64,000 bases of DNA from contig OZ024869.1 in NCBI GenBank assembly GCA_964017185.1, positions 1,758,501 through 1,822,500 of the forward strand, read 5' to 3'. This document shows positions 1 to 64,000 of the stretch, in pieces; position 1 is the stretch's first letter; each line of letters begins with the position of its first letter. Source of the DNA: Rugalucina vietnamica. Lineage: Eukaryota > Mollusca > Bivalvia > Lucinida > Lucinidae. The position numbers and the translations under genes are program-made. The notes below the pieces were generated by a model. That model did no database searches. It saw nothing but the letters and a program-made list of their open reading frames with translations, and had not been told where the DNA came from.

Positions 1-220
1 CCGCCAAATAACTTACTCTGGAGCAAAAGTAAGTAGACCTCAATTAACATACTGAACCTCATTGCATATCTGGAATTATATACGTTGCGAAGCTATATGA
101 AACTGAAATCATCTGAAAATTGCCACTTTACACCCACAGATACACTGGCGCCATATTCGTGTTTCAAAATATAATAGCTAAGATTGATTGTACAAGAAAT
201 TGTTAGAACAGTCTCGAATT

Positions 221-401
221 TGTTGATGTTGTATGTTAAATGAAAATCAGAATAACTGAAATAAGGACATATGAACTCATATGTTGATGTTGTATGTAAA
301 GTGAAAATCAGAATATCTGAAATAAGGACATATGAACTCATTTGTTGATGTTGTATGTGAAGTGAAAATCAGAATAACTGAAATAAGGACCTATGAACTC
401 G
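221..401. repeat. 61-bp tandem repeat, three copies
   Basis: Three head-to-tail copies start at 221, 282 and 343, each opening with TGTTGATGTTGTATGT and running through AAAATCAGAATA and AAGGACATATGAACTC. The period is exactly 61 bp and the copies differ at only a few bases. The short ORF on the minus strand here is just the repeat translated. The flanks at 1-220 and 402-924 hold no gene or recognisable repeat. Confidence 0.9.
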
Positions 402-924
402 CATTGATTCATCTAATTGTCATTTTTCATTTCATCAATTTTTCATAAAATCATAACTGGCAAATTAAACGAAGGCACAATATGATGTGGTGAATAATAC
501 ATTATAAATGGCATAACATGGACAGAAATAAACAACAACAAACAAACAATAAAAACTATAAACCAGCTCTACCCACAAGCGATAGAATATAATACAGATA
601 ATCCCAAAAGACTGTCAGATTGTTCATTTAAACCACCCTGAATCAATGCGTTTTAAAGAAGAAGAAAAACGTCATCAGATATACACTTATTTGAATTTTG
701 AAATTGTATGCTTTAAGGGACAAAGCAATATTTTCGCCCACAGTGTCAGTTCATTAAAATTATTTTCTGCAAAACACGTTTATAAAAATCCCTGCTTACT
801 TTTGATGTGCATGCTTTGTGATGTTTTGTAACGTATATTCTTTCCCGCCTGTGGTCTATGTTGGGGGACTTTAAATTTAATTGCATCGATTCCTGGTCCG
901 TCTGTACTTACTTCAATATGTTAC

Positions 925-1173
925 ATCAGGAAAACATATCCGTTTAATGTATACCCCCTTAAACCCCACTTTTGTATAGCAAAACTGGGGTATGCAGGGG
1001 TATACCTATTTTTCTTATTTTTGCTCCAAAACATAGATTGTGGGTTCTCGTTAGAACCGCCTAATCTATGTTTTGAGCAAAAATAAGAAAAATATCAAAA
1101 TTTTTCAACTGAAAATTTTCAATTTCTAAAGCTAAAAAAATCTCTGTTTATTGCATGGGCAAGTTTTCGTAAT
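925..1173 (+). mobile_element. Family A foldback MITE, copy 1
   Basis: A short non-coding element with imperfect terminal inverted repeats (AGGAAAACATRTCC on the left, the complement of GGGCAWGTTTTCGT on the right). It carries a subterminal AAACTGGGGTATGCAGGGGT block and a central inverted repeat around ACATAGATTGTGGG and TTAGAACCGCC. Five more copies lie in the window (near 1797, 12811, 16829, 20511 and 36856). It has no coding capacity, so it must depend on another element's transposase. The stretch 1174-1796 after it shows nothing recognisable. Confidence 0.85.
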
Positions 1174-1796
1174 AATCATCAGAAATTGTCATGGTAGGTA
1201 TTCATAATTCCTGAACTATCTGCACCTTCTACTCAAGAAAGACGTTATTGAGAAACTTTTCATATTTCAAGTAGGGAGCACATGAGCAGGGTCCACACGC
1301 TTGAACTTGTTTTTATCGTTGCAGAATCGAAAGTGAAATCACCGATTTTAGTCTGAGCGCCATGTCAAACGTAGGTAGTAAATAAGCTAGTAAATAAGGT
1401 TAAAAGTGTAAGTATAGATGGCATCAGAAACATTTAACACAGTCTGGCCTGATGGTGCATATAGGTCGACCCTGGTGCAATTTCTTTTCAAGATAAAAAC
1501 AGTGGATCGATATCGTTTCTTTGAAAGTTGTTCTTTGTCAACCGTTCCGTAAAATTACTCGTGTCAATCAGCATGGTTAAACCCATTGATTCACTCAAAT
1601 TTACCTAGTCGATGAAGCTTTCTGACTTCAAGTTCTTATCAGCTTCGAACATGCACTCTCATTTTATAGTCTTTAACCGGCGAAAACTTGCGTTTAGCAG
1701 AATGGGAGACGCAACGAAAATGTCTACTAAATGAGAACGTTCATCTTCTGATGACTCAAGAAGAGCATGTGTCTCACGGTATTTTCGGCCGTCATT

Positions 1797-2056
1797 ACGA
1801 AAACATGCCAATGCAATATACAGAGATTTTTTCAGCTGTAAAATTTGAAAATTTTCAGCTGAAAACTATGATTACGATAGTGTCTATATTTTTGCAAAAC
1901 ATTGTGGGTACACGTTAGAACCTCATCGACGAGGCGAGTCTAACGAGTACCCTCAATTTATGTTTTGCATCAAAACTAAGAAAACTTGTTTACCCCAGTT
2001 TTACAATACAAAAGTGGGGTATAAGGGAACATACATTCCATGAACATGTTTTCCTG
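1797..2056 (-). mobile_element. Family A foldback MITE, copy 2 (reverse)
   Basis: Same family as the copy at 925, in reverse orientation: it begins with ACGAAAACATGCCAATGCAATA, then the central inverted repeat (TGTGGGTACACGTTAGAACC), and ends with AACATGTTTTCCTGATGC. It is more diverged than copies 1, 4 and 5. The 76-aa ORF that enters it from 1688 runs mostly through the repeat and is not a gene. Confidence 0.8.
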
Positions 2057-2194
2057 ATGCATTCTATTCTGCAACTTGCGTGGCACGATATACGATGTCA
2101 TTTAAACTGTTATTAATTTTTTTTTTTTTTCAAATTAGCAAAATGTTTTTGTCAAGATTGATCGTTGATTTTCTGCCAAACAGTAACTTATAAC

Positions 2195-2965
2195 ACGTTA
2201 CAGACGTATAGGTTATAACTTGAATGTTATGCGACAGTCTGCATGCTTAGTTTTTAACCCAATCACGGTTGATAACTATGCTGCCTTCTTTAATTGCACG
2301 CCGGTGGGTCGGGCGTCAGACTCTATGATGGCCCCGACTTAAAGCTATTCATTTTAGTTGGTTGGGGTCGGAGCTTCTTGTCTGTTGCTTGGCCCACCGG
2401 GGTCCAACTGGTGTTTTTCTTTTGCTCCGGAGTTAGTAGGTTATTCGGCGCCCAGGGATCTCCATCGTCGGGCAGCTTACTCAATCTGTGAGTCCTGGTT
2501 TTGGATTCATCAAGATGTTTATCATGATTTATTTGTTTGTTCTTGATGATTCATTGACTAGTTAGAGATTCACCACGAGGACCGAAGAACTAACTAAATG
2601 TTATGAACCACTGCAGAAGCTGAGGGTGAGGTCTGTAAAACCGGTTTATGCCCGCCAGCAACTTTGTGTTATTGATCGTTCCAAGTCGATACTTCTGTGG
2701 TGGTTCTTTTTGTTTTATGTCTTCGTTGGTGTTTAAAAATGTTTTGTGCTGTTGGCGCCTTATGTATGTTTTCATATTTTTAGTTAAGTTAAGGTAACTG
2801 AGTGGCCACCTATTGGGAAAATAGCTGCTCATTCGGCTTACGATATGTTTCATGGTATAAGTACCTGATTGTTAGTTTGGTTTTTCCCACCTCGGTTTTT
2901 GGAGTGGGAATCTTTTTCTGATTGCGCCTTTTCCTGATCTTTGCCTACTTATACCTTTTTATTCA
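2195..2965 (+). mobile_element. Family B interspersed repeat, copy 1
   Basis: A ~770-bp repeat starting GTTACAGACGTATAGG, passing through ATGGCCCCGACTT and CTCCATCGTCGGGCA, and ending in TTTTCCTGATCTTTGCCTACTT. At least eight other full or partial copies lie in the window (4905, 5565/7195, 8370, 19060, 26735, 38810, 44970, 49880). It contains its own internal inverted repeat (GAGTCCT near 2490 with GAGGACC near 2577). No transposase or RT is visible, and I cannot assign a class. ORFs shared between copies are shadows of the repeat. Confidence 0.85.
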
Positions 2966-3332
2966 ATAGGCAGCCTAATGTACTAATGTATGGATTTGCT
3001 TAGAGTTTGTATCCCTTTCAAGACGTTTCCTTGTGTTACTAGAATCCATGGGACAATTGACAAATTCTCTTTAACAAGCCAATATTAAATATCGATTAAC
3101 ATATCTCTGCACAATATTTCTAGAATTTTTCAATACAAGTCAAAGTAAATAAAAATGGTTCATTGGTTAAGCTGAGTAGTCAAGTTTTTTCATGTCCTCG
3201 TCATGAAAATTTTGATTTGTGCAAGTGGAAAAAGAGTCGCAGATCGGTGAAACTTCATTGGAATGCACCATTTCTATGTTAGTCAGGCTGGTTCGAGGCT
3301 TACCTTGACTGAAACCTAAATTTCAGGATTTT

Positions 3333-4745
3333 ATGCGACAAAGCTCGATATTTAAATGCTACCGCAGGAGGCGATATTGATGTTGAAATATGAATAAAAC
3401 TCTAATGGCTTTGATTATTTAACCCTTGTTGCTCAGTTAAACAAAATAATGAAGCAGAATAAAACACAGCAACCAACAAACAATAAATTGTTCTTCTAAT
3501 AGTTGTATACATGGGGTTATTACTTAACTTTGGAGGTATTATTACTTGAAGTACATAGGTAAGTGTTAAGTCTTTTTGGAAATAAAATAATTGGCAGTTT
3601 CTTTTTTTTCTAAACGCTATCGTCTAATATGCCAAACTTATTCTTCCTTCGCTTTAATTGTATTCATTTCCTTGCCTTTTACACTTACTTTCATTTGATC
3701 TAAGCCTTGTGATGGCTTCAGAACTTTTTGGGATATTAATATTCTGCTTGCGGTGTGCCAGGTGGTTTTTCTCGGGGTTCTCCCGTTTTCGCCCACCTAC
3801 TGATTGGCCCGTCTCATATGAACTGAAATAATCTTGAAAGGGACGTAAAACAGAATTTAAAAAAGGTGGTCTTCAGTTCGATGGACAATATTTAAAATGT
3901 TACCGTAGGAGGCAATATTGATATTGAAATATAAAATAAAACTCTAATGGCTTTGATTATTTAACCCTTGTTGCTCAGTTAAACAAAATAATGAACCAGA
4001 ATAAATACAGCAACCAACAAACAATAAATTGGTCTTCTAATAATTGTATACATGGGGTTATTTCTTAATTTTGGAGGTAATATTACTTGAAGTACATAGG
4101 TAAGTATTGTCATTTTGGAAATAGAATAATAGACAGTTTCTTGCTTTCTTAACGCTGTCTTCTAATATGTTTGTTATATTCTATTGGCCAAACTTATTCT
4201 TCCTCTGCTGTAATTATGTTGTATTCATTCCCTTGCCTTTTACACTTACTTTCATCTGAACTAAGCCTTGTGGTGGCTTCAAAACTATTTAGAACATTCA
4301 GGTTTTGTCTCTGTTCTGTCTGCAAAAGACTGGATTTCTTCTTTTGCTTTAGTCTCGCTTTAGTTTGTCTTCAGTTCGATAGACAATATTTTTAAAAAAA
4401 ATGTTACTGCAGGAGGCAATATTGATGTTGAAATATGAATAAAACTCTAATGGCTTTGATTGTTTAACCCTTGTTGTTCAGTTAATCAAAATAATGAAGC
4501 CTGAATAAAACACAGCAACCAACAAACCATAAATTGTTTTAACGTTTTCACTGCTTCCAAAGGATCAACCTTTTATATTTTATTCCAATAATTGTATACA
4601 TGGGCAAAGGGAATACCAGTACTTAATTTTGGAGTTATTTCTTGAAGTACATAGGTAAGTGTTTACGCTTTCTTGGAAAAATAAGATTATAGACAGTTAC
4701 TTGTTTTCTAAACGATGCTGTCTAAAGTGTTTGTTAATACAGTTT
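3333..4745. repeat. Triplicated ~500-bp unit
   Basis: Three direct copies begin near 3333, 3878 and 4375. Each has TTACYGYAGGAGGCAATATT, then CTCTAATGGCTTTGATT, CAGCAACCAACAAAC, ATTGTATACATGGG and AAGTACATAGGTAAGT. Spacing is about 545 and 500 bp. Copy 3 has an insertion near 4550-4590 whose TGCTTCCAAAGGATCAA motif matches, in reverse complement, the DNA flanking the hammerhead motif at 8157. A GTAAGT after TACATAG is conserved in all three, but no coding exon can be recognised. Confidence 0.85.
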
Positions 4746-4904
4746 TTGTCTTTTGAGATCGGCGGTAATATTTAAAAACCAAATCAAGATTTAGACTCTT
4801 AATTTCTGCTAAATTCTTGCTTCATTTTGAATGGCAGTCTTGTTTAAATTCGAAATAATAGGCGGTAGTTCTGATGTAGCTTTTGAATTTCTTTCCGATT
4901 GCGC

Positions 4905-5270
4905 CTTTTCCTTATCATTGCCTACTTGTTTAAAACTGGTCTAAGCCTCCCAATAATTTTATATTAATGATCGTTCCAAGGCGATACTTCTGTTGTGGTT
5001 CTAATTGTTTTGTGTTTTGGATTCGAATTTTTGTGCTGTTTGAGCGTCTTGTATGTTTTCGTATTTTTAGTTAAGTTCGGGTAATTTAGTGGCCTCCTAT
5101 TGGGTAATAGCTGCTCACTCTGCTTACGATATGTTTTCTTTGTATATGTGTCATTTTAGTTTTTTCCCATCCCTCGGTTTGTGGAGTGGGAATTTCTTTC
5201 TGATTGCACTATTTCCTGATCATTGCCTACTTGTACCTTTTTGTATCTTTTCTGCTTCTGGTCAATCCTA
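4905..5270 (+). mobile_element. Family B repeat, copy 2 (3' half)
   Basis: It matches the last ~350 bp of the copy at 2195: GATCGTTCCAAGGCGATACTTCTG, TTTTTAGTTAAGTT, CTGCTCACTCTGCTTACGATATG, and the end CCTGATCATTGCCTACTTGT. The 5' half is missing. The following 290 bp up to the next family B copy hold nothing recognisable. Confidence 0.8.
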
Positions 5271-5564
5271 GATAGGTGAATAAGCAACGTTCAGTGAACT
5301 TCTGGCCATTCCCAGTCATGGGTTGATTTATTGTACTGCTAGCTGGGTGCTGGTTAATGCACTAGATTTTGTATCTCTTTTATGGTGTACTTAGTTGTCA
5401 CCATGATTGTGAAACGTTAGCCATACCCCTTTCATCTGAACAACACATTTGCACTGAACCTTCGTTGTACATAAATTCTTGGGTTTAAATAACTTGCAAT
5501 AAAATAGGTGCCTGAAAGGGAACCCAGTATGTTCTTTGCGAAATTCGCATTGGCTGTCTGGTAA

Positions 5565-7395
5565 AACAGGTACAAGTGGGCAATAATCAGGAAATGGCGC
5601 AATCAGATAAAAAATCCACTCTAAAAACCAAGGTGAGAATAAACGAAATTGACAATTAGGTACTTATATTGTAAGCCGAATGAGCAGTTATTTCCCAATA
5701 AGTGGCCTCTCTGTTACCCACACCTAACCCATTTCACGTAAATGTATCGTAATGTATATTGTACATATATTTCATGATATGTGTCAAAGTTTTTGTTTGT
5801 TTTTACGAAGTTGTATTATATATATGGTTTAATTTTAGGTTTGTTCGTTATCACAATATAGTGTCTCATAAGTCTTAAAGGCTGGATATCAAATATGTAC
5901 ATGCTGTTTTAATGTTTTATGTATATGTATATTTGATATGCGACACTGTATTAAAACATTACTTACTTAAGCCTAGGTTACATTTGCCCCGATCATCGTA
6001 CGATTTTTCGGTCTGCGATTTTCTCTACGATTTTTAGACATCGTAGGAGATCGTGGGCTACGACGTATGTGTTAACGATTCATACGGGCATCGTGCGATT
6101 TTTTGATCTGCCATTTGTCGACGCTCATACAAAAACGCAAGGCGATCGTACGGCAGTCGTATGTCTCCGCAGATAGTACGTAGATATCGTACGGATCCCG
6201 TGCGTTGTCCGTACGGAGTCCCTATACGTTTTGATACAAAACGCAGGGAGGCCGCACGGTAGTCGTAGGGTCTCCGCAGACTGTTAATGGATATCGTACG
6301 GAGTCCCTTGGACTTCTGACTGATGCCTTGGTTACATTTGGCCTACGATTAGCTTGCGATGATCGTACGATGCCATTTTTTGCATTTTCGTGCGGCCTCC
6401 GCAGGGTGACCTTACGATGTCCCTACGATTCTACGACTTCCTACGATCTCCGTAGCCTCTACGATCTTGTAATAGTCTGCACTATTACAAATTTTAAAAT
6501 CGTAAGACCGTAGACCGTAGACACGTCGTAGGGCATTACACGGGCACCGTACGGATACCCTGCGATAATAGAGCGGTCACCGCACGATTTTTTTTATGAT
6601 AATTTGGGAACAAAAATCGTACAGTGATCGATTTCTTGTTCTAGCTTTCTTCGATGTCCTGAGTCGGAACTGTTTGGAGATCGTAGGGAAATCAAAGGGT
6701 CTCCGCACACTTTAAGTTGAAATCGTACGGAACCCATGCGATGGCCGTGAGGAGTCCTTACGATTTTCTTGCGGTCTCCCTACGATAGCCGCACGATGTT
6801 AGGTGTCCGTTCGATTTTCATAAACTTGTGATATAACCGTACGGATGCCGCACGATCACCCTAAAGGTCTACGATTATCTTATTATTTTAGTCCCCAAAT
6901 TATCATAAAACCGTGCGGTGACCGCACGATCATCGCAGGGTTTCCGTAAGGCGCCCGTACGATGATGCTACCTACGACGTGTCTACGGGCTACGGTCTTA
7001 CGATTTTTAAAATTTGCAAAAGTGCAGACTACTACAAAATCGTAGAGGCTACGGAGATCGTAGGAAGCCGTAGGAAGCCGTAGAATCGTAGGGGCATCGT
7101 AGGGTCACCCTGCGGAGACCGCACGAAAATGCAAAAAATGGCATCGTACGATCATCGCAAGTTAATCGTAGGGCAAATGTAACCTAGGCTTTACTTACCC
7201 AAACCTAACTAAAATATGAAAACCCACATAAGGTGCAAACAGTACAAAAAGTCAACACCAAGACATATTTCAATAAGAACCACAACAGAAGTATTGCCTT
7301 GGAACGATCAGAAATATAACATTACTGATGGACTTAAACTAGTTTTATATGGTCATCACCTCATCCTCAGCTTCTGCAGTGACTCTAATATACAC
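5565..7395 (-). mobile_element. Family B repeat, copy 3, split by an insertion
   Basis: The reverse-oriented family B sequence stops at about 5728 (after AAGTGGCCTCTCTGTTACCC) and resumes at about 7195 (ACTTACCCAAACCTAACT, then AAAATATGAAAACCCAC). The repeat is flanked at the break by TTACCCACACCTAAC (5714-5728) and TTACCCAAACCTAAC (7195-7209). These fit a 15-bp target duplication with one difference. The 83-aa ORF at 7216-7467 is part of this repeat. Confidence 0.75.
5970..7190. mobile_element. CGTA-rich foldback element
   Basis: The ends are inverted repeats: AAGCCTAGGTTACATTTGCC at 5970 and GGGCAAATGTAACCTAGGCTT ending at 7190. A second internal copy of the left end (CCTTGGTTACATTTGGCC) sits near 6325. 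From 6325 to 7190 the sequence is close to one large palindrome with ~430-bp arms. For example, the segment at 6590 (ATGATAATTTGGGAAC) matches the complement of CCCCAAATTATCATAA near 6893. The interior is saturated with CGTACG, TCGTAGG and CGCACGA words. It has no coding capacity. The 5729-5969 stretch ahead of it is AT-rich and unrecognised. Confidence 0.8.
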
Positions 7396-7591
7396 AAATA
7401 TAAACAAGCGATAAGGAAAATCATGTTAAGATGCCTTCTAAGCTTGCTGGTGAAAGCTCCACCTTAATGGTAAAAGTCTAGCCTGATAAAGATGAACATT
7501 CAGGCGATTAGGTTGGATTTTTGCTAGTAGATCTAATATCTTTCTATCCATTGTTTTTGTGGTTTTACAGACTTGACTATATCCTTTCTAT

Positions 7592-8065
7592 TTGATCAGA
7601 TTGGGAGATTATGGGTGCATCCCTGAATACCTTTGGGATAGTCTATATACACTTTGGTCATGTCAGAATGTATGCGACGCCTTATCCTATCTCCTTGATA
7701 ATATTTATATTAGATTCGAAACCAAGTTATACAGACAAATTGTTGGAATTCCGATGGGTACAAATTGCGCCCCTCTCGTAGCCGATTTATTTTATACTGC
7801 TACGAAAGAGAGGATTCATGGATTCTCTTAACCATATCAATCAAGCTGATTTTGTCGAGGCTTTTAATTCGACTTCCAGGTACAAGGACCATTTAGCTGA
7901 AAATAAAAATAAAACTGAGATCCTCTAAGAGCAGTGAACATATTAATCATCCCGATTTGGACCCCTAGAACATTGACAATCCTTATTTTGAAGCATGGTC
8001 AATCAAATTTATCCACCTGAACTATCATGTTGCGGACTTCAACACGCGAAATAAATGTTTAACAG
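7592..8065 (+). pseudogene. Penelope-like reverse transcriptase remnant
   Basis: This is a decayed piece of a Penelope-like (PLE) reverse transcriptase. In the first frame I read a block with YIRFETKLYRQIVGIPMGT followed by NCAPLVADLF, which is the RT motif 4 region (QIxGxPMGTxxAPxxAxLF) of this group. A frameshift near 7790 then moves to another frame, which reads FMDSLNHINQADFVEAFNST. A stop follows at about 7926, in a segment shared with repeats at 13252 and 32825. A third piece (NIDNPYFEA, then MVNQIYPPEL in a shifted frame) ends near 8065. The catalytic YxDD block and the GIY-YIG endonuclease are not found. It is surely non-functional. PLE identity is family knowledge applied to the PMGTNCAPL block; the exact clade cannot be told. 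Confidence 0.85.
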
Positions 8066-8156
8066 CCAAACTTCTCCAGCAAATTTAAGATAATAAAATA
8101 AAATATAAAGGTTTGATCCTTTGGAAGCAATAAGAACATTCAAAGGGAGATAGTAT

Positions 8157-8202
8157 GGACTATATTGCGCAATTTCGGGTAATGAACCCTCATCAGTAGC
8201 CC
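8157..8202 (-). ncRNA. Minimal hammerhead ribozyme motif 1 (PLE type)
   Basis: Read on the minus strand, all elements of a type I hammerhead are present: stem I GGGCUA with UAGUCC (6 bp, one G.U); core CUGAUGA; stem II GGGU-UCAUU-ACCC; GAAA; a palindromic stem III UUGCGCAA; and the cleavage dinucleotide UA directly before the 3' stem I strand. Very short stem III with a palindromic sequence is the known form in Penelope-like elements, where it is thought to act as a dimer. No core residue is missing. It lies ~100 bp after the PLE RT remnant but on the opposite strand, so it may belong to a separate insertion. Confidence 0.8.
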
Positions 8203-8369
8203 TTTTAAAACCGGCGACGAAAGCCAGACTGTTGTACTGTAATTTCGAAAATTTACACGAGAAGTCTAAATCAAAGACACATTCCTAAACGGGGTCAAAT
8301 AATTTAAACAATTAAGAAACTTATAGAAAAGAATGATTTTTCTTTTCAGTTCAGAAAAAAAAAAATCAT

Positions 8370-9085
8370 TATTTACGTTACAAACGTCTAGGAAATAACT
8401 TAAATGTTATGCGACACTCCGTATGCTTAGTTTTAACCCAATCATGGTTAAAAACTATACTGCCTTCTTAATTGCCCTCTAGGGTCAGGCGTCAGCCTCT
8501 ATGATGGCCCCGACTTAAAACTATTCATTTTAGTTGGTTGGGATCTGTTGCTTTGGTTTTCATTAAGTTATTTGGCGCCCAGGGATCTCCATCGTCGGGC
8601 AACTTACTGAATCTGTGAGTCCTCGTTTTCAATTCATCATGGTGGTTATCATGATTTACTTGTTTGCGGTTGATGATTCACTGACTAGTATAGAGATTCA
8701 CAACGAGGACCAAACAACTAACTAAATCTTGTAAACCATTGCAGAAGATAAGGGTGATGTTAGGGCCCTGTAAAACCAGTTTAAGCCCCCTCCCCTCCGA
8801 AATTTTATATTACTGGTCGTTCCAAGGCGATACTTCTGTTGTGGTCCTAATTGTTTTATGTTTTGAAGTCGAATCTTTGTGCTGCTCGAACCCTATGTAT
8901 GTTATCATATTTTTAGTTAAGTTCGGGTAACTGAGTGACCGCCTGTTTGAAAATAGCTTACGATATGTTTTCTTAGTATAAGTACCTAGTTGTCAATAGT
9001 TTTTCCCCACCTCGGTTTTTGAAGTGGGAATTTCTTTCTGACTGCACCATTTCCTGATCATTGCCTACTTGAACCTCTTAGCTTT
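8370..9085 (+). mobile_element. Family B repeat, copy 4
   Basis: It starts with GTTACAAACGTCTAGGAAATAAC and ends CCTGATCATTGCCTACTTG, collinear with the copy at 2195 with small deletions in the middle. The segment GAGTCCTCGTT (near 8618) and AACGAGGACC (near 8702) form a clear inverted repeat within it. A family-B-like tail joins a unit near 9090-9130 (CTTTGCCTAGTGGTGGCTTCAG) that resembles the ends of the triplicated unit at 3333. Nothing recognisable follows in 9130-9606. Confidence 0.8.
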
Positions 9086-9606
9086 ACTTCCATCTTAACT
9101 TTGCCTAGTGGTGGCTTCAGATCTTTTTTTGGATATCTCGGCCAAGAGTCTTTCTACAATTTGTCTTTCCTGGACATTGTACCAGTATTATTTCGATTTT
9201 ACATGCGATGCTGTTCTCATAGAAGCCTCTGTACTGTATTTCTCCCGTCAGTCCGTCAACTTTGTCTTGATTTTTGCGAGATCGATTTTTTAACATAGCT
9301 GCAGATGAAGAATCAACAACTTTCTGAAAATATGTCGGTATGGCGGTCGTGTTGGCTTGGTTCGTCTTTGAGATGAAGCTTCCTTACCTTGAGGTCGCCC
9401 CGAAGGTTGGGTTCTTGGATTGATCTATCTGAAAAACACTTTATTGTCTCTAACATTTCAACTTTGCAACTATTACCTAAACATGTATCTATAGAAGTAT
9501 CAGACGTATCTAGCTAGGTTTCAACAAGTACATGTTGTTTTGATCCTATTTTGATTCAGGATCGCGTTCCCTTTCATCCACTGGATGTCATTAAAATCTG
9601 TACTTT

Positions 9607-9829
9607 TGAGCCACCAACAATCTGCCTAGGCGAAAACAAAAGCGCAGATCAGCTTCGCAGTAACTGCGAAGCTGATCAGCGCCTTTGTTTTCGCTACTCG
9701 GATAGTACAGTTCCTCTTCTACTTTAATCCGAAATTTCAAGATTCTAGCTCTTTTCTGTGACTGTACGGGTCGGTTTGTGTCGGACCTGGTCGGAAACCA
9801 CATTGTTGGTTTTCCCACGAGGCGGCTCT
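9607..9829 (-). mobile_element. Family C MITE, copy 1
   Basis: The ends are GAGCCACCAACAATCTGC and GTTGGTTTTCCCACGAGGCGGCTC, a terminal inverted repeat of the type GAGCCGCCYCRTGGGAAAACCAACAAT with a deletion on the left. A strong internal hairpin, CAGATCAGCTTCGC with GCGAAGCTGATCAGCG, lies near 9645-9687. Six related copies occur at 24229, 38359, 38597, 39237, 40984 and 45162. Non-coding. Confidence 0.85.
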
Positions 9830-11128
9830 ATATTAGCGTTTATTCTTTTAATTACGACAGCAAATGTCCCAAAGAGGTCAATCCTGGTATAGTACCATTA
9901 AGATGAGAACACCAATTAAGATCGTTAAATAGTTGTTAGATGTCATTCTTACCGTAAAATTACCCATGTACAGCAGCTTTATCGCAGATATCAAGCCTTG
10001 GTTAATGAGACATTGCAGTTTAGCCATGACATGTTATAGTAAGCTTTTTGCCAAAACAAACTGTAAAACGACAGACCACCAGGTTTGTTTTGCAGCCTCA
10101 TTAGAAACATTTTGGGCGAATTTTACGAAGAACGAGACGTATAGCTTCCTTGTTAAGAATCATTTCTATTCAAACTAAGGCTTTAGCGACACAGGCCAGT
10201 GCCCTGGGTCTAACCCGATGGGAAGCAAGCCAAAAGATATGTTTTCAAATGGCAGTTTATTTGCCTTCAATATTGAACATGCAGGTTGTGATGTAGTATG
10301 TGAACCCGAGGGCTGATCAGAACAAAACTAAAGAAGTAAAGTTCAACGAAAGAAGCTAGACCCAACCTCTCCTAATTAAACGGTAAAGGCTGGCTGACTA
10401 CTCGACAGTCCTTTGTCAATATGAATTGACGTCAGTATGCTATTTGCACAACAATTTTCCAGAAGATACATTTTTCTAGGCACTGACATAAACGTATCTG
10501 AAATCAATCACGTCCTTGCAGACATGAAAAGTACAATGGTTTCAGACAGGTTTACCAGATCAGGCGTGGATTTGGTTAGGATATGACGATAAGTTGCTCA
10601 TTTTTCTATACCAATGTTACATACAATTGCACATGGATCAGGACATAGGATTGATATCAAGAGTCGATTCCTCTGAGTATACCCAGAATGCATTTTATCG
10701 AGAAATAAGAAAATTCTTATTCAAATACAATATCAGACACGCCATATTCTGTCTATTGTGAAAGCTTTCAATCAAAGAGCAGAACAAAATGTGGAATTTG
10801 AATGTATGATAAAGGACAACAGGAATATATTGAAATCTGATGTGGTTGAACAAATAGCTTAGAAAGAAAAACTTTTAACGGATTAAATATCTGTTCAAAA
10901 TTTGAATTATTCCATTTAGACCGCTTCCTCGTTAGTAAAAGCCAGAAAATAGTAGAACACTTAATTACCTTGATAGTCAATGTAAGTATAAAATACGTTT
11001 CGTTTTGGTTTTAAAACCCAGTAGGTTAGTCTTATTATTTAATGGTACTTTACTTGTAATGTACAAGGGTCTTTAAACTATCCCTATGTTCTCACTAGTT
11101 TCGAATTACTTTCTCTGTCAATTTTCAG
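9830..11128. other. No gene recognised
   Basis: About 1.3 kb with no recognisable coding region, repeat family or structured element. Small ORFs (for example 9933-10178, +, and 10768-10980, -) have no domain or compositional support. A possible splice acceptor (CAATTTTCAG at about 11128) would start the first visible exon of the Hsp70-like gene, so a 5' untranslated exon may lie somewhere in this stretch. Confidence 0.5.
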
Positions 11129-11255
11129 TTACTGAATATCGAGACTATCCTGAACTGCCATTTATGACTATCAGATCTACAGACAACAAAGTAGCAGTGA
11201 CTAAACTGGCAATGTAGCTACTAAATGTCGCCACTAGGAATTCTACTGAACAGCC

Positions 11256-14200
11256 ATGGACATTGTCTGCTCAATAGATTTAGGTACCACCTTCTCTGGC
11301 TACGCATTCTCGTCCAAAAAGGAGTACAACGAGGACATGTTCAAGATACATCTGAACGAAGAATGGATGTCAGGCCACCCAAATCTACACACCTTCAAGA
11401 CCCCGACCATACTGCTCCTAAACCCGGACAAGACGCTGCACTCGTTCGGATATGAGGCGGAGAGGAAATTTCATAAATTGATGGAAGGGAAGAACCATGA
11501 TCAGTATTATTACTTCAAGAGGTTTAAAGCAGATCTAAAGACAAAGGTGGGCAAACTTTTATTAAACAGCTAAAACATGTAAAAAGAAGGATTCAGTCAT
11601 TTTAGATAAATTCAAGACACGAAAAGTAAAATTGAATAAACTAAGGACTGACACTATTAAATCTAAAGTCCAAACCCAGATAGGACGCCAGGTGGAAGAG
11701 ACCGCCATATCAGCACAAGTTATGAGCAATCACAACATCACACAAGAAGAGCAAGATGAGCATCTCTCTCCTAGTAAGGTGGTCATCCTGCTGTGGTCTC
11801 AACAAAACCTGTGACAGGAATCACACACAACAGATAAGCTGAAATTTTGAAATAGACGAAAGTCCAAGGTTATAATGACGAGGCTGATTTTGCAGTTATA
11901 GTGGTCTATGTATGGTCTGTTTGAATGCCGATTATACTGGCAGGTGTCACATGATATGGGACCAAATTCTAGTCAATCTCTCTAGTGCTTGGTAATGTTG
12001 ATAGGACCTGGTAATTTCTACATACCGTTTTCACAAATCTAACGAAGTATTGACAAAAATTAATGTTTTATTGCAGCAATTTAGAAAAGACACAATAATA
12101 GAAGAAGAAGGCGGGAAATCTTTGAATGGCATCTCCGTATTCTCACTAGCACTGAAGTATCTAAGAAGCCACTTCCTTGATGCACTAGGTGTGGGGGACA
12201 AATACTCATCGTCCGATACCCTCGCCAAGGGATACGCTGCTCGATATGTGATAACTGTACCAACCAAGTGGGACAATTATGCCATCGACTGTATGAAATC
12301 CGCTGCCAAAAAGGTAAATAATTTAACCTTAAAACATACACACGTAATGTGCCTTTGACAGCTTCATGCCAAGTAAAACAAACCAAGCGAGCCCATTTCT
12401 TACAAAACATTATCTAGAACGCAACAAGAGTAATAGCAAAAGGCACACTTCACCACATACCCAGTGTAAGAGGGGCAAACTTTTAATTTTCCTTTACATG
12501 CATCCAGCAAGTACGCAACGACCAGGGACTTGTGCGATTAGAACCAAAGTCCAACCCTAAAAACCGAAGACGAAAAAAAAACAAATTAACAATCACCTGA
12601 ACGACGAGTGGACGATAAAATAACCATGTACAATTTTTCCAGGCTGGTGTTGTCCCATGTACAATCGTTACTGAAAGCGAAGCTGCAGGGAGATATTGTA
12701 GACTTCTTCCACTGAGACCAACCAGTCAAGGCCCGTATAAAATACAAAAGTCCGGGAGCACTCATTTGATCGTCAATCTTGGAGGTACCACAAACAGTAT
12801 TTATCATTAACAGTCCATGCAATATACAGAGATTTTTAAAGTTGTAAAAATGAAAATTTTCAGTCGAAAAAAAATGATATTTTCTGATTTTTTATCAAAA
12901 CATAGATTATATGTACACGTTACAGGCGGTTCTAACGAGTACCCACAATCTATATTTTGGAGCAAAAATAAAAGTGTATAAAAGTGGGGTTCAAGGGGGT
13001 ATTCAATACATGGCCATGTTTGCATGATGCATTATTTATTCATACACACAGAACATCTATATTTTTGCAAGTATCGTACCTGCATTTGTTTAAGCCCAAA
13101 ATAGCCAAAACGCAAGCTTTGCAATTTCTTCTTTTTAGTGTGCAGTGCTGCTGGAAACCAGTGTAAACATGGTGTCATATTCTATGACCAGATGCTGCAG
13201 ACACGGAATTAGTCGGGAAGAATAATTATTTTCTTCTTAAGAAAATAAAAAGGACCATTTAGCTGAAAATAAAAATAAAACAGAGATATTTTAAGAGCAG
13301 TGAAAATATGAGAAAGAGGATGGACCATACCATGGTTTAAGCTACTAAAGCCTCGTCAGTGATCCTTTAGAATTATCTAACTTAACCCAAACTCTGGTAT
13401 AATTGCTTTATGACAAGTAAGGAACGCAGAGCATTATTTAATAAAAAAAAAAAACTCGTTCTATAGCGAATGATGTGAAAATGGATAATTAGTTATCTTT
13501 GCACATGCCCACAATGAGTATAACATATGCTGTGCGTTTTTTTTTTCAACAGGTTTGAACATAGATACAGCAGTTCGAGAAATCAGAGAAGACGATACAA
13601 TCAATGAATTTGACAAGAACTTAGGGAATTCTTCAGGAGCCGCTCGAGTTGATGTGGAATACCTCAAATTCCTGAATAAGCTCTTCGGCAATGAATTCAT
13701 TGAAGCTTACGCTAAGAAATACAGAGTGGACTTCCTATCCTTGCAATATGAATTTGAAAAACGTAAACGAAACTTCTCAATGGATGTGGATGAAGGGACG
13801 CCACTCCGGTTACCACAAACGCTTATTAAGGGTTATAGTACTAAGTATAAACAGTCTCTTCAGTTCATGATTGACGATACCGATTATGTCGGGAAAATCC
13901 TGTCGAAAGACGATAGCCTTATACTGGATAAATCTGTGATGAAAGAAATATTTGGACCTGCAGTGAAAAGCACTGTGGGATACCTGACAAATTTATCACG
14001 TGACCCGGAAGCTAAGGGATCTGATGTCATAATTCTTGTGGGAGGATTTGCCAACTCTCCTGTAGTGATTGGTGCTGTTCGTTTCTACTTTCCAAATGCC
14101 AGTATTGTTGTACCAGATGAACCCGAACTAGCAGTATTAATGGGTGGGGTAATGGTTGGCCATAATCCCGATTCAAAAATAATCATTCAGAGCAAATATT

Positions 14201-14634
14201 CGTGCGGTATTGGAATAGCTGTGCCTTTTAAAAATGACGTCCACCCAGAGGATAAAAAGTTTGTTTCTGGAGGGAAGGCGTTTTGTTCAGATATATTTCA
14301 GTATCATATAGAGCAAGGTAGATTACTAGAAATAGGAGAATTCTGCAACCATCGCCATCTTCTGCCAAACAGAACAAAACAGAAAACAATCACGCTTCCG
14401 GTGTACGCATCCAATCAGAGATCGGTACGATTCACTACAGAAGATGGTTGTGCGTTATTGGGTAAAATTAATGTGAAACTCCAAGAAATCAAGAATGACA
14501 ACCCCAATGTAAAAGTTAAGATAAGAATGACAATACTTGGTAATCATCTCATAGTTGAGGTTCTTGACGAGGCGAATGGCGTAGTGACTAGCTCAGCATT
14601 TACATTATCACGTGATCGTCCGAGTAGTTTATGA
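11256..14634 (+). CDS. HSPA12-like Hsp70 family protein, four coding exons
   Basis: Spliced protein of 583 aa. Exons: 11256-11546, 12077-12313, 12643-12784 and 13553-14634, all with GT-AG borders; phases 0, 0 and 1 join into one open frame of 1752 bases. The start ATG follows an in-frame TGA at 11247. Exon 1 carries the Hsp70 phosphate-1 loop (IDLGTTFSGYAF, residues 7-18). Exon 3 has TESEAAGRYC, the equivalent of the Hsp70 EPTAAA region. The exon 3/4 joint gives the phosphate-2 loop, read as NLGGLNIDTA. Exon 4 holds the adenosine motif VGGFANSP (about 386-393) and VPDEPELAVLMGG. Length and lack of a classical substrate-binding domain and EEVD tail fit HSPA12A/B. These are cytosolic ATPase-fold proteins linked to stress and immunity in bivalves. 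The phosphate-2 loop departs from DLGGGT, so ATP hydrolysis is doubtful. A family A MITE and a hammerhead-bearing repeat sit in intron 3. Possible poly(A) signals are at 14775 and 14930. Confidence 0.92.
12811..13031 (-). mobile_element. Family A MITE, copy 3, in intron 3 of the Hsp70-like gene
   Basis: It starts GTCCATGCAATATACAGAGA, has the central inverted repeat (TTACAGGCGGTTCTAACGAG), the AAAGTGGGGTTCAAGGGGG block, and ends CATGTTTGCATGATGC. It lies 26 bp after the exon 3 donor at 12784, so it does not break the reading frame. Confidence 0.8.
13252..13365 (-). mobile_element. PLE terminal-repeat fragment in intron 3
   Basis: The GACCATTTAGCTGAAAATA ... AAGAGCAGTGAAAATAT segment is shared with 7880-7945 and, in reverse, with 32825-32865. 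It is directly joined to a degenerate hammerhead motif at 13322-13365. Sharing this segment with two loci that also carry hammerhead cores supports a common Penelope-like terminal repeat. Confidence 0.6.
13322..13365 (-). ncRNA. Hammerhead ribozyme motif 2 (degenerate)
   Basis: On the minus strand: stem I GGAUCA with UGGUCC (6 bp, one U.G); core CUGACGA; stem II GGCU-UUAGU-AGCU; then UAAA where GAAA is required; a palindromic stem III CCAUGG; and UA before the 3' stem I strand. The layout is the same as motif 1, with different stem sequences that still pair. The G12 to U change removes a catalytic base, so it is probably inactive. Confidence 0.65.
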
Positions 14635-15317
14635 GAATTTCACCATGGCAACTGTGATACCGACGATGATCGTGAAACAAATGTGTATTGGTCAATTCAG
14701 CTCTCATGCTCATTAATAGTTCTGTCTTTATATCCGATTTTACCGTTACATGAATGTGCAATAATAATGGATAGAATAAATTATATACAGTGATTATTTA
14801 CCGAGATGCTGTGACTCTCAGTAAGGTTTTTATACAGTTTGAATCCTAATATCTGTGATGAAATGCTGCTGTGATGAAATGCTGCTTCAAGTTTTATATG
14901 AATGTATTGCATACTTATTCCATTAGCAAAATAAAATGAGATTCTTCAGTTAATGTTACTTTATGTTGCCTATACCGCCATTATCATAGACTGCATTATC
15001 TTACTGGTGTCCTCCATGGATCGTCATCAGTTTTTTGTTCGTTTTAATTATTTTATTACTTTCATTTTTTCATGACCAATGAGTAATAATTAACGGTTAG
15101 ATATCTTGCAGCACTAAGCCAACTTTGAAGTGTACCCAAGCCAAGCACCATGCGATTTCTGTTTCATACTAAAAACATACAAACTACTAAACTACTTAAA
15201 AAGCATTTGAAAATGATACTTGATGAATATACCGAATGAACAAAAGCGTCATGTAGACCCTGTTGACGTATTTAGTTTTAGACGGGTTTAATTTCCCCTT
15301 TAAAATCTATTCAGATA
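14635..15317. other. 3' UTRs between convergent genes
   Basis: Space between the stop codons of the Hsp70-like gene (+) and the first GT31 gene (-). AATAAA hexamers on the plus strand are at 14775 and 14930; the latter (AAAATAAAATGAG) is a reasonable end for the Hsp70-like mRNA. No other gene or repeat is seen. Confidence 0.5.
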
Positions 15318-16736
15318 TCAGCTGTTTGCAAAGATTGTTTTCTTTATGTATCGTTGAGCCAGTTGTTTATGTTGTGATAATGCACCATACCACAACTTAT
15401 CCATAATACCGTCAGAATGAGCATTAGCAACAAGCATTGAACATGGCGTCTCTCTGGATTCAAAGCATTTGATAGCCTCTCTTTCATTCAGATTCAAATG
15501 TTGTAAACCTTTATGTGTGATGTTTCCGGCTTTGTTAGGCAGTAGTCCGAATACGTAAACATCGTCTACCCAAAAGAAAGGCGTAACCTTTGCCGCTGCG
15601 TATAACTCCGGGATTATATCGCTAGTCATAACCACAAAGAACCCATTGCAATAGGTGACAGGGAAAAATATCTCCTTGTAGAACTCCCCGTCGTCCACCA
15701 TCCATTTACCCTTTTTGCGCTGAATTCTGCTCGTCCCCTTCTCTCTCACCGCACACATAATCTGTCTGGAAATGTTTGAGTATTCTGTCAACATATTATC
15801 CATCAGTTTGAAAATATTTAGAAACACATCGTCATCAACTTTGACGATTATTTTAGCGTGTCTGCAGTATTCTGACACCCACCTCAGCCCAAGCACGCCT
15901 TTGTGTGTGAGATTATGATAGGAATCAATGAATTTGCCTTGCACGATATCTCCATGTAATACGTTTTCATGTTCAATCAACGCTTGTGTTGAATCTTTCT
16001 GTGGCTTCCCAAGAATAAACACAATTCTCATACTATGATTCCGGAAAAGGTTTGAATTGGCCCAAGTTTCTCTAATGTTATTTCTTCTCTGGAAATTTAG
16101 CGTAGAGCTATGAACTACCACCATGAAAAGAAGATCCTTAACAGAACTGCAGACTTTTTTGTTATTTAGCTTATATGGATCTTCTTGAATTGTCAGTGGA
16201 AAGCTCGTTATTAGTTTGGGACCAACGGTAGTGGTTGTAGTTGTTGTTTTAGCGAGTGTTGTTTTAACTAGAGTTGTTTTAGCAAGAGTTGTTTTAGCAA
16301 TATATGTTTTATTTGGCTTTTTGTTATCTGATTTATTTGTGTCATTTATAGCACGTTTCACAATCTCAATCTTTGGTTTAGTCTTATCATTTTGGTTTTT
16401 TATTGTATTCTTGATTGACGAATTATCTGCTTTTAGCGGTTGAAGAGTTCTTATAGATGCACGTTTTAAGTCTCGATTGACTTGCAGATTTGAGGGAATG
16501 TGAAACACCAGATTTATACTCCCATCTTCCTGTTCTATGACTAATTTGTCTATTTCTGAATTCTCCAACTGTTTAATGTCGAGGTTGAGTTCCTGTAGAG
16601 ATGCAAAATAATGAGCACTACTGGTGTACGAGGTCACCACGGCAACAATCAATGTCAAGGTAATTCCAACACATAGACATGTAAGGGTGCTGCCTCCGCA
16701 GTTCCGAACAGTGGCACGGAGTAGTTTCTTCAGCAT
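15318..16736 (-). CDS. GT31 beta-1,3-galactosyl/GlcNAc-transferase-like protein
   Basis: 472 aa from one coding exon, starting at the ATG at 16736. A type II Golgi enzyme by layout: short cytoplasmic tail, one membrane anchor (about residues 17-38), then a stem of ~150 residues with a lysine/threonine repeat (AKTTL-type units, about 147-170) likely to carry O-glycans. The GT31 domain starts near 200: RRNNIRETW (217-225), FILGKP (240-245), the DxD-type metal/nucleotide-sugar site KVDDDVF (299-305) and WVDDVYVFG (389-397), the family's EDVYVG-like motif. Members transfer Gal or GlcNAc in beta-1,3 linkage onto glycoproteins or glycolipids; donor and acceptor cannot be read from sequence. A splice acceptor (CTATTTTCAG, minus strand, at about 16812) just above the ATG implies a separate 5' UTR exon. 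The paralogue at 20757 is on the same strand. Confidence 0.95.
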   Translation of the reverse strand: MLKKLLRATVRNCGGSTLTCLCVGITLTLIVAVVTSYTSSAHYFASLQELNLDIKQLENSEIDKLVIEQEDGSINLVFHIPSNLQVNRDLKRASIRTLQPLKADNSSIKNTIKNQNDKTKPKIEIVKRAINDTNKSDNKKPNKTYIAKTTLAKTTLVKTTLAKTTTTTTTVGPKLITSFPLTIQEDPYKLNNKKVCSSVKDLLFMVVVHSSTLNFQRRNNIRETWANSNLFRNHSMRIVFILGKPQKDSTQALIEHENVLHGDIVQGKFIDSYHNLTHKGVLGLRWVSEYCRHAKIIVKVDDDVFLNIFKLMDNMLTEYSNISRQIMCAVREKGTSRIQRKKGKWMVDDGEFYKEIFFPVTYCNGFFVVMTSDIIPELYAAAKVTPFFWVDDVYVFGLLPNKAGNITHKGLQHLNLNEREAIKCFESRETPCSMLVANAHSDGIMDKLWYGALSQHKQLAQRYIKKTIFANS

Positions 16737-16828
16737 TGTTTATTTGTCTGTCTTTATTCCCCACTGCAACTTCCGATGCAACGTTCTATGTATAAACACC
16801 TATTGGACAACCTGAAAATAGAATGAGT

Positions 16829-17099
16829 GAAACATGTCCGTGCAATATATACCCCCGTAAACCCCACTTTTATATAGTAAAACTGGGGTATGCAGGGGTA
16901 TACCTATTTTTCTTATTTTTGCTCCAAAACATAGATTGTGGGTACTCGTTAGAACCGCCTCGCCGAGGGGGTTCTAACGAGTACCCACAATCTATGTTTT
17001 GAGCAAAAATAAGAAAAATATCAAAATTTTTCAGCTGAAAACTGTTCAATTTTTAAAGCACAAAAATCTCTGTTTATTGCAAGGGCATGTTTTCGTAAT
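16829..17099 (+). mobile_element. Family A MITE, copy 4
   Basis: The most complete copy: it opens AAACATGTCCGTGCAATATA, has the full central palindrome (TGTGGGTACTCGTTAGAACC with GGTTCTAACGAGTACCCACA) and ends GCAAGGGCATGTTTTCGTAA. It sits ~17 bp upstream of the splice acceptor of the GT31 gene at 15318, so it forms the end of that 5' UTR intron. Confidence 0.9.
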
Positions 17100-17777
17100 G
17101 TAAGAGGCTTTCAAACGATCCTGAAGACGTCCGATCCTTCGAATGCATGTTCTGATATGTATTTCAGAAAAGTTGTCAGCAGTAATTGGTTATGGCGCTT
17201 AGCATAGAGGACGACTTTAAGAGAGATTACACCTGCAACTAACCGGAAAGAGGACGTAACTGCGAATTATAAGATGAAATCGAAGTGTCTAGTTATGTTA
17301 ATGTTGAAAATAAAAAAAAAAGCTGATTAACGCGCAAATGTGCTTCTTCCGTCTATCTCGTCCACTAAACTTATGCTTCACCCGACACAAATTTGCAACA
17401 ACAACTTTCAGAAAGGCTATATTAATGTACTGCACTGAAAATCATGCTCTGCATAACAAACATTTGGCATGACACTGTACCTGGGTAATTTTGTTATAAA
17501 CCCGGTCGGTCCTTCAAAGATAAATCCCTGAATCACCAGCTATTTCATTCATATCCTGTATGTCCACACCTTCGCTAAGCAAATTACTCTCTCTCTCAAG
17601 TGACTATATTGTCTTGGTTTTATCTTTCAGTACACAAATACTGAATGACTTATCTGTTACTTACGGAGACTCTTGGTTAAACTTATTTGACTCGTCGTTA
17701 CTTATCAGTCTTACAAACAAAATAAGTGATTTAAATGATAAAATACTTAAAATGACCCATGATTAAATATGCCAACA
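17100..17777. other. No gene recognised
   Basis: Intergenic or 5' UTR-intron DNA. The 68-aa ORF at 17560-17766 has no recognisable domain. Nothing else stands out. Confidence 0.4.
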
Positions 17778-17960
17778 CATGCGCGGATCCAGAGGTGGGG
17801 TCCGGGGACCGGGGGTCCGGACCCCCCCTGGAATTTGAAAATTTTACCTAAAAAAAGGTAATTTCGGGATTTTGGGGGGGTTGGACCCCACCTCGTCTGT
17901 GACCAAAAATTACCATTTTCGTTGGACCCCCTCTCATGAAAATTTCTGGATTCGCGCATG
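17778..17960. mobile_element. Short foldback MITE with GGTCC-rich core
   Basis: Terminal inverted repeat CATGCGCGGATCCAG with CTGGATTCGCGCATG. It is flanked on both sides by CAACA (17773-17777 and 17961-17965), a likely 5-bp target duplication. The interior is G/C-run rich (GGTGGGGTCCGGGGACC with its complement in GGTTGGACCCCACC). No coding capacity. Confidence 0.8.
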
Positions 17961-17965
17961 CAACA

Positions 17966-19059
17966 CAGATTTTGGAAGCATTACACAGGTCACATATGGT
18001 TCCATTTCGTGACAAAATTTGAAAACGCCTTATTATGAGCTTTAGTTTTAATTTCGCTTGACTTGTTTTATTTGCAAATTTATTACTTCAAAACGCCGGC
18101 ATTGTAACATTAAAAAGTTTACACTGCTGTAATCTGTACTTTGGCATGTTAATATCGCCCGTAGTAGACAAAAATAAACAAACGACCATGGAATGGCACA
18201 ATTAATTACAAAACATCCTTGAACCCCTTGGAGGAAATTACTAAACAAAGGAACAAAGAACAATTGGGACCATTATTGTGGTTAACAGAGAGAGCAGTTG
18301 GTTTTAAACAGAATGAACCACAACTAACATGTTGAAACGCTCAGTAAAATGCAAATACCAAATACGGTGGACCTTAAATCATTGTTTTGTTATAAAAATT
18401 AAAAAAAAATAGAGATACATGAATAATGAATTTGTCTAGCTTAAAGCTTCCTTGTAAAGTTACAGACAGTGAAATAGATAAACTGTTTTATTGTTATTCT
18501 AAAGTGGGCAATCTCATTAAATTCACACGTTGTTATACAACATGAACTGCCATATGTTAATCTGACATCACTGATAACAGTAACATACCAACATTTCTAC
18601 TCGAGGTTGACAATTACTGTCTGATTTAGACAGACTATTCTTCCTTTGAAGTACCGCGCCACTGTCTAATGCAAAGGTGGCAGTCTAATGCAAAGGTGGC
18701 ATTAGCAGTATCTTTGTCGGTTGTCTCAGTTGTGACACAGATTCATTTGTGCTGTTATTTTATGTGTCGTTTTAAGTACTGTCATTTACTTTCCCGTCTG
18801 GTGTCCAGGTTAAGATTTTAAGTTTATTTCTGCCAATTTATATGATTTCTATTCTTACTTTTTACATATCGCTATAACGTCGTATCACTAAAGTGGGATT
18901 TCCAAAGTAACCACAGATTTAAAAAGAATAAGTATATGAATTGAAATTCTTTTTTAATGTTAACGTCACTCTGTAGAATTTTATGGTGACTTGGTTTACC
19001 AACTGAAGAAACTCATAGGAAGGAATGTTGTTTCTTTTCAATTCAGAAAAATCATTACG
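17966..19059. other. No gene recognised
   Basis: AT-rich intergenic DNA. The only small structure is a tandem duplication of GTCTAATGCAAAGGTGGCA near 18662-18700. No conserved ORF. Confidence 0.4.
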
Positions 19060-20065
19060 CGTTACAGACGTATAGGATATAACTTAAATGTTATGCGACA
19101 GTCTGCATGCTTAGTTTTTGTTCTGCCAAGTACTCCAAACACCTCATAAACAGAGTATTACATGGAGCTCCCATCATTGAAGTTATCTTTTTGAGAGTAG
19201 AGAAGCCAGTGCTTGCCTTATTAATGCTGAGCGCCAAGCAAGGTAGCCACTGGTACCATTTTTAACGTCTTTGGTATGACGCGGCCCGGATTAGAACCCG
19301 CGCCTCCCGCTTCCGAAGCGAACGCTCTAACCATTACGCTATCGGGATCGGTCGATCACGGTTGATAACTATGCTGCCTTCTTTAATTGCTCGCCGGTGG
19401 GTCCGGCGTCAGACTGTTTGATGGCCCCGACTGGGGCCGGAGCTTCTTGTCTGTTGCTTGGCCCATCGGGGTTCAACTGTTTTTTTTTTTTTTTTTTTTT
19501 TTTTTCTTCTTCTTCTTCTTTTGCTCCGGAGTTAGTAAGTTATTGGGCGCCCAGGGACCTCCATCGTCGGGCAACTTACTCAATCTGTGAGTCCCCGTTT
19601 TTTGATTCATCATGGAATTTATCATGATTTATTTGTTTGTCCATAATGATTCAATGACTAGTTAGAGATTCACTACGAGGACCGAACAACTAATTAAATG
19701 TTATGAACCACCGCAGATTAGGATCATGTAAAAAGGTACAAGTAGGCAAAGATCAGGAAAAGGCGCCAGTAATTTTGTTTTACTGATCGTTCCATTGCGA
19801 TACTTCTATGGTGGTTCTATTTGTTTTATGTCTTGGTGTTTAAATTTTTTGTGCTGTTGGCGCCTTATGTGTGTTTTCATATTTTTAGTTAAGTTTAGGT
19901 AACTGAGTGGCCACCTATTGGGAAAATAGCTGCTCATTCGGCTTACGAAATGTTTTCATGGTATAAGTACCATATTGTTAGTTTGGTTTTTTCCCGCCTC
20001 GGTTTTTGGAGTGGGAATCTTTTTCTGATTGCGTCTTTTCCTGATCGTTGCCTACTTGTACCTTT
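19060..20065 (+). mobile_element. Family B repeat, copy 5, carrying a SINE
   Basis: Collinear with the copy at 2195, from GTTACAGACGTATAGGATATAAC to CCTGATCGTTGCCTACTTGT. It is interrupted at 19118-19358 by a tRNA-headed SINE and contains a ~27-base poly(T) run at 19480-19506 followed by CTT repeats. The ORFs with long phenylalanine runs come from that poly(T). No gene is seen in 20066-20510. Confidence 0.85.
19118..19358 (-). mobile_element. tRNA-headed SINE inserted in a family B repeat
   Basis: On the minus strand the head folds like a tRNA: A box TAGCGTAATGGTTAGAGCG, an anticodon arm TTCGC-TTCGGAA-GCGGG (anticodon position CGG, proline-like), and B box GGTTCTAATCC. A body follows with GGTACCAGTGGCTACCTTGC and TTGGCGCTCAGCATTAATA, of the conserved-core type known in molluscan SINEs. 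The insertion breaks family B between GCTTAGTTTTT and ATCACGGTTGATAAC. It is not a working tRNA gene: there is a long non-tRNA body and the acceptor stem is not formed. Confidence 0.82.
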
Positions 20066-20510
20066 TCTATCAAGTAAAAGCAAAAAGTTTTATGATATAA
20101 ATCTTTATGAAATAAATATGCGACATTTATACAAATCATAACTAATAGTCATTCAACATGGTCCTTATTACAAACAAAAAACCTTTAAACTATTTATCGT
20201 TATACAAAGGACTCTGTTCGAAACAAGTTGGATGAATGCACATGGGATTACACAACCTTATTAAATGTCAACGTCACTCTATAGAACTTTATTCATTCAT
20301 AAAAGCTTGAAAATTTATACATGTTTCAAGTTGAACGACAATTATCTTAACTGCACAGGTTTTGAAATTTTGAGTACACAAACTAAGCAAAAAATAAGCG
20401 ATCAACAAGATCTCTAAGCAAGAGCGTATGCATATCTCAAGATATAGTTTCCCCGTCTGAACCAACGAGAACTAAAATTTAAAATAAATGTACATTTGTT
20501 CTAAAAAGCC

Positions 20511-20723
20511 ATCAGGAAAACATGTCCGTGTAAAATATACCCCTTTATACCCTACTTTTATATAGCAAAACTGGGGTATGCAGGGGTATACCTATTTTTC
20601 TTATTTTTCTCCAAAACATAGATTGTGGGTACTCGTTAGAACCGCCTCGGTTTTCTACCAACAATTTTCAATTTTTACAGCTTTAGAAAATTCTATATAT
20701 TGCATGGGCACGTTTTGGTAATG
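20511..20723 (+). mobile_element. Family A MITE, copy 5
   Basis: It opens ATCAGGAAAACATGTCCGTG and ends CATGGGCACGTTTTGGTAATG, with one arm of the central palindrome shortened after GAACCGCCTCGG. It lies ~35 bp beyond the stop codon of the second GT31 gene, probably inside its 3' UTR. Confidence 0.85.
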
Positions 20724-20756
20724 CCATTTTTCTGTTCTTTTCTGGGGCCACAAACT

Positions 20757-21878
20757 TTAGTCTCGTATCGCTATCTGTGTTCTATTCCTAGCCCATGTTG
20801 AAAGATCCAGTAGTGTGTATGCCCAAAGATCTTCCATCGCCCCTGCTTTAGGGGCTGAGACTGCTACAAAGGCTTTCGTGTCTCCTTCACTGTACGCTTT
20901 CACACCTTTATCTTGAGACAACGTGAAACGGTCTTCCAGATTCACAAACTTAATATCCTTTATTGGCTGAGTAAGGACGCCAAACGTGTAAACGTCATCA
21001 ACAGGTAACGCTGGAGTATTCTGGGAAACTTTGTACAGCTCGTGTACTAACGTCGTTGTCATAACAACCGCGTAGCCCGTGCAGAATCGCGGAAAATGAG
21101 TCATATTCGGGAAGAAGTGTTCAGGGACGTACCATTTACTGTTTTTGTTTCTAACGATAACGCTACTGCCACTTTCCTTGATATGACATGCAATAACATT
21201 CTTACTACTGTCAATTGTTGGTAAAATACGCTCTAACAGCTCGAAAATATTTATAAATATGTCATCATCGGTCTTTAGGACGTATTTGGTGTTTGAGCAA
21301 TGAGTATGAATCCATTTCATGGCAATTTTACTTTTCTGTGATATATTCTGATGAGATTCTAGCACATCCCCTTCAATGATATCTCCATTTATTAACTGTT
21401 CGTTGTTTATTTTGATCTGGTCGTCTTTTTTCTCTGGGCGCCCCAAGATGAAAACAGCAGCTATGTTTACTTTTGTAAACGTGTTTTTACTCGCCCAAGT
21501 GTTTCGCAATATTCGTCGTCTCATAAAGTTTCCCCAGTGACTCTGGATATAAACCAATAAATCCAGTTTCCTATCGCATATGGCATTATTTGCTAAGATT
21601 ACATCAGGGTGATAAAGTTTATTATCACTCAGAGCTTTGCCCGTTGTTAAAGGTATGACTGAAGAATTAGCTGCTTGTTTAACTGATGTTGTTTTGCCAT
21701 CGAAAAATAAATTGACTTGAACATGTTGAATAGCGTCTCGTTTCCTGTACATGTAGTAATCCAAATAATTTGGCTTATGTCTGTTTAAGACTACACTCTT
21801 GATGAGAAACAGGAAAACTGTCCAAACGAGCACACCACCCAATAGCAGAACGTTGCGATGTCTTCCAAAGAACTTCAT
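20757..21878 (-). CDS. GT31 beta-1,3-glycosyltransferase-like protein, paralogue 2
   Basis: 373 aa from a single coding exon. I take the ATG at 21878 as the start; the frame is open a few codons further up, but only with GTG codons before an in-frame TAA at about 21905. The protein has a short basic tail, one membrane anchor (about 9-27) and a short stem, then the GT31 domain: RRRILRNTW (120-128), VFILGRPEK (142-150), the metal site KTDDDIF (202-208), and PVDDVYTFG (292-300). It should act in the Golgi lumen on nucleotide-sugar donors; the exact sugar cannot be told. The stem lacks the Thr/Lys repeat of the gene at 15318, and the catalytic domains are clearly diverged, so the pair is an old duplication. 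No intron is seen in the coding part. Confidence 0.95.
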   Translation of the reverse strand: MKFFGRHRNVLLLGGVLVWTVFLFLIKSVVLNRHKPNYLDYYMYRKRDAIQHVQVNLFFDGKTTSVKQAANSSVIPLTTGKALSDNKLYHPDVILANNAICDRKLDLLVYIQSHWGNFMRRRILRNTWASKNTFTKVNIAAVFILGRPEKKDDQIKINNEQLINGDIIEGDVLESHQNISQKSKIAMKWIHTHCSNTKYVLKTDDDIFINIFELLERILPTIDSSKNVIACHIKESGSSVIVRNKNSKWYVPEHFFPNMTHFPRFCTGYAVVMTTTLVHELYKVSQNTPALPVDDVYTFGVLTQPIKDIKFVNLEDRFTLSQDKGVKAYSEGDTKAFVAVSAPKAGAMEDLWAYTLLDLSTWARNRTQIAIRD

Positions 21879-21905
21879 CACTCCCTCTCTCACCGCCACA
21901 AGTTA

Positions 21906-23428
21906 TATTCCGATTGCCTTTCTGTTTAAATCTTTAATTGCGTTTGTGGCTATATACTATATTAGTATCTTTTTGTACACTGCCACACCTTAAGTGACCT
22001 TTTACGTCTGTCTTCTTTTGAACTTTTTCTTGATTACAGTACACTGTATATCATCCTGGTGTTTATCCAAACACTAGGTATGTGATAAAGTCAAAAGCTA
22101 TTCTGTCGGTATACCCAAATTCTTGATTCTTTTCATTCCATCCACAAGTAGGGTTTGGTATACAGGGTGTAGTGTTCCTAGTGTTCCTAGCTTGCTTCCT
22201 TCAGTTCTGTCCAATCGGTGTTCACCAGTTTTCTTACGGTATCACATCTGGAAGATAGAAACGAAGTTCATCATTCTCGTCATGATTATAGTCGGCTTTC
22301 CTGCCTGGAAACTGCCATTCATCGACAAGGACCGCCAACAGAGAGGCATTGAACCATGGATGCATCAGCTGGGTCTATATGTATATCTTCCATTGGGAGA
22401 TCGCATATATAGTTGATCAAGATCAGAACGTGGGGTTTAATCGACCACTGCGGTCGGGTTTTCATTGGAATAACCTGTATCTGTGAATAAGAAATCGTGA
22501 ACCAGTCAAAGACCAAAGGCAAGTAATTGGTCACACTAAACACCGTAATATACTGTCGGGGTCCGTAGAAACACCCCAAAACACACAAAACCACCCAAAC
22601 CACTTTAAAACCACCCCAAACCACATCACAATACATTCAAACAGCCTCAAACGCACTTATATGTTTAAGCGATTCAAAGTCCCAAATCTCCTGAGTGATA
22701 TGGTTACCAGCTTCTTCAAAGATGCAAACTAACACATACACTATAGAAAGTGCTGAGAGATCGCAAGCTTTTTAGAAAAGCTTAAACTTGTTTTTCCCAC
22801 AATATTTAACATCGCATGATCCGAGAATGCATTAGAACCTGATATATTGAAACTGTTCAGTCCGTTATAAACTTGATAGAATATCAGGCCATAAATGATA
22901 AATGATATTGTAAACCAATCGGAGATGATATTAAACTCAGACAACTTGAGAACGTGTGTGTCTTGTTGCTGTCGCTGTTATTGTTGTCGTTACTGTAGAT
23001 GCTCGACGCTCGTTCTTTAAATTTGTTTTTATATATTATTTTCGATATTTTCAACAAGTCCTAGAATGCTTTAACACATGGAAATTATCTCGGACACTCA
23101 AGGGCTCTTCACTAAGATAGTGTATTTCATGGGTTTCTATATTATTATTATTTAACCTCTGAATTACTTTATCGCTCCAATTTGGAGGCATCAAAAACAA
23201 AAAGGTAAAAGTAAGCAAAACTGTTTGAAGAAGTTTCTTACCTCGTGGGTAGTTTTTACACACGCACCCTAATCCCTAAGCTCAAAACTGTAAGCTTTCG
23301 TTTCTTTACCTTTTCACCCATATTTGACGAATGGATTTTCCCATCATTATCAATTGGATGAGTACACTTTCATTTTTAGGGGTGTTAGGAGTGATTTTTA
23401 ATCTCATTTTTCGATGAAATTTCTTAGT
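21906..23428. other. No gene recognised upstream of the GT31 gene
   Basis: It presumably holds the promoter and any 5' UTR exon of the gene at 20757, but neither can be placed. A C/A-rich strand-biased tract (repeated AAACCACCC and CCCAAA words) lies at about 22560-22650. The ORFs at 22123-22416 and 22319-22636 lack support. 23100-23300 has only weak AT-rich ORFs. Confidence 0.4.
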
Positions 23429-23495
23429 GCAAACAGACTAGCCCCAGATGGGAAGCCGCGTTCTGCGTCGTCACATCTGGGGCTATGTTGTTTGC
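23429..23495. repeat. Small inverted repeat
   Basis: GCAAACAGACTAGCCCCAGATG pairs with CATCTGGGGCTATGTTGTTTGC across a 23-base spacer, with three mismatches in 22. Probably the remains of a small foldback element. Confidence 0.6.
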
Positions 23496-23778
23496 CTATG
23501 TCCCACAAAAAGGACGCCAGGCTTAAATGAGTTAAGGATTGGATGAAAATTTCATTTATCGATTTAGAAATTTTATTGAAATTATATCATTTAAGATGCA
23601 ACACTTTATTGACTACTGATGATTTTTCGACAGAAAGAACACTCATTTAATCCTTAGATCTAATTTGTATACTGATTTAAATATCTATACATTAGTATGC
23701 ATTCGTGTACTAACATGAAAAGACACGCACATTATACAACAAAAGGACAGACCACTCCTTGGATAGGACAAACTACCT

Positions 23779-24022
23779 GGGCCCAGTTGTTCAAAACTAA
23801 CGACGTCGTTAGTTAACGTTTCGTTAAAATTTCAAACATTAATATTACAAATACACTGTTATTTTTTGTTGAAAAAATGTGAGAATCCTTTGCAGTGCAA
23901 AGGATTCTCACATTTTTTCAACCAAAAATAACAGTGTATTTGTTACTTTAGCTGATATTTGCTTAACAAATTCATGTCTTAACGATATCGTTAAGCTAAC
24001 GATGCTTTGAACAACTGGGTCC
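23779..24022. mobile_element. Near-perfect palindromic MITE
   Basis: The ends are GGGCCCAGTTGTTCAAA and TTTGAACAACTGGGTCC. The centre, from AATACACTGTTATTTTTTG to its complement, is an almost perfect palindrome around TGCAGTGCA at about 23896. Total length is ~244 bp. Target duplication is not clear. Non-coding. Confidence 0.85.
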
Positions 24023-24228
24023 AGTATGATAGATGTGCTGGGTATACGACAAGATAGAAATGTCGGCACTGACATCAAACACAAGTCATAGTCACATAGA
24101 AAACAGAACATGGCGATAGTCTTGAGGGGGTCATGATAAATCAACTAGGATTTAAAATACTAAATAAGATCTCTGAGGCCTGTCAGACCTGCCTGATTCC
24201 AGTTCCACTGGGTGCCTATGATAAGATA

Positions 24229-24464
24229 TGAGCCGCCCCGTGGGAAAACCAACAATGTGGTTTCCGAACAGGTCCGACACAAACCGACCTGTACAAGCAC
24301 AGAAAAGAGCTAGAAGCTTGAAATTTCGGATTTAAGTAGAAGAGGAATTGTACTATCCGAGTAGCGAAAACAAAGGCGCTGGTCAGCTTCGCGGTTACCG
24401 CGAAGCTGATCTGCGTCTTTGTTTTCGCATATGCAGATTGTTGGTTTTCCCATGACGCGGCTCA
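24229..24464 (+). mobile_element. Family C MITE, copy 2
   Basis: It opens TGAGCCGCCCCGTGGGAAAA and ends GGTTTTCCCATGACGCGGCTCA. The internal hairpin CAGCTTCGCGG/CCGCGAAGCTG lies near 24385-24412. Confidence 0.9.
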
Positions 24465-24653
24465 TATGGTATTAGTGCTTGTTGTACATGTACTTGCCTG
24501 GAACTTTCGGTTAACAAACAATTTACTGACTTACAGGTAAAATAAATGAATACACCACGAAAAGTACTTTTTGATGAAAAACAACCTGTCGTCCCGATAT
24601 TTTAGAGTTCATACAATTCGTTAGTGGTATCTTCACAAAGGGCTTCACTATTC

Positions 24654-24783
24654 AAAAAAAAAAAAAAAAAAAAAAAAAAAATAACATTAACACATTGGTA
24701 TAAAGTGCACAGCGCTATCCCCCAGCCAGTCTGGCAAACCGATATTTTTTGTAAATAAATAAATAAATAAATAAATAAATTAC
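24654..24783. repeat. Poly(A) run and AAAT microsatellite
   Basis: A run of about 28 A at 24654-24682 and an AAAT repeat at about 24757-24783. The A run may be the tail of an old retroposed sequence, but no source can be recognised to its left. Confidence 0.85.
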
Positions 24784-25074
24784 CTAGGCATTATGTATTT
24801 CCATATCGTTAAATATAAACTCTCCAACTAAAAGGCTCCAACATATTGTTATCTCACTGTACAGGAACACGCCAAATACAAATATTGTAATCCAATGGTC
24901 TCATTTTAGTAATGGCGATATATCACACGACAGCCAAAACATTTTGGGTATACTATTCACCTTTCTAGATTTTACCAATGTAGTGAAAAACTGCAGATTT
25001 TTGCGTCCGTTCGTGGGGTGGAGAGGAGGGCTCTTACTCCAGGTGCATACAGATGCGAGATGGACTTGAAGTAT

Positions 25075-26230
25075 AAAAGAATCTATGATGGGTTTGAGGT
25101 CAAGACAAGGAAATCTCAGGCAAGTTTTCAGATTATTCAAGTCTCACCCGATGGTCTAGGAGCCAATCTGAGATATATAGGTTATTTTTGAAGTTTGTTT
25201 CCCCCCTAGGAAGAAAAACTTGGTTACTGTCAATGGTCAGGGGCATGTCTCTGGTTCTTAGAAAAGCATTTTTTACTAAGTTCTCTGTGGTCATAAGTCT
25301 GCAAACGGCCTGTAACCTACGTAACCCGCAAACCTTGTGTTCTCATGCAGTGAAAACACACCATACTTGTTTCGTTTGTAAAAGTCAATGAAAAACACCA
25401 CTCTTGTCATGTTTTATTGTATACTTAATAAATCAATGTTTCCAACCAGATTTGAAGGTTTTGCTGTTCAGAGTTGTTACATATGTTACATTTTTTCCAT
25501 ATGGCAGCTGAAACAAGCATCTCCATTTACATATTATTTTTTCAATCTAAATTAAAGATCTGCAATTGATTTAAGGCTATCATTGTACTGTTCTGTCACT
25601 AGATAGATTTATCCAACAAATTGATTGCAATTGATTTTTTTTATCTTGTGGCCAGTGTTATATTGGAATCAGACAAAAATGACCAAAAATGTAGTACATG
25701 TAGGTCCAGTAATACAAGAACATTTAATTATTTAAGGTACAAGATTGGTATAAATTTTCGAATGCAGTGTACATGCAATTGGAAAAAAGCTCTCCATACA
25801 TAATTGAATTCACAGGATGTAAACTTCAGTTCGGTCACGTATGTAACATACGTGATAAATGATAGTGTGCCACAATGGAAGCTTTGACTGTAACTTTTAT
25901 ATATTTTGAAATCAAATTTGGTTATTGAAACTCATTGCTTGCATTGCAAACTTAGAAGGACACATTTATTATTTTCATGTGCTAGATGAGTATAACATTG
26001 TAACGGTGTAACACCAAGTTGTTTATACTTGTTTTGAAATTTTACAACGTTACGTATACACAAGAGGCCAATTTTACCTACACAATTGATTTAATATGAA
26101 GCTACTTATTTGGCATTAGGAAGATAATTTTCCATACATAATCGAATTCAAAGGCTGTTGATTTCAATTTGGGCACATATGTAACACACATGATAAATTA
26201 CTGTATGGTGCCACTATAAAAGTTTTGATT
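25075..26230 (+). repeat. Left arm of a large inverted repeat
   Basis: This segment matches the reverse complement of 33860-36080. Shared blocks include GGAAATCTCAGGC, TTTTCAGATTATTC, GGTCTAGGAGCC, CCCCCTAGGAAGAAAA, GTGGTCATAAGTCTG, AACACCACTCTTGTCAT, CAATGTTTCCAA, CCATATGGCAGCTGAAA, ATCTTGTGGCCA and ATACATAATTGAATTCACAGG. Within it, two ~350-bp units (around 25790 and 26135) each carry a CATACATAATYGAATTC block and a TATGTAACAYAC block. ORFs here (25188-25391, 25621-25803) are not supported. Confidence 0.85.
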
Positions 26231-26734
26231 GTCAGGTGAGCAGCTATTGAAGTGAGGTGGTCAAAGTGATAGCTCGGGAAGAACTAATAAAACGCAGAGG
26301 ACATCAAAATGATATTCAGGTGACCACAAAGTCATCCGACATAAGACACGTTATTGGAATATTTTGGATAAATGTGAACCACTGCAGCAGTACCGCCTTG
26401 GAAAAGTTAAGTTGGTATATGTAAAGACTGTTACATGCTACTGCTTAAACGCACAGAAAGCAAATATCACTCATTAGACATAGTTTCATTTGTTTTTTTT
26501 TTTAGATAGGCTTTATTTGAAAAATTCCCTGTGTAGCGATTTGGGCCTTTTGACATTCGGCTATGTATATTGTCTTTCATTATTCATAACATGCACATGT
26601 ATGTTACATATGTTACACTCCGGAGAAACATCTGTGAACTTAGATACATGTGTTTAGTTACAGACATTCAGAGATTTGGTTCATAATGATATAAGCAAGA
26701 AAGTATGAAACGTTTAAGTATATCTACCAGTAGT

Positions 26735-27065
26735 AAAAAGGTACAAGTAGGCAAAGATCAGGAAAAGGCGCAATCAGAAAAAGATTCCCACTCCAAAAAC
26801 CGAGGTGGGAAAAAACCAAACTAACAATCAGGTACTTATACCATGAAACATATCGTAAGCCGAATGAGCAGCTATTTTCCCAATAGGTGGCCACTCAGTT
26901 ACCTTAACTTAACTAAAAATATGAAAACATACATAAGGCGCCAACAGCACAAAAATTTTATACACCAAGACATAAAACAAAAAGAACCACCACAGAAGTA
27001 TCGACTTGGAACGATCAGTAACACAAAGTTACTGGCGGGCTTAAACCGGTTTTACATGGCCATAA
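26735..27065 (-). mobile_element. Family B repeat, copy 6 (3' half, reverse)
   Basis: It begins AAGTAGGCAAAGATCAGGAAAAGGCG and ends with ACTGGCGGGCTTAAACCGG. The 82-aa ORF in it closely matches one in the copy at 2195, but only because both are the same repeat; it has no start context or domain. 27066-27550 holds nothing recognisable. Confidence 0.85.
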
Positions 27066-27550
27066 GTATTTTACATGCTTCACATGTATAGAAATACAAT
27101 ATTTGAGCGACATTGGAATTGGGGTTTGGGTCGCTTAATGCATCACTTATTTAAGATAATGTATAACACACTGGATGTAAACCTTGTTTATCTATCTAAG
27201 CTTACGACAATAAATCTAATAGATTTAATGATATTAATGGAGCAACAATAAAAGTAAATAATACCACTCAAAACTGTTATTTTCAAAGGGTATTTTAATT
27301 TACGTAACAAACATTACAGACAGTGGGGATCAAAGATTTGTTCAAACAACTTTGATAGGTAGAATAGGCACGGAACATGCAGACTATATGAAGAAGTTGA
27401 GTAAAATGATTAAGAATTAACATTTTCTGTAGTCAAGACATCATATCATAATTACTTAATTTTGATAAGGTAACATATATAACAGGTTGTTACAGGATAA
27501 CACCCATTTTTCGAAGCGAAAGCCAAACATCTCTAATTTGACACAACTTT

Positions 27551-27709
27551 ATGTGTATTTCAAGATAGGATATGTCTGCATACGTCCCTTCTGTAGGCGG
27601 GGCGTTTGATTGTGACCCTCAGGCTTCCTGCTATATGTCATTTATCTTGATATACAATGTATATACACATACATGATATATATATGCTACTAGCTATAAG
27701 TAATAATTC
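27551..27709 (+). repeat. ~155-bp direct repeat, left copy
   Basis: It matches 32170-32320 in the same orientation: TATTTCAAGATAGRATATGTCTGC, GACCCTCAGGCTT, ACACATACATG, CTACTAGCTA and TAATTC, with several substitutions and small indels. The two copies bracket the whole LINE-A insertion. Confidence 0.85.
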
Positions 27710-27712
27710 CGT

Positions 27713-27965
27713 CGTCCGTCCACAATTTCAAAGATCTTCTCCTCTGAAACCGCTTGGCCAATCAAAGCCAAACTTCATGTGGAGCATCCTTAGGAAGGGG
27801 GAACGAAAGTTTATATAAATGGTCCAGGTCACATGACCAAGATGGCCTCCATGGCTATAAATAGCAAAAACCTTTAAAAATCTTCTCCAGAACCAGTGGG
27901 CCGATTTTCACGAAACTTGGTATGTAGCATCGAGGATGGGGGCCCATTTATATTAATTATGTCAG
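27713..27965 (+). repeat. CGTCCGTCC-type interspersed repeat
   Basis: GTCGTCCGTCCACAATTTCAAAGATC, GAAACCGCTTGGCCAATC, and CCGATTTTCACGAAACTTGG. The same family appears at 44735-44965 (CCGTCCGTGCGTCTGTCCAC, GAAACCACTTCACCAATC). Similar CGTCCGTCC repeats are common in bivalve genomes. Non-coding. Confidence 0.7.
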
Positions 27966-28928
27966 GTCAGTTTAACTGCTACTGTAACATGTAATCAATA
28001 CTACCTGTTGTCATGCGGTGCAGATGGGGCTCGTTAGCCTTGCAAGGCAACTTATCTAGGAGTTAAGCTAGTTCTCTACACAAAAATCTAGCTGGGCAGG
28101 GGGAACTCATTAGTCTTGGTTGACAGCCCTCCTAGGAGTTTACAGGTCTCTAGACAAAACCTAAGAAAGGGTAGATGGAGCTCTTCAGCTGTGGCCAGCA
28201 ATTCATCTAGGAGAAGGAAACTCCAAAATCAAACCTGTGTGTCTGGATATGCCTAGTCCAGATATGCAAAGACTGTTTCGGTAGATGGAGCGGAAGAAAT
28301 CATCTGATTCAACGGTTCAGAAAGCGATACAGCAACATGTTGTGGAACATGCAGAGCGTGACAAGGCACTAAAGATGTTACGGTCATCCACTGCATCCAA
28401 ACCCAACTCCAGACGTCTTGACCTGTGTCTTGCCTCTGGGCGCAGCTGGGCGAGGACTAGAGAGTGAGGTTGACGTTGCGCACCTCTTCCTCACTATAAT
28501 CCAATTTCATAGCGCATGTCATCTTATTTCTCAACACACAAGCACTTGCATACACACAATTTCATCACACTTGCACCCACATACCTACAAAGTCCTGTGG
28601 CGATGGGCGAGTGGCGAAGCAGCAGGTGTAGGACACACTGGGAGCTGTAGTTGCAGACCTGCACACAGGCGGCTCAGTTCTAATGGTCGTTTTCTGTGAG
28701 GAGAAGCAGTAAGCAGAATTCGGCAGTCGGCTGAGTGACTGAGCAGACCTATTTAGGACCGCACTGCTCACCCCCGTAGCATGGGGAAGGGGCTAGAAAA
28801 GGTGCCCTAAACAATTGCCTGCTTCAAAATTCCTGGCTGGTTAACCGCGATCAGCGGGGATCCCCTTAAGCGGTCGAAATACAAAGAAAAAAGCTAGAGT
28901 AATCCCCTTACAGATTGGCGCATGGAAT

Positions 28929-29918
28929 GTGCGCACTTTAATGGATAGTGCTGGGTCAGATAGACCACAGCGTAGAACGGCCCTTGTGGGCAGAGAACTT
29001 GGGAGGTATGATATACAGATAGCTGCATTGAGTGAGACTCGGTTCGCAGATGTTGGGGAGATCAAAGAAGTTGGTGCTGGATACACCTTCTTCTGGAGTG
29101 GACGCAAAAGTGAAGAGAGGCGTGAAGCAGGAGTTGGCTTTGCCATCAAAACAGAACTTGTTGGTAAGCTGTCAGGATTGCCAAAAGGCATTAATGACCG
29201 TCTAATGACATTGAGACTTCCTCTGTCAGGCAATAAACATGCAACTATTGTCAGTGCTTATGCACCCACAATGACCAATCCAGATGAGGTCAAGGACAAG
29301 TTCTATGATGACCTAGACAATGTTATTTCTGCAACAACCCGCACAGACAAGCTTATCCTTCTTGGCGACTTTAATGTCAGAGTGGGTACAGACCACCAGA
29401 CCTGGGAAGGAGTTATAGGTCCAGAAGGGGTTGGAAAGTGCAACAGCAATGATCTCTTGCTTCTCAGGAAGTGTGCTGAACATGATCTTCTAATCACCAA
29501 CACAGTCTTCCGTCTACCTAATAGGAACAAAACATCCTGGATGCATCCCCGTTCCAAACACTGGCATCTCATAGACTATGTCATAGTGCGGAGAACAGAC
29601 AGGCAGGATGTTAAAGTGACAAAGACTATGTGTGGTGCAGACTGCTGGACAGATCATAGACTGGTTGTCAGCAAACTCAACCTAAGAATACAGCCTGCGA
29701 GGCGACCTCAAGGCAAGAAAGCTCCTAAGAGACTGGATGTCTCAAAGCTGAATAAAGACAGCATGAGACAAGATTTCTTAACAGACATTTGCAACCAACT
29801 GGATGCAATGAATCTCAGTTCAGAGGACCCCGAAGAAAACTGGACAGTTTTCCATAAAACAGTTCTTTCTTCAGCTGCAAGCACCTTAGGCCATCCATCT
29901 CGCAAACATCAAGAATGA
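28929..29918 (+). pseudogene. LINE-A apurinic-type endonuclease
   Basis: Codes for the endonuclease/exonuclease/phosphatase-fold domain that nicks the target DNA to start reverse transcription. The frame is open from 28845; AWNVRTLMD opens the domain. Visible catalytic blocks are LSETRF (metal-binding Glu), SAYAPT, LLGDFNVRVG (Asp/Asn), and the C-terminal WTDHRLVVSKL with the active-site DH. The frame stops at a TGA at 29916-29918, which overlaps the next ORF by 4 bases. In this family endonuclease and RT form one protein, so a small indel near 29905 most likely broke a single ORF. Otherwise no stop is seen. The usual start codon is not obvious, because the conserved block begins right after an in-frame stop at 28842. 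Confidence 0.9.
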
Positions 29919-32122
29919 TGTTTGATGAGAATGATGATGAAATTCAGAGGCTTCTTGAAGAAAAGCACCGTTTGCTCAAGGCACATCAAGATGATACTAG
30001 CTCAGTATCAAAGAAAGCAGCCTACAGCAACATTTGTAAGACAGTCCAGACCAAGCTTAGGGACATGCAAGATTCCTGGCTGAGGAAGAAAACAGAAGAA
30101 ATTCAGTCTTTTGCGGATAGAAAGGACATGAAGAAATTTCATGATGCACTGAAAACCATTTATGGTCCAAAGAGTTCTGGAGCCACCACATTGCTCAGTG
30201 CAGATGGAAACACTCTTCTCACAGATAAAGAAGCTATCTTGGAAAGGTGGGCAGAACACTTCAATAGTGTGCTTAATCGACCATCAAGCATCAATCAGGA
30301 TGCAATCGACAGACTTCCACAGATAGAGTGCAGTGTTCTGTTAGATGAATTTCCTACCGTTACGGAAACAAGAAAAGCAGTTCAACAACTATCATCTGGC
30401 AAAGCCCCAGGTGCAGATGCAATTCCTGCCGAAGTTTACAAGGCTGGGGGGCTACCCATGGCAGAGAAACTGACAGAGTTGTTTCACTGTATGTGGAGGA
30501 AGGAGGCTATCCCACAAGAATTTCAGGATGCATCCATAATCCACCTTTACAAGCGGAAAGGAAATCCTCAAGTCTGTGACAATCACAGAGGCATCTCCCT
30601 CCTATCAATTGCTGGGAAGATACTTGCAAAAATTCTGTTGAATCGTCTGAATGCTCATCTTGATCAGACGGGACTTATCCCAGAAAGTCAATGTGGATTC
30701 AGAAAAGACAGAGGGACAATAGACATGATCTTCACAGCAAGACAGCTTCAGGAGAAATGCCAAGAACAGAATGTAGATCTATACATGACGTTTGTTGACC
30801 TCACCAAAGCTTTTGACACTGTTAGTCGTGATGGACTCTGGAAAATCATGGCCAAGTTTGGCTGTCCACCCAGATTCATAGCTATGGTGCGGCAGTTTCA
30901 TGATGGCATGCAGGCACGTGTGCAAAATGATGGAGAGTTCTCTGAACCATTTGAAGTAACAAATGGGGTCAAACAAGGCTGTGTTCTGGCACCAACACTG
31001 TTCAGCATGATGTTTTCTGCCATGCTTATGGATGCTTTTCAGGACAGTGACACTGGTTTTCCAATCAGGTACCGTTTTGATGGCAACATATTCAACCTCA
31101 GAAGGTTGCAAGCCAAAACTAAGGTCCAGACTGATGTGCTAGATGAGCTCCTCTATGCAGATGATATGGATAAGAATGCCAACACAGAGGCAAAAATGCA
31201 AAGAGCCATGGATCAAGTCTCACAGTCATGTGATAACTATGATCTCACAATCAGCACAAAAAAGACAGAGGTTGTACACCAACCAGCCCCCGGAAAACCA
31301 TATAATGAACCAACCATCACTGTGAATGGGCAAAAACTGAAAGTTGTTGACAAGTTCACCTACCTGGGAAGCACTCTCTCCAGAGCAGTGCATATTGATG
31401 ATGAGATCACTGCCAGAATTGCAAAAGCTAGTGTGGCATTCGGAAGACTCCGTGCAAATGTCTGGGAGCGAAATGGAATCAAGCTTGACACCAAGCTGAA
31501 AGTCTACAAGGCTGTGGTACTGCCAACCCTCTTGTATGCATGTGAGACCTGGACAGTATACCAACGCCATGCAAAGAGACTTAACCATTTCCACTTAAGC
31601 TGTTTGAGAAAGTTGTTAAAAATCAAGTGGCAGGACAAGATTCCAGACAGAGAGGTCCTGAGGAAAGCAGGGATGCAAAGCATGCATACAGTCTTAAAGC
31701 TAGCACAGCTAAGATGGACTGGCCATGTTATAAGAATGCCTGATGCGCGACTTCCAAAGAAAGTTTTCCATGGAGAACTACAGGAGGGAAAGCGCTCTCA
31801 AGGTGGCCAGAAGAAACGCTACAAAGACACCCTCAAAGCCTCTCTGAAGGATTTCGAAATACCAATGGGGTCCTGGGAACAGACTGCACAGGAGCGATCA
31901 AAGTGGCGAGGTCTCATCAACAAAGGAGCAGCTCTCTATGAAAAGAAGAGAATCTGTGAAGCTGAAAGAAAGCGAAGAGAGCGCAAAGCCAAAACAAATG
32001 TGCCACCAGCAGACTGTATGACATTGACTTGCTCTACTTGCAACCGACAGTTTAGAGCCAGAATTGGCCTAGTCAGCCATCAAAGAACTCACCAACACAC
32101 ATCAGCACTATTCAAGAAATAA
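29915..32122 (+). CDS. LINE-A reverse transcriptase with C-terminal C2H2 finger
   Basis: 735 aa in the frame following the endonuclease. RT blocks in order: SSGKAPGADAIPAEVYK, ISLLSIAGKILAKIL, SQCGFRKDRGTIDMIFTARQ, the first catalytic Asp in FVDLTKAFDTVSR, NGVKQGCVLAPTLFSMMFS, the catalytic YADD (31154-31165), and FTYLGSTLS in the thumb. The C-terminal part has WTGHVIRM, a basic tract (about 31960-32000) and a C2H2 finger CSTCNRQF...HQRTH (32030-32092), probably a nucleic-acid grip. The domain string is complete and free of stops, so only the frameshift at the endonuclease border seems to disable the element. YADD is used where many relatives have FADD. Confidence 0.93.
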   Translation: MMFDENDDEIQRLLEEKHRLLKAHQDDTSSVSKKAAYSNICKTVQTKLRDMQDSWLRKKTEEIQSFADRKDMKKFHDALKTIYGPKSSGATTLLSADGNTLLTDKEAILERWAEHFNSVLNRPSSINQDAIDRLPQIECSVLLDEFPTVTETRKAVQQLSSGKAPGADAIPAEVYKAGGLPMAEKLTELFHCMWRKEAIPQEFQDASIIHLYKRKGNPQVCDNHRGISLLSIAGKILAKILLNRLNAHLDQTGLIPESQCGFRKDRGTIDMIFTARQLQEKCQEQNVDLYMTFVDLTKAFDTVSRDGLWKIMAKFGCPPRFIAMVRQFHDGMQARVQNDGEFSEPFEVTNGVKQGCVLAPTLFSMMFSAMLMDAFQDSDTGFPIRYRFDGNIFNLRRLQAKTKVQTDVLDELLYADDMDKNANTEAKMQRAMDQVSQSCDNYDLTISTKKTEVVHQPAPGKPYNEPTITVNGQKLKVVDKFTYLGSTLSRAVHIDDEITARIAKASVAFGRLRANVWERNGIKLDTKLKVYKAVVLPTLLYACETWTVYQRHAKRLNHFHLSCLRKLLKIKWQDKIPDREVLRKAGMQSMHTVLKLAQLRWTGHVIRMPDARLPKKVFHGELQEGKRSQGGQKKRYKDTLKASLKDFEIPMGSWEQTAQERSKWRGLINKGAALYEKKRICEAERKRRERKAKTNVPPADCMTLTCSTCNRQFRARIGLVSHQRTHQHTSALFKK

Positions 32123-32169
32123 TGATGGTCTGTCTCATTAGTGAGAGACGAACTATCAATTCACATACT

Positions 32170-32320
32170 TATGTATTTCAAGATAGAATATGTCTGCAAA
32201 AGTCCCATCTGTGGGCAGGGCATTTGATCGTGACCCTCAGGCTTGCTTCCTAGATGTTGTTTACCATGATATATATGCACATACATGTTATATACGTTAC
32301 TAGCTACAAGTTATAATTCA
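32170..32320 (+). repeat. ~155-bp direct repeat, right copy
   Basis: Direct copy of 27551-27709, just downstream of the LINE-A stop codon. The copies differ too much to be a fresh target duplication. 32321-32820 after it is AT-rich and unrecognised. Confidence 0.85.
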
Positions 32321-32824
32321 CACATTCAAACACAATACATGATGGTTAAAAACAAACCTAAAATTCACACAATTGTCCAGCCAATGAACCAGTATTGTAC
32401 GCAATGAACGCATGTATAGTTATTATCCTGTAACCCAGTGTTTGTTTTAAGTAGTGTTTTATATTGCAAATGTGATTTTTGTTTATTATTTATGTTCCTT
32501 ACAAAATAAAGCTGTTTGTTTTCTTATAAAAGAGTTGTACATACCTAGATAAATCAATAAAAAAGGTGTATTATTCACATGCACCAAAACTCAACTGTGT
32601 CTTGTGCTGTCTTAACACTAGGTACACTGTGTATAAAAAGTAATGTAAGTAACATGCCTGACTGACCAAATGTTTCAAAATTGTTTAAATTATATTATAT
32701 TTTAAGCATATGAACACAAAACGGTAATTTATTATTCTGTAAAATTGATCAATGGTAAAATTTTATTCACAGAATGTCCTTTTATACTGTATTACTGGCC
32801 CATTAACTTTTCTCATTAATATGC

Positions 32825-33130
32825 TCACTGCTCTTAAAGGATCTCAGTTTTATTTTTATTTATTGCAATCAAAGCGGTGACACACTTTAAGGCTCTCAGT
32901 TTTAATTTTATCAACATATCTATTATGAATTCGAAACACTATCACTACTTGACATTTTCCTGTAAGTGTAGTAAATAAAGGAGAAAAGCAGGAACAAACG
33001 GCTACCAGCGGTGATTATAACTTTATTTGTATTTTGTCTACGCGTTTCGGCCAACAATGACCTTCTTCAGGACAAAGAAAACATAGAATTTATCTTACTG
33101 AAGTACTAAAAAACGGAGAAGTAACGTCAC
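32825..33130 (-). mobile_element. PLE terminal-repeat fragment with hammerhead
   Basis: It contains CACTGCTCTTAAAGGATCTCAG (shared, in reverse, with 7880-7945 and 13252-13310) and, ~200 bp away, the hammerhead motif at 33033-33076. The stretch around the motif (GTCTACGCGTTTCGGCC and GACCTTCTTCAGG) is a hallmark of Penelope-like terminal repeats in many animals. Confidence 0.65.
33033..33076 (-). ncRNA. Hammerhead ribozyme motif 3 (PLE type)
   Basis: Minus strand: perfect stem I UUUGUC with GACAAA (6 bp); core CUGAAGA; stem II GGUC-AUUGUU-GGCC preceded by one extra A; GAAA; palindromic stem III CGCG; UA before the 3' stem I strand. All core bases are present. The extra A before stem II is the only departure from a standard core, so activity is uncertain. 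Confidence 0.7.
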
Positions 33131-33164
33131 GTGGTTTGATTGTTCTAAAGATAGACGTCAACTT

Positions 33165-33780
33165 GTTATTAAGCAATTGATGAAATGGAAAGTAGATATC
33201 GTATAATGAGAGAAGTGAGAATCATGACAGAATTAAGATCAGTTCGTAGGAGTAAAAGTATCAAGAAGTCTTTTCTTGGCTTGTGAGGTAGGTTTAAGGT
33301 CATTAACCGGGAGAGTTCCTCCTCTAGATCTACAAGACCATGGCGTTGACCAGAACATAACTTTATCATCTAAGTATCTAACGGTTGTTACAGGTTTAAA
33401 ATTGTCTAATTGTTTAATGTTCTCCTTAGTTTTTCCAATTAAAAAATCAGGTGTCAATCTTCTGTTCGCCGATTGTATGTGATTGAATTTCGGCCCGTTT
33501 TCGTTTCTTTTTGGTGCGGTTGCTCGTTGAACCGTATGGCAAAAGTGTCTTCTTGGACGTCCGTGCTGAAGATAATAATGACGCATGTTGGAACTTCTTG
33601 CTGTCATCTTGTTGGATGCTCATGTTGACTCTAAATGCCGTTGCACTTATTAAAAGTAGCGGTATGGCTGTGTCGGAGGATCCATTAGGGATTCAGAATG
33701 GAACGTCATGTAAGTGATTTAATATTTGGTGTAAACAAAAGTCTCATTCATTTCTGATAATTATACATGTGCCTCTTAGT
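33165..33780 (-). pseudogene. Unrecognised ORF remnants upstream of hammerhead 3
   Basis: Three overlapping minus-strand frames each look protein-like over part of their length. One starts with MSIQQDDSKKFQHAS and holds a basic KKKRKR tract (about 33626 to 33450). The 122-aa frame 33239-33607 contains FKPVTTVRYLDDKVMF. A third (33169-33369) contains DLEEELSRLMTLNLP. Together they suggest one frameshifted ORF on the same strand as the hammerhead motif, perhaps an accessory ORF of that Penelope-like element. I recognise no domain in it. Confidence 0.35.
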
Positions 33781-33859
33781 TAAGACTTTATGAATCAAAT
33801 AAACATTGTTTACTCACTGCCTTTGTAATGCTAGAATATGTAGAATCACAATCATACAT

Positions 33860-36080
33860 GTAGCTTAATATTAAATCAATTTTTGTAGGTCAAGCTTGCC
33901 TCTAGGGTATAAGTATCATTGTAACATTACAACTTTATATATACTAGAACATGAAAATAATGCATGTGTCCTTCTAAATTTACACTGCAAGCAACGAATT
34001 TCAATAACAAAATTTGATTTCAACATGTATAAAGCTGACATCAAAACTTCTATTGTGGCATATAGTAATATATCATGTATGTAACATACGTGCCCGAATT
34101 GAACTTCACAGCATGTGAATTCAATTTTGTATGGAACATTATCTTTCTAAAGCTAAAATATATTGAATCACAATCATAGCTTCATATTAAACGAATTGTA
34201 TATGTCAAATTGGCCTCCAGGGTATAAGTAACACTGTAACATTACGAAAAGAAATATAAATAATTTTGGTGTTACGCCATCACAAGGTTATACACATTTA
34301 GCACATGAAACTAATACTTTAATGTCCTTCTAACTTTGTATTGCAGACAATGGGTTTCAATATTCAAATTTATTTTAACATAAATAAAGCTGACAGTCAA
34401 AACACAGTCAATTATCATGTATGTTACATATGTGACCGAATTGAAAGTCACAGCCTGTGAATTCAATTATGTATGGAAAGCTATCCTTCTATTCCATGTA
34501 CATGCTTAGGAATTCCCACTGCATTCTTAAGGAAAATGTATACCAATCCTGTATCTAAAATAATTTAACGTTCTTATATTAGTAGACCTACATGTATATT
34601 TATGTCATTTTTGTCTGATTCCTATATAATGTTTGGAATCTTACATTGGCCACAAGATAAAAAGATAAATTGCAATCAATTTGTTAGATAAATCTATTAA
34701 GTGACAGAACAGTACAACGATAGCCTTATATCAATCACAGATCTATACTGACCGACAAAAGAAACCCGACGCTTACATTTGGAAGCATAATTGCGAAAGC
34801 AAATGTACAATAAAATACAGACATATACAACATGGAAGGCAAATCATTTTCACACCATTTGGTCACAAAAATCCACGTTTTCAATGAAATCCCTTTCTGT
34901 ATCGCACAAAGATTTAAGCAAGGGTGTGTTTTCAAAAATCACAAATCTAAGTCGTAACCATAACGCAGAAGATTTAAGATGAAATAAAACAATTGTTATG
35001 CATTGAGCATTGCGACCGCATGCTGAATTTCTTCTAATGCCTTCTAAAAATGTTACATGGAAAAACATGTGAAAATAAGAAATCCGCCCCGAATGGATAA
35101 ACACATGTTACGAACGAATCGTCCAAAGCGGAAGTGGTAAAATTCTTCAAAGCGGATCTGATCACGTAAACCAGCAATTATGGCTTCGTAAGGAGGCCGT
35201 ACTGGCCGAAAATAACGTCGAAAAACATCAGGCTGAAAAAACGACTAAAAATATTCAACCAGCCCGACTTCTTTGATCGGTAAAATTGGTGGCAGAAAGA
35301 ATTCCAAAGAAATAACGATGGTGAAATGTCCGACTAATATTAGGCTTAACATGTATAGACTTTCACATGTAAACATTCGACCATAATATTGCACGTGCAA
35401 ATAATGCTTAAAGTACAGTTAACAAGTTTACAGTTTTCAGCAAATGACTGCCGCAAAAAACGATTTCGGAATCGTTAGACAAGAGTAAGAGATGCTTACA
35501 TACCAAAAATAATTCACCCCTTACAAAGGATAAACGTTTTATATAACATTAAAAAGTGTCGGGTTTCTTTTGTCGGTAAGTATATAATTTAGATTGCAAA
35601 AAAATAATAAATAAAAAAATATACAAATGGAGATGCTTATTTCAGCTGCCATATGGAAGGATGTAACATACGTAACAACTCTGAACAAAAAAACTTTCAA
35701 ATCTGATTGGAAACATTGATTTATTATGTGTGCAATAAATTATGACAAGAGTGGTGTTTTTTTCTGACCTTAAACAAACAAATCAAGTATTGTGTGTTTT
35801 CACTGCACGAGAACATGATGTTTGCGGGTTACATAGATTACAAGCCGTTTACAGACTTATGACCACAGATAACTTAGTAAAACATGGTTTTCTAAGCACC
35901 CTAGATGTATGCCTGATGCATGGTACCAATGGAACTTTTCTTCCTAGGGGGGGAAACGGGACGATTTTTTTTTCGTTTTGGCTCCTAGACCACGAGGCTC
36001 TGTCGAGGATGAGACTCGAATAATCTGAAAACAAGCCTGAGATTTCCTTATTGAGGCTTCAACACCATCATTGATTATTT
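33860..36080 (-). repeat. Right arm of the large inverted repeat
   Basis: Reverse complement of 25075-26230, interrupted at 34746-35582 by a TA-flanked foldback element. It also shows the ~345-bp tandem unit twice: CATGTATGTAACATACGTG near 34074 and CATGTATGTTACATATGTG near 34416, each followed by TGTGAATTCAATTWTGTATGGA. The ORF at 35742-36023 is in the repeat and not supported. Confidence 0.85.
34746..35582. mobile_element. Tc1/mariner-like non-autonomous element
   Basis: 837 bp with terminal inverted repeats TACTGACCGACAAAAGAAAC and GTTTCTTTTGTCGGTAAGTA, flanked by TA on both sides (34744-34745 and 35583-35584). That is the Tc1/mariner signature. It interrupts the right inverted-repeat arm, so it arrived after the arm pair formed. 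No transposase frame survives. A related end (TACTCACCGACAAGAGATGA) lies at about 46309. Confidence 0.82.
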
Positions 36081-36494
36081 TTCTGACCCACCTTTTAAAA
36101 CATTTTTACTCTGAATAGGCTTCAAGTTCTGTTCATGCAGCCATTTTGTTTGGACATAAACAATATGCAAATTAGCCAGTGAAACAAATAAAAATAATTT
36201 TGTATTTGCACTCACCTTACAAAAATATCAAATCATTTTGTTTTATTCACAAAATTCCCCGCAAAATTAATTTTTTAGATTTTTATGAGAGCAGCAGACT
36301 ACAAAGACTCTGGATATCTTCCTGAAATTAAATCTGCTAGGCTATTTTTGTCTCTGACATTTGACACCTAGCTCATCACTTCCTTATATGGAAGTAAGCA
36401 TGAGGTGTACATTTCTGTGAGCTAACTACAAAAATGGTTGACATTTTGAGACAGCTAAAATTGTACTAGTACTGAGACAGAAATATCTCAGACA

Positions 36495-36665
36495 GGATGC
36501 TTGTCTGGTGGGTGAGAATGCTTTGTCTCGTGGTTCTATCCCCGTCCGGGGCGTCGTCTGTTGTGGCCTTGAGCAAGTCACATTTCCACAGCTCAATGTA
36601 TATAGTGTACATATGTTCTTAAAATAGTCGCAATAAAAGCTCTACAGAGCTTAAATTGTTGAAAT
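36495..36665 (+). mobile_element. SINE fragment
   Basis: It contains a B-box-like GTGGTTCTATCCCC followed by GGCCTTGAGCAAGTCAC and TTTCCACAGCTC, the conserved central block of V-SINE type elements. It ends in a run with GCAATAAAAGC. The A-box part is lost or degenerate. Confidence 0.65.
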
Positions 36666-36855
36666 ATGAAGCGACTTTAAATAAAGAATATTAGAATTAG
36701 AAAATTAGTCTCTGGTCGGGTCCACCCGGTTTTAAATATTGTCGGCATTTTAAAGTCGTAGGTACTGTTGTGTCCTCGTTTCTGTTGATACTCCACTAAC
36801 GGCAAGAATCTTCTATTAGAAGTAACAAATTCTTGTGTTGACTTTGGGCTAGAAT

Positions 36856-37066
36856 CGGTACCCCGTAAAACCTAGTAGATCCTTCCAAAATTTGGGTATG
36901 CAGGGGTAAAACTATTTTTCTTATTTTTGCTCCAAAACATAGATTGTCACGGGCGAGGCGAGACGGTTCTAACGTGTACCCACAATTTATGTTTTGAGCA
37001 AAAATAAGCAAAATATTTTTTTTTTTTTAAATCTATTAAAAAGTTTCTATTTTTACAACCTAAGGA
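36856..37066 (+). mobile_element. Family A MITE, copy 6 (decayed)
   Basis: GGGTATGCAGGGGTAAAACTA, the TGCTCCAAAACATAGATTGT arm and the complementary ACAATTTATGTTTTGAGCA arm are clear. Both termini are worn and a T run lies at 37016-37027. It abuts the element at 37071. Confidence 0.75.
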
Positions 37067-37070
37067 TGTT

Positions 37071-37976
37071 CGCTGCTAAAATTTGGCATTTCGGAACTTC
37101 CGGTTTTTATTTTGTTGCCCGGAATACCTCATAAATTTTCCTGATATTTTACATTTGAATGCATATGGATGACATGCATTGAACGAATCATAAAAATTAT
37201 CAATCTAAGGAACTTCATTTTCTCAACCCATTTTCTGCAAGAAAATTTTAAGTGTCAGCAAAATTTAGGGGGTAGGGTAGATTAAACTTGAATATTACAC
37301 AACTTCAAATTACTTGCACTGATTTAATGTTTGTTTTAGCAGAAGTAGATGTATACAATGCCTTCTTTATCAATATTCTTTCTTTGGCGTGCTAGTTTTA
37401 ATATTTTGGGTGATTTTATGAAATGGGGGGTGTAAGAAATAAAACATCCGAATAAAAGGCTTAAAAGGACGTTTTTCAAGTTGTTGGTTCCCTCTTATAT
37501 GCACACTATCCTATATATTTTATTTTTTTATTCGAAAAATATGAACAAGTTCTATGTTGTGTGAAAATACAAGTAAAAGTTTGAAGCTACAACTATGGAT
37601 TTGGCACATTTATAAATATTGATATTTTTCTGACTTTTCAAGTTAGGGGGTAGGGTTGTTAACAGAGTCTAGAAAATGTGACATCCACTTCAAGTTGCAA
37701 TTTTATGCATGAATCGTAAGCGTTACTTAAACAAAATGGTTTGATATATTGTTTGTTCCGGAAGGTATATGTGAAAGAATTGAAAATTAAATTATTTTTT
37801 TTCTTTTTCAAACATGGTGTTTAGAGGTCTCAAACAGAGGTCTGTAGCTTGAAAAAATGCGCACTACCCTATATTTATTTTGTTTTCATATGTCTTATTT
37901 TATATTTTGGAATTAAAAAAGAGCGGTTAGCAAAAAAAAAGTTTGAATACTTTTTCATTGGCAGCGAACATCCTTA
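37071..37976. mobile_element. ~905-bp element with short terminal inverted repeats
   Basis: The ends are TAAGGATGTTCGCTGC and GCAGCGAACATCCTTA, exact complements over 16 bp. Inside, one segment is duplicated: TTAGGGGGTAGGGT occurs near 37266 and 37646, and CACTAYCCTATAT near 37505 and 37863, giving a period of about 370 bp. No coding region. 37977-38358 is unrecognised. Confidence 0.8.
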
Positions 37977-38358
37977 AGAAAAATCTGCAGACTCCTAGTA
38001 TTTGAGGATATAATAATGTGATAACGTTGACGTAGGCTGTTCTCATCTAAAAATACAAATTGATTCAAACAAAAGCTTGAACAGATCATAAAATCAAATA
38101 CATACATGTACTTTGCAACCACATCGGCAAGCCCCTACTTCAGTATTTATAGATAAAAATGAAAATTTTACAAAGCTAAAAGTGAAAATAATTTGTATAG
38201 TTTGAAATTTAATTGACATTTTTAATAATCGTACAGCCAGTAATGTTATTCGTTACACATGCATTTGCGGTCAAATCCCTATACGTAGTAACTATTTCAA
38301 CGTTGAATGATTAAAACCTTTTCAACATGTTAAATGTTTTCCCTGAGTAACTCAAATA

Positions 38359-38598
38359 TGAGCCGCCTCATGGGAAAACCAACAATCTGCATAGGCGAAA
38401 ACAAAGACGCAGATCAGCTTCGCGGTAACCGCGAAGCTGATCAGCGCCTTTGTTTTCGCTACACGGATAGTATACTTCCTCTTCTTTTTAAATCCGAAAT
38501 TTCAAGCTTCTACTAGTTCTAGCCTGCTTCTGTGACTGTACAGCCTGATTTGTGTCAGACCTGTTCGGAAACCACATTGTTGGTTTTCCCACGAGGCA
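38359..38598 (+). mobile_element. Family C MITE, copy 3
   Basis: Full copy, from TGAGCCGCCTCATGGGAAAA to GGTTTTCCCACGAGGCA, with the hairpin CAGATCAGCTTCGCGG / CCGCGAAGCTGATCAG at about 38410-38441. Confidence 0.9.
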
Positions 38599-38775
38599 TG
38601 GGAAAACCAGGCGAAGCTGATCAGCGCCTTTGATTTCGCTACACGGATAGTACAATTCCTTTTCTTTATAAATCCAATATTTCCAGCCTCTAACCATCTT
38701 CTGTGACCGTACAGACCGGCTTGTGTCGGACCTGATCGGAACCCAAATTGTTTATTTTCTCACACACAGGCTCAT
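38597..38775 (+). mobile_element. Family C MITE, copy 4 (internally deleted)
   Basis: Starts CATGGGAAAACCAGGCGAAG and runs to about ATTTTCTCACACACAGGCTCA; most of the left half and hairpin is missing. It is fused end to end with the previous copy, sharing the terminus. Confidence 0.75.
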
Positions 38776-38809
38776 ATTTGAAATCCTCCTAAAACGGTAA
38801 AAATAAGTA

Positions 38810-39230
38810 ATGATGAGGAAATGTCGCTGTCAAAAAGAAATTCCCACTCCAAAAACCAAAGTGGGAAAATGATAAATTGACAATCGAGTACTAACAAAAA
38901 GAGGACATATCGCTAGCCGAGTGAGGGTGGCCACTCAGCTACACGGTATATGAACACGTTCGTAAGATGCAAACAACACAAAAATTCAACACACACACAC
39001 ACACACACACACAAATAACAAGAATCATAACAGAAGCATCGACTTGGAACGGTCAGTAATATAAAACTGGGGACTTAAATCGATTTTACAGCTTAGTTCT
39101 CGGAGTGGTGTTCACAAAATTTAGTTTGTTGTTCGGTCCTCGTGGTGAATCTCTTACTAGTCAATGAATCATCACAGACAGACAAATAAATTAAGATTTA
39201 ACGCCATAATGAATTAAAATCGAGGGCTCA
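38810..39230 (-). mobile_element. Family B repeat, copy 7 (reverse)
   Basis: TTCCCACTCCAAAAACCAAAG, CATCGACTTGGAACGGTCAG, and TGTTCGGTCCTCGTGGTGAATC mark a reverse copy. A CA microsatellite (38989-39013) has expanded inside it. Confidence 0.75.
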
Positions 39231-39236
39231 TAAAAT

Positions 39237-39472
39237 TGAGCCGTCCCATGGGAAAACCAACAATCTGCATATGCAAAAACAAAGACGCAGATCAGCTTCG
39301 CGGTAACCGCGAAGCTGATCAGCGCCTTTGTTTTCGCTACACAGATAGTACAATTCCTCCTCTACTTAACTACAAAAGTTCAAGCTTCTAGCCTGCTTCT
39401 GTAGCTGTACAGGCCGGTTTGTGTCAGACCTGTTCGGAAACCACATTGTTGGTTTTCCCACGAGGTGGCTCA
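39237..39472 (+). mobile_element. Family C MITE, copy 5
   Basis: From TGAGCCGTCCCATGGGAAAA to GGTTTTCCCACGAGGTGGCTCA, with the same internal hairpin as copy 3. Confidence 0.9.
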
Positions 39473-39536
39473 AATGTAGATACAATGTGCTGCCCGGCAG
39501 CTGGAGATACCTGGTCAGCCAAACAACATCACTGAA

Positions 39537-40324
39537 AACCTGGAGCACAGGACATTGTCTAATGTTACGTCTACACCGGACCACGTTCCCACCACGTTCT
39601 TACTACGTCCTAAAAAAAATTAAGGACGCAGTAAGGACGTGATACGGTCTTGTAGGACGTGGAAGGAACGTAGTAAAGACGTAGCGAGGTCTTGATGGAC
39701 GTGATGGTCTTGGTCAAATTTTGAACATGCTCAAAAGAAACGTGGCGAGGACGGGGTGGAATTAGAACGCAGTAAGGACGTAGTAAGGACGTGGTAAGGA
39801 CGTAGTAGGAACTTGTAGGACGTAGTAAGAACCTAGTACAAACGTAGTAAGGTCTTCATGGACGTGATATACGAACCTGTTGCAGACCATCAAGACCTCA
39901 CTACGTCTGCACTACGTCCGCGCTGCGTCCATCAGGTTCTCGATAAGACCCTACTACGCTTCTCGTACGTCCATACCACTTCCTAGAAGACTTCACTGCG
40001 TTCTTATCACGTCCTTGCGGTTCCCAACACGTCCTCTGTAGGTTCTTACCACGTTCGCGCCAGGTTCTTATCACGTCCTTCCCGTTTTATTAATTTTGTT
40101 TTAATTGACTCGTTCCTCAAGCAATAGCTTTCGCGTCAACCATTTTGAAATGTTAAATGTTATATGGTTTGCAAATAATTGAGTTCATATAGTTGAATTA
40201 AAAAAATGAACGCAGAAGTACCCTTGCAATTCTCTCTCCTTCAATAACACCAAAACTTACTCGGTGCACTCGCAGTGTAGGGTGAGATATTTCTGGGTGC
40301 GTCCCTAGCTATGAGCTATGAAAA

Positions 40325-40407
<83 letters not shown>

Positions 40408-40830
40408 AAAGGTTTTACTATGCACATTACAGCAGATTATTAGCAGCGTTGATGATGGAGTTTCAGTACTCGTTCTTCAACTGAGCATACTTATATTTAC
40501 ATAAACAGACAGAACGTGCTGAAAACGTAGTACGCGCGTGGCGTGAACTGCATGGTCTTCGTGAGGACGTAGTAAGGAAGTAGGGTAAACGGGATGAGCT
40601 TGGTGAGTGCGTAGTGAGGACCTAGTGGAAACGTGAAGGACGTAGTAAGGACGTGGTGGGGACGTAGTAAGGACGTGGTGGGGACGTAGTAAGGACGTAG
40701 TGTGAACTTACAAACCACTTTGACCCCGTCCTCGTCACGTTCTTAATTGTTTAGGACGTGGTAAGGACGTGGTGAGAACGTGGCCCAGTGTAGACGTAAC
40801 ATAAACACCAAACGTCAATGTCCTGTGTCT
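39537..40830. mobile_element. Foldback element built of GGACGTAGTAA repeats
   Basis: Terminal inverted repeat: GGAGCACAGGACATTG ... ATGTTACGTCTACACCGG on the left, with CCCAGTGTAGACGTAACAT ... CAATGTCCTGTGTCTGG on the right. The arms are packed with variants of a ~10-bp word (GTAAGGACGT) on one strand (39610-39880, 40560-40690) and its complement on the other (39885-40080, 40735-40790). The centre is AT-rich with a GAT microsatellite. A long A run (40835-40867) follows. Non-coding; short ORFs here are repeat shadows. Confidence 0.8.
40327..40406. repeat. GAT microsatellite
   Basis: About 26 uninterrupted ATG/GAT triplets inside the foldback element at 39537. No reading frame uses it. Confidence 0.97.
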
Positions 40831-40832
40831 GG

Positions 40833-40868
<36 letters not shown>

Positions 40869-40983
40869 GGTAGGGCCAAGTAACAGAGGCCGAAATCAGG
40901 CCTTAAATTCCCTAGGCCAAATTTACTGATTTTATTCTGAGATAAAGATGTATCTATTCTGTATATGTCTCTGTTTTATTATA

Positions 40984-41194
40984 TGAGCCGCCGCATGAGA
41001 AAACTAACAATCTTGGTTTCCATCCATGTCCGACACAAACCTGTCATACAAGCAGGCTAACGGTTTTAAATTTCATATTTAGAAATATCAACATTGTACT
41101 ATCTATGCAGTAAAAACAAAGGCGCTGATCAGCTGTGTAGTTACTGTACAAGAGCTGATCTGCGTCTTTGTCTTTGTTGGTTTTCTTATCTCAT
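40984..41194 (+). mobile_element. Family C MITE, copy 6
   Basis: TGAGCCGCCGCATGAGAAAAC to GTTGGTTTTCTTATCTCATA; more diverged and missing part of the right terminus. The internal hairpin is worn (GATCAGCTGTG with AAGAGCTGATC). 41195-41720 after it holds nothing recognisable. Confidence 0.8.
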
Positions 41195-41720
41195 ATACTA
41201 AAATGGCATTTTATTTGACACATTTGTTTATTTTCGTAAATTCAGTAATGGATTTTCATTGTACAATCACTCATTCAGGCCTCAGCCTGTGGATCATTCA
41301 GGCTTCATCCTGTAAAATTTCACCACCTTCCCGATATTCTTGCAATTTCTACATCGTTTTGAAACTTGATGGGTATATTCCAAGTTGTTAATCAACGTGA
41401 CGCACTACAAATGAACTAAATGTAACCATAACACAAACTCAACGTATATTTCTGACTAGCAGACTTCATTTTATCAAATAAAGAGCAATATTAAGTAGAT
41501 TAAATCAAACAATAAACGTCCTTTCATATCTACTATCGAAAAATGTTAGATAATATGTGTATGATGCAGGCTTCTTGATTCAGTATTTTCAGTGTTGTTA
41601 ACTTGCAACTATAATAACATCTGACCTGTACATCAGAATTATATCAAAACATGTAATGGTAATTACATTTGTCCTACATGAGTGGCGGAGCTTATAATTA
41701 TTTTTCTAAATACATCTTGT

Positions 41721-42060
41721 TATATATGGTGTACCAGAAGGGTCAAAACCACCGGTAGCAGTCCACTGGTAAATTTTTACCAGTGCACTGCTAAATTTTA
41801 CCAGTGCACTGCTATATTTTACCAGTGCACTGCCAAATTTTACCAGTCCACTGATAAATTTACCAGTGCACTGATAAAATTTAGCAGTGCACTGGTAAAT
41901 TTACCAGTCCACTGATAAAATTTAGCAGTGCACTGGTAAATTTACCGGTCCACTGATAAAATTTAGCAGTGCACTGGTAAAATCGGTGACTTTGTATTTT
42001 ACCAGTGCACTGCCATCTAAGGGTATGTTCTTCATCCAATCAAAATACAGCTCCTATCTC
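41721..42060 (+). repeat. Palindromic ~21-bp unit array, left copy
   Basis: After the lead GGTGTACCAGAAGGGTCAAA and ACCACCGGTAGCAG, about 13 units of a ~21-bp repeat follow, with core CAGTGCACTG (8 copies) or CAGTCCACTG. The ideal unit TTTACCAGTGCACTGGTAAA is itself a perfect 20-bp palindrome. The array changes strand sense in the middle. A tail with TCCAATCAAAATACAG follows. The 77-aa ORF here is repeat translation. Confidence 0.9.
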
Positions 42061-42177
42061 GTTATCGGTATCGATTTACCTGTGCATATTTGACGGTTGT
42101 AATCATGGTGTGTAACCGCACACAGTCGCATATACGAGTAGGCCTACAGGAATTACGAGTTACTATGCCTTCGACCT

Positions 42178-42179
42178 TT

Positions 42180-42242
<63 letters not shown>

Positions 42243-42243
42243 T
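42178..42243. repeat. TTTA microsatellite
   Basis: About 16 TATT repeats. The 84-aa ORF crossing it owes its LFIY repeats to this tract. Confidence 0.97.
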
Positions 42244-44730
42244 CAAATATACACATTCGCTGTGTAGTATGGGTGCATCATGTTTCTTGTCCGTATGATA
42301 AAACACACATTTACAAATATTCACAGGAAACTTCTCAAGGCTGATTTACGTTATATCTACCGTAGCTTCGTCTGTTCTTGTCTTTATTTGGAATCCAAAT
42401 CCAAATTTTGGATATACACTCGTATGCGATTTGTAGATTTGTTTGCTGAGTTAACGCAGAGAAAGTGACATTTCTAATGATCGCTTTTATGTGTTAAACT
42501 CTACAAATTATGTGCAAAGTGAACAGTATAAAGGGAACGGCATGTCTAGAGGCTTTTTCTCAAAAAGAGTCGAAAATGGGCATTTTACCATTAAATAGAG
42601 ACAAAATATACGTAAAATCCAACTTTGTAATTTATTTAAGATAAAATGTTAATATTGTTTCTTTTAAAAATATACGTTATCTTTGTAGAGTCAGTAATAG
42701 GTATATCATCTAAAGTGTCATAAGGCAATACACGAACGTGCCAGCCAACACCTATCGTGATAATCCACACCTAAGTGTAGTAATTAAAGACGCTAAGTCA
42801 TCGCACTTGTTTGAAAAGCTAATTGTTGCGGTATGATCTGTGTACATGCTGGGTAATCTTTGACTTATGGCATATGACGTAACGCACAATACTGGTGTCA
42901 CTTTCCGCTGCGCGTCGTTTACAGCTAGTAAATCAACATTTTAACAAAATAAACTAGTTTCGGCATGAGTGTGCTGTATTGTGCATGTACTACGCTATGG
43001 TTCATAATGAAAAAGATTTTCAGGCGGTAATATAAGTGGTTCACATATACGATATGTAGAGTACTTAATTTGTGTCGATTTTGCTCGTAAAGCCTAGGTT
43101 TACGGAGTCCCGCATGGAGACCTTATTCACATTTCGAAAATTAGAAGACAAAACGGACAGGTGACTATTAGTTAAATGTTAGACATTCGTTATTCCATTT
43201 ATTATAATGTTCCCATTGAAAAATGATAGCATCTTACATAGAAAAAGGAGAACCGGTTCAGATTCACATACGAGTCTGCGTGTAATACACACGGAACGTC
43301 ATAATTTGACGGGGTTAACATTTTTTTTGGACATCGCAAAAATAATGTTATTTTATCGAGGGAAATGCCAGAATTATTATCTGTACATCATTTTAAAGCT
43401 TATATGTTGTCGTTTTTGTTATTATATTCAAAATAAGCAAAAAATGATTAAATGTATTATAAAAAGTTTCGACAACTGGCGTAAACGTAAAATTCAGTGA
43501 TGGTTAACAAAATTTTGGACATTTATAATGCGCTATTTTGATAGCCGTAAGAAACAGTGGGCATTTGGTCTTGCTATATCTTTGTTGAAATGGTGTCGTT
43601 TCATGTTATGATGTCAGCTTCTGTCATTCGCGTCATATTTTCCCGCATAGTATCTCAAAATGTCAACTTCTGTTGCAACATTAGTGGTGTGACACATATT
43701 TTATAACTGATCGCCCTACTTGTTTCACCCCGCATCCAATACATTGCAGCGACAAAAATGTGCGGACGCATCTATTTGTTCGCTTGTGTTGTGCTATTGA
43801 GATAAGGAACTTTTAGCCATTTTGAATTGCATTACCGCACATTGTTTCAACTTTTTTCGGAGTGCCAAAATAAAAGCGCAACATGTGACATGCTATTTTC
43901 AGCCGTGGACTACAGATTCTTTCTATTACAGGCCGTTTGCGACAGATAAGATTTTTGAAAATTGCAATTTGTAGTAAAGCGCAGCGTTTAATCTTTAAAA
44001 CGATATATGATACTGTATGCTTTCTATGCTAATCATCTATCCAGTGCTTCCAAAACAAGACAAGGGAAGCAAAATTTGAAAGTGACATCAGTATTGTGCG
44101 TTACGTCAAATGCTTTATATATGTACATGTTTCATGGGAAATGTGTACAAGCCCTCATTTGTTTATCGTCTTAGTATGCACAATTCCTACATTCGAAATA
44201 TGATTATGGCAGTCGCTGTAGTTAGTACAATAAGTGTGAATATGTCATAATGGAAAAATGATAAAGCAAACGACATGTTGGCTAATATCAAAAGAAGCAT
44301 ACTCAAATTAATAGTGGATTCATTCAAAAGCAGACTGGCATGTGTCTAACTTGGTCGCCGCGGCGTTTGTTAAGAAAATCAATACTATCATTGAATGTTT
44401 TTCAAACTTTAAAACATTATAATGCTTTTCAATATATATAGTGTTTTGTTGTTTTTTTTTAAATCCTACGTGTGAGTTTAAGATTACGTGTACATCTTTT
44501 TTTTTTTGCATAGTTTTGCCTCGTTTTGCTGCCGACCCACCCGTACAATAGAATATGTGAGAACGCGTATAATAGTGTACACTAATTTTGAACCTATTAC
44601 AATGCTCTTATCATCTCAGAACTTTGTGAGAACGAAAAATGCATTTAAAGGTATGGGCAGCCGTTTGTCATCCAGACTTTAGTGAACCGTTATTTCAAGG
44701 TATTTTCACGTTTTAAACTTAGTTTATAGC
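42244..44730. other. No gene recognised; one inverted pair
   Basis: AT-rich sequence with no supported gene. A short inverted pair lies at 42872-42905 (GACGTAACGCACAATACTGG, then TGTCACTTTC) and about 44078-44111 (GAAAGTGACATCAGTATTGTGC, then GTTACGTC), ~1.2 kb apart with one difference over 30 bases. This hints at a small terminal-inverted-repeat element from 42.8 to 44.1 kb. The 97-aa ORF at 43207-43500 is basic and aromatic-rich but unrecognised. Confidence 0.55.
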
Positions 44731-44734
44731 TCAC

Positions 44735-44965
44735 ATCAGCCGTCCGGCTCACACTTTGAGCTTATAGAATAGGCAAATACCCAACATTTGATCACCCATC
44801 AGTCGTCCGTCCGTCGTCGTCCACCACTTTAGCTCACCTGAGCCTAAGGCTCATGGGGAGCTTATAGGATTGTACTCGAGCCGGCGTCCGTCCGTGCGTC
44901 TGTCCACATTTACAAAGTTCTCTCCGAAACCACTTCACCAATCAAAGCAAAATTTTATATGAAAG
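44735..44965 (+). repeat. CGTCCGTCC-type interspersed repeat, copy 2
   Basis: Tandem partial copies of AGCTCACMTSAGCC ... GAGCTTATAG followed by CGTCCGTCC. The second includes the hairpin GAGCCTAAGGCTC. It then reads into GAAACCACTTCACCAATCAAAGC, matching the repeat at 27713. Confidence 0.75.
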
Positions 44966-44969
44966 CTTA

Positions 44970-45160
44970 TGATAGGCAATGATAAGGAAATGACGCAATC
45001 AGAAAAAGATTCCAACCCCAAAAAACCGAGATGGGAAAAAACAAAAATAACAGTCAGGTACTCATACTAAGAAAACATATCGAAAGCCGAGTGAACAGCT
45101 TTTTTTTCCAAAAAGGCGGCCACTCAGTTACCCAAGCTTAAATAAAAATATGAAAATGTA
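44970..45160 (-). mobile_element. Family B repeat, copy 8 (fragment)
   Basis: AGGCAATGATAAGGAAATGACGCAATC, CATATCGAAAGCCGAGTG, and CCACTCAGTTACCC; reverse orientation, 3' end only. It is followed at once by a family C fragment. Confidence 0.8.
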
Positions 45161-45161
45161 A

Positions 45162-45230
45162 TTGAGCCTTCTCGTGGGAAAACCAACAATGTGGTTTCTG
45201 AACAGGTCCGAACAGGTCTGAACAGATGTG
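45162..45230 (+). mobile_element. Family C MITE, copy 7 (left end only)
   Basis: TGAGCCTTCTCGTGGGAAAAC and AACAATGTGGTTTCTGAACAG, then a small local triplication of GAACAGGTC. 45231-46300 beyond it is unrecognised. Confidence 0.75.
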
Positions 45231-46299
45231 CTGACTTTTGTGATCAGGTATTATGCTTTGTAATACATAAGATACGTTGTCGCGCAGTCAAATCGCATTA
45301 CTATTTTCTTTGCTTTTGTTTGTAAGTAAATAAATTTTTCCACAGTGCTCTGTGATTTCATAGGCTCAGTTGAGTTCTCCTAGGTCAAGGAAATGAACTT
45401 AGTTTATAAATAATACTTTTATGTTTTTGAACATTTATAATGCAGTAAGCGCAAACATACCATTTAGAAACTTGAAGCGCATTTTCGTGATCATTATGGT
45501 TTGTAATAGGGAATGATCTTGCAATTCATACAAGTGTACTTGTGGACAGAGTTTAATACGCTAATCGCGCAGTCTGGTCTTACTCATTTCTTTTCGTTCG
45601 TTGACAATAATCAAAACTTTCGACAATCTCCGTGAATCCATAGGCCGTGTTGATTTCTACTTGAACAGAAATCTAATAAAAAACTGTTGTGGTATTTTTT
45701 CCTAGAAGGTGTAGATCTTGAAATGCATGTGCATGTAATATTTACCTTTTCCAAGTTAAGGAGTTTAACTAAATTGTGCGCGTATTTTACTCCATGTAAA
45801 AGTTTCTGCCTATACAGTAAAAATGGACGTAATAATTTTAAAAGTTAATCTTGAGGTGTGAACACGCGTATTTGTTTTCTTAACGGCGGTGTGAACGCGT
45901 GTCTCTGTTTTCTTAAACTTCTCGGGTATTTTGTTTTTACAGCTACATTCTAAAAACGAAATTAAAGAAGCCTAATTAAGTAGCCCATGAGGTAAATTGC
46001 TACTGAAACCCTACTAAATATACCGAATCGCTTCTGACAGACGCTTTCATAGTTGACAATCGATGAATAATCGATTAGTTTCAAGCCAGGTACATGTATC
46101 GCGACACACGCCACATTGATTTTTAATTAATACTGAATCTTGGTGGTCTAAATGGCACTTATTTATCTAACTATAAATTCTAACTAATTATATGTATTCG
46201 TACATCCTCCATTTTCCTTGTTGGCATTTTAGCATTTTGATAACATACGCTTCAGAATAGTTTGCATGTTTAACAGTTTAATAGTGGTCTATAAAAAGT

Positions 46300-46668
46300 A
46301 TGTATACTCACCGACAAGAGATGAAACCCGAAACTAATTTGTACGTGTGAATTATCACGGTAGCCATTGGCACGCGTTCTCATGTATATTGCTTCAAGAT
46401 GACACCTATGTAATTACCGAATGTTTTGACAGTACGAAGTGTGATGGTCCTGAGCACCTTTAATTTGTAGGTTTTGAACTTTCACGGTAGCCATTGAATG
46501 GCACGCGCGTACATGTATATTGCTTCAAGATGACACCTATGTAATTACCAAATGTTTTGATAGTAAGAAGTGTGATGGTCTTGAGCACCTTTAATTTGTA
46601 GGTTTTGAATTTTCACGGTAGCCATTGAATGGCACGCGCGTACATGTATATTGCTTCAAGATGATGTC
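46300..46668. repeat. ~130-bp tandem repeat, three copies
   Basis: Units with CACGGTAGCCATTG start at 46356, 46483 and 46614 (127 and 131 bp apart), each followed by TGTATATTGCTTCAAGATGA. The first unit is joined to a TACTCACCGACAAGAGATGA end that resembles the mariner-like element at 34746. Confidence 0.85.
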
Positions 46669-46935
46669 CTTACATAAAGCTAATTCAATTTAAATATCCA
46701 TTTAAGACCACATGGAGGTATCTGCTTGACACCTTCATAATAAGGGGCCATAAAACAAAAGCGTGTCATAACTGAAAAAAAAAGAAAGAAGAAAAAAGCT
46801 ATCTTTTTTTTTCTAAGAAATTAAAATCTATGGCAATCTTATATATGTTTCCAAAAAAAAAAAAAAAAAGAGAAAAGTAGAATCTTCCCACTCCATTCAT
46901 TATTCATTTGAAAAGAAAGTGCTACATGTTTGTAT

Positions 46936-46990
46936 TCCATTCATTCATTCATTCATTCATTCATTCATTCATTCATTCATTCATTCATTC
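46936..46990. repeat. ATTC microsatellite
   Basis: About 13 CATT repeats. The IHSF repeats in the ORF at 46919 come from it. Confidence 0.97.
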
Positions 46991-47096
46991 GTCGCTATCA
47001 TTGCTTTGCACATGTTTAATGGTTACTTGACATACTTAAATGAAGTTTGGGGTGTCTACTTTCCAGCTTTTCAACAAACGGTAGTTGTTTATGGCA

Positions 47097-47208
47097 CGCT
47101 TATCGAATAAGGTAGCTGTCTATTGCTTGCATTAATGACGCACGTTTATGGTTCAATAAAAGTGCGTCATTGATGCATGCAATAGACAGCTACCTTATTC
47201 GATAAGCG
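47097..47208. repeat. Near-perfect 47-bp-arm palindrome
   Basis: The arm 47097-47143 (CGCTTATCGAATAAGGTAGC ... ATGACGCAC) pairs with 47162-47208 over an 18-base loop, with about three mismatches in 47. It could extrude as a cruciform. It may be the whole of a small foldback element or a hairpin-forming RNA source. No ORF. Confidence 0.9.
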
Positions 47209-47249
47209 ACTGAAAAAATTGTAAACAAATAAAGTGCGTGCCGTTGAAG

Positions 47250-47375
47250 TTTAATTACAAGCGTATTCGCTGAGAAACCAAGTGGTTGCGGGTTCGATAC
47301 CCGGCTGGTACATGCCTGTCTAGTCGTGTTGGTGACAAATGTTTATCCAGGCGTTCTATAGGCAATGCACCACTA
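47250..47375 (+). mobile_element. tRNA-derived SINE fragment
   Basis: A perfect B-box-like GGTTCGATACC within GTTGCGGGTTCGATACCCGGC, which forms a TPsiC-type arm (CGGGTTCGATACCCG). It is followed by GTTGGTGACAAATG and GGCAATGCACCAC. The D-arm side is degenerate, so it is a SINE remnant and not a tRNA gene. Confidence 0.6.
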
Positions 47376-47473
47376 TGGATATTCATTCATCAAACGCATT
47401 TTTAGATAGCCAAAACGTTCGTTAAATAACAAAGACGTCCAAATAAACCTTTTTGTCCTTCAAAAGACTGCCC

Positions 47474-47475
47474 AA

Positions 47476-47514
<39 letters not shown>

Positions 47515-47672
47515 AGAATTTGTCTATAATTGAATAAATGGAAGGAGGCACTAAGCAGTACATGAACGCATGTAAATAGTCCAGTAAAATATCGATCCAT
47601 TTTTTTTTTTTAAATTTTACAACAATTTTCAAAATGAAAACCTTTCCAAGTGCGTAAATAAATAAATAAATA

Positions 47673-47708
<36 letters not shown>

Positions 47709-47710
47709 AA
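47474..47710. repeat. AAAT and GAAA microsatellites
   Basis: AAAT repeats at 47474-47515 and 47656-47672, the second running into GAAA repeats to about 47710. Confidence 0.95.
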
Positions 47711-47809
47711 TCAGGCAATATACCGACTTTATAATATAACTATTAGTATTATGGAATTTGTTTGTGCGTTTACACAGCATTAATTTTACCTGTATCGATT
47801 AGGATGAAA

Positions 47810-48168
47810 TATACCTGTATGGATTGAGATATAAGCCGATTTTTGATTGGATAATGAGATAGAGTAAATGCCAGTGCACTGGTATATCGAAAGGGTCATA
47901 ACTAATACCAGTCCACTGCTAAATTTTACCAGTGCACTGCTAAATTTTATCAGTGGACTGTTAAATTTTACCAGTGCACTGCTAAATTTTATCAGTGGAC
48001 TGGTAAATTTACCAGTGCACTGCTAAATTTTATCAGTGGACTGGTAAATTTATCAGTGGACTGGTAAAATTTGGCAGTGCACTGGTAAAATTTAGCAGTG
48101 CACTGGTAAAAATTTACCAGTGGACTGCTACCGGTGGTTTTGACCCTTCTGGTACACCATAGTTATAT
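47810..48168 (-). repeat. Palindromic ~21-bp unit array, right copy (inverted)
   Basis: Inverted partner of 41721-42060. It opens with TTTTGATTGGATAATGAGAT, has ~11 units with CAGTGCACTG or CAGTGGACTG cores, and ends CACCGGTGGT-like (CTACCGGTGGTTTTGACCC, then TTCTGGTACACC). The matching outer ends and matching inner TTTTGATTGGAT blocks make the two arrays look like terminal inverted repeats of one ~6.4-kb unit. Confidence 0.88.
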
Positions 48169-48190
48169 AGCAGGTCATGTTTTATTCAGC

Positions 48191-49287
48191 GTCATGTAAA
48201 TTACTTGCAAACCGCAACATAAATTATTTTTGCAATACAGATACACAATGGCATTAAATATTATCTGAAAGACTTTATCTGGATACGTTTACTCCAAACC
48301 GACAATCTTGTGTGATCCTATTTCATTTTTAATATTGTTTTATTTTTTGCACAATATTCTATAAAAATGTAATTTACGTGACGGAATATTGTAATTTACG
48401 TGACGGTAATGTTTAAGTCACCTACATTATTTTTAAACGTAGATATGTTTGAGTTTTTGCTAACTTAAAATAAAGCATGGAATTTGAATCAGTCTGCACA
48501 AGCAGTAAATCCTTCGATTAATTAACCACGTAATTATTTAGTAAAACAAAACTGTTTTATATTGATAAAAATGTATATTAATCTCAGGGCTGATATTTTA
48601 CTGTTGGTCAGTATTTTGGAATGGACAAATGCAAATAACAAATGTAGGATTGCTATGTCTTTGATTGAAGGAGGTGTGATCCTTTTAGATTCAACTGTTT
48701 TCAACTATAACTGATAAATAGACTTAAACTACCTTTGTATTTTACGTGACAAATGCGTAATTTACGTGACACTGCTTGAAAAACATCATATTCCGTAAAC
48801 TTAACTACTGAAAAGTACATAATGGACATTAAAACATTTATTGACGCTGATTCAAAGCACAATCTTAGCTATATAATATGTCATATTGGCATTTTGAAAG
48901 TAAGTACCGTCACGTAAATTACTGTTACGTTTAAATACATTTTCAACTTTAGCATCCGAAAAAACCACCTTAGGATCGTTTGATATTTACTTTATTTTAT
49001 TGTGAGATGTATTCATCCTCCATACTTTCATATTCAGATAACGTTGTTTCAAATACCATGTTGGATTTGTAGAAAAATGGTGTCACGTATGATTACATCT
49101 TAAAAGGGACGCAATGGTTAAGCAGGGGGATTAGATATATTTGACCAAAATAGTAAAGCAAAGTGAAAAATCCATATGTTATCCATATAAAGGACATATT
49201 CAACTATTTAATTGACACAGTTTGGTCTGCAATAAGAGAAAGCAGTATAAAGATTTGGACAATCTTCTATAGCGTCACGTAAATTAC
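48191..49287. promoter_or_regulatory. Cluster of seven 14-bp GTAATTTACGTGAC motifs
   Basis: The motif or its complement occurs at 48191 (one change), 48369, 48391, 48737 (one change), 48757, 48909 and 49274: five exact and two single-mismatch copies in 1.1 kb, on both strands. The core TTACGTGAC resembles bZIP/ATF and bHLH ACGTG-type sites. Spacing is irregular, which argues against a plain tandem repeat. Regulatory function is inference only; no promoter or gene is seen nearby. Confidence 0.55.
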
Positions 49288-49840
49288 AGAAACTCTGTGG
49301 CATGCTTTTTTCGATTTTTGATGTTTGATATGTTTGATATTTTTGTTTGTTTACAAGATATAAAATAACCATTTCTTTTACCAAAAGATAATGTCAAATT
49401 AGGTAAATCGAACGATGTTGTTTCGTGTGAAAATAGAATTTGTTCTTTCTATCGCCTTTTGAATTTTTGCATTTCAGTTTGTGACATGCCGTTTTTGGTG
49501 GGGTCATGCATTATTCACTTCTACCAGAGATCTTAAAAAACGTAACTGGGTACCATACTTTATTCGGTTTAAATGGAGATAGTACCGAATTTTGAAAATA
49601 CAGCCAACCTTGGTGATATATTGAACAATGTCACTCCAATTTTTATTTAACACCCCGAGACAGGGGGTGCGCTGCTTATTTTAGAATGAGTGAATACGCA
49701 CGTATCGAGCCAAAATTAGTAACATTAAGGGTTCATTTACTTTAAGGGAGAATTGTTATTCTGGGCCCAGGTCACAATAAGCTTTGCTTGGGGACACAAG
49801 TTGCCTATCTGTTCTCACAGTCCTAGTTTAAAGTTTAAAG

Positions 49841-49871
<31 letters not shown>

Positions 49872-49879
49872 ATTATTAC
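49288..49879. other. No gene recognised
   Basis: AT-rich DNA ending in a ~31-base A run at 49840-49870, directly before a family B copy. Confidence 0.4.
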
Positions 49880-50095
49880 GTTACAAACGTATTCACTATA
49901 CGTTACAAATGGACATAACTTAAATGTGATGCGACAGTCTGCATGCTTAGTTTTTAACTTTTAACCCATATCATGGTTGATAACTATGTTTCATTCTTTA
50001 ATCGCACGCTGGTGGGTCGGGTGCCAAACTCTCTATGATGGCCTCGACTTCAAGCTATTCATTTTAGTTGGATGGGCCGTAGCTTCTTGTTAGCC
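49880..50095 (+). mobile_element. Family B repeat, copy 9 (5' end only)
   Basis: GTTACAAATGGACATAACTTAAATG, GCGACAGTCTGCATGC, GGTGGGTCGGGTGCC and ATTCATTTTAGTTGG; it stops at GGAGCTTCTTG-like sequence near 50095. Confidence 0.8.
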
Positions 50096-50199
50096 GGACT
50101 ATCATGTGTTGGTAAAAAATTGAACTTTGGAATTTTTAGGAGAGAAGTATTGCAAATAGTAGGTATAGGGCCCTGCTTATAAATTCTAGCACAAATGTC

Positions 50200-50530
50200 A
50201 CATTCAAATTACACATGTTGCCATGGCAACGCTTCAAAAAGCATGGATCGAAATACCACTTTTTGCAAATTTGGGTCTATTTTTCACTATTCAACATCAT
50301 TTTCAACTACCGGCCCACGCGACAAACAATTTCTTATTATGAAATAATTATGAAGTATCATCCAGAGATATTGTGTGCTAAGTATCATTTTGTTCGTCGT
50401 GTGGCTGGCACTTAAAAATTAAAAAATGTGTTCAGAAATGGTCAAAAATAGACCAAAAAGTGCAAAATGTGCTGTATCTATGGTTCTTCTGGGCGTTGCC
50501 ATGGCACGCTTGTAGGATAAATGAAGTACT
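50200..50530. repeat. Inverted-repeat element around GTTGCCATGGCAACG
   Basis: GTTGCCATGGCAACGC (50218) and GCGTTGCCATGGCACGC (50496) bracket a stretch with related inner words (AAAGTGCAAAATG and CCACTTTTTGCAAATTT). It looks like a small foldback repeat. The 66-aa ORF at 50215 is within it and unsupported. A GAGGCCGAAATCAGGC block at about 50622 is shared with 40887. Confidence 0.5.
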
Positions 50531-50689
50531 TGTTCTTGTTTGTGATAGAGGAGATATATGACTGTTTTAAGGAATAGTTTTCTCACCTAAATTCCAAAAT
50601 TTATTTTTTAGGAAAATCTGAGGCCGAAATCAGGCGTTAAATGCCCTAGACCTTTGATTTTAGTAGGCCTATGTCAGATTCATCTTTTT

Positions 50690-50863
50690 CTAAAGACACC
50701 AGCTGCCGAAGGCAGCTTCGACCGGCCAGCCGTAGGCTGGCCGGTCGAGGTGTCTTTAGTATGTAAACACATTGTCCTTCCGAAGTGTCTTCGGCTGTTT
50801 CCGCCACATGCCGAACAAATACGAACGCCGTAGGCGTTCGTAAAAAAACACCGAAGGTGTTTT
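50690..50863. repeat. Array of perfect triloop DNA hairpins
   Basis: Hairpins in order: AGCTGCC-GAA-GGCAGCT (50701-50717) and a 14-bp-stem GTA-loop hairpin (50718-50748), both enclosed without unpaired bases by CTAAAGACACC (50690-50700) and GGTGTCTTTAG (50749-50759). Together these form a perfect three-way junction. Next come CCGAAG-TGT-CTTCGG (50780-50794), TACGAACGCC-GTA-GGCGTTCGTA (50820-50842), and AAAACACC-GAA-GGTGTTTT (50845-50863). Stems differ but four share a CC-GNA-GG centre; GNA triloops closed by C-G pairs are known to be unusually stable in DNA. Confidence 0.9.
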
Positions 50864-51017
50864 AAAAAAATTATCAAATAAAATGAATTGCAGAAAAATT
50901 TGTTTTTCAAAATATTTATGTATACATTTTCAATAAATGATTTTCTAAATAAAATACGGAATCGACCGAACTGGGTGGCCATATTGTTTTGGAATGGATC
51001 CATCATATTTTTTTTTC

Positions 51018-51104
51018 ACCAGCTTATCGAATCTCACGTTATGCGAAACGCGGGTACCATAGCGTTTCCGGGTCTCCGTAGCAACGGCAAGGTTCTAAAA
51101 TTAT
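51018..51104 (+). repeat. Segment shared with 62683-62763
   Basis: ACCAGCTTATCGAATCTCA, GGTACCATAGCG, TTCCGGGTCTC, and AAGGTTCTAAAATT match ACCAGTTTATCGATTCTCA and so on at 62683. In both places it directly follows hairpin-type repeats. Its 3' end runs into the LINE-B endonuclease start (a GLRSNGKVLKLL-like peptide), so it is probably part of the LINE-B family's 5' end. Confidence 0.7.
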
Positions 51105-54100
51105 TGATAATATAGAGACAATTTGCTCTAAACAAAATTTTGACGTAATCTGCCTATCAGAAATATGGCACCCTAATTCAATGATTGTCAATAACATAAA
51201 AAGAAAATGGCACTGGATAAGTAGTGAAAGAAACAACAAAGGTGGAGGGGGAGTTGGATTGATGATTAGTAAAAATCTCAAAATTATTGAAAGAAAGGAT
51301 TTGACTAGAAATGAAGTAGAAGCAGTATGGTGCAACATTTTCAACAAAGAATCTAAATTCCTCTTGGGATCAGTATATATACCTCCAAATGATGTAGACA
51401 GTTTAAAAGGGTTTTTTAAATCCCTCAACAGTATACTTCAAAATGAAAGACTACCAATAATCATAACAGGGGACTTCAATGCCCATCACCCTGCATGGCA
51501 AGTTGGAAGTGAAAATGATCTTGGAAAGATACTGCACGAGTTTTTAATGGACAAACCATTAAGTATACTCAATAACTCTACACCAACTAGGAAAGACAAA
51601 ATAATTGACCTTACTTTAGCAAGTAATGGCCTAATTGACCAAATCTCAAACTGGAAAGTGACAGAAGAGGTGTTTTTAAAAACAGATCACAGATTGATAT
51701 CTTTTGAGCTGGGACGAAGAAATGAGAAGGATACATGGGAAAGATTAGATTTCAAAGCCGTTGACTGGCGTTTATGGGAAAGTGAATGTGACTTGGCCTT
51801 TGAAGATTGGTTAAAGGAAAATCAACAGGAAAAGGATGTAAATATTTTGTATGACTCATTTTGTCAAACTCTAACAAATCTCAAAGAGAAGTTAATACCA
51901 AAGAAAACAATATGTCCTCACAGTAGAGGTTGGTGGACGAAGGAACTAGGTGAACTTTCCAAAAAAGTAAAGAAAGCAAAAAGACTGTTCAGTAGAAGAA
52001 GTAATGAAACAAACTTCAATACCTACACCAGATTGATGAGTGAATTTAAAGAGTTAGAAAACACAGCAAAAGACAAATATTTAGAGGACCTAACCAGCTT
52101 ACTGGACCCCAAAAACCCTCAACAATTCTGGAATGTGATTAACAAGAACCGAAAGAATGAAGTCAAAGCCACCATACAACCAATAAAAAGACAAGATGGA
52201 TCTTATGCCATATCTGATCTTGAAATAATTGAGGAAATGAAGTTGCAATATGGCAGAGAAAGTTTGGATGTGAAAAGTACAAATCCTGAATGGTATGATG
52301 AAGTAGAAAGCTTTGTAAAAAGCAAAATAGAAACCACAAAAAATGACATAATGAACACAGTTATCACTGATGACTTTGAAAACCAGGACATCTACCTTGA
52401 GGAAGTTACTCGAGCCATAGATAGAACCAACCCCTCATCAGCACCCAGCCCAGAGGAGAAAGTCTTCACAACACTCATCAAAAAAGGAGGTGATAATATG
52501 ACAGAAGCTTTGGTATTCCTTTTTCAGAAATGCTGGTCCACCGGAACCCTTTGTGACAGCTTCAAGTTGGATCCAAAGATACTAATGCCAAAACCTGGTA
52601 AAGATAATTACAATACAGTACGTTCCTACAGACCTATAACATTAGAAAGTGTTATTAGCAAAATATTTCAAAGAACAATTGCTCGTAGACTGATCTGGAG
52701 GTTGGAGATATCAAATGGCTTTGCTCCTACTCAAGATGCTTACAGAAAACAACACTCGTGTGTCCAGTCTATGATCAGAGTTGTAAATAATATTCAAGAA
52801 GCTAAAAGTAAGAATGAGTACAGTATAGCAGTTTTTATGGATTTCGAATCTTGCTTTGAAAAAGTATGGAGAGCAGGATTGTTATACAAGGCAGCAAAGA
52901 TTGGTATTTGTGGAAGAATGTTACTTTACCTGTACAATTACATCAATGATAGAAAATTCTATCTCAGAGTTAATGAGGAAAGGTCAGAGTGGATAACATC
53001 AAAGGTCGGTATACCACAGGGTTCTGTTCTCTCGCCGCTTCTGTGTAACCTCTATACAAGTGATGCCATGGACAACATCAAGTCTAAGACACATACAGAA
53101 TTTGCGGATGATAATACTGTGGTATCACACAGTGAAGATCTAGATGAAGCTTCAGATACGGCCACTCATGACACAGATGAAATTATCAACAATTGGTGTC
53201 CAAAATGGAATATGGGAATCTCAACAGATAAGACGGAAGTAGTTGTTGTCCCACCCCCAAATACACCAACACCCAAACTGACACTGAAAATCAAAGACAA
53301 AGTCATAAAACAAGTTTCTCATAAAAAAGTCCTTGGAATCATAGTTGATGAAAATCTGGACTTCAACCTGCATATCCAGGAGAGGAAAAACAAGGGCTTT
53401 AAAGCACTCAAATGTATTGAACATTTCATCAACAATAACAATGGATGTTCACAAAACACTTTTGTGAGGCTATATAAATCCTTGGTACTACCTACTATGG
53501 ACTATGGAATTGCTGCATTATCAACGGTTACAGATAAGGCCAGCAAGGAGTTGAATCAAGTCCAAAGAGCGGCTTTACTAAAGGCAACAGGATGCTTATC
53601 TAACTCCAGTACAGAAGCAGTAGAAATTTTATCTAACTGTAACCCACTTCACCTTCATCTGAAGCTAAGGCAGGCAGAAGAGTTACTGAGAATTCATAGT
53701 AAACATGACACAGAACCAGTTAAACAAGAATTTGATATAAGCATAAATGATCAAAACCTCAAAGGAAAAAAGACCACTTTCAATTTATTACTGTCTGCTT
53801 TTACTGAAATGAAAGCTAAGTTCAACCTTGAAAATGTAGCAAAGGAATTCCAGTATACAAAAGAACTTATGGGTCTTTGCAGACAGCCTAATATGTCATG
53901 TAAGTGGGAAGAATTTGAGAAAGGAAAAACTGTACAAGAGGAAAACATCAAACTTATACTAGACAATCTAGACCCTGGAACTGTATCGGTTTTCACAGAT
54001 GGATCAGCTTTAGGCAACCCAGGACCTACTGGAGCCGGAGCGGTTATCTACCATGATGGACTGGACAAAGAACCCATATGTATATCAAAGCCAGTATGTT

Positions 54101-54924
54101 CCAATGGTAATAACTACATAGGAGAACTTATTGGCATTTTAATGGCTTTACAACACCTTGTGGATCAAGAAAATCTGAAGAAGAACATACACTTCTTTAT
54201 TGACTGCCAACCAGCTATAACTTCAGCATTTGGTACAGATATCCCCAGACACAATGTGGATGTGATTCTTAATATCAGACAACTATCATCACAATTACAA
54301 AACAATGGCCACTGTTTCACTGTACATTGGATTCCGGGTCATAAAGATTTTAAGGGCAATGAGTTAGCTGACAAGTTAGCAAAAGAGGGAGCAAAACAAA
54401 TGGAGGGAAAGAAAGAGGATTTCTATGAGGGGGTTGCTGACAGATCGGAACTTCTAAAACTAATGAAACATGGGCTGAAAGATAAATGGCAGCAGATATA
54501 CATAAATTCTACAAAGACAGACTTGCTGCAAGAAATTATTTCAGAAGTTGGCAAATCACAAGTTACCATTGGAGACAGGAAAGTAGAGTCAATCATAAAT
54601 CAGATAATTACGGGCCAAGTGGGACTTAATCAACTAGCATCTAAAATTGACCAAACCAAATCAGATCTATGTGAGACATGTTCAGAAAAAGAAACTATCC
54701 AGCACTATGTATTTCATTGTGAAAAATACAATAATCAACGGAATGACTTAGAGAGGGATGTAGAGGAAATTCTGGCCAGAAACGGGATTGTTCAGTCGGA
54801 AATCAACCTGAAAGTCTTGACAGGTAATCTAGAGGAAGCAAGCAGAAGCATCAACGGGGAGCTGAAGAAGGCATTCGGAACATTCTTGAGATCAACAGAA
54901 CGACTTATAAAAAATCAAAATTAA
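51082..54924 (+). CDS. LINE-B: endonuclease, reverse transcriptase and RNase H polyprotein
   Basis: One long ORF (1247 aa from the ATG at 51181; open without stops from 51082). It drives target-primed reverse transcription of its own RNA. Domains: APE endonuclease (DVICLSEIWHP upstream of the ATG, GSVYIPPND, IIITGDFNAHHPAW, KTDHRLISFEL); RT (KPGKDNYNTVRSYRPITL, FMDFESCFEKVW, GIPQGSVLSPLLCNLY, catalytic FADD at 53101-53112); RNase H (TDGSALGNPGP at 53995, GELIGI, FIDCQPAI, HWIPGHKDFKGNELADKLA at about 54325); and a C-terminal C..C...H...C motif (CETCSEKETIQHYVFHC). The presence of RNase H points to the I/Jockey-like LINE groups. Frame c carries a GLRSNGKVLKLL-like piece just upstream (near 51070-51105), so a frameshift close to 51100 probably separates the true endonuclease start. 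No ORF1 is seen. Catalytic residues all look intact. Confidence 0.95.
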   Translation, partial: QRQGSKIIDNIETICSKQNFDVICLSEIWHPNSMIVNNIKRKWHWISSERNNKGGGGVGLMISKNLKIIERKDLTRNEVEAVWCNIFNKESKFLLGSVYIPPNDVDSLKGFFKSLNSILQNERLPIIITGDFNAHHPAWQVGSENDLGKILHEFLMDKPLSILNNSTPTRKDKIIDLTLASNGLIDQISNWKVTEEVFLKTDHRLISFELGRRNEKDTWERLDFKAVDWRLWESECDLAFEDWLKENQQEKDVNILYDSFCQTLTNLKEKLIPKKTICPHSRGWWTKELGELSKKVKKAKRLFSRRSNETNFNTYTRLMSEFKELENTAKDKYLEDLTSLLDPKNPQQFWNVINKNRKNEVKATIQPIKRQDGSYAISDLEIIEEMKLQYGRESLDVKSTNPEWYDEVESFVKSKIETTKNDIMNTVITDDFENQDIYLEEVTRAIDRTNPSSAPSPEEKVFTTLIKKGGDNMTEALVFLFQKCWSTGTLCDSFKLDPKILMPKPGKDNYNTVRSYRPITLESVISKIFQRTIARRLIWRLEISNGFAPTQDAYRKQHSCVQSMIRVVNNIQEAKSKNEYSIAVFMDFESCFEKVWRAGLLYKAAKIGICGRMLLYLYNYINDRKFYLRVNEERSEWITSKVGIPQGSVLSPLLCNLYTSDAMDNIKSKTHTEFADDNTVVSHSEDLDEASDTATHDTDEIINNWCPKWNMGISTDKTEVVVVPPPNTPTPKLTLKIKDKVIKQVSHKKVLGIIVDENLDFNLHIQERKNKGFKALKCIEHFINNNNGCSQNTFVRLYKSLVLPTMDYGIAALSTVTDKASKELNQVQRAALLKATGCLSNSSTEAVEILSNCNPLHLHLKLRQAEELLRIHSKHDTEPVKQEFDISINDQNLKGKKTTFNLLLSAFTEMKAKFNLENVAKEFQYTKELMGLCRQPNMSCKWEEFEKGKTVQEENIKLILDNLDPGTVSVFTDGSALGNPGPTGAGAVIYHDGLDKEPICISKPVCSNGNNYIGELIGILMALQHLVDQENLKKNIHFFIDCQPAITSAFGTDIPRHNVDVILNIRQLSSQLQNNGHCFTVHWIPGHKDFKGNELADKLAKEGAKQMEGKKEDFYEGVADRSELLKLMKHGLKDKWQQIYINSTKTDLLQEIISEVGKSQVTIGDRKVESIINQIITGQVGLNQLASKIDQTKSDLCETCSEKETIQHYVFHCEKYNNQRNDLERDVEEILARNGIVQSEINLKVLTGNLEEASRSINGELKKAFGTFLRSTERLIKNQN

Positions 54925-55424
54925 ATTCAAATTTTCAAGTAAATACATGTAAACTCGTAGTAAAACAAACGCCTTTTGAAGTAAACTCGCTCGAAGATCT
55001 AACACTTTGTGAAAAGCACCTAGAGACAGCAAAAGAATTGAGAAGCACCTAGAGGATATAGCCAGTGTTATATTGGCAAAAGAATTACCACCACCACCAC
55101 CATTGAAAATCTAACGCAATGCGGCAAATGATGAACGTTTCTCGCGATTTCAAGACCTATTTGGAGTCGCTCGCTGTTGGACAGTTGTAATTACAGATGC
55201 CGGAGACTTTAAAGTGATAACTGACGTAGAAACAAGTTGTAAAATCAGGAATTTAACTTTTAACGTGAAACAAATTTAGGAGGAAGTCGTCATTCGAAAG
55301 TGAAAGTACAGGTGTAACTTACTGTAAGTTTAACACAAACAAGTTTTACTCTTCATTTAACACATTTTCTACATTCACTAGCTGCCACAGCCAGCACGAC
55401 CAAAGTTTTGTGTTCCCCTTTTGG
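54925..55424. other. LINE-B 3' flank, no gene
   Basis: Short A/T-rich 3' end after the stop, then unrecognised sequence with a small ACC repeat (near 55090). No clear poly(A) tail or target duplication was found. Confidence 0.4.
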
Positions 55425-56117
55425 TTGGCGTCACTGTCTATCAAAGTGTCTTAACTGCCGTAGGCAGTTTTCGGTTTCTGAGATGGATGGCATCACTGCC
55501 TATCAAAGTGTCTTAACTGCCGTAGGCAGTTTTCGGTTCCTGAGATGGGTGGCTTCAATGAGACAGTTGATGGGTGGCTTCAATAAGACACTTTGATAGG
55601 CAGTGATGCCATCCATCTCAGACACCGGAAACTGCTGTAGGCAGTTTTCGGTTCCTGAGACGGGTGGCTTCAATGAGACAGTTGGCGTCACTGTCTATCA
55701 AAGTGTCTTAACGGCCATAGGCAGTTTTCGGTTTCTGAGACAGTTGGCATCACTGTCTATCAAAGTGTCTTAACTGCCGTAGGCAGTTTTCGGTTTCTGA
55801 GATGGATGGCATTACTCTCTATCAAAGTGTCAATTTCTGTTCCTGAGATGGGTGGCTTCACTGAGACAGTTGGCGTCACTGCCTATCAAAGTGTCTTAAC
55901 TGCCGTAGGCAGTTTTCGGTTTCTGAGATGGATGGCATCACTGCCTATCAAAGTGTTTTAACTGCCGTAGGCAGTTTTCGGTTACTTAGGTGGGTGGCTT
56001 CACAGAGACAGTTTGTGTCACTGTCTATCAAAGTGTCTTAACTGCCATAGGCAGTTTTCGGTTTCTGAGATGGTTGGCCTCACTGTCTATCAAAGTGTTT
56101 TAACTGCCGTAAGCAGA
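55425..56117. repeat. Tandem array carrying AACTGCC-GTA-GGCAGTT hairpins
   Basis: About ten units of ~61-70 bp with the phrase TATCAAAGTGTCTTAACTGC then CGTAGGCAGTTTTCGG and CTGAGA. The exact 17-base hairpin is at 55453, 55515, 55772, 55898 and 55960; other units carry variants such as ACGGCCATAGGCAGT. One unit (about 55570-55625) is inverted. ORFs here are repeat translations. Confidence 0.92.
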
Positions 56118-57540
56118 GATATATACTATACAGAGATTTGAAACTGCTATTGAACATCGATATTTGCCCCCGCTATGACTGTCGCTCAGGTAGACAGGTA
56201 AATCGAGGGAAAAAATCAATATTTTTATCGGCCGCTGAATCTGTTCTGAAAGTTTGTATATTAGCAAAAATATATTGTTAATATTTTCTTCGTTTGGTTC
56301 GCTATTATCTAGATGATAGTAGAAATATTTATTTTTGTTAAATAGGCCTTCGAATTTCCAACAAATAGATACTAAACACGCCCGGTATCTTTGTTCAAAA
56401 GAGTTATTTATTTACGGTTGATAATTTATATAATTATTATCCTTTGTCCTACGATTTGTAAAAGCCGTTGTTGTTGTTTTTTTTTCTCCCACAAATTAAT
56501 ACGTTTTTAATTATGCTTATTATCTACGCGACTGGACACATTTGAAACAATTATTTACGGATTATCTTTAGACACAACGGGCAGTTCTTTGACACATCGA
56601 GTATATCTATCGAGTTCAATGAAGAATACCGCCAATATAATTCAATTTTGCACTTCATTTTGTTGGTCTTATTTTACACTTTTCTTTACAAAACGGGCAG
56701 TGGCGGGACGGATTATGTGAATTTAATGGACTCAGTCAGGCATGAACTCGAACATTCTTCTTTTTTCTCTATCTTTCATTCTTGCATTCATGTATATTCT
56801 AAGAAGTCGCCGCCGGATTTCAAAAGAAAAAATGACACTTACCGTATTGCACCAAGCAATACCTGTTGATTCAGTGACTATTTTGTCACCACCGGATTTC
56901 AAAAGATAAAATGACACTTTTATTACCAGCTACCTGTATTGCACCGTGCAATACCTGTTGATTCGGTGACTTGTTTGATCTTCGCACTTATGTCACGTTG
57001 CAGGCACGTGCCGCATTAATTAATAACCGATACCACACACATTATCCACACACTTTATTGAAGATTGTATTCGGAAACATGATTAAAAAAAAAAAAAAAG
57101 TATGAAAAAATTATCGTAAACTATAGGCCAACATTCAACCACACTTTTCTTGCCCTGTTAGCTCTCATCATGATATAGTCATACTCAAAATTTTGAAAAG
57201 AAATAATACTCTAGCTGTTTATGTACACTTGCACGAAAATTCAACAGTGGGATGCTTTTCACACCTGAGATGATGATCAGAAATTGATCGACTCAGTTTA
57301 TGAAATCAAGTCAAAATGCAATCCGCATATCAGAGCGCCATTTTTGAAACAATTATTTACGGATTATCTTTAGATTAAAGAAATCGCCGATTGATTAATC
57401 TCGCCGTAATACTAATCATATTTAACGCCGAAAAAAAGAAACGATAATTAGTGAACAAGGCGCTAATTAAAATAAAATGCATATTCAAACTTTAACTCCG
57501 ACAGTTCAAGGCATTTCAAATTCGCAATTTACGTTAAACG
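56118..57540. other. No gene; short duplications
   Basis: Contains two local duplications: CCGGATTTCAAAAGA ... ATTGCACC ... GCAATACCTGTTGATTC (56812 and 56888, ~75 bp apart), and TTGAAACAATTATTTACGG then ATTATCTTTAGA (56540 and 57345). The latter may mark an ~800-bp duplicated or inserted segment. The final ~100 bases before 57550 could be the 5' UTR of the zinc-finger exon. Confidence 0.5.
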
Positions 57541-57549
57541 CCCGTCAGA

Positions 57550-57832
57550 ATGTCTTACGGAAAAGACGATTTTTTACATTGGGATGATGATATTGATCTT
57601 GATTCTTTGCTAGGTGATTATACGTGTAGTGAAATTGAACTCACGGACGATGATGAACCATCGACAAAAAAAAAAAAAAAACAGAAAGCAAAAAAAAAAG
57701 TGAAAAGTGACAATAGTGAAAATAGTGCTAAGGCTAAAACGTACAATTGTTCCGAGTGTACTAATTCGTATGCGTCGATATCTGGGTTACGCGGTCATCT
57801 ACGAAAAAAACATGGAATTACAAATGCAAAAG
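57550..57832 (+). CDS. C2H2 zinc-finger protein, first coding exon (partial)
   Basis: Ninety-four codons from the ATG, ending at a good donor (AAAAG|GTAAGG at 57832/57833, phase 1). The peptide starts with an acidic stretch (DDDIDLDSLLGD, then TDDDEPS), followed by a lysine-rich tract (about residues 38-50) that could be a nuclear localisation signal. A single C2H2 finger comes next: CSECTNSYASISGLRGHLRKKH (about 67-88). This suggests a nuclear DNA-binding protein with more exons downstream. No matching acceptor exon could be recognised in the remaining window, which is LINE-C and repeats. It may be a true gene with a long intron or a captured exon. Confidence 0.6.
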
Positions 57833-58840
57833 GTAAGGAGGCCATTCAATATTTTGATCTTGTATATTTCATTGTTCGATTTTTTTTCTCTCGATTTTCC
57901 CAAAAATGACTTTTTATCAGGTGTTTTCCTGCAATGTTTTCACAATGTTTAACGAACTTGTGAATTAAAATAATTATACACAATTTTTATCTATCTATCT
58001 TCATAGCTATACTGAGTCGATCAATTTCTGATCATCATCAGTTTTAAGCTCCTTTTAGCCACAATTTAGCTAAATTCAGTTCAGAAGCTAACATCTAGGA
58101 TGTCCTGTAAAATCATTTGTCATTTTTTCTTTCAAAATGTAACTTTTTCATCTTATTTGCAATGCCAAATAAGGTGTAGAAAATATCGCCATTTTAAATT
58201 CAAAAGCGCGAAAAGTTGTGAAAAACAGCTGCTTAATTCGGACGATTTGACCCTGTCAAAAATACCCAAACAGTATCAAAGGGCAATAAAACGATTTGTA
58301 AGACATTGTTCTTTAAGAATATTGATGATGTTTATCAAAAAAATGTCATTCATGGAAGCCTTATAATGAAAAATAAAACGCATCGTTTTGAGATCGGACG
58401 GAACAGATTTTCCTAAAATTACAAAAATAGTCAATATTATACGATCATAACCCAAACGCAGTCACGCGCTGAGTGCTAATTTACAAATAAAACGACTTTT
58501 ACATCTTTCTTCTTTCATATTTTGGTAAAATGAAGGTCACGTGATTATGGCCGAGTAGTCGAGTTTTTTGTTGCTCTGAATTTTGGAACTTTTAAAATTG
58601 CCCTGCTGTTTTTATGAACTTGCTTTATGACTATTTCACTAAGATATAAACGGGCTAATTGATGGAATAAGTTTTGTGGTCGAAAGACACTTATAATAGG
58701 AATAATAAAGGAATATTGAAATATTGAAGTGAGTAGCCTATACACATTCAATACACTATTGAACACCATTGAACATTGCTTATATTGTCGTATATTGTCG
58801 TATTGAACTGTGACGAGTTAATACACAACATAGTCGATCG
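57833..58840. other. No gene recognised
   Basis: Presumed intron of the zinc-finger gene and 5' flank of LINE-C. ORFs at 58100-58366 and 58545-58769 lack domain support. A tandem TATATTGTCGTATATTGTCG lies at about 58780. Confidence 0.4.
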
Positions 58841-59896
58841 ATGATGGCGACAGTCGGGGCGATGGAATGTGAGTCGATGGAAACCAGAAGTAAACGTAAG
58901 GGCTCGCCGCTCTCGAAAGATGATGCTAAGAAGCAATCTACAGCAGATGCTGATCCTGTTACACCGGGGCCCATGCGAAGACAATCGTCCCTACCCAATA
59001 TAGCAAAAGCATCGGGTTCAAAAATGGCTTTTTCGGATATGGTGAAAATAACTTTCAACGACCCCTCTTTCGCTAAATCAGTGGCCCCAGTAATGTACGA
59101 TATGCTGTCTCCCTTAATTCAAGACACAATTACGGCAGCTGTCAGAGCTGTTACAAATGACTTGAAAGTATCAGTCGTTGACGAGATGGTGAAATCAAAT
59201 GAAGAGCTTCAGCAGCTGGTTAAAGACCAGTCTGACATCATTAACTCTCAATCGTTAAAAATTGAAAAACAACAGAAGTTAATCGATGAGCAGAATACTC
59301 TACTGGAGTCCAAGTCAGCCAGAATTGAGGAACTAGAGTGTAACTCTGATTACATGATGCTGGAAATGGACTCATTGAAGCGCGAAATTAATAACCTGGA
59401 GCAGTATGGTCGTCGCAACTCGCTTAGACTAAATAATTTCGTCCCACCCACAACCCCAAATGATGAACAAGACCTGATCAGTAGTGTGTGTGCTTTTCTA
59501 AATAGGAAAGTTTTAAAGGGGATCAGACCGCTGGACGTACGTGATATCGAACGCTGCCATTTTATAGGCCGCGCCAAGAGAGATCGACAAAAACAAATTA
59601 TCGTCAAATTTGTACATTATCAAGACCGTAAACGCGTGTTTGGTGCCAAGTCTAACCTTAAGAACCATCCGGATAAGACATTCATAACAGAAGATCTAAC
59701 CTCCGCGAATCACGCTGTAGTGAAGCAGTTGCTTCCATTGATGAAAAATAAAACTATTGACAGTTTCTGGATATGCTTCGATGTGCTTTATTCGTTAGTT
59801 TTGTCAAATGCTATTACAATCATTAATACTTGTGTGCACCTTACTGACAAGTTTCTACTCAAAACAGTTTTTTATGACTTTGATGTATCTGCTTGA
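58841..59896 (+). CDS. LINE-C ORF1 protein (coiled coil plus RNA-binding domain)
   Basis: 351 aa. After a basic, proline/serine-rich start (about 1-70) comes a coiled coil (about 115-190, ELQQLVKDQ ... IEELECNSD), then NLEQYGRRNSLRLNNF, RDIERCHFIGRAK, IIVKFVHYQDRKRVF and FITEDLT. These are the blocks of the ORF1p RNA-binding domain of CR1/L2- and L1/Tx1-type LINEs. ORF1p coats the element RNA as a chaperone in the cytoplasm. The family homology ends at NKTIDSFW; the last ~45 residues are unlike the family and look like read-through after an internal deletion. It sits ~280 bp ahead of the ORF2 remnant. Confidence 0.85.
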   Translation: MMATVGAMECESMETRSKRKGSPLSKDDAKKQSTADADPVTPGPMRRQSSLPNIAKASGSKMAFSDMVKITFNDPSFAKSVAPVMYDMLSPLIQDTITAAVRAVTNDLKVSVVDEMVKSNEELQQLVKDQSDIINSQSLKIEKQQKLIDEQNTLLESKSARIEELECNSDYMMLEMDSLKREINNLEQYGRRNSLRLNNFVPPTTPNDEQDLISSVCAFLNRKVLKGIRPLDVRDIERCHFIGRAKRDRQKQIIVKFVHYQDRKRVFGAKSNLKNHPDKTFITEDLTSANHAVVKQLLPLMKNKTIDSFWICFDVLYSLVLSNAITIINTCVHLTDKFLLKTVFYDFDVSA

Positions 59897-60179
59897 GAAA
59901 ATTTACGCTACTCATTATCAGATCTAGTTGATCATTTTATTAATCACAATGACCACAACATAATCTATTATGTTACACAGATGCTTGATCTCCAAAGTTT
60001 GGATCAATTGACATGTCAGCTGAGATTTTTTTATTAACAATGTTATTGTTTATTTTATTTATTATACGTATTATTTATCGTTTGAATTTTAGAGTGTCCC
60101 CTCAAGGATTGTTGCGTGGCAGTATCTATGGGAAGACCGACTGTGACCCCTACTTTTATCAGACCTTATTAGTATACCA

Positions 60180-61547
60180 ATGGGAATATCAATAGAACAG
60201 TGGAGGGTCACTGTTGGGCTTTTTCATCGATGCAGAATCGGCGGTTATCAAATATTTTTGATAAATTTTGATATAGCTTTCATTTTTGAATGGTTGCGAA
60301 AAATGTTTTCTAGTCTTAATCGGATTTGTAAGGACTTAACGATGTACATAGAGGCTTGCTTTCTAAACCTTCAGTTTTTACTTGTTATGATCTTATTGTT
60401 ATTAGAAGCTGGTGATGTTGAAATAAACCCAGGTATTATTAATTCTGACCTTCTGATTCTTTCTAACTGGGCAAAACAATGGCTTATCAATTTTAATCCG
60501 TTAAAAACTGAAGCTATCCTTTTTACTCTGAAAGAATTTGCAAATTTTCCTAATCTAATTTTTAATAACACACTTATACAATTTGTAAACGAACATAAAC
60601 ATCTCGGACTTACATTAAGTCACAATGGAAAATGGAATAAACATATAGAAAACATCTTAGCGAGTGCTGCCAAGGTTATTGCAATTATGAGGAAATTAAA
60701 GTTTACTCTATCAAGAGTCGCATTAAACCAAATCTATTTCTCATACGTTCTACCAATTCTTGAATATTCTTCAATAGTATGGGATGGTTGTTCGCAACAA
60801 GATTCAGAAGCTCTCGAACGCTTGCAAAATGAAGCTGCAAGAATAGTAACCGGCCTTACTAGATCTGTAACCCTAGATAATTTATATGCAGAATGTGGAT
60901 GGACTTCTCTAGCCGAACGACGTAAGCAAAATAAACTGACTTTTATGTATAGATCTGTTAACCGCTTAGTACCCTCCTATATATCTGATTTGATCCCGCC
61001 TGATGTAAGGGAAACAACTAATTACCCACTTAGGAATCAAAATAATATAGTCACTCCATTTTGTCGTACTGAATTATTAAAACGTTCATGTATTCCATCC
61101 GCAGTAAATATGTGGAATTCACTGGATGATAGTTTAAGGAAAAAACCCTCATTAAATTCGTTCAAATATAATATAAAAGAACAAAATTCTTCAGTGACCA
61201 AAGTACCGATCTATTTCAAATATGGTGATAGATTTCTGTCTGTTATGCATGCTCGAATCAGAAACAAATGTAGTAATTTATCACATGACTTGTTTATCAA
61301 CCATTTATCACCAAATCCGTTATGTAGTTGTAACAGGGAAATTGAAAATGCAGAACATTTTTTCTTCCGTTGCCCGAAATATTTTAATGAACGTGTAATT
61401 TTATTTCGTGAAACTCGTATTCATCATCCATTGAACATTAATAAGTTATTAATTGGCGATACGAATGAATCTATCGAGACCAACAACTTAATTTTCAAAG
61501 CAGTCCACAACTTCATTAAAAATACCAAAAGATTTTCAGATACTTAA
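60180..61547 (+). pseudogene. LINE-C ORF2, internally deleted, with 2A-like motif
   Basis: 455 aa. The N-terminal ~75 residues are hydrophobic and end in LLLLEAGDVEINPG (GDVEINPG at 60411-60434), the ribosome-skipping 2A consensus DxExNPG but with isoleucine instead of the final proline. Such motifs are known at the ORF2 start of CR1-like LINEs. The next residues jump straight to the RT thumb (SNWAKQWLINFNPLKTEAI, HKHLGLTLSHNGKW, SYVLPILEYSSIVWDG), so the whole endonuclease and the RT catalytic core with its xADD are gone, yet the frame stays open. The C-terminal CSCNREIENAEHFFFRCPKYF is the usual zinc-knuckle-like end. It cannot retrotranspose by itself. Confidence 0.88.
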
Positions 61548-61860
61548 CACGGTACAGCATACTTTATCATGATAACTACTGATCCGTTAGCTACGGGCTT
61601 CTTGGGAGGACACTCAACTCTCTTATTATTTATTTAAATATCTATTTATTTATTTATTTATTTATTTATTAACTCATTAGCTGACTACCTCACATTTCAT
61701 AAGTTTGGTTATATATGTAAATTTATATCATGTGACTATATATTTGTTAATGCTATTGTTTAGGGGGAGGGCCGTAACTAATGTTGGAAGAACTTGTGGC
61801 CCAACCCCATTGCATACATGTACATGTAAAAAGTTGCAATAAAATATGTTTAAACTATAA
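61548..61860 (+). mobile_element. LINE-C 3' end
   Basis: A TTTA-rich stretch (61626-61670), a GGGGGAGGGCCGTAACTAATG block, GTGGCCCAACCCC, and a terminal GCAATAAAATATG form a typical LINE 3' UTR with poly(A) signal. 61861-62263 after it is unrecognised. Confidence 0.6.
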
Positions 61861-62263
61861 ACTTTCATATTTTGTTGATTAAAAATTACCTAGCCTATTA
61901 ATAACAACGCGTTGCAGTAAAAAAGTACCGACTATTTTACGCTTGGTCGCCATTTTGAAACCTTCAACAAGGATTGCATCGTTTTATCAACGTAAAATAC
62001 ACGAGTAAAAACCCAATAAGAACACTACAAATTTCAGAATCTGGTTCAAAAATGAAAGATAAAATGCTTATCATTTCTTTAGGACTAAAATATTGCTTCA
62101 TCAGATGTATAAAATCGCCGATGGAAGTTGATTTTTATAGCGTTGAAATTGTCTTCGTTTAGAGTAAAAAAACAAAATGGCGGAAGTAGGTGGAGCCACA
62201 GGTAGAGGCGCGTCAATCAAAAGTGACCGCTAGGTGGACTTTCTTATCTCTTCATCTTTATCT

Positions 62264-62672
62264 CAGCCGTAAGGCAGTTTTCGGTTGCTGAGACGGTTGG
62301 CATCAATGTCTATCAAAGTTTCTTTTAAAACTGCCGGTAGTTTCAAAGTCAGATCCGTTCAAATTCAGATCAAAGTTTCTTAACTGCCTGTAGGCAGTTT
62401 TCGGTTTCTGAGACAGATGGCCTCACTGCCTCTGAGACGGTTGGCGTCAGTCTTATCAGTTTTCTGTTCCCAAGAGGAATGGCCTCACTGTCTTTCATAG
62501 TGTATTTACTACCGGTAGGCAGTTTTGGGTTCATGAGACTCATGGCTAACTGGAAGACAGTTTTCAGTTCCTGAGATGGATGTCCTCACTGTCTGTCAAA
62601 GTGTCTTTCGGTTGCTGAGACTGATGGCTTCACTGTCTATCAAAGTGTGTTAACTGCCAGAAGTCAGTTCTG
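62264..62672. repeat. Second hairpin tandem array (decayed)
   Basis: About six units of the 55425 family: TATCAAAGTTTCTT, AACTGCCTGTAGGCAGTTTTCGG (62382), CTGAGACGGTTGGC, and so on, with more drift and indels. Confidence 0.85.
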
Positions 62673-62682
62673 TTTTGTTTTA

Positions 62683-62763
62683 ACCAGTTTATCGATTCTC
62701 AAAAACTGAGTACCAGAGCGCTTCCGGGTCTCTTTAGCGACAACAAAGTTCTTAAATTCTAAA
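62683..62763 (+). repeat. LINE-B 5'-end-like segment, second copy
   Basis: Matches 51018-51104 (ACCAGTTTATCGATTCTC, GTACCAGAGCGCTTCCGGGTC, AAGTTCTTAAATTCT). It directly follows the array at 62264, which repeats the order seen upstream of LINE-B. The sequence beyond it does not match LINE-B. Confidence 0.7.
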
Positions 62764-63002
62764 GAAGCCTGACATGCGGCAGCACAAACCCACAAATCCA
62801 TATATATAAAACTTTTTGCAAAGCTTTCTGTATTGAGCAGCTATAAAATTGAAGTTCGGAACCTTTTAATTTATGCATTGAAGTCTGGATATTAGTCGAA
62901 CAGGAAGTGACTTAGCCTGACAGAAATACCAATGAAAGATATTCGGAAAGTGAAAGTAGAAATGTCAATGAATAATTCTGCAGAGGCTCAAACCAAAGTA
63001 AT

Positions 63003-63073
63003 TATTTTGTCAGTTTTCTAACTACAAATATATAATGCAAGCTAGCAGACTCGAAAGGTGAAAATTTAAATGA
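63003..63073 (+). repeat. 70-bp direct repeat, copy 1
   Basis: Identical over ~70 bases to 63932-64000, from TTATTTTGTCAGTTTTCTAAC to GGTGAAAATTTAAATG. 63074-63931 between the copies has no recognised gene; the ORF at 63601-63858 (-) is unsupported. Confidence 0.95.
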
Positions 63074-63931
63074 ACTATAGAAGTCAATAAGGAAAATTTA
63101 ATTGTGCCATAGAGTATATATCAAATCAAATTAATGTGGTGACAAATAATATATATAAATAATTCTTCAATGATCAAATGAAATAAATGCAATTAATGTT
63201 CATCTTACAAACATTGTCTGAGTAATCATTTAAAGAATTAAATATTCCACCATCCGCCTTTACTCTCTCAAAGTCCATAGTCATAATTAACTTTCACTCA
63301 AGTAAGTTCATAACTTACTAAACCTAAGTCTTTTTCTCTTAATATCACAGTCCAGTTCTTATCACAGCTAATTAATAAATAACACTTGAATCCTCACCAC
63401 TCAGATCTTATCCCAATGAAAAATATGTAATGAACTTTGATAATCATATGAGTATTCACTATTATGAATCAATTAACTTCCATGAATCACCATGAATCAT
63501 CAGTATCTATCTACATGTAAAAACATGTAGTTAAATCCATTCAAATAATCAATCAAAAGTTACTATATTATTGCTTTGAAATTTTTCAAAACAATTTTAA
63601 TTAAGCAAATCCATTCAAAACTTGAATGAATAATTCAATTAATGAAAATAAACAATAAACATACAAAACACAAATAAGCAAAATACCTTCGAAATGAGGG
63701 AGGGTGGGATTTGGGTTAATTTTTCTAAGTTCTGTCACCACATAAACCACAAACTGTGACAAAAATTTCAAAACTGTGCGCGTGAGCGGGAAAATTTCCC
63801 TTAAATACCAGCTCTTTGTCAAACCACAACCAATGGGAAACAGTGTTACAAAGATCAATACAAGAGATGCCTTTCGTGAAAAGTTCTTCCTAATAATTAA
63901 GCATTTTTATGAATATAAAAATTGGTCAATT

Positions 63932-64000
63932 ATTTTGTCAGTTTTCTAACTACAAATATATAATGCAAGCTAGCAGACTCGAAAGGTGAAAATTTAAATG
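63932..64000 (+). repeat. 70-bp direct repeat, copy 2, cut by the window end
   Basis: Exact copy of 63003-63073, 929 bp downstream, running to the last base of the window. A ~929-bp tandem unit or a terminal repeat of an element may continue beyond. Confidence 0.95.

Follow-up and report, generated by a model that had tools for sequence, protein, structure and literature searches.

The 64-kb stretch of DNA analysed here (hereafter the window; C1:1758501-1822500) carries on its minus strand a 46-nt motif with the design of a type-I hammerhead ribozyme (HHR). The motif lies in a short retrozyme insertion flanked on both sides by the remains of a Penelope-like element (PLE), and four further 5'-truncated retrozyme fragments are present in the window (Table 1).

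Table 1. Positions of the hammerhead motif, the retrozyme insertion and the associated elements in the window (PLE, Penelope-like element; RT, reverse transcriptase)
Feature	Position	Strand	Basis or remark
Type-I hammerhead ribozyme (46 nt), part of a family A retrozyme	8157..8202	-	Read-off, descriptor scan, 802 genome core copies
Core CUGAUGA, conserved	8190..8196	-	Read-off
Core GAAA, conserved; A15.1 is 8173	8173..8176	-	Read-off
Stem-loop II, GGGU-UCAUU-ACCC	8177..8189	-	Read-off and structural alignment
Stem III, AUUGCGCAAU, self-complementary, A15.1 to U16.1	8164..8173	-	Read-off, alignment, co-fold
Predicted cleavage site, 3' of A8163 and before U8162	8162..8163	-	Hammerhead numbering and sequence
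Inserted family A retrozyme (0.59 unit), from 8310 (5'; monomer 227) to about 8096 (3'; monomer 66-67)	8096..8310	-	
Decayed PLE, C-terminal part of RT, up to the insertion	8024..8081	+	
Decayed PLE resumed: C-terminus, 3' region, PLE 3' end near 9079	8312..9079	+	
Candidate target-site duplication TTAAGA, left copy	8085..8090	+	Single case, weak alone
Candidate target-site duplication TTAAGA, right copy	8312..8317	+	Single case, weak alone
Retrozyme fragment, family-C-like and 5'-truncated; common 3' end	7901..7947	-	
Retrozyme fragment, 5'-truncated; common 3' end	4537..4584	+	
Family-C-like fragment with decayed hammerhead; common 3' end	13267..13374	-	
Family-C-like fragment; common 3' end	32796..32861	+	

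Read from 8202 to 8157, the RNA consists of GGGCUA, CUGAUGA, GGGU, UCAUU, ACCC, GAA, A-UUGC/GCAA-U and, on the two sides of the predicted cut, A and UAGUCC. The core bases, the 6-bp stem I, the 4-bp stem II and the UA cleavage site described in a first-pass annotation of the locus are all borne out by the minus-strand read-off, with one G-U pair in stem I and a 5-nt loop on stem II; stem III is self-complementary as had been noted, and somewhat longer (10 nt). Residue H17 is an A, and the predicted cut falls between 8163 and 8162 by hammerhead numbering. With an invariant core, three helices, an NUH site and an open helix I, the motif is confirmed, in its sequence design, as a complete type-I hammerhead with a palindromic stem III.

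A relaxed-descriptor scan of the window returned this motif as the sole match. Simulated order-1 Markov sequence (500 Mb) contained no match to the full descriptor (stems I, II and III of at least 6, 4 and 4 bp) and six to a looser one (at least 5, 3 and 3 bp), the latter equivalent to 0.0015 expected per window; the core pattern by itself is expected 0.04 times per window. Exact copies of the 37-nt HHR core number 802 in the whole genome (399 and 403 by strand), with none in a reversed-sequence control. A chance hammerhead, antisense to decaying PLE coding sequence, was considered in view of the position of the HHR between two PLE coding pieces and of the palindrome, which we took to resemble codons of a PLE peptide. 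Such an origin is vanishingly improbable given the empty result in the 500 Mb of simulated sequence, the exact core copies and the ending of the PLE alignment on both sides of the HHR, and it was ruled out by the genome copies, namely the scored copies described below and the 802 cores.

At 8157..8202 every Rfam family stayed below its gathering score, the nearest model being RAGATH-1-hammerhead (18.5 bits against a gathering score of 56.3, E 1.9, in a 601-base search), and the whole-window Rfam listing with E up to 10 contained no hammerhead. A search of the species' own genome with RF00008 gave no match, and none was obtained in the controls either, so that this search is uninformative. The lack of a covariance-model hit had been named beforehand, together with a lack of self-cleavage, as a ground for refuting the HHR; the lack of a hit is real, but as a refutation it would mislead. 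The genomic copies decide the matter in favour of the HHR.

The retrozyme insertion and the interrupted element

The insertion (215 bp) is 100% identical to copies in three other loci (L004, L005 and L013). To its left, where a frame with GIPMGTNCAPL lies upstream of the PLE piece at 8024..8081, the sequence can be aligned to the PLE copy of locus L067 as far as 8081 (58 nt, 88% identity); to its right, the alignment picks up again near 8303-8312 (849 columns, 77%), and roughly 140-150 nt of the PLE are missing at the insertion point. Judged from these sequence relationships, the window HHR is part of a young retrozyme inserted antisense into an old, decayed PLE. The first-pass annotation had correctly placed the HHR near a PLE RT remnant and on the opposite strand, and had left its host element open; the host is the 374-bp retrozyme, and the puzzle of the opposite strands is resolved because retrozyme and PLE inserted independently.

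The filing of the motif as a PLE hammerhead does not survive these observations. The corresponding explanation, in which the HHR is a PLE pLTR ribozyme that processes transcripts of the surrounding PLE as a dimer, would fit the PLE remnant on both sides, as well as the minimal HHRs, without or weak in helix III, that are known from PLEs (PMC7761336). It is nevertheless extremely unlikely, since the HHR sits in an insertion that interrupts the PLE sequence, outside the PLE repeat and on the strand opposite to the PLE frame, and belongs to a 374-bp unit present at many sites; moreover, a descriptor scan and an Rfam search found no hammerhead in the intact PLE unit of locus L070, described below.

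Three retrozyme families and the covariation of their hammerheads

A search of the genome (1.09 Gb, 47 contigs) with window positions 8080-8245 gave 2495 first-look candidates, 40 of which were scored (identity 96-100%), some of them lying in tandem at a spacing of 365-375 bp. These copies constitute family A, with a unit of 374 bp (GC 36%) that occurs both in tandem and dispersed. Family B (379 bp, GC 0.37) was found in a locus fetched with family A, and its own genome search gave 2171 first-look candidates (40 scored), while family C (377 bp) was found by a scan of the loci. The genome counts are mostly lower bounds, the 802-copy core count being that of the whole genome, and the loci studied were nearly all drawn from the neighbourhoods of retrozymes in this one genome. 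Between families, identity is 96-97% at monomer positions 60-150, 57-73% at positions 1-59 and 151-327, and 65-85% in the HHR region. In their type-I HHRs, their tandem repeats within 150-450 bp, their low GC (families A and B) and their dispersed multiple copies, the families agree with the published description of metazoan non-LTR retrozymes.

To assess covariation, 28 of the 31 HHR variants found were aligned by hand on their structure, a MAFFT alignment with a misplaced family C gap having been set aside. Standard pairs occupy 163 of 168 cells in stem I, 95 of 112 in stem II and 131 of 135 in stem III, shares that are slightly flattering as three variants with changed core or stems (L056-1225, L007+566 and L026+2130) were left out; with the 3' partner slid by one or two positions, the values are at most 80/140, 52/112 and 70/125, respectively. 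Eight pairs show a standard pair altered on both sides, and the lowest stem II pair is missing in family B (A-C). A related structure in other genomic copies, the absence of which had also been listed as a reason for rejecting the HHR, is thus present, with paired stems and compensatory changes across the families.

The stem III palindromes of families A, B and C are UUGCGCAA, UUGUACAA and CCGCGG, and a self-complementary stem III kept across three families is what a dimer-acting HHR would have. Action as a monomer, with a helix III of three pairs and a GCGC loop, is possible, though we lean against it. A 3-bp stem III can form, and the cloned repeat of a mussel retrozyme cleaves at about 0.1 per min (PMC7229834); in none of the three families, however, is the single-strand minimum-energy fold a hammerhead, and the central palindrome pair is retained between families through a C-G/U-A swap. 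The co-fold minimum of two copies is a double hammerhead for families A and C (-33.5 and -35.1 kcal/mol), while that of family B is not exactly so, differing in stem II. The original proposal of a dimer-acting hammerhead of the PLE type therefore stands in part: the palindrome preserved by compensatory change and the co-folds of families A and C agree with it, but the ribozyme is not the PLE's own.

Insertion ends, the probable partner element and a common block

Alignment of the loci and the window to the repeated units gave 98 arrays, 74 of them unique, of which 73 were readable after exclusion of one cut by a locus edge. One internal 3' end, located 61-66 nt 3' of the predicted cleavage site, is shared by 67 of the 73; the common site follows position 66 in family A, 61 in B and 65 in C, immediately 5' of TGCTATTACTGCAG. 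Ends within 10 nt of it were found in 50 of 53 search-hit arrays and in 17 of 20 collateral arrays, the latter being those that were not the match that brought their locus in. The 5' ends are scattered round the unit, and the 71 arrays in which both ends could be read are 40-1973 bp long. The six 3'-end exceptions include two pieces in L036, one an array interrupted by a PLE. Short flanking duplications are in slight excess (mean 5.41 against 4.85 in shuffled pairs, sd 0.14; 54 of 60 junctions, six duplicates having been dropped). Fixed 3' ends together with ragged 5' ends are the pattern predicted for internally initiated, target-primed reverse transcription on circular or multimeric RNA, of which they would be the mark.

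At 2427-2633 of L036, a PLE 3' fragment lies within a family B array and is flanked on either side by retrozyme positions 22-24, resembling an insertion with a 3-nt duplication.

Amplification mainly at the DNA level, by unequal crossing-over or rolling-circle excision of a satellite in which the HHR is a passenger, would account for the tandem arrays and for the array-specific similarity of family B, whose units differ by 1.4% within an array and 3.9% between arrays (none of 2000 shuffles as low; three arrays with two or more full units, L052 supplying 10 of the 14 within-array pairs). In family A, the single within-array pair differs by 4.0% (687 of 2000 shuffles as low), showing no clear closeness relative to the between-array pairs. 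This explanation is quite improbable, as DNA-level amplification does not predict the many single, partial and dispersed copies with a common 3' end and scattered 5' ends, some of them accompanied by short flanking duplications.

The genome also harbours an abundant PLE. A 169-aa fragment of it gave 29,577 first-look candidates; the 150 that were scored are 99-100% identical to the query fragment, many of them in 640-aa open frames and some in tandem with a period of 4.22 kb. The family appears to be very young, as exemplified by the tandem locus L070 (C1:83952500-83962400). The L070 element has a 150-aa GIY-YIG-like N-terminal frame (Pfam GIY-YIG E 0.0075, 17 bits, below the cut-off of 22.6), followed in one frame by 155-aa and 640-aa pieces with a TGA between them, and a SECIS_1 match at the frame end (37.4 bits, over the gathering score of 35; 1625-1692 and 5848-5915); TGA and SECIS together form a selenocysteine signal, selenocysteine insertion itself being predicted. 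Its RT was identified by the motifs GIPMGTNCAPL and YLDD, which we take to be of PLE type, and searches of Pfam, NCBIfam and PDB with the protein gave no RT match. Naiad PLEs reportedly have a permuted GIY-YIG and selenocysteine, and we presume the combination of GIY-YIG-like N-terminus, TGA, SECIS and tandem arrangement to be theirs. With its GIY-YIG-like frame, in-frame TGA, SECIS over gathering score and tandem arrays, the L070 PLE is Naiad-like in its component parts.

A remnant PLE copy in the window has a SECIS_1 match at its frame end (2317-2384; 37.0 bits, gathering score 35); the reading of this match as a chance one was dropped, because the element turns up again, next to an in-frame TGA, in intact copies of the PLE. 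Scans of viral contigs with pieces of the HHR or the PLE gave no match, or pattern matches without a relative, and a phage scan gave three short, weak matches. A single PLE relative was present among genome contigs (L001, recorded under the MAG of a Bathymodiolus symbiont), and a bivalve PLE hammerhead pattern had no match in the genome.

The sole similarity found between the retrozymes and L070 is a block of 41-46 nt, which matches L070 2281/2286-2326 at monomer positions 81-126 in family A (93.5%), 81-121 in B (97.6%) and 85-125 in C (100%). Its start lies 19-20 nt 3' of the site at which the retrozyme insertions end and, in the PLE, 16-20 nt beyond the genomic 3' end. The PLE ends were counted in the loci and the window, leaving out L070 and L002; from 86 fragments, three at locus edges and 12 starting after 2235 (11 of these being matches to the shared block) were set aside. 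Among the 71 readable fragments, 50 end at 2256-2278, 37 of these at 2266-2270, and none runs through. A retrozyme 5' end lies 0-8 nt after a same-sense PLE 3' end in four of 72 readable cases, one of which fits PLE insertion into a retrozyme array better, compared with a background of 61 in 20,000 random 53-nt windows (P 7.5e-5); opposite-sense PLE was found at none of the retrozyme 5' ends, and the retrozyme 3' flanks gave one case in 73. The hairpin predicted for the block (z -0.4 to -1.8) is not clearly better than shuffles.

Inverted PLE sequence directly adjoins, at a CAGGTACCTAA site, the 3' end of a PLE in L018 (the same place as L065) and that of a retrozyme in L004; the site is perhaps a preferred target.

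The block is best read as a putative RT-recognition signal common to the retrozymes and their autonomous PLE partner, although a captured promoter, or a signal of some other kind, is an alternative. Mobilisation of a genuine retrozyme by a different element (another PLE family or a LINE), with the block as a captured promoter or shared host signal, is unlikely. It would be compatible with the putative nature of the block function and with frames in the window that by eye resemble other non-LTR elements; against it stand the offset of the block from the common 3' end, which equals that in the PLE within a few nt, the restriction of the similarity found between the retrozymes and L070 to this very block, the many near-identical copies of the L070-type PLE and the presence of same-sense PLE-retrozyme junctions.

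A proposed cycle, known systems and other repeats of the window

We consider it probable, with good confidence, that the HHR belongs to a non-autonomous non-LTR retrozyme copied from circular or tandem RNA by the RT of the Naiad-like PLE through the 41-nt block. Tandem retrozyme copies would be transcribed, neighbouring HHRs would pair by the palindromic stem III, and the double hammerheads would cut the RNA to units of about 374 nt, which a host ligase would circularise. The PLE RT would then recognise the block in the circle and, at a nicked target, begin to copy from a point 19-20 nt 5' of it, running backwards round the circle for anything from a fraction of one turn to several turns. Copying of this kind would give all insertions a common 3' end and 5' ends at random positions; since the block lies 3' of the start site, it would be kept only from circular or tandem templates. 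Within this proposed cycle, the window copy, with 0.59 of a unit and without the block, is a dead-end insertion. The PLE would be relevant to the HHR because it is the probable mobilising partner.

It is also rather likely that animal retrozymes are circular-RNA SINEs of PLEs, in which a 41-nt signal 3' of an internal start recruits the PLE RT and is inherited only through a circular or tandem template. If so, the need for such a template would explain the self-cleaving ribozyme in these parasites. The HHR itself is of an ordinary type, and the novelty lies in its surroundings: a specific candidate helper PLE and a short, testable signal can now be named for the retrozymes of this genome, which are thereby linked to the internal initiation of reverse transcription demonstrated in vitro for a PLE. 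In a literature search of titles and abstract beginnings, with most subscription papers outside its scope, no such shared block was named and no paper contained both 'retrozyme' and 'Naiad'.

PLEs are said to carry minimal hammerheads with a short or palindromic stem III, for which a dimer model has reportedly been put forward. The present HHR resembles them in both respects and differs in its location in a separate 374-bp element outside the PLE, none having been found in L070.

A review (PMC7761336) describes animal retrozymes as lacking any motif that would point to a helper; the block shared with the abundant PLE, at nearly equal offsets in the two elements, is a candidate for such a motif in the present genome. 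The non-LTR retrozymes of Mytilus galloprovincialis (Cervera and de la Pena 2020, PMC7229834), which have a repeat length of about 350-390 bp, are similar to those described here in their type-I HHR, in unit length (374-379 bp here), in GC content (36-37% in families A and B), in the occurrence of single to multi-unit copies and in the presence of several HHR families per genome. The palindromic stem III of the present families, which suggests dimer action, sets them apart, dimer action being reported for amphibian rather than most invertebrate retrozymes (PMC7229834). The fixed 3' end of the insertions, followed by a block shared with a PLE, is a further difference from the Mytilus retrozymes, in the portion of their account covered here.

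In the PLE PAc of Anolis, reverse transcription starts within the RNA, 111-118 nt into the frame, and the HHR cuts at 26 (PMC11167929), which by subtraction places the start 85-92 nt 3' of the cut. The PAc protein requires the first 172 nt of the frame, i.e. RNA 3' of the start region, and the HHR is dispensable for insertion in vitro (PMC11167929). The retrozymes resemble PAc in that the 3' ends of their insertions fall at a fixed internal position of the RNA, some tens of nt beyond the HHR cut, and in their layout, in which the predicted cut is followed by 61-66 nt, the presumed start and the block. PAc, however, is a PLE that is autonomous and carries an HHR of its own, whereas the element described here is non-autonomous and its block is matched in a PLE without a detected HHR.

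Two satellite arrays of 21/41-bp units in the window (41751-41984 and 47900-48113) are mutually complementary. An interspersed repeat of about 216 bp occurs at 9613-9828, 24230-24445, 38378-38593 and 39256-39471; it has an inverted-repeat core, GCGAAAACAAAG...CTTTGTTTTCGC, and is perhaps a MITE.
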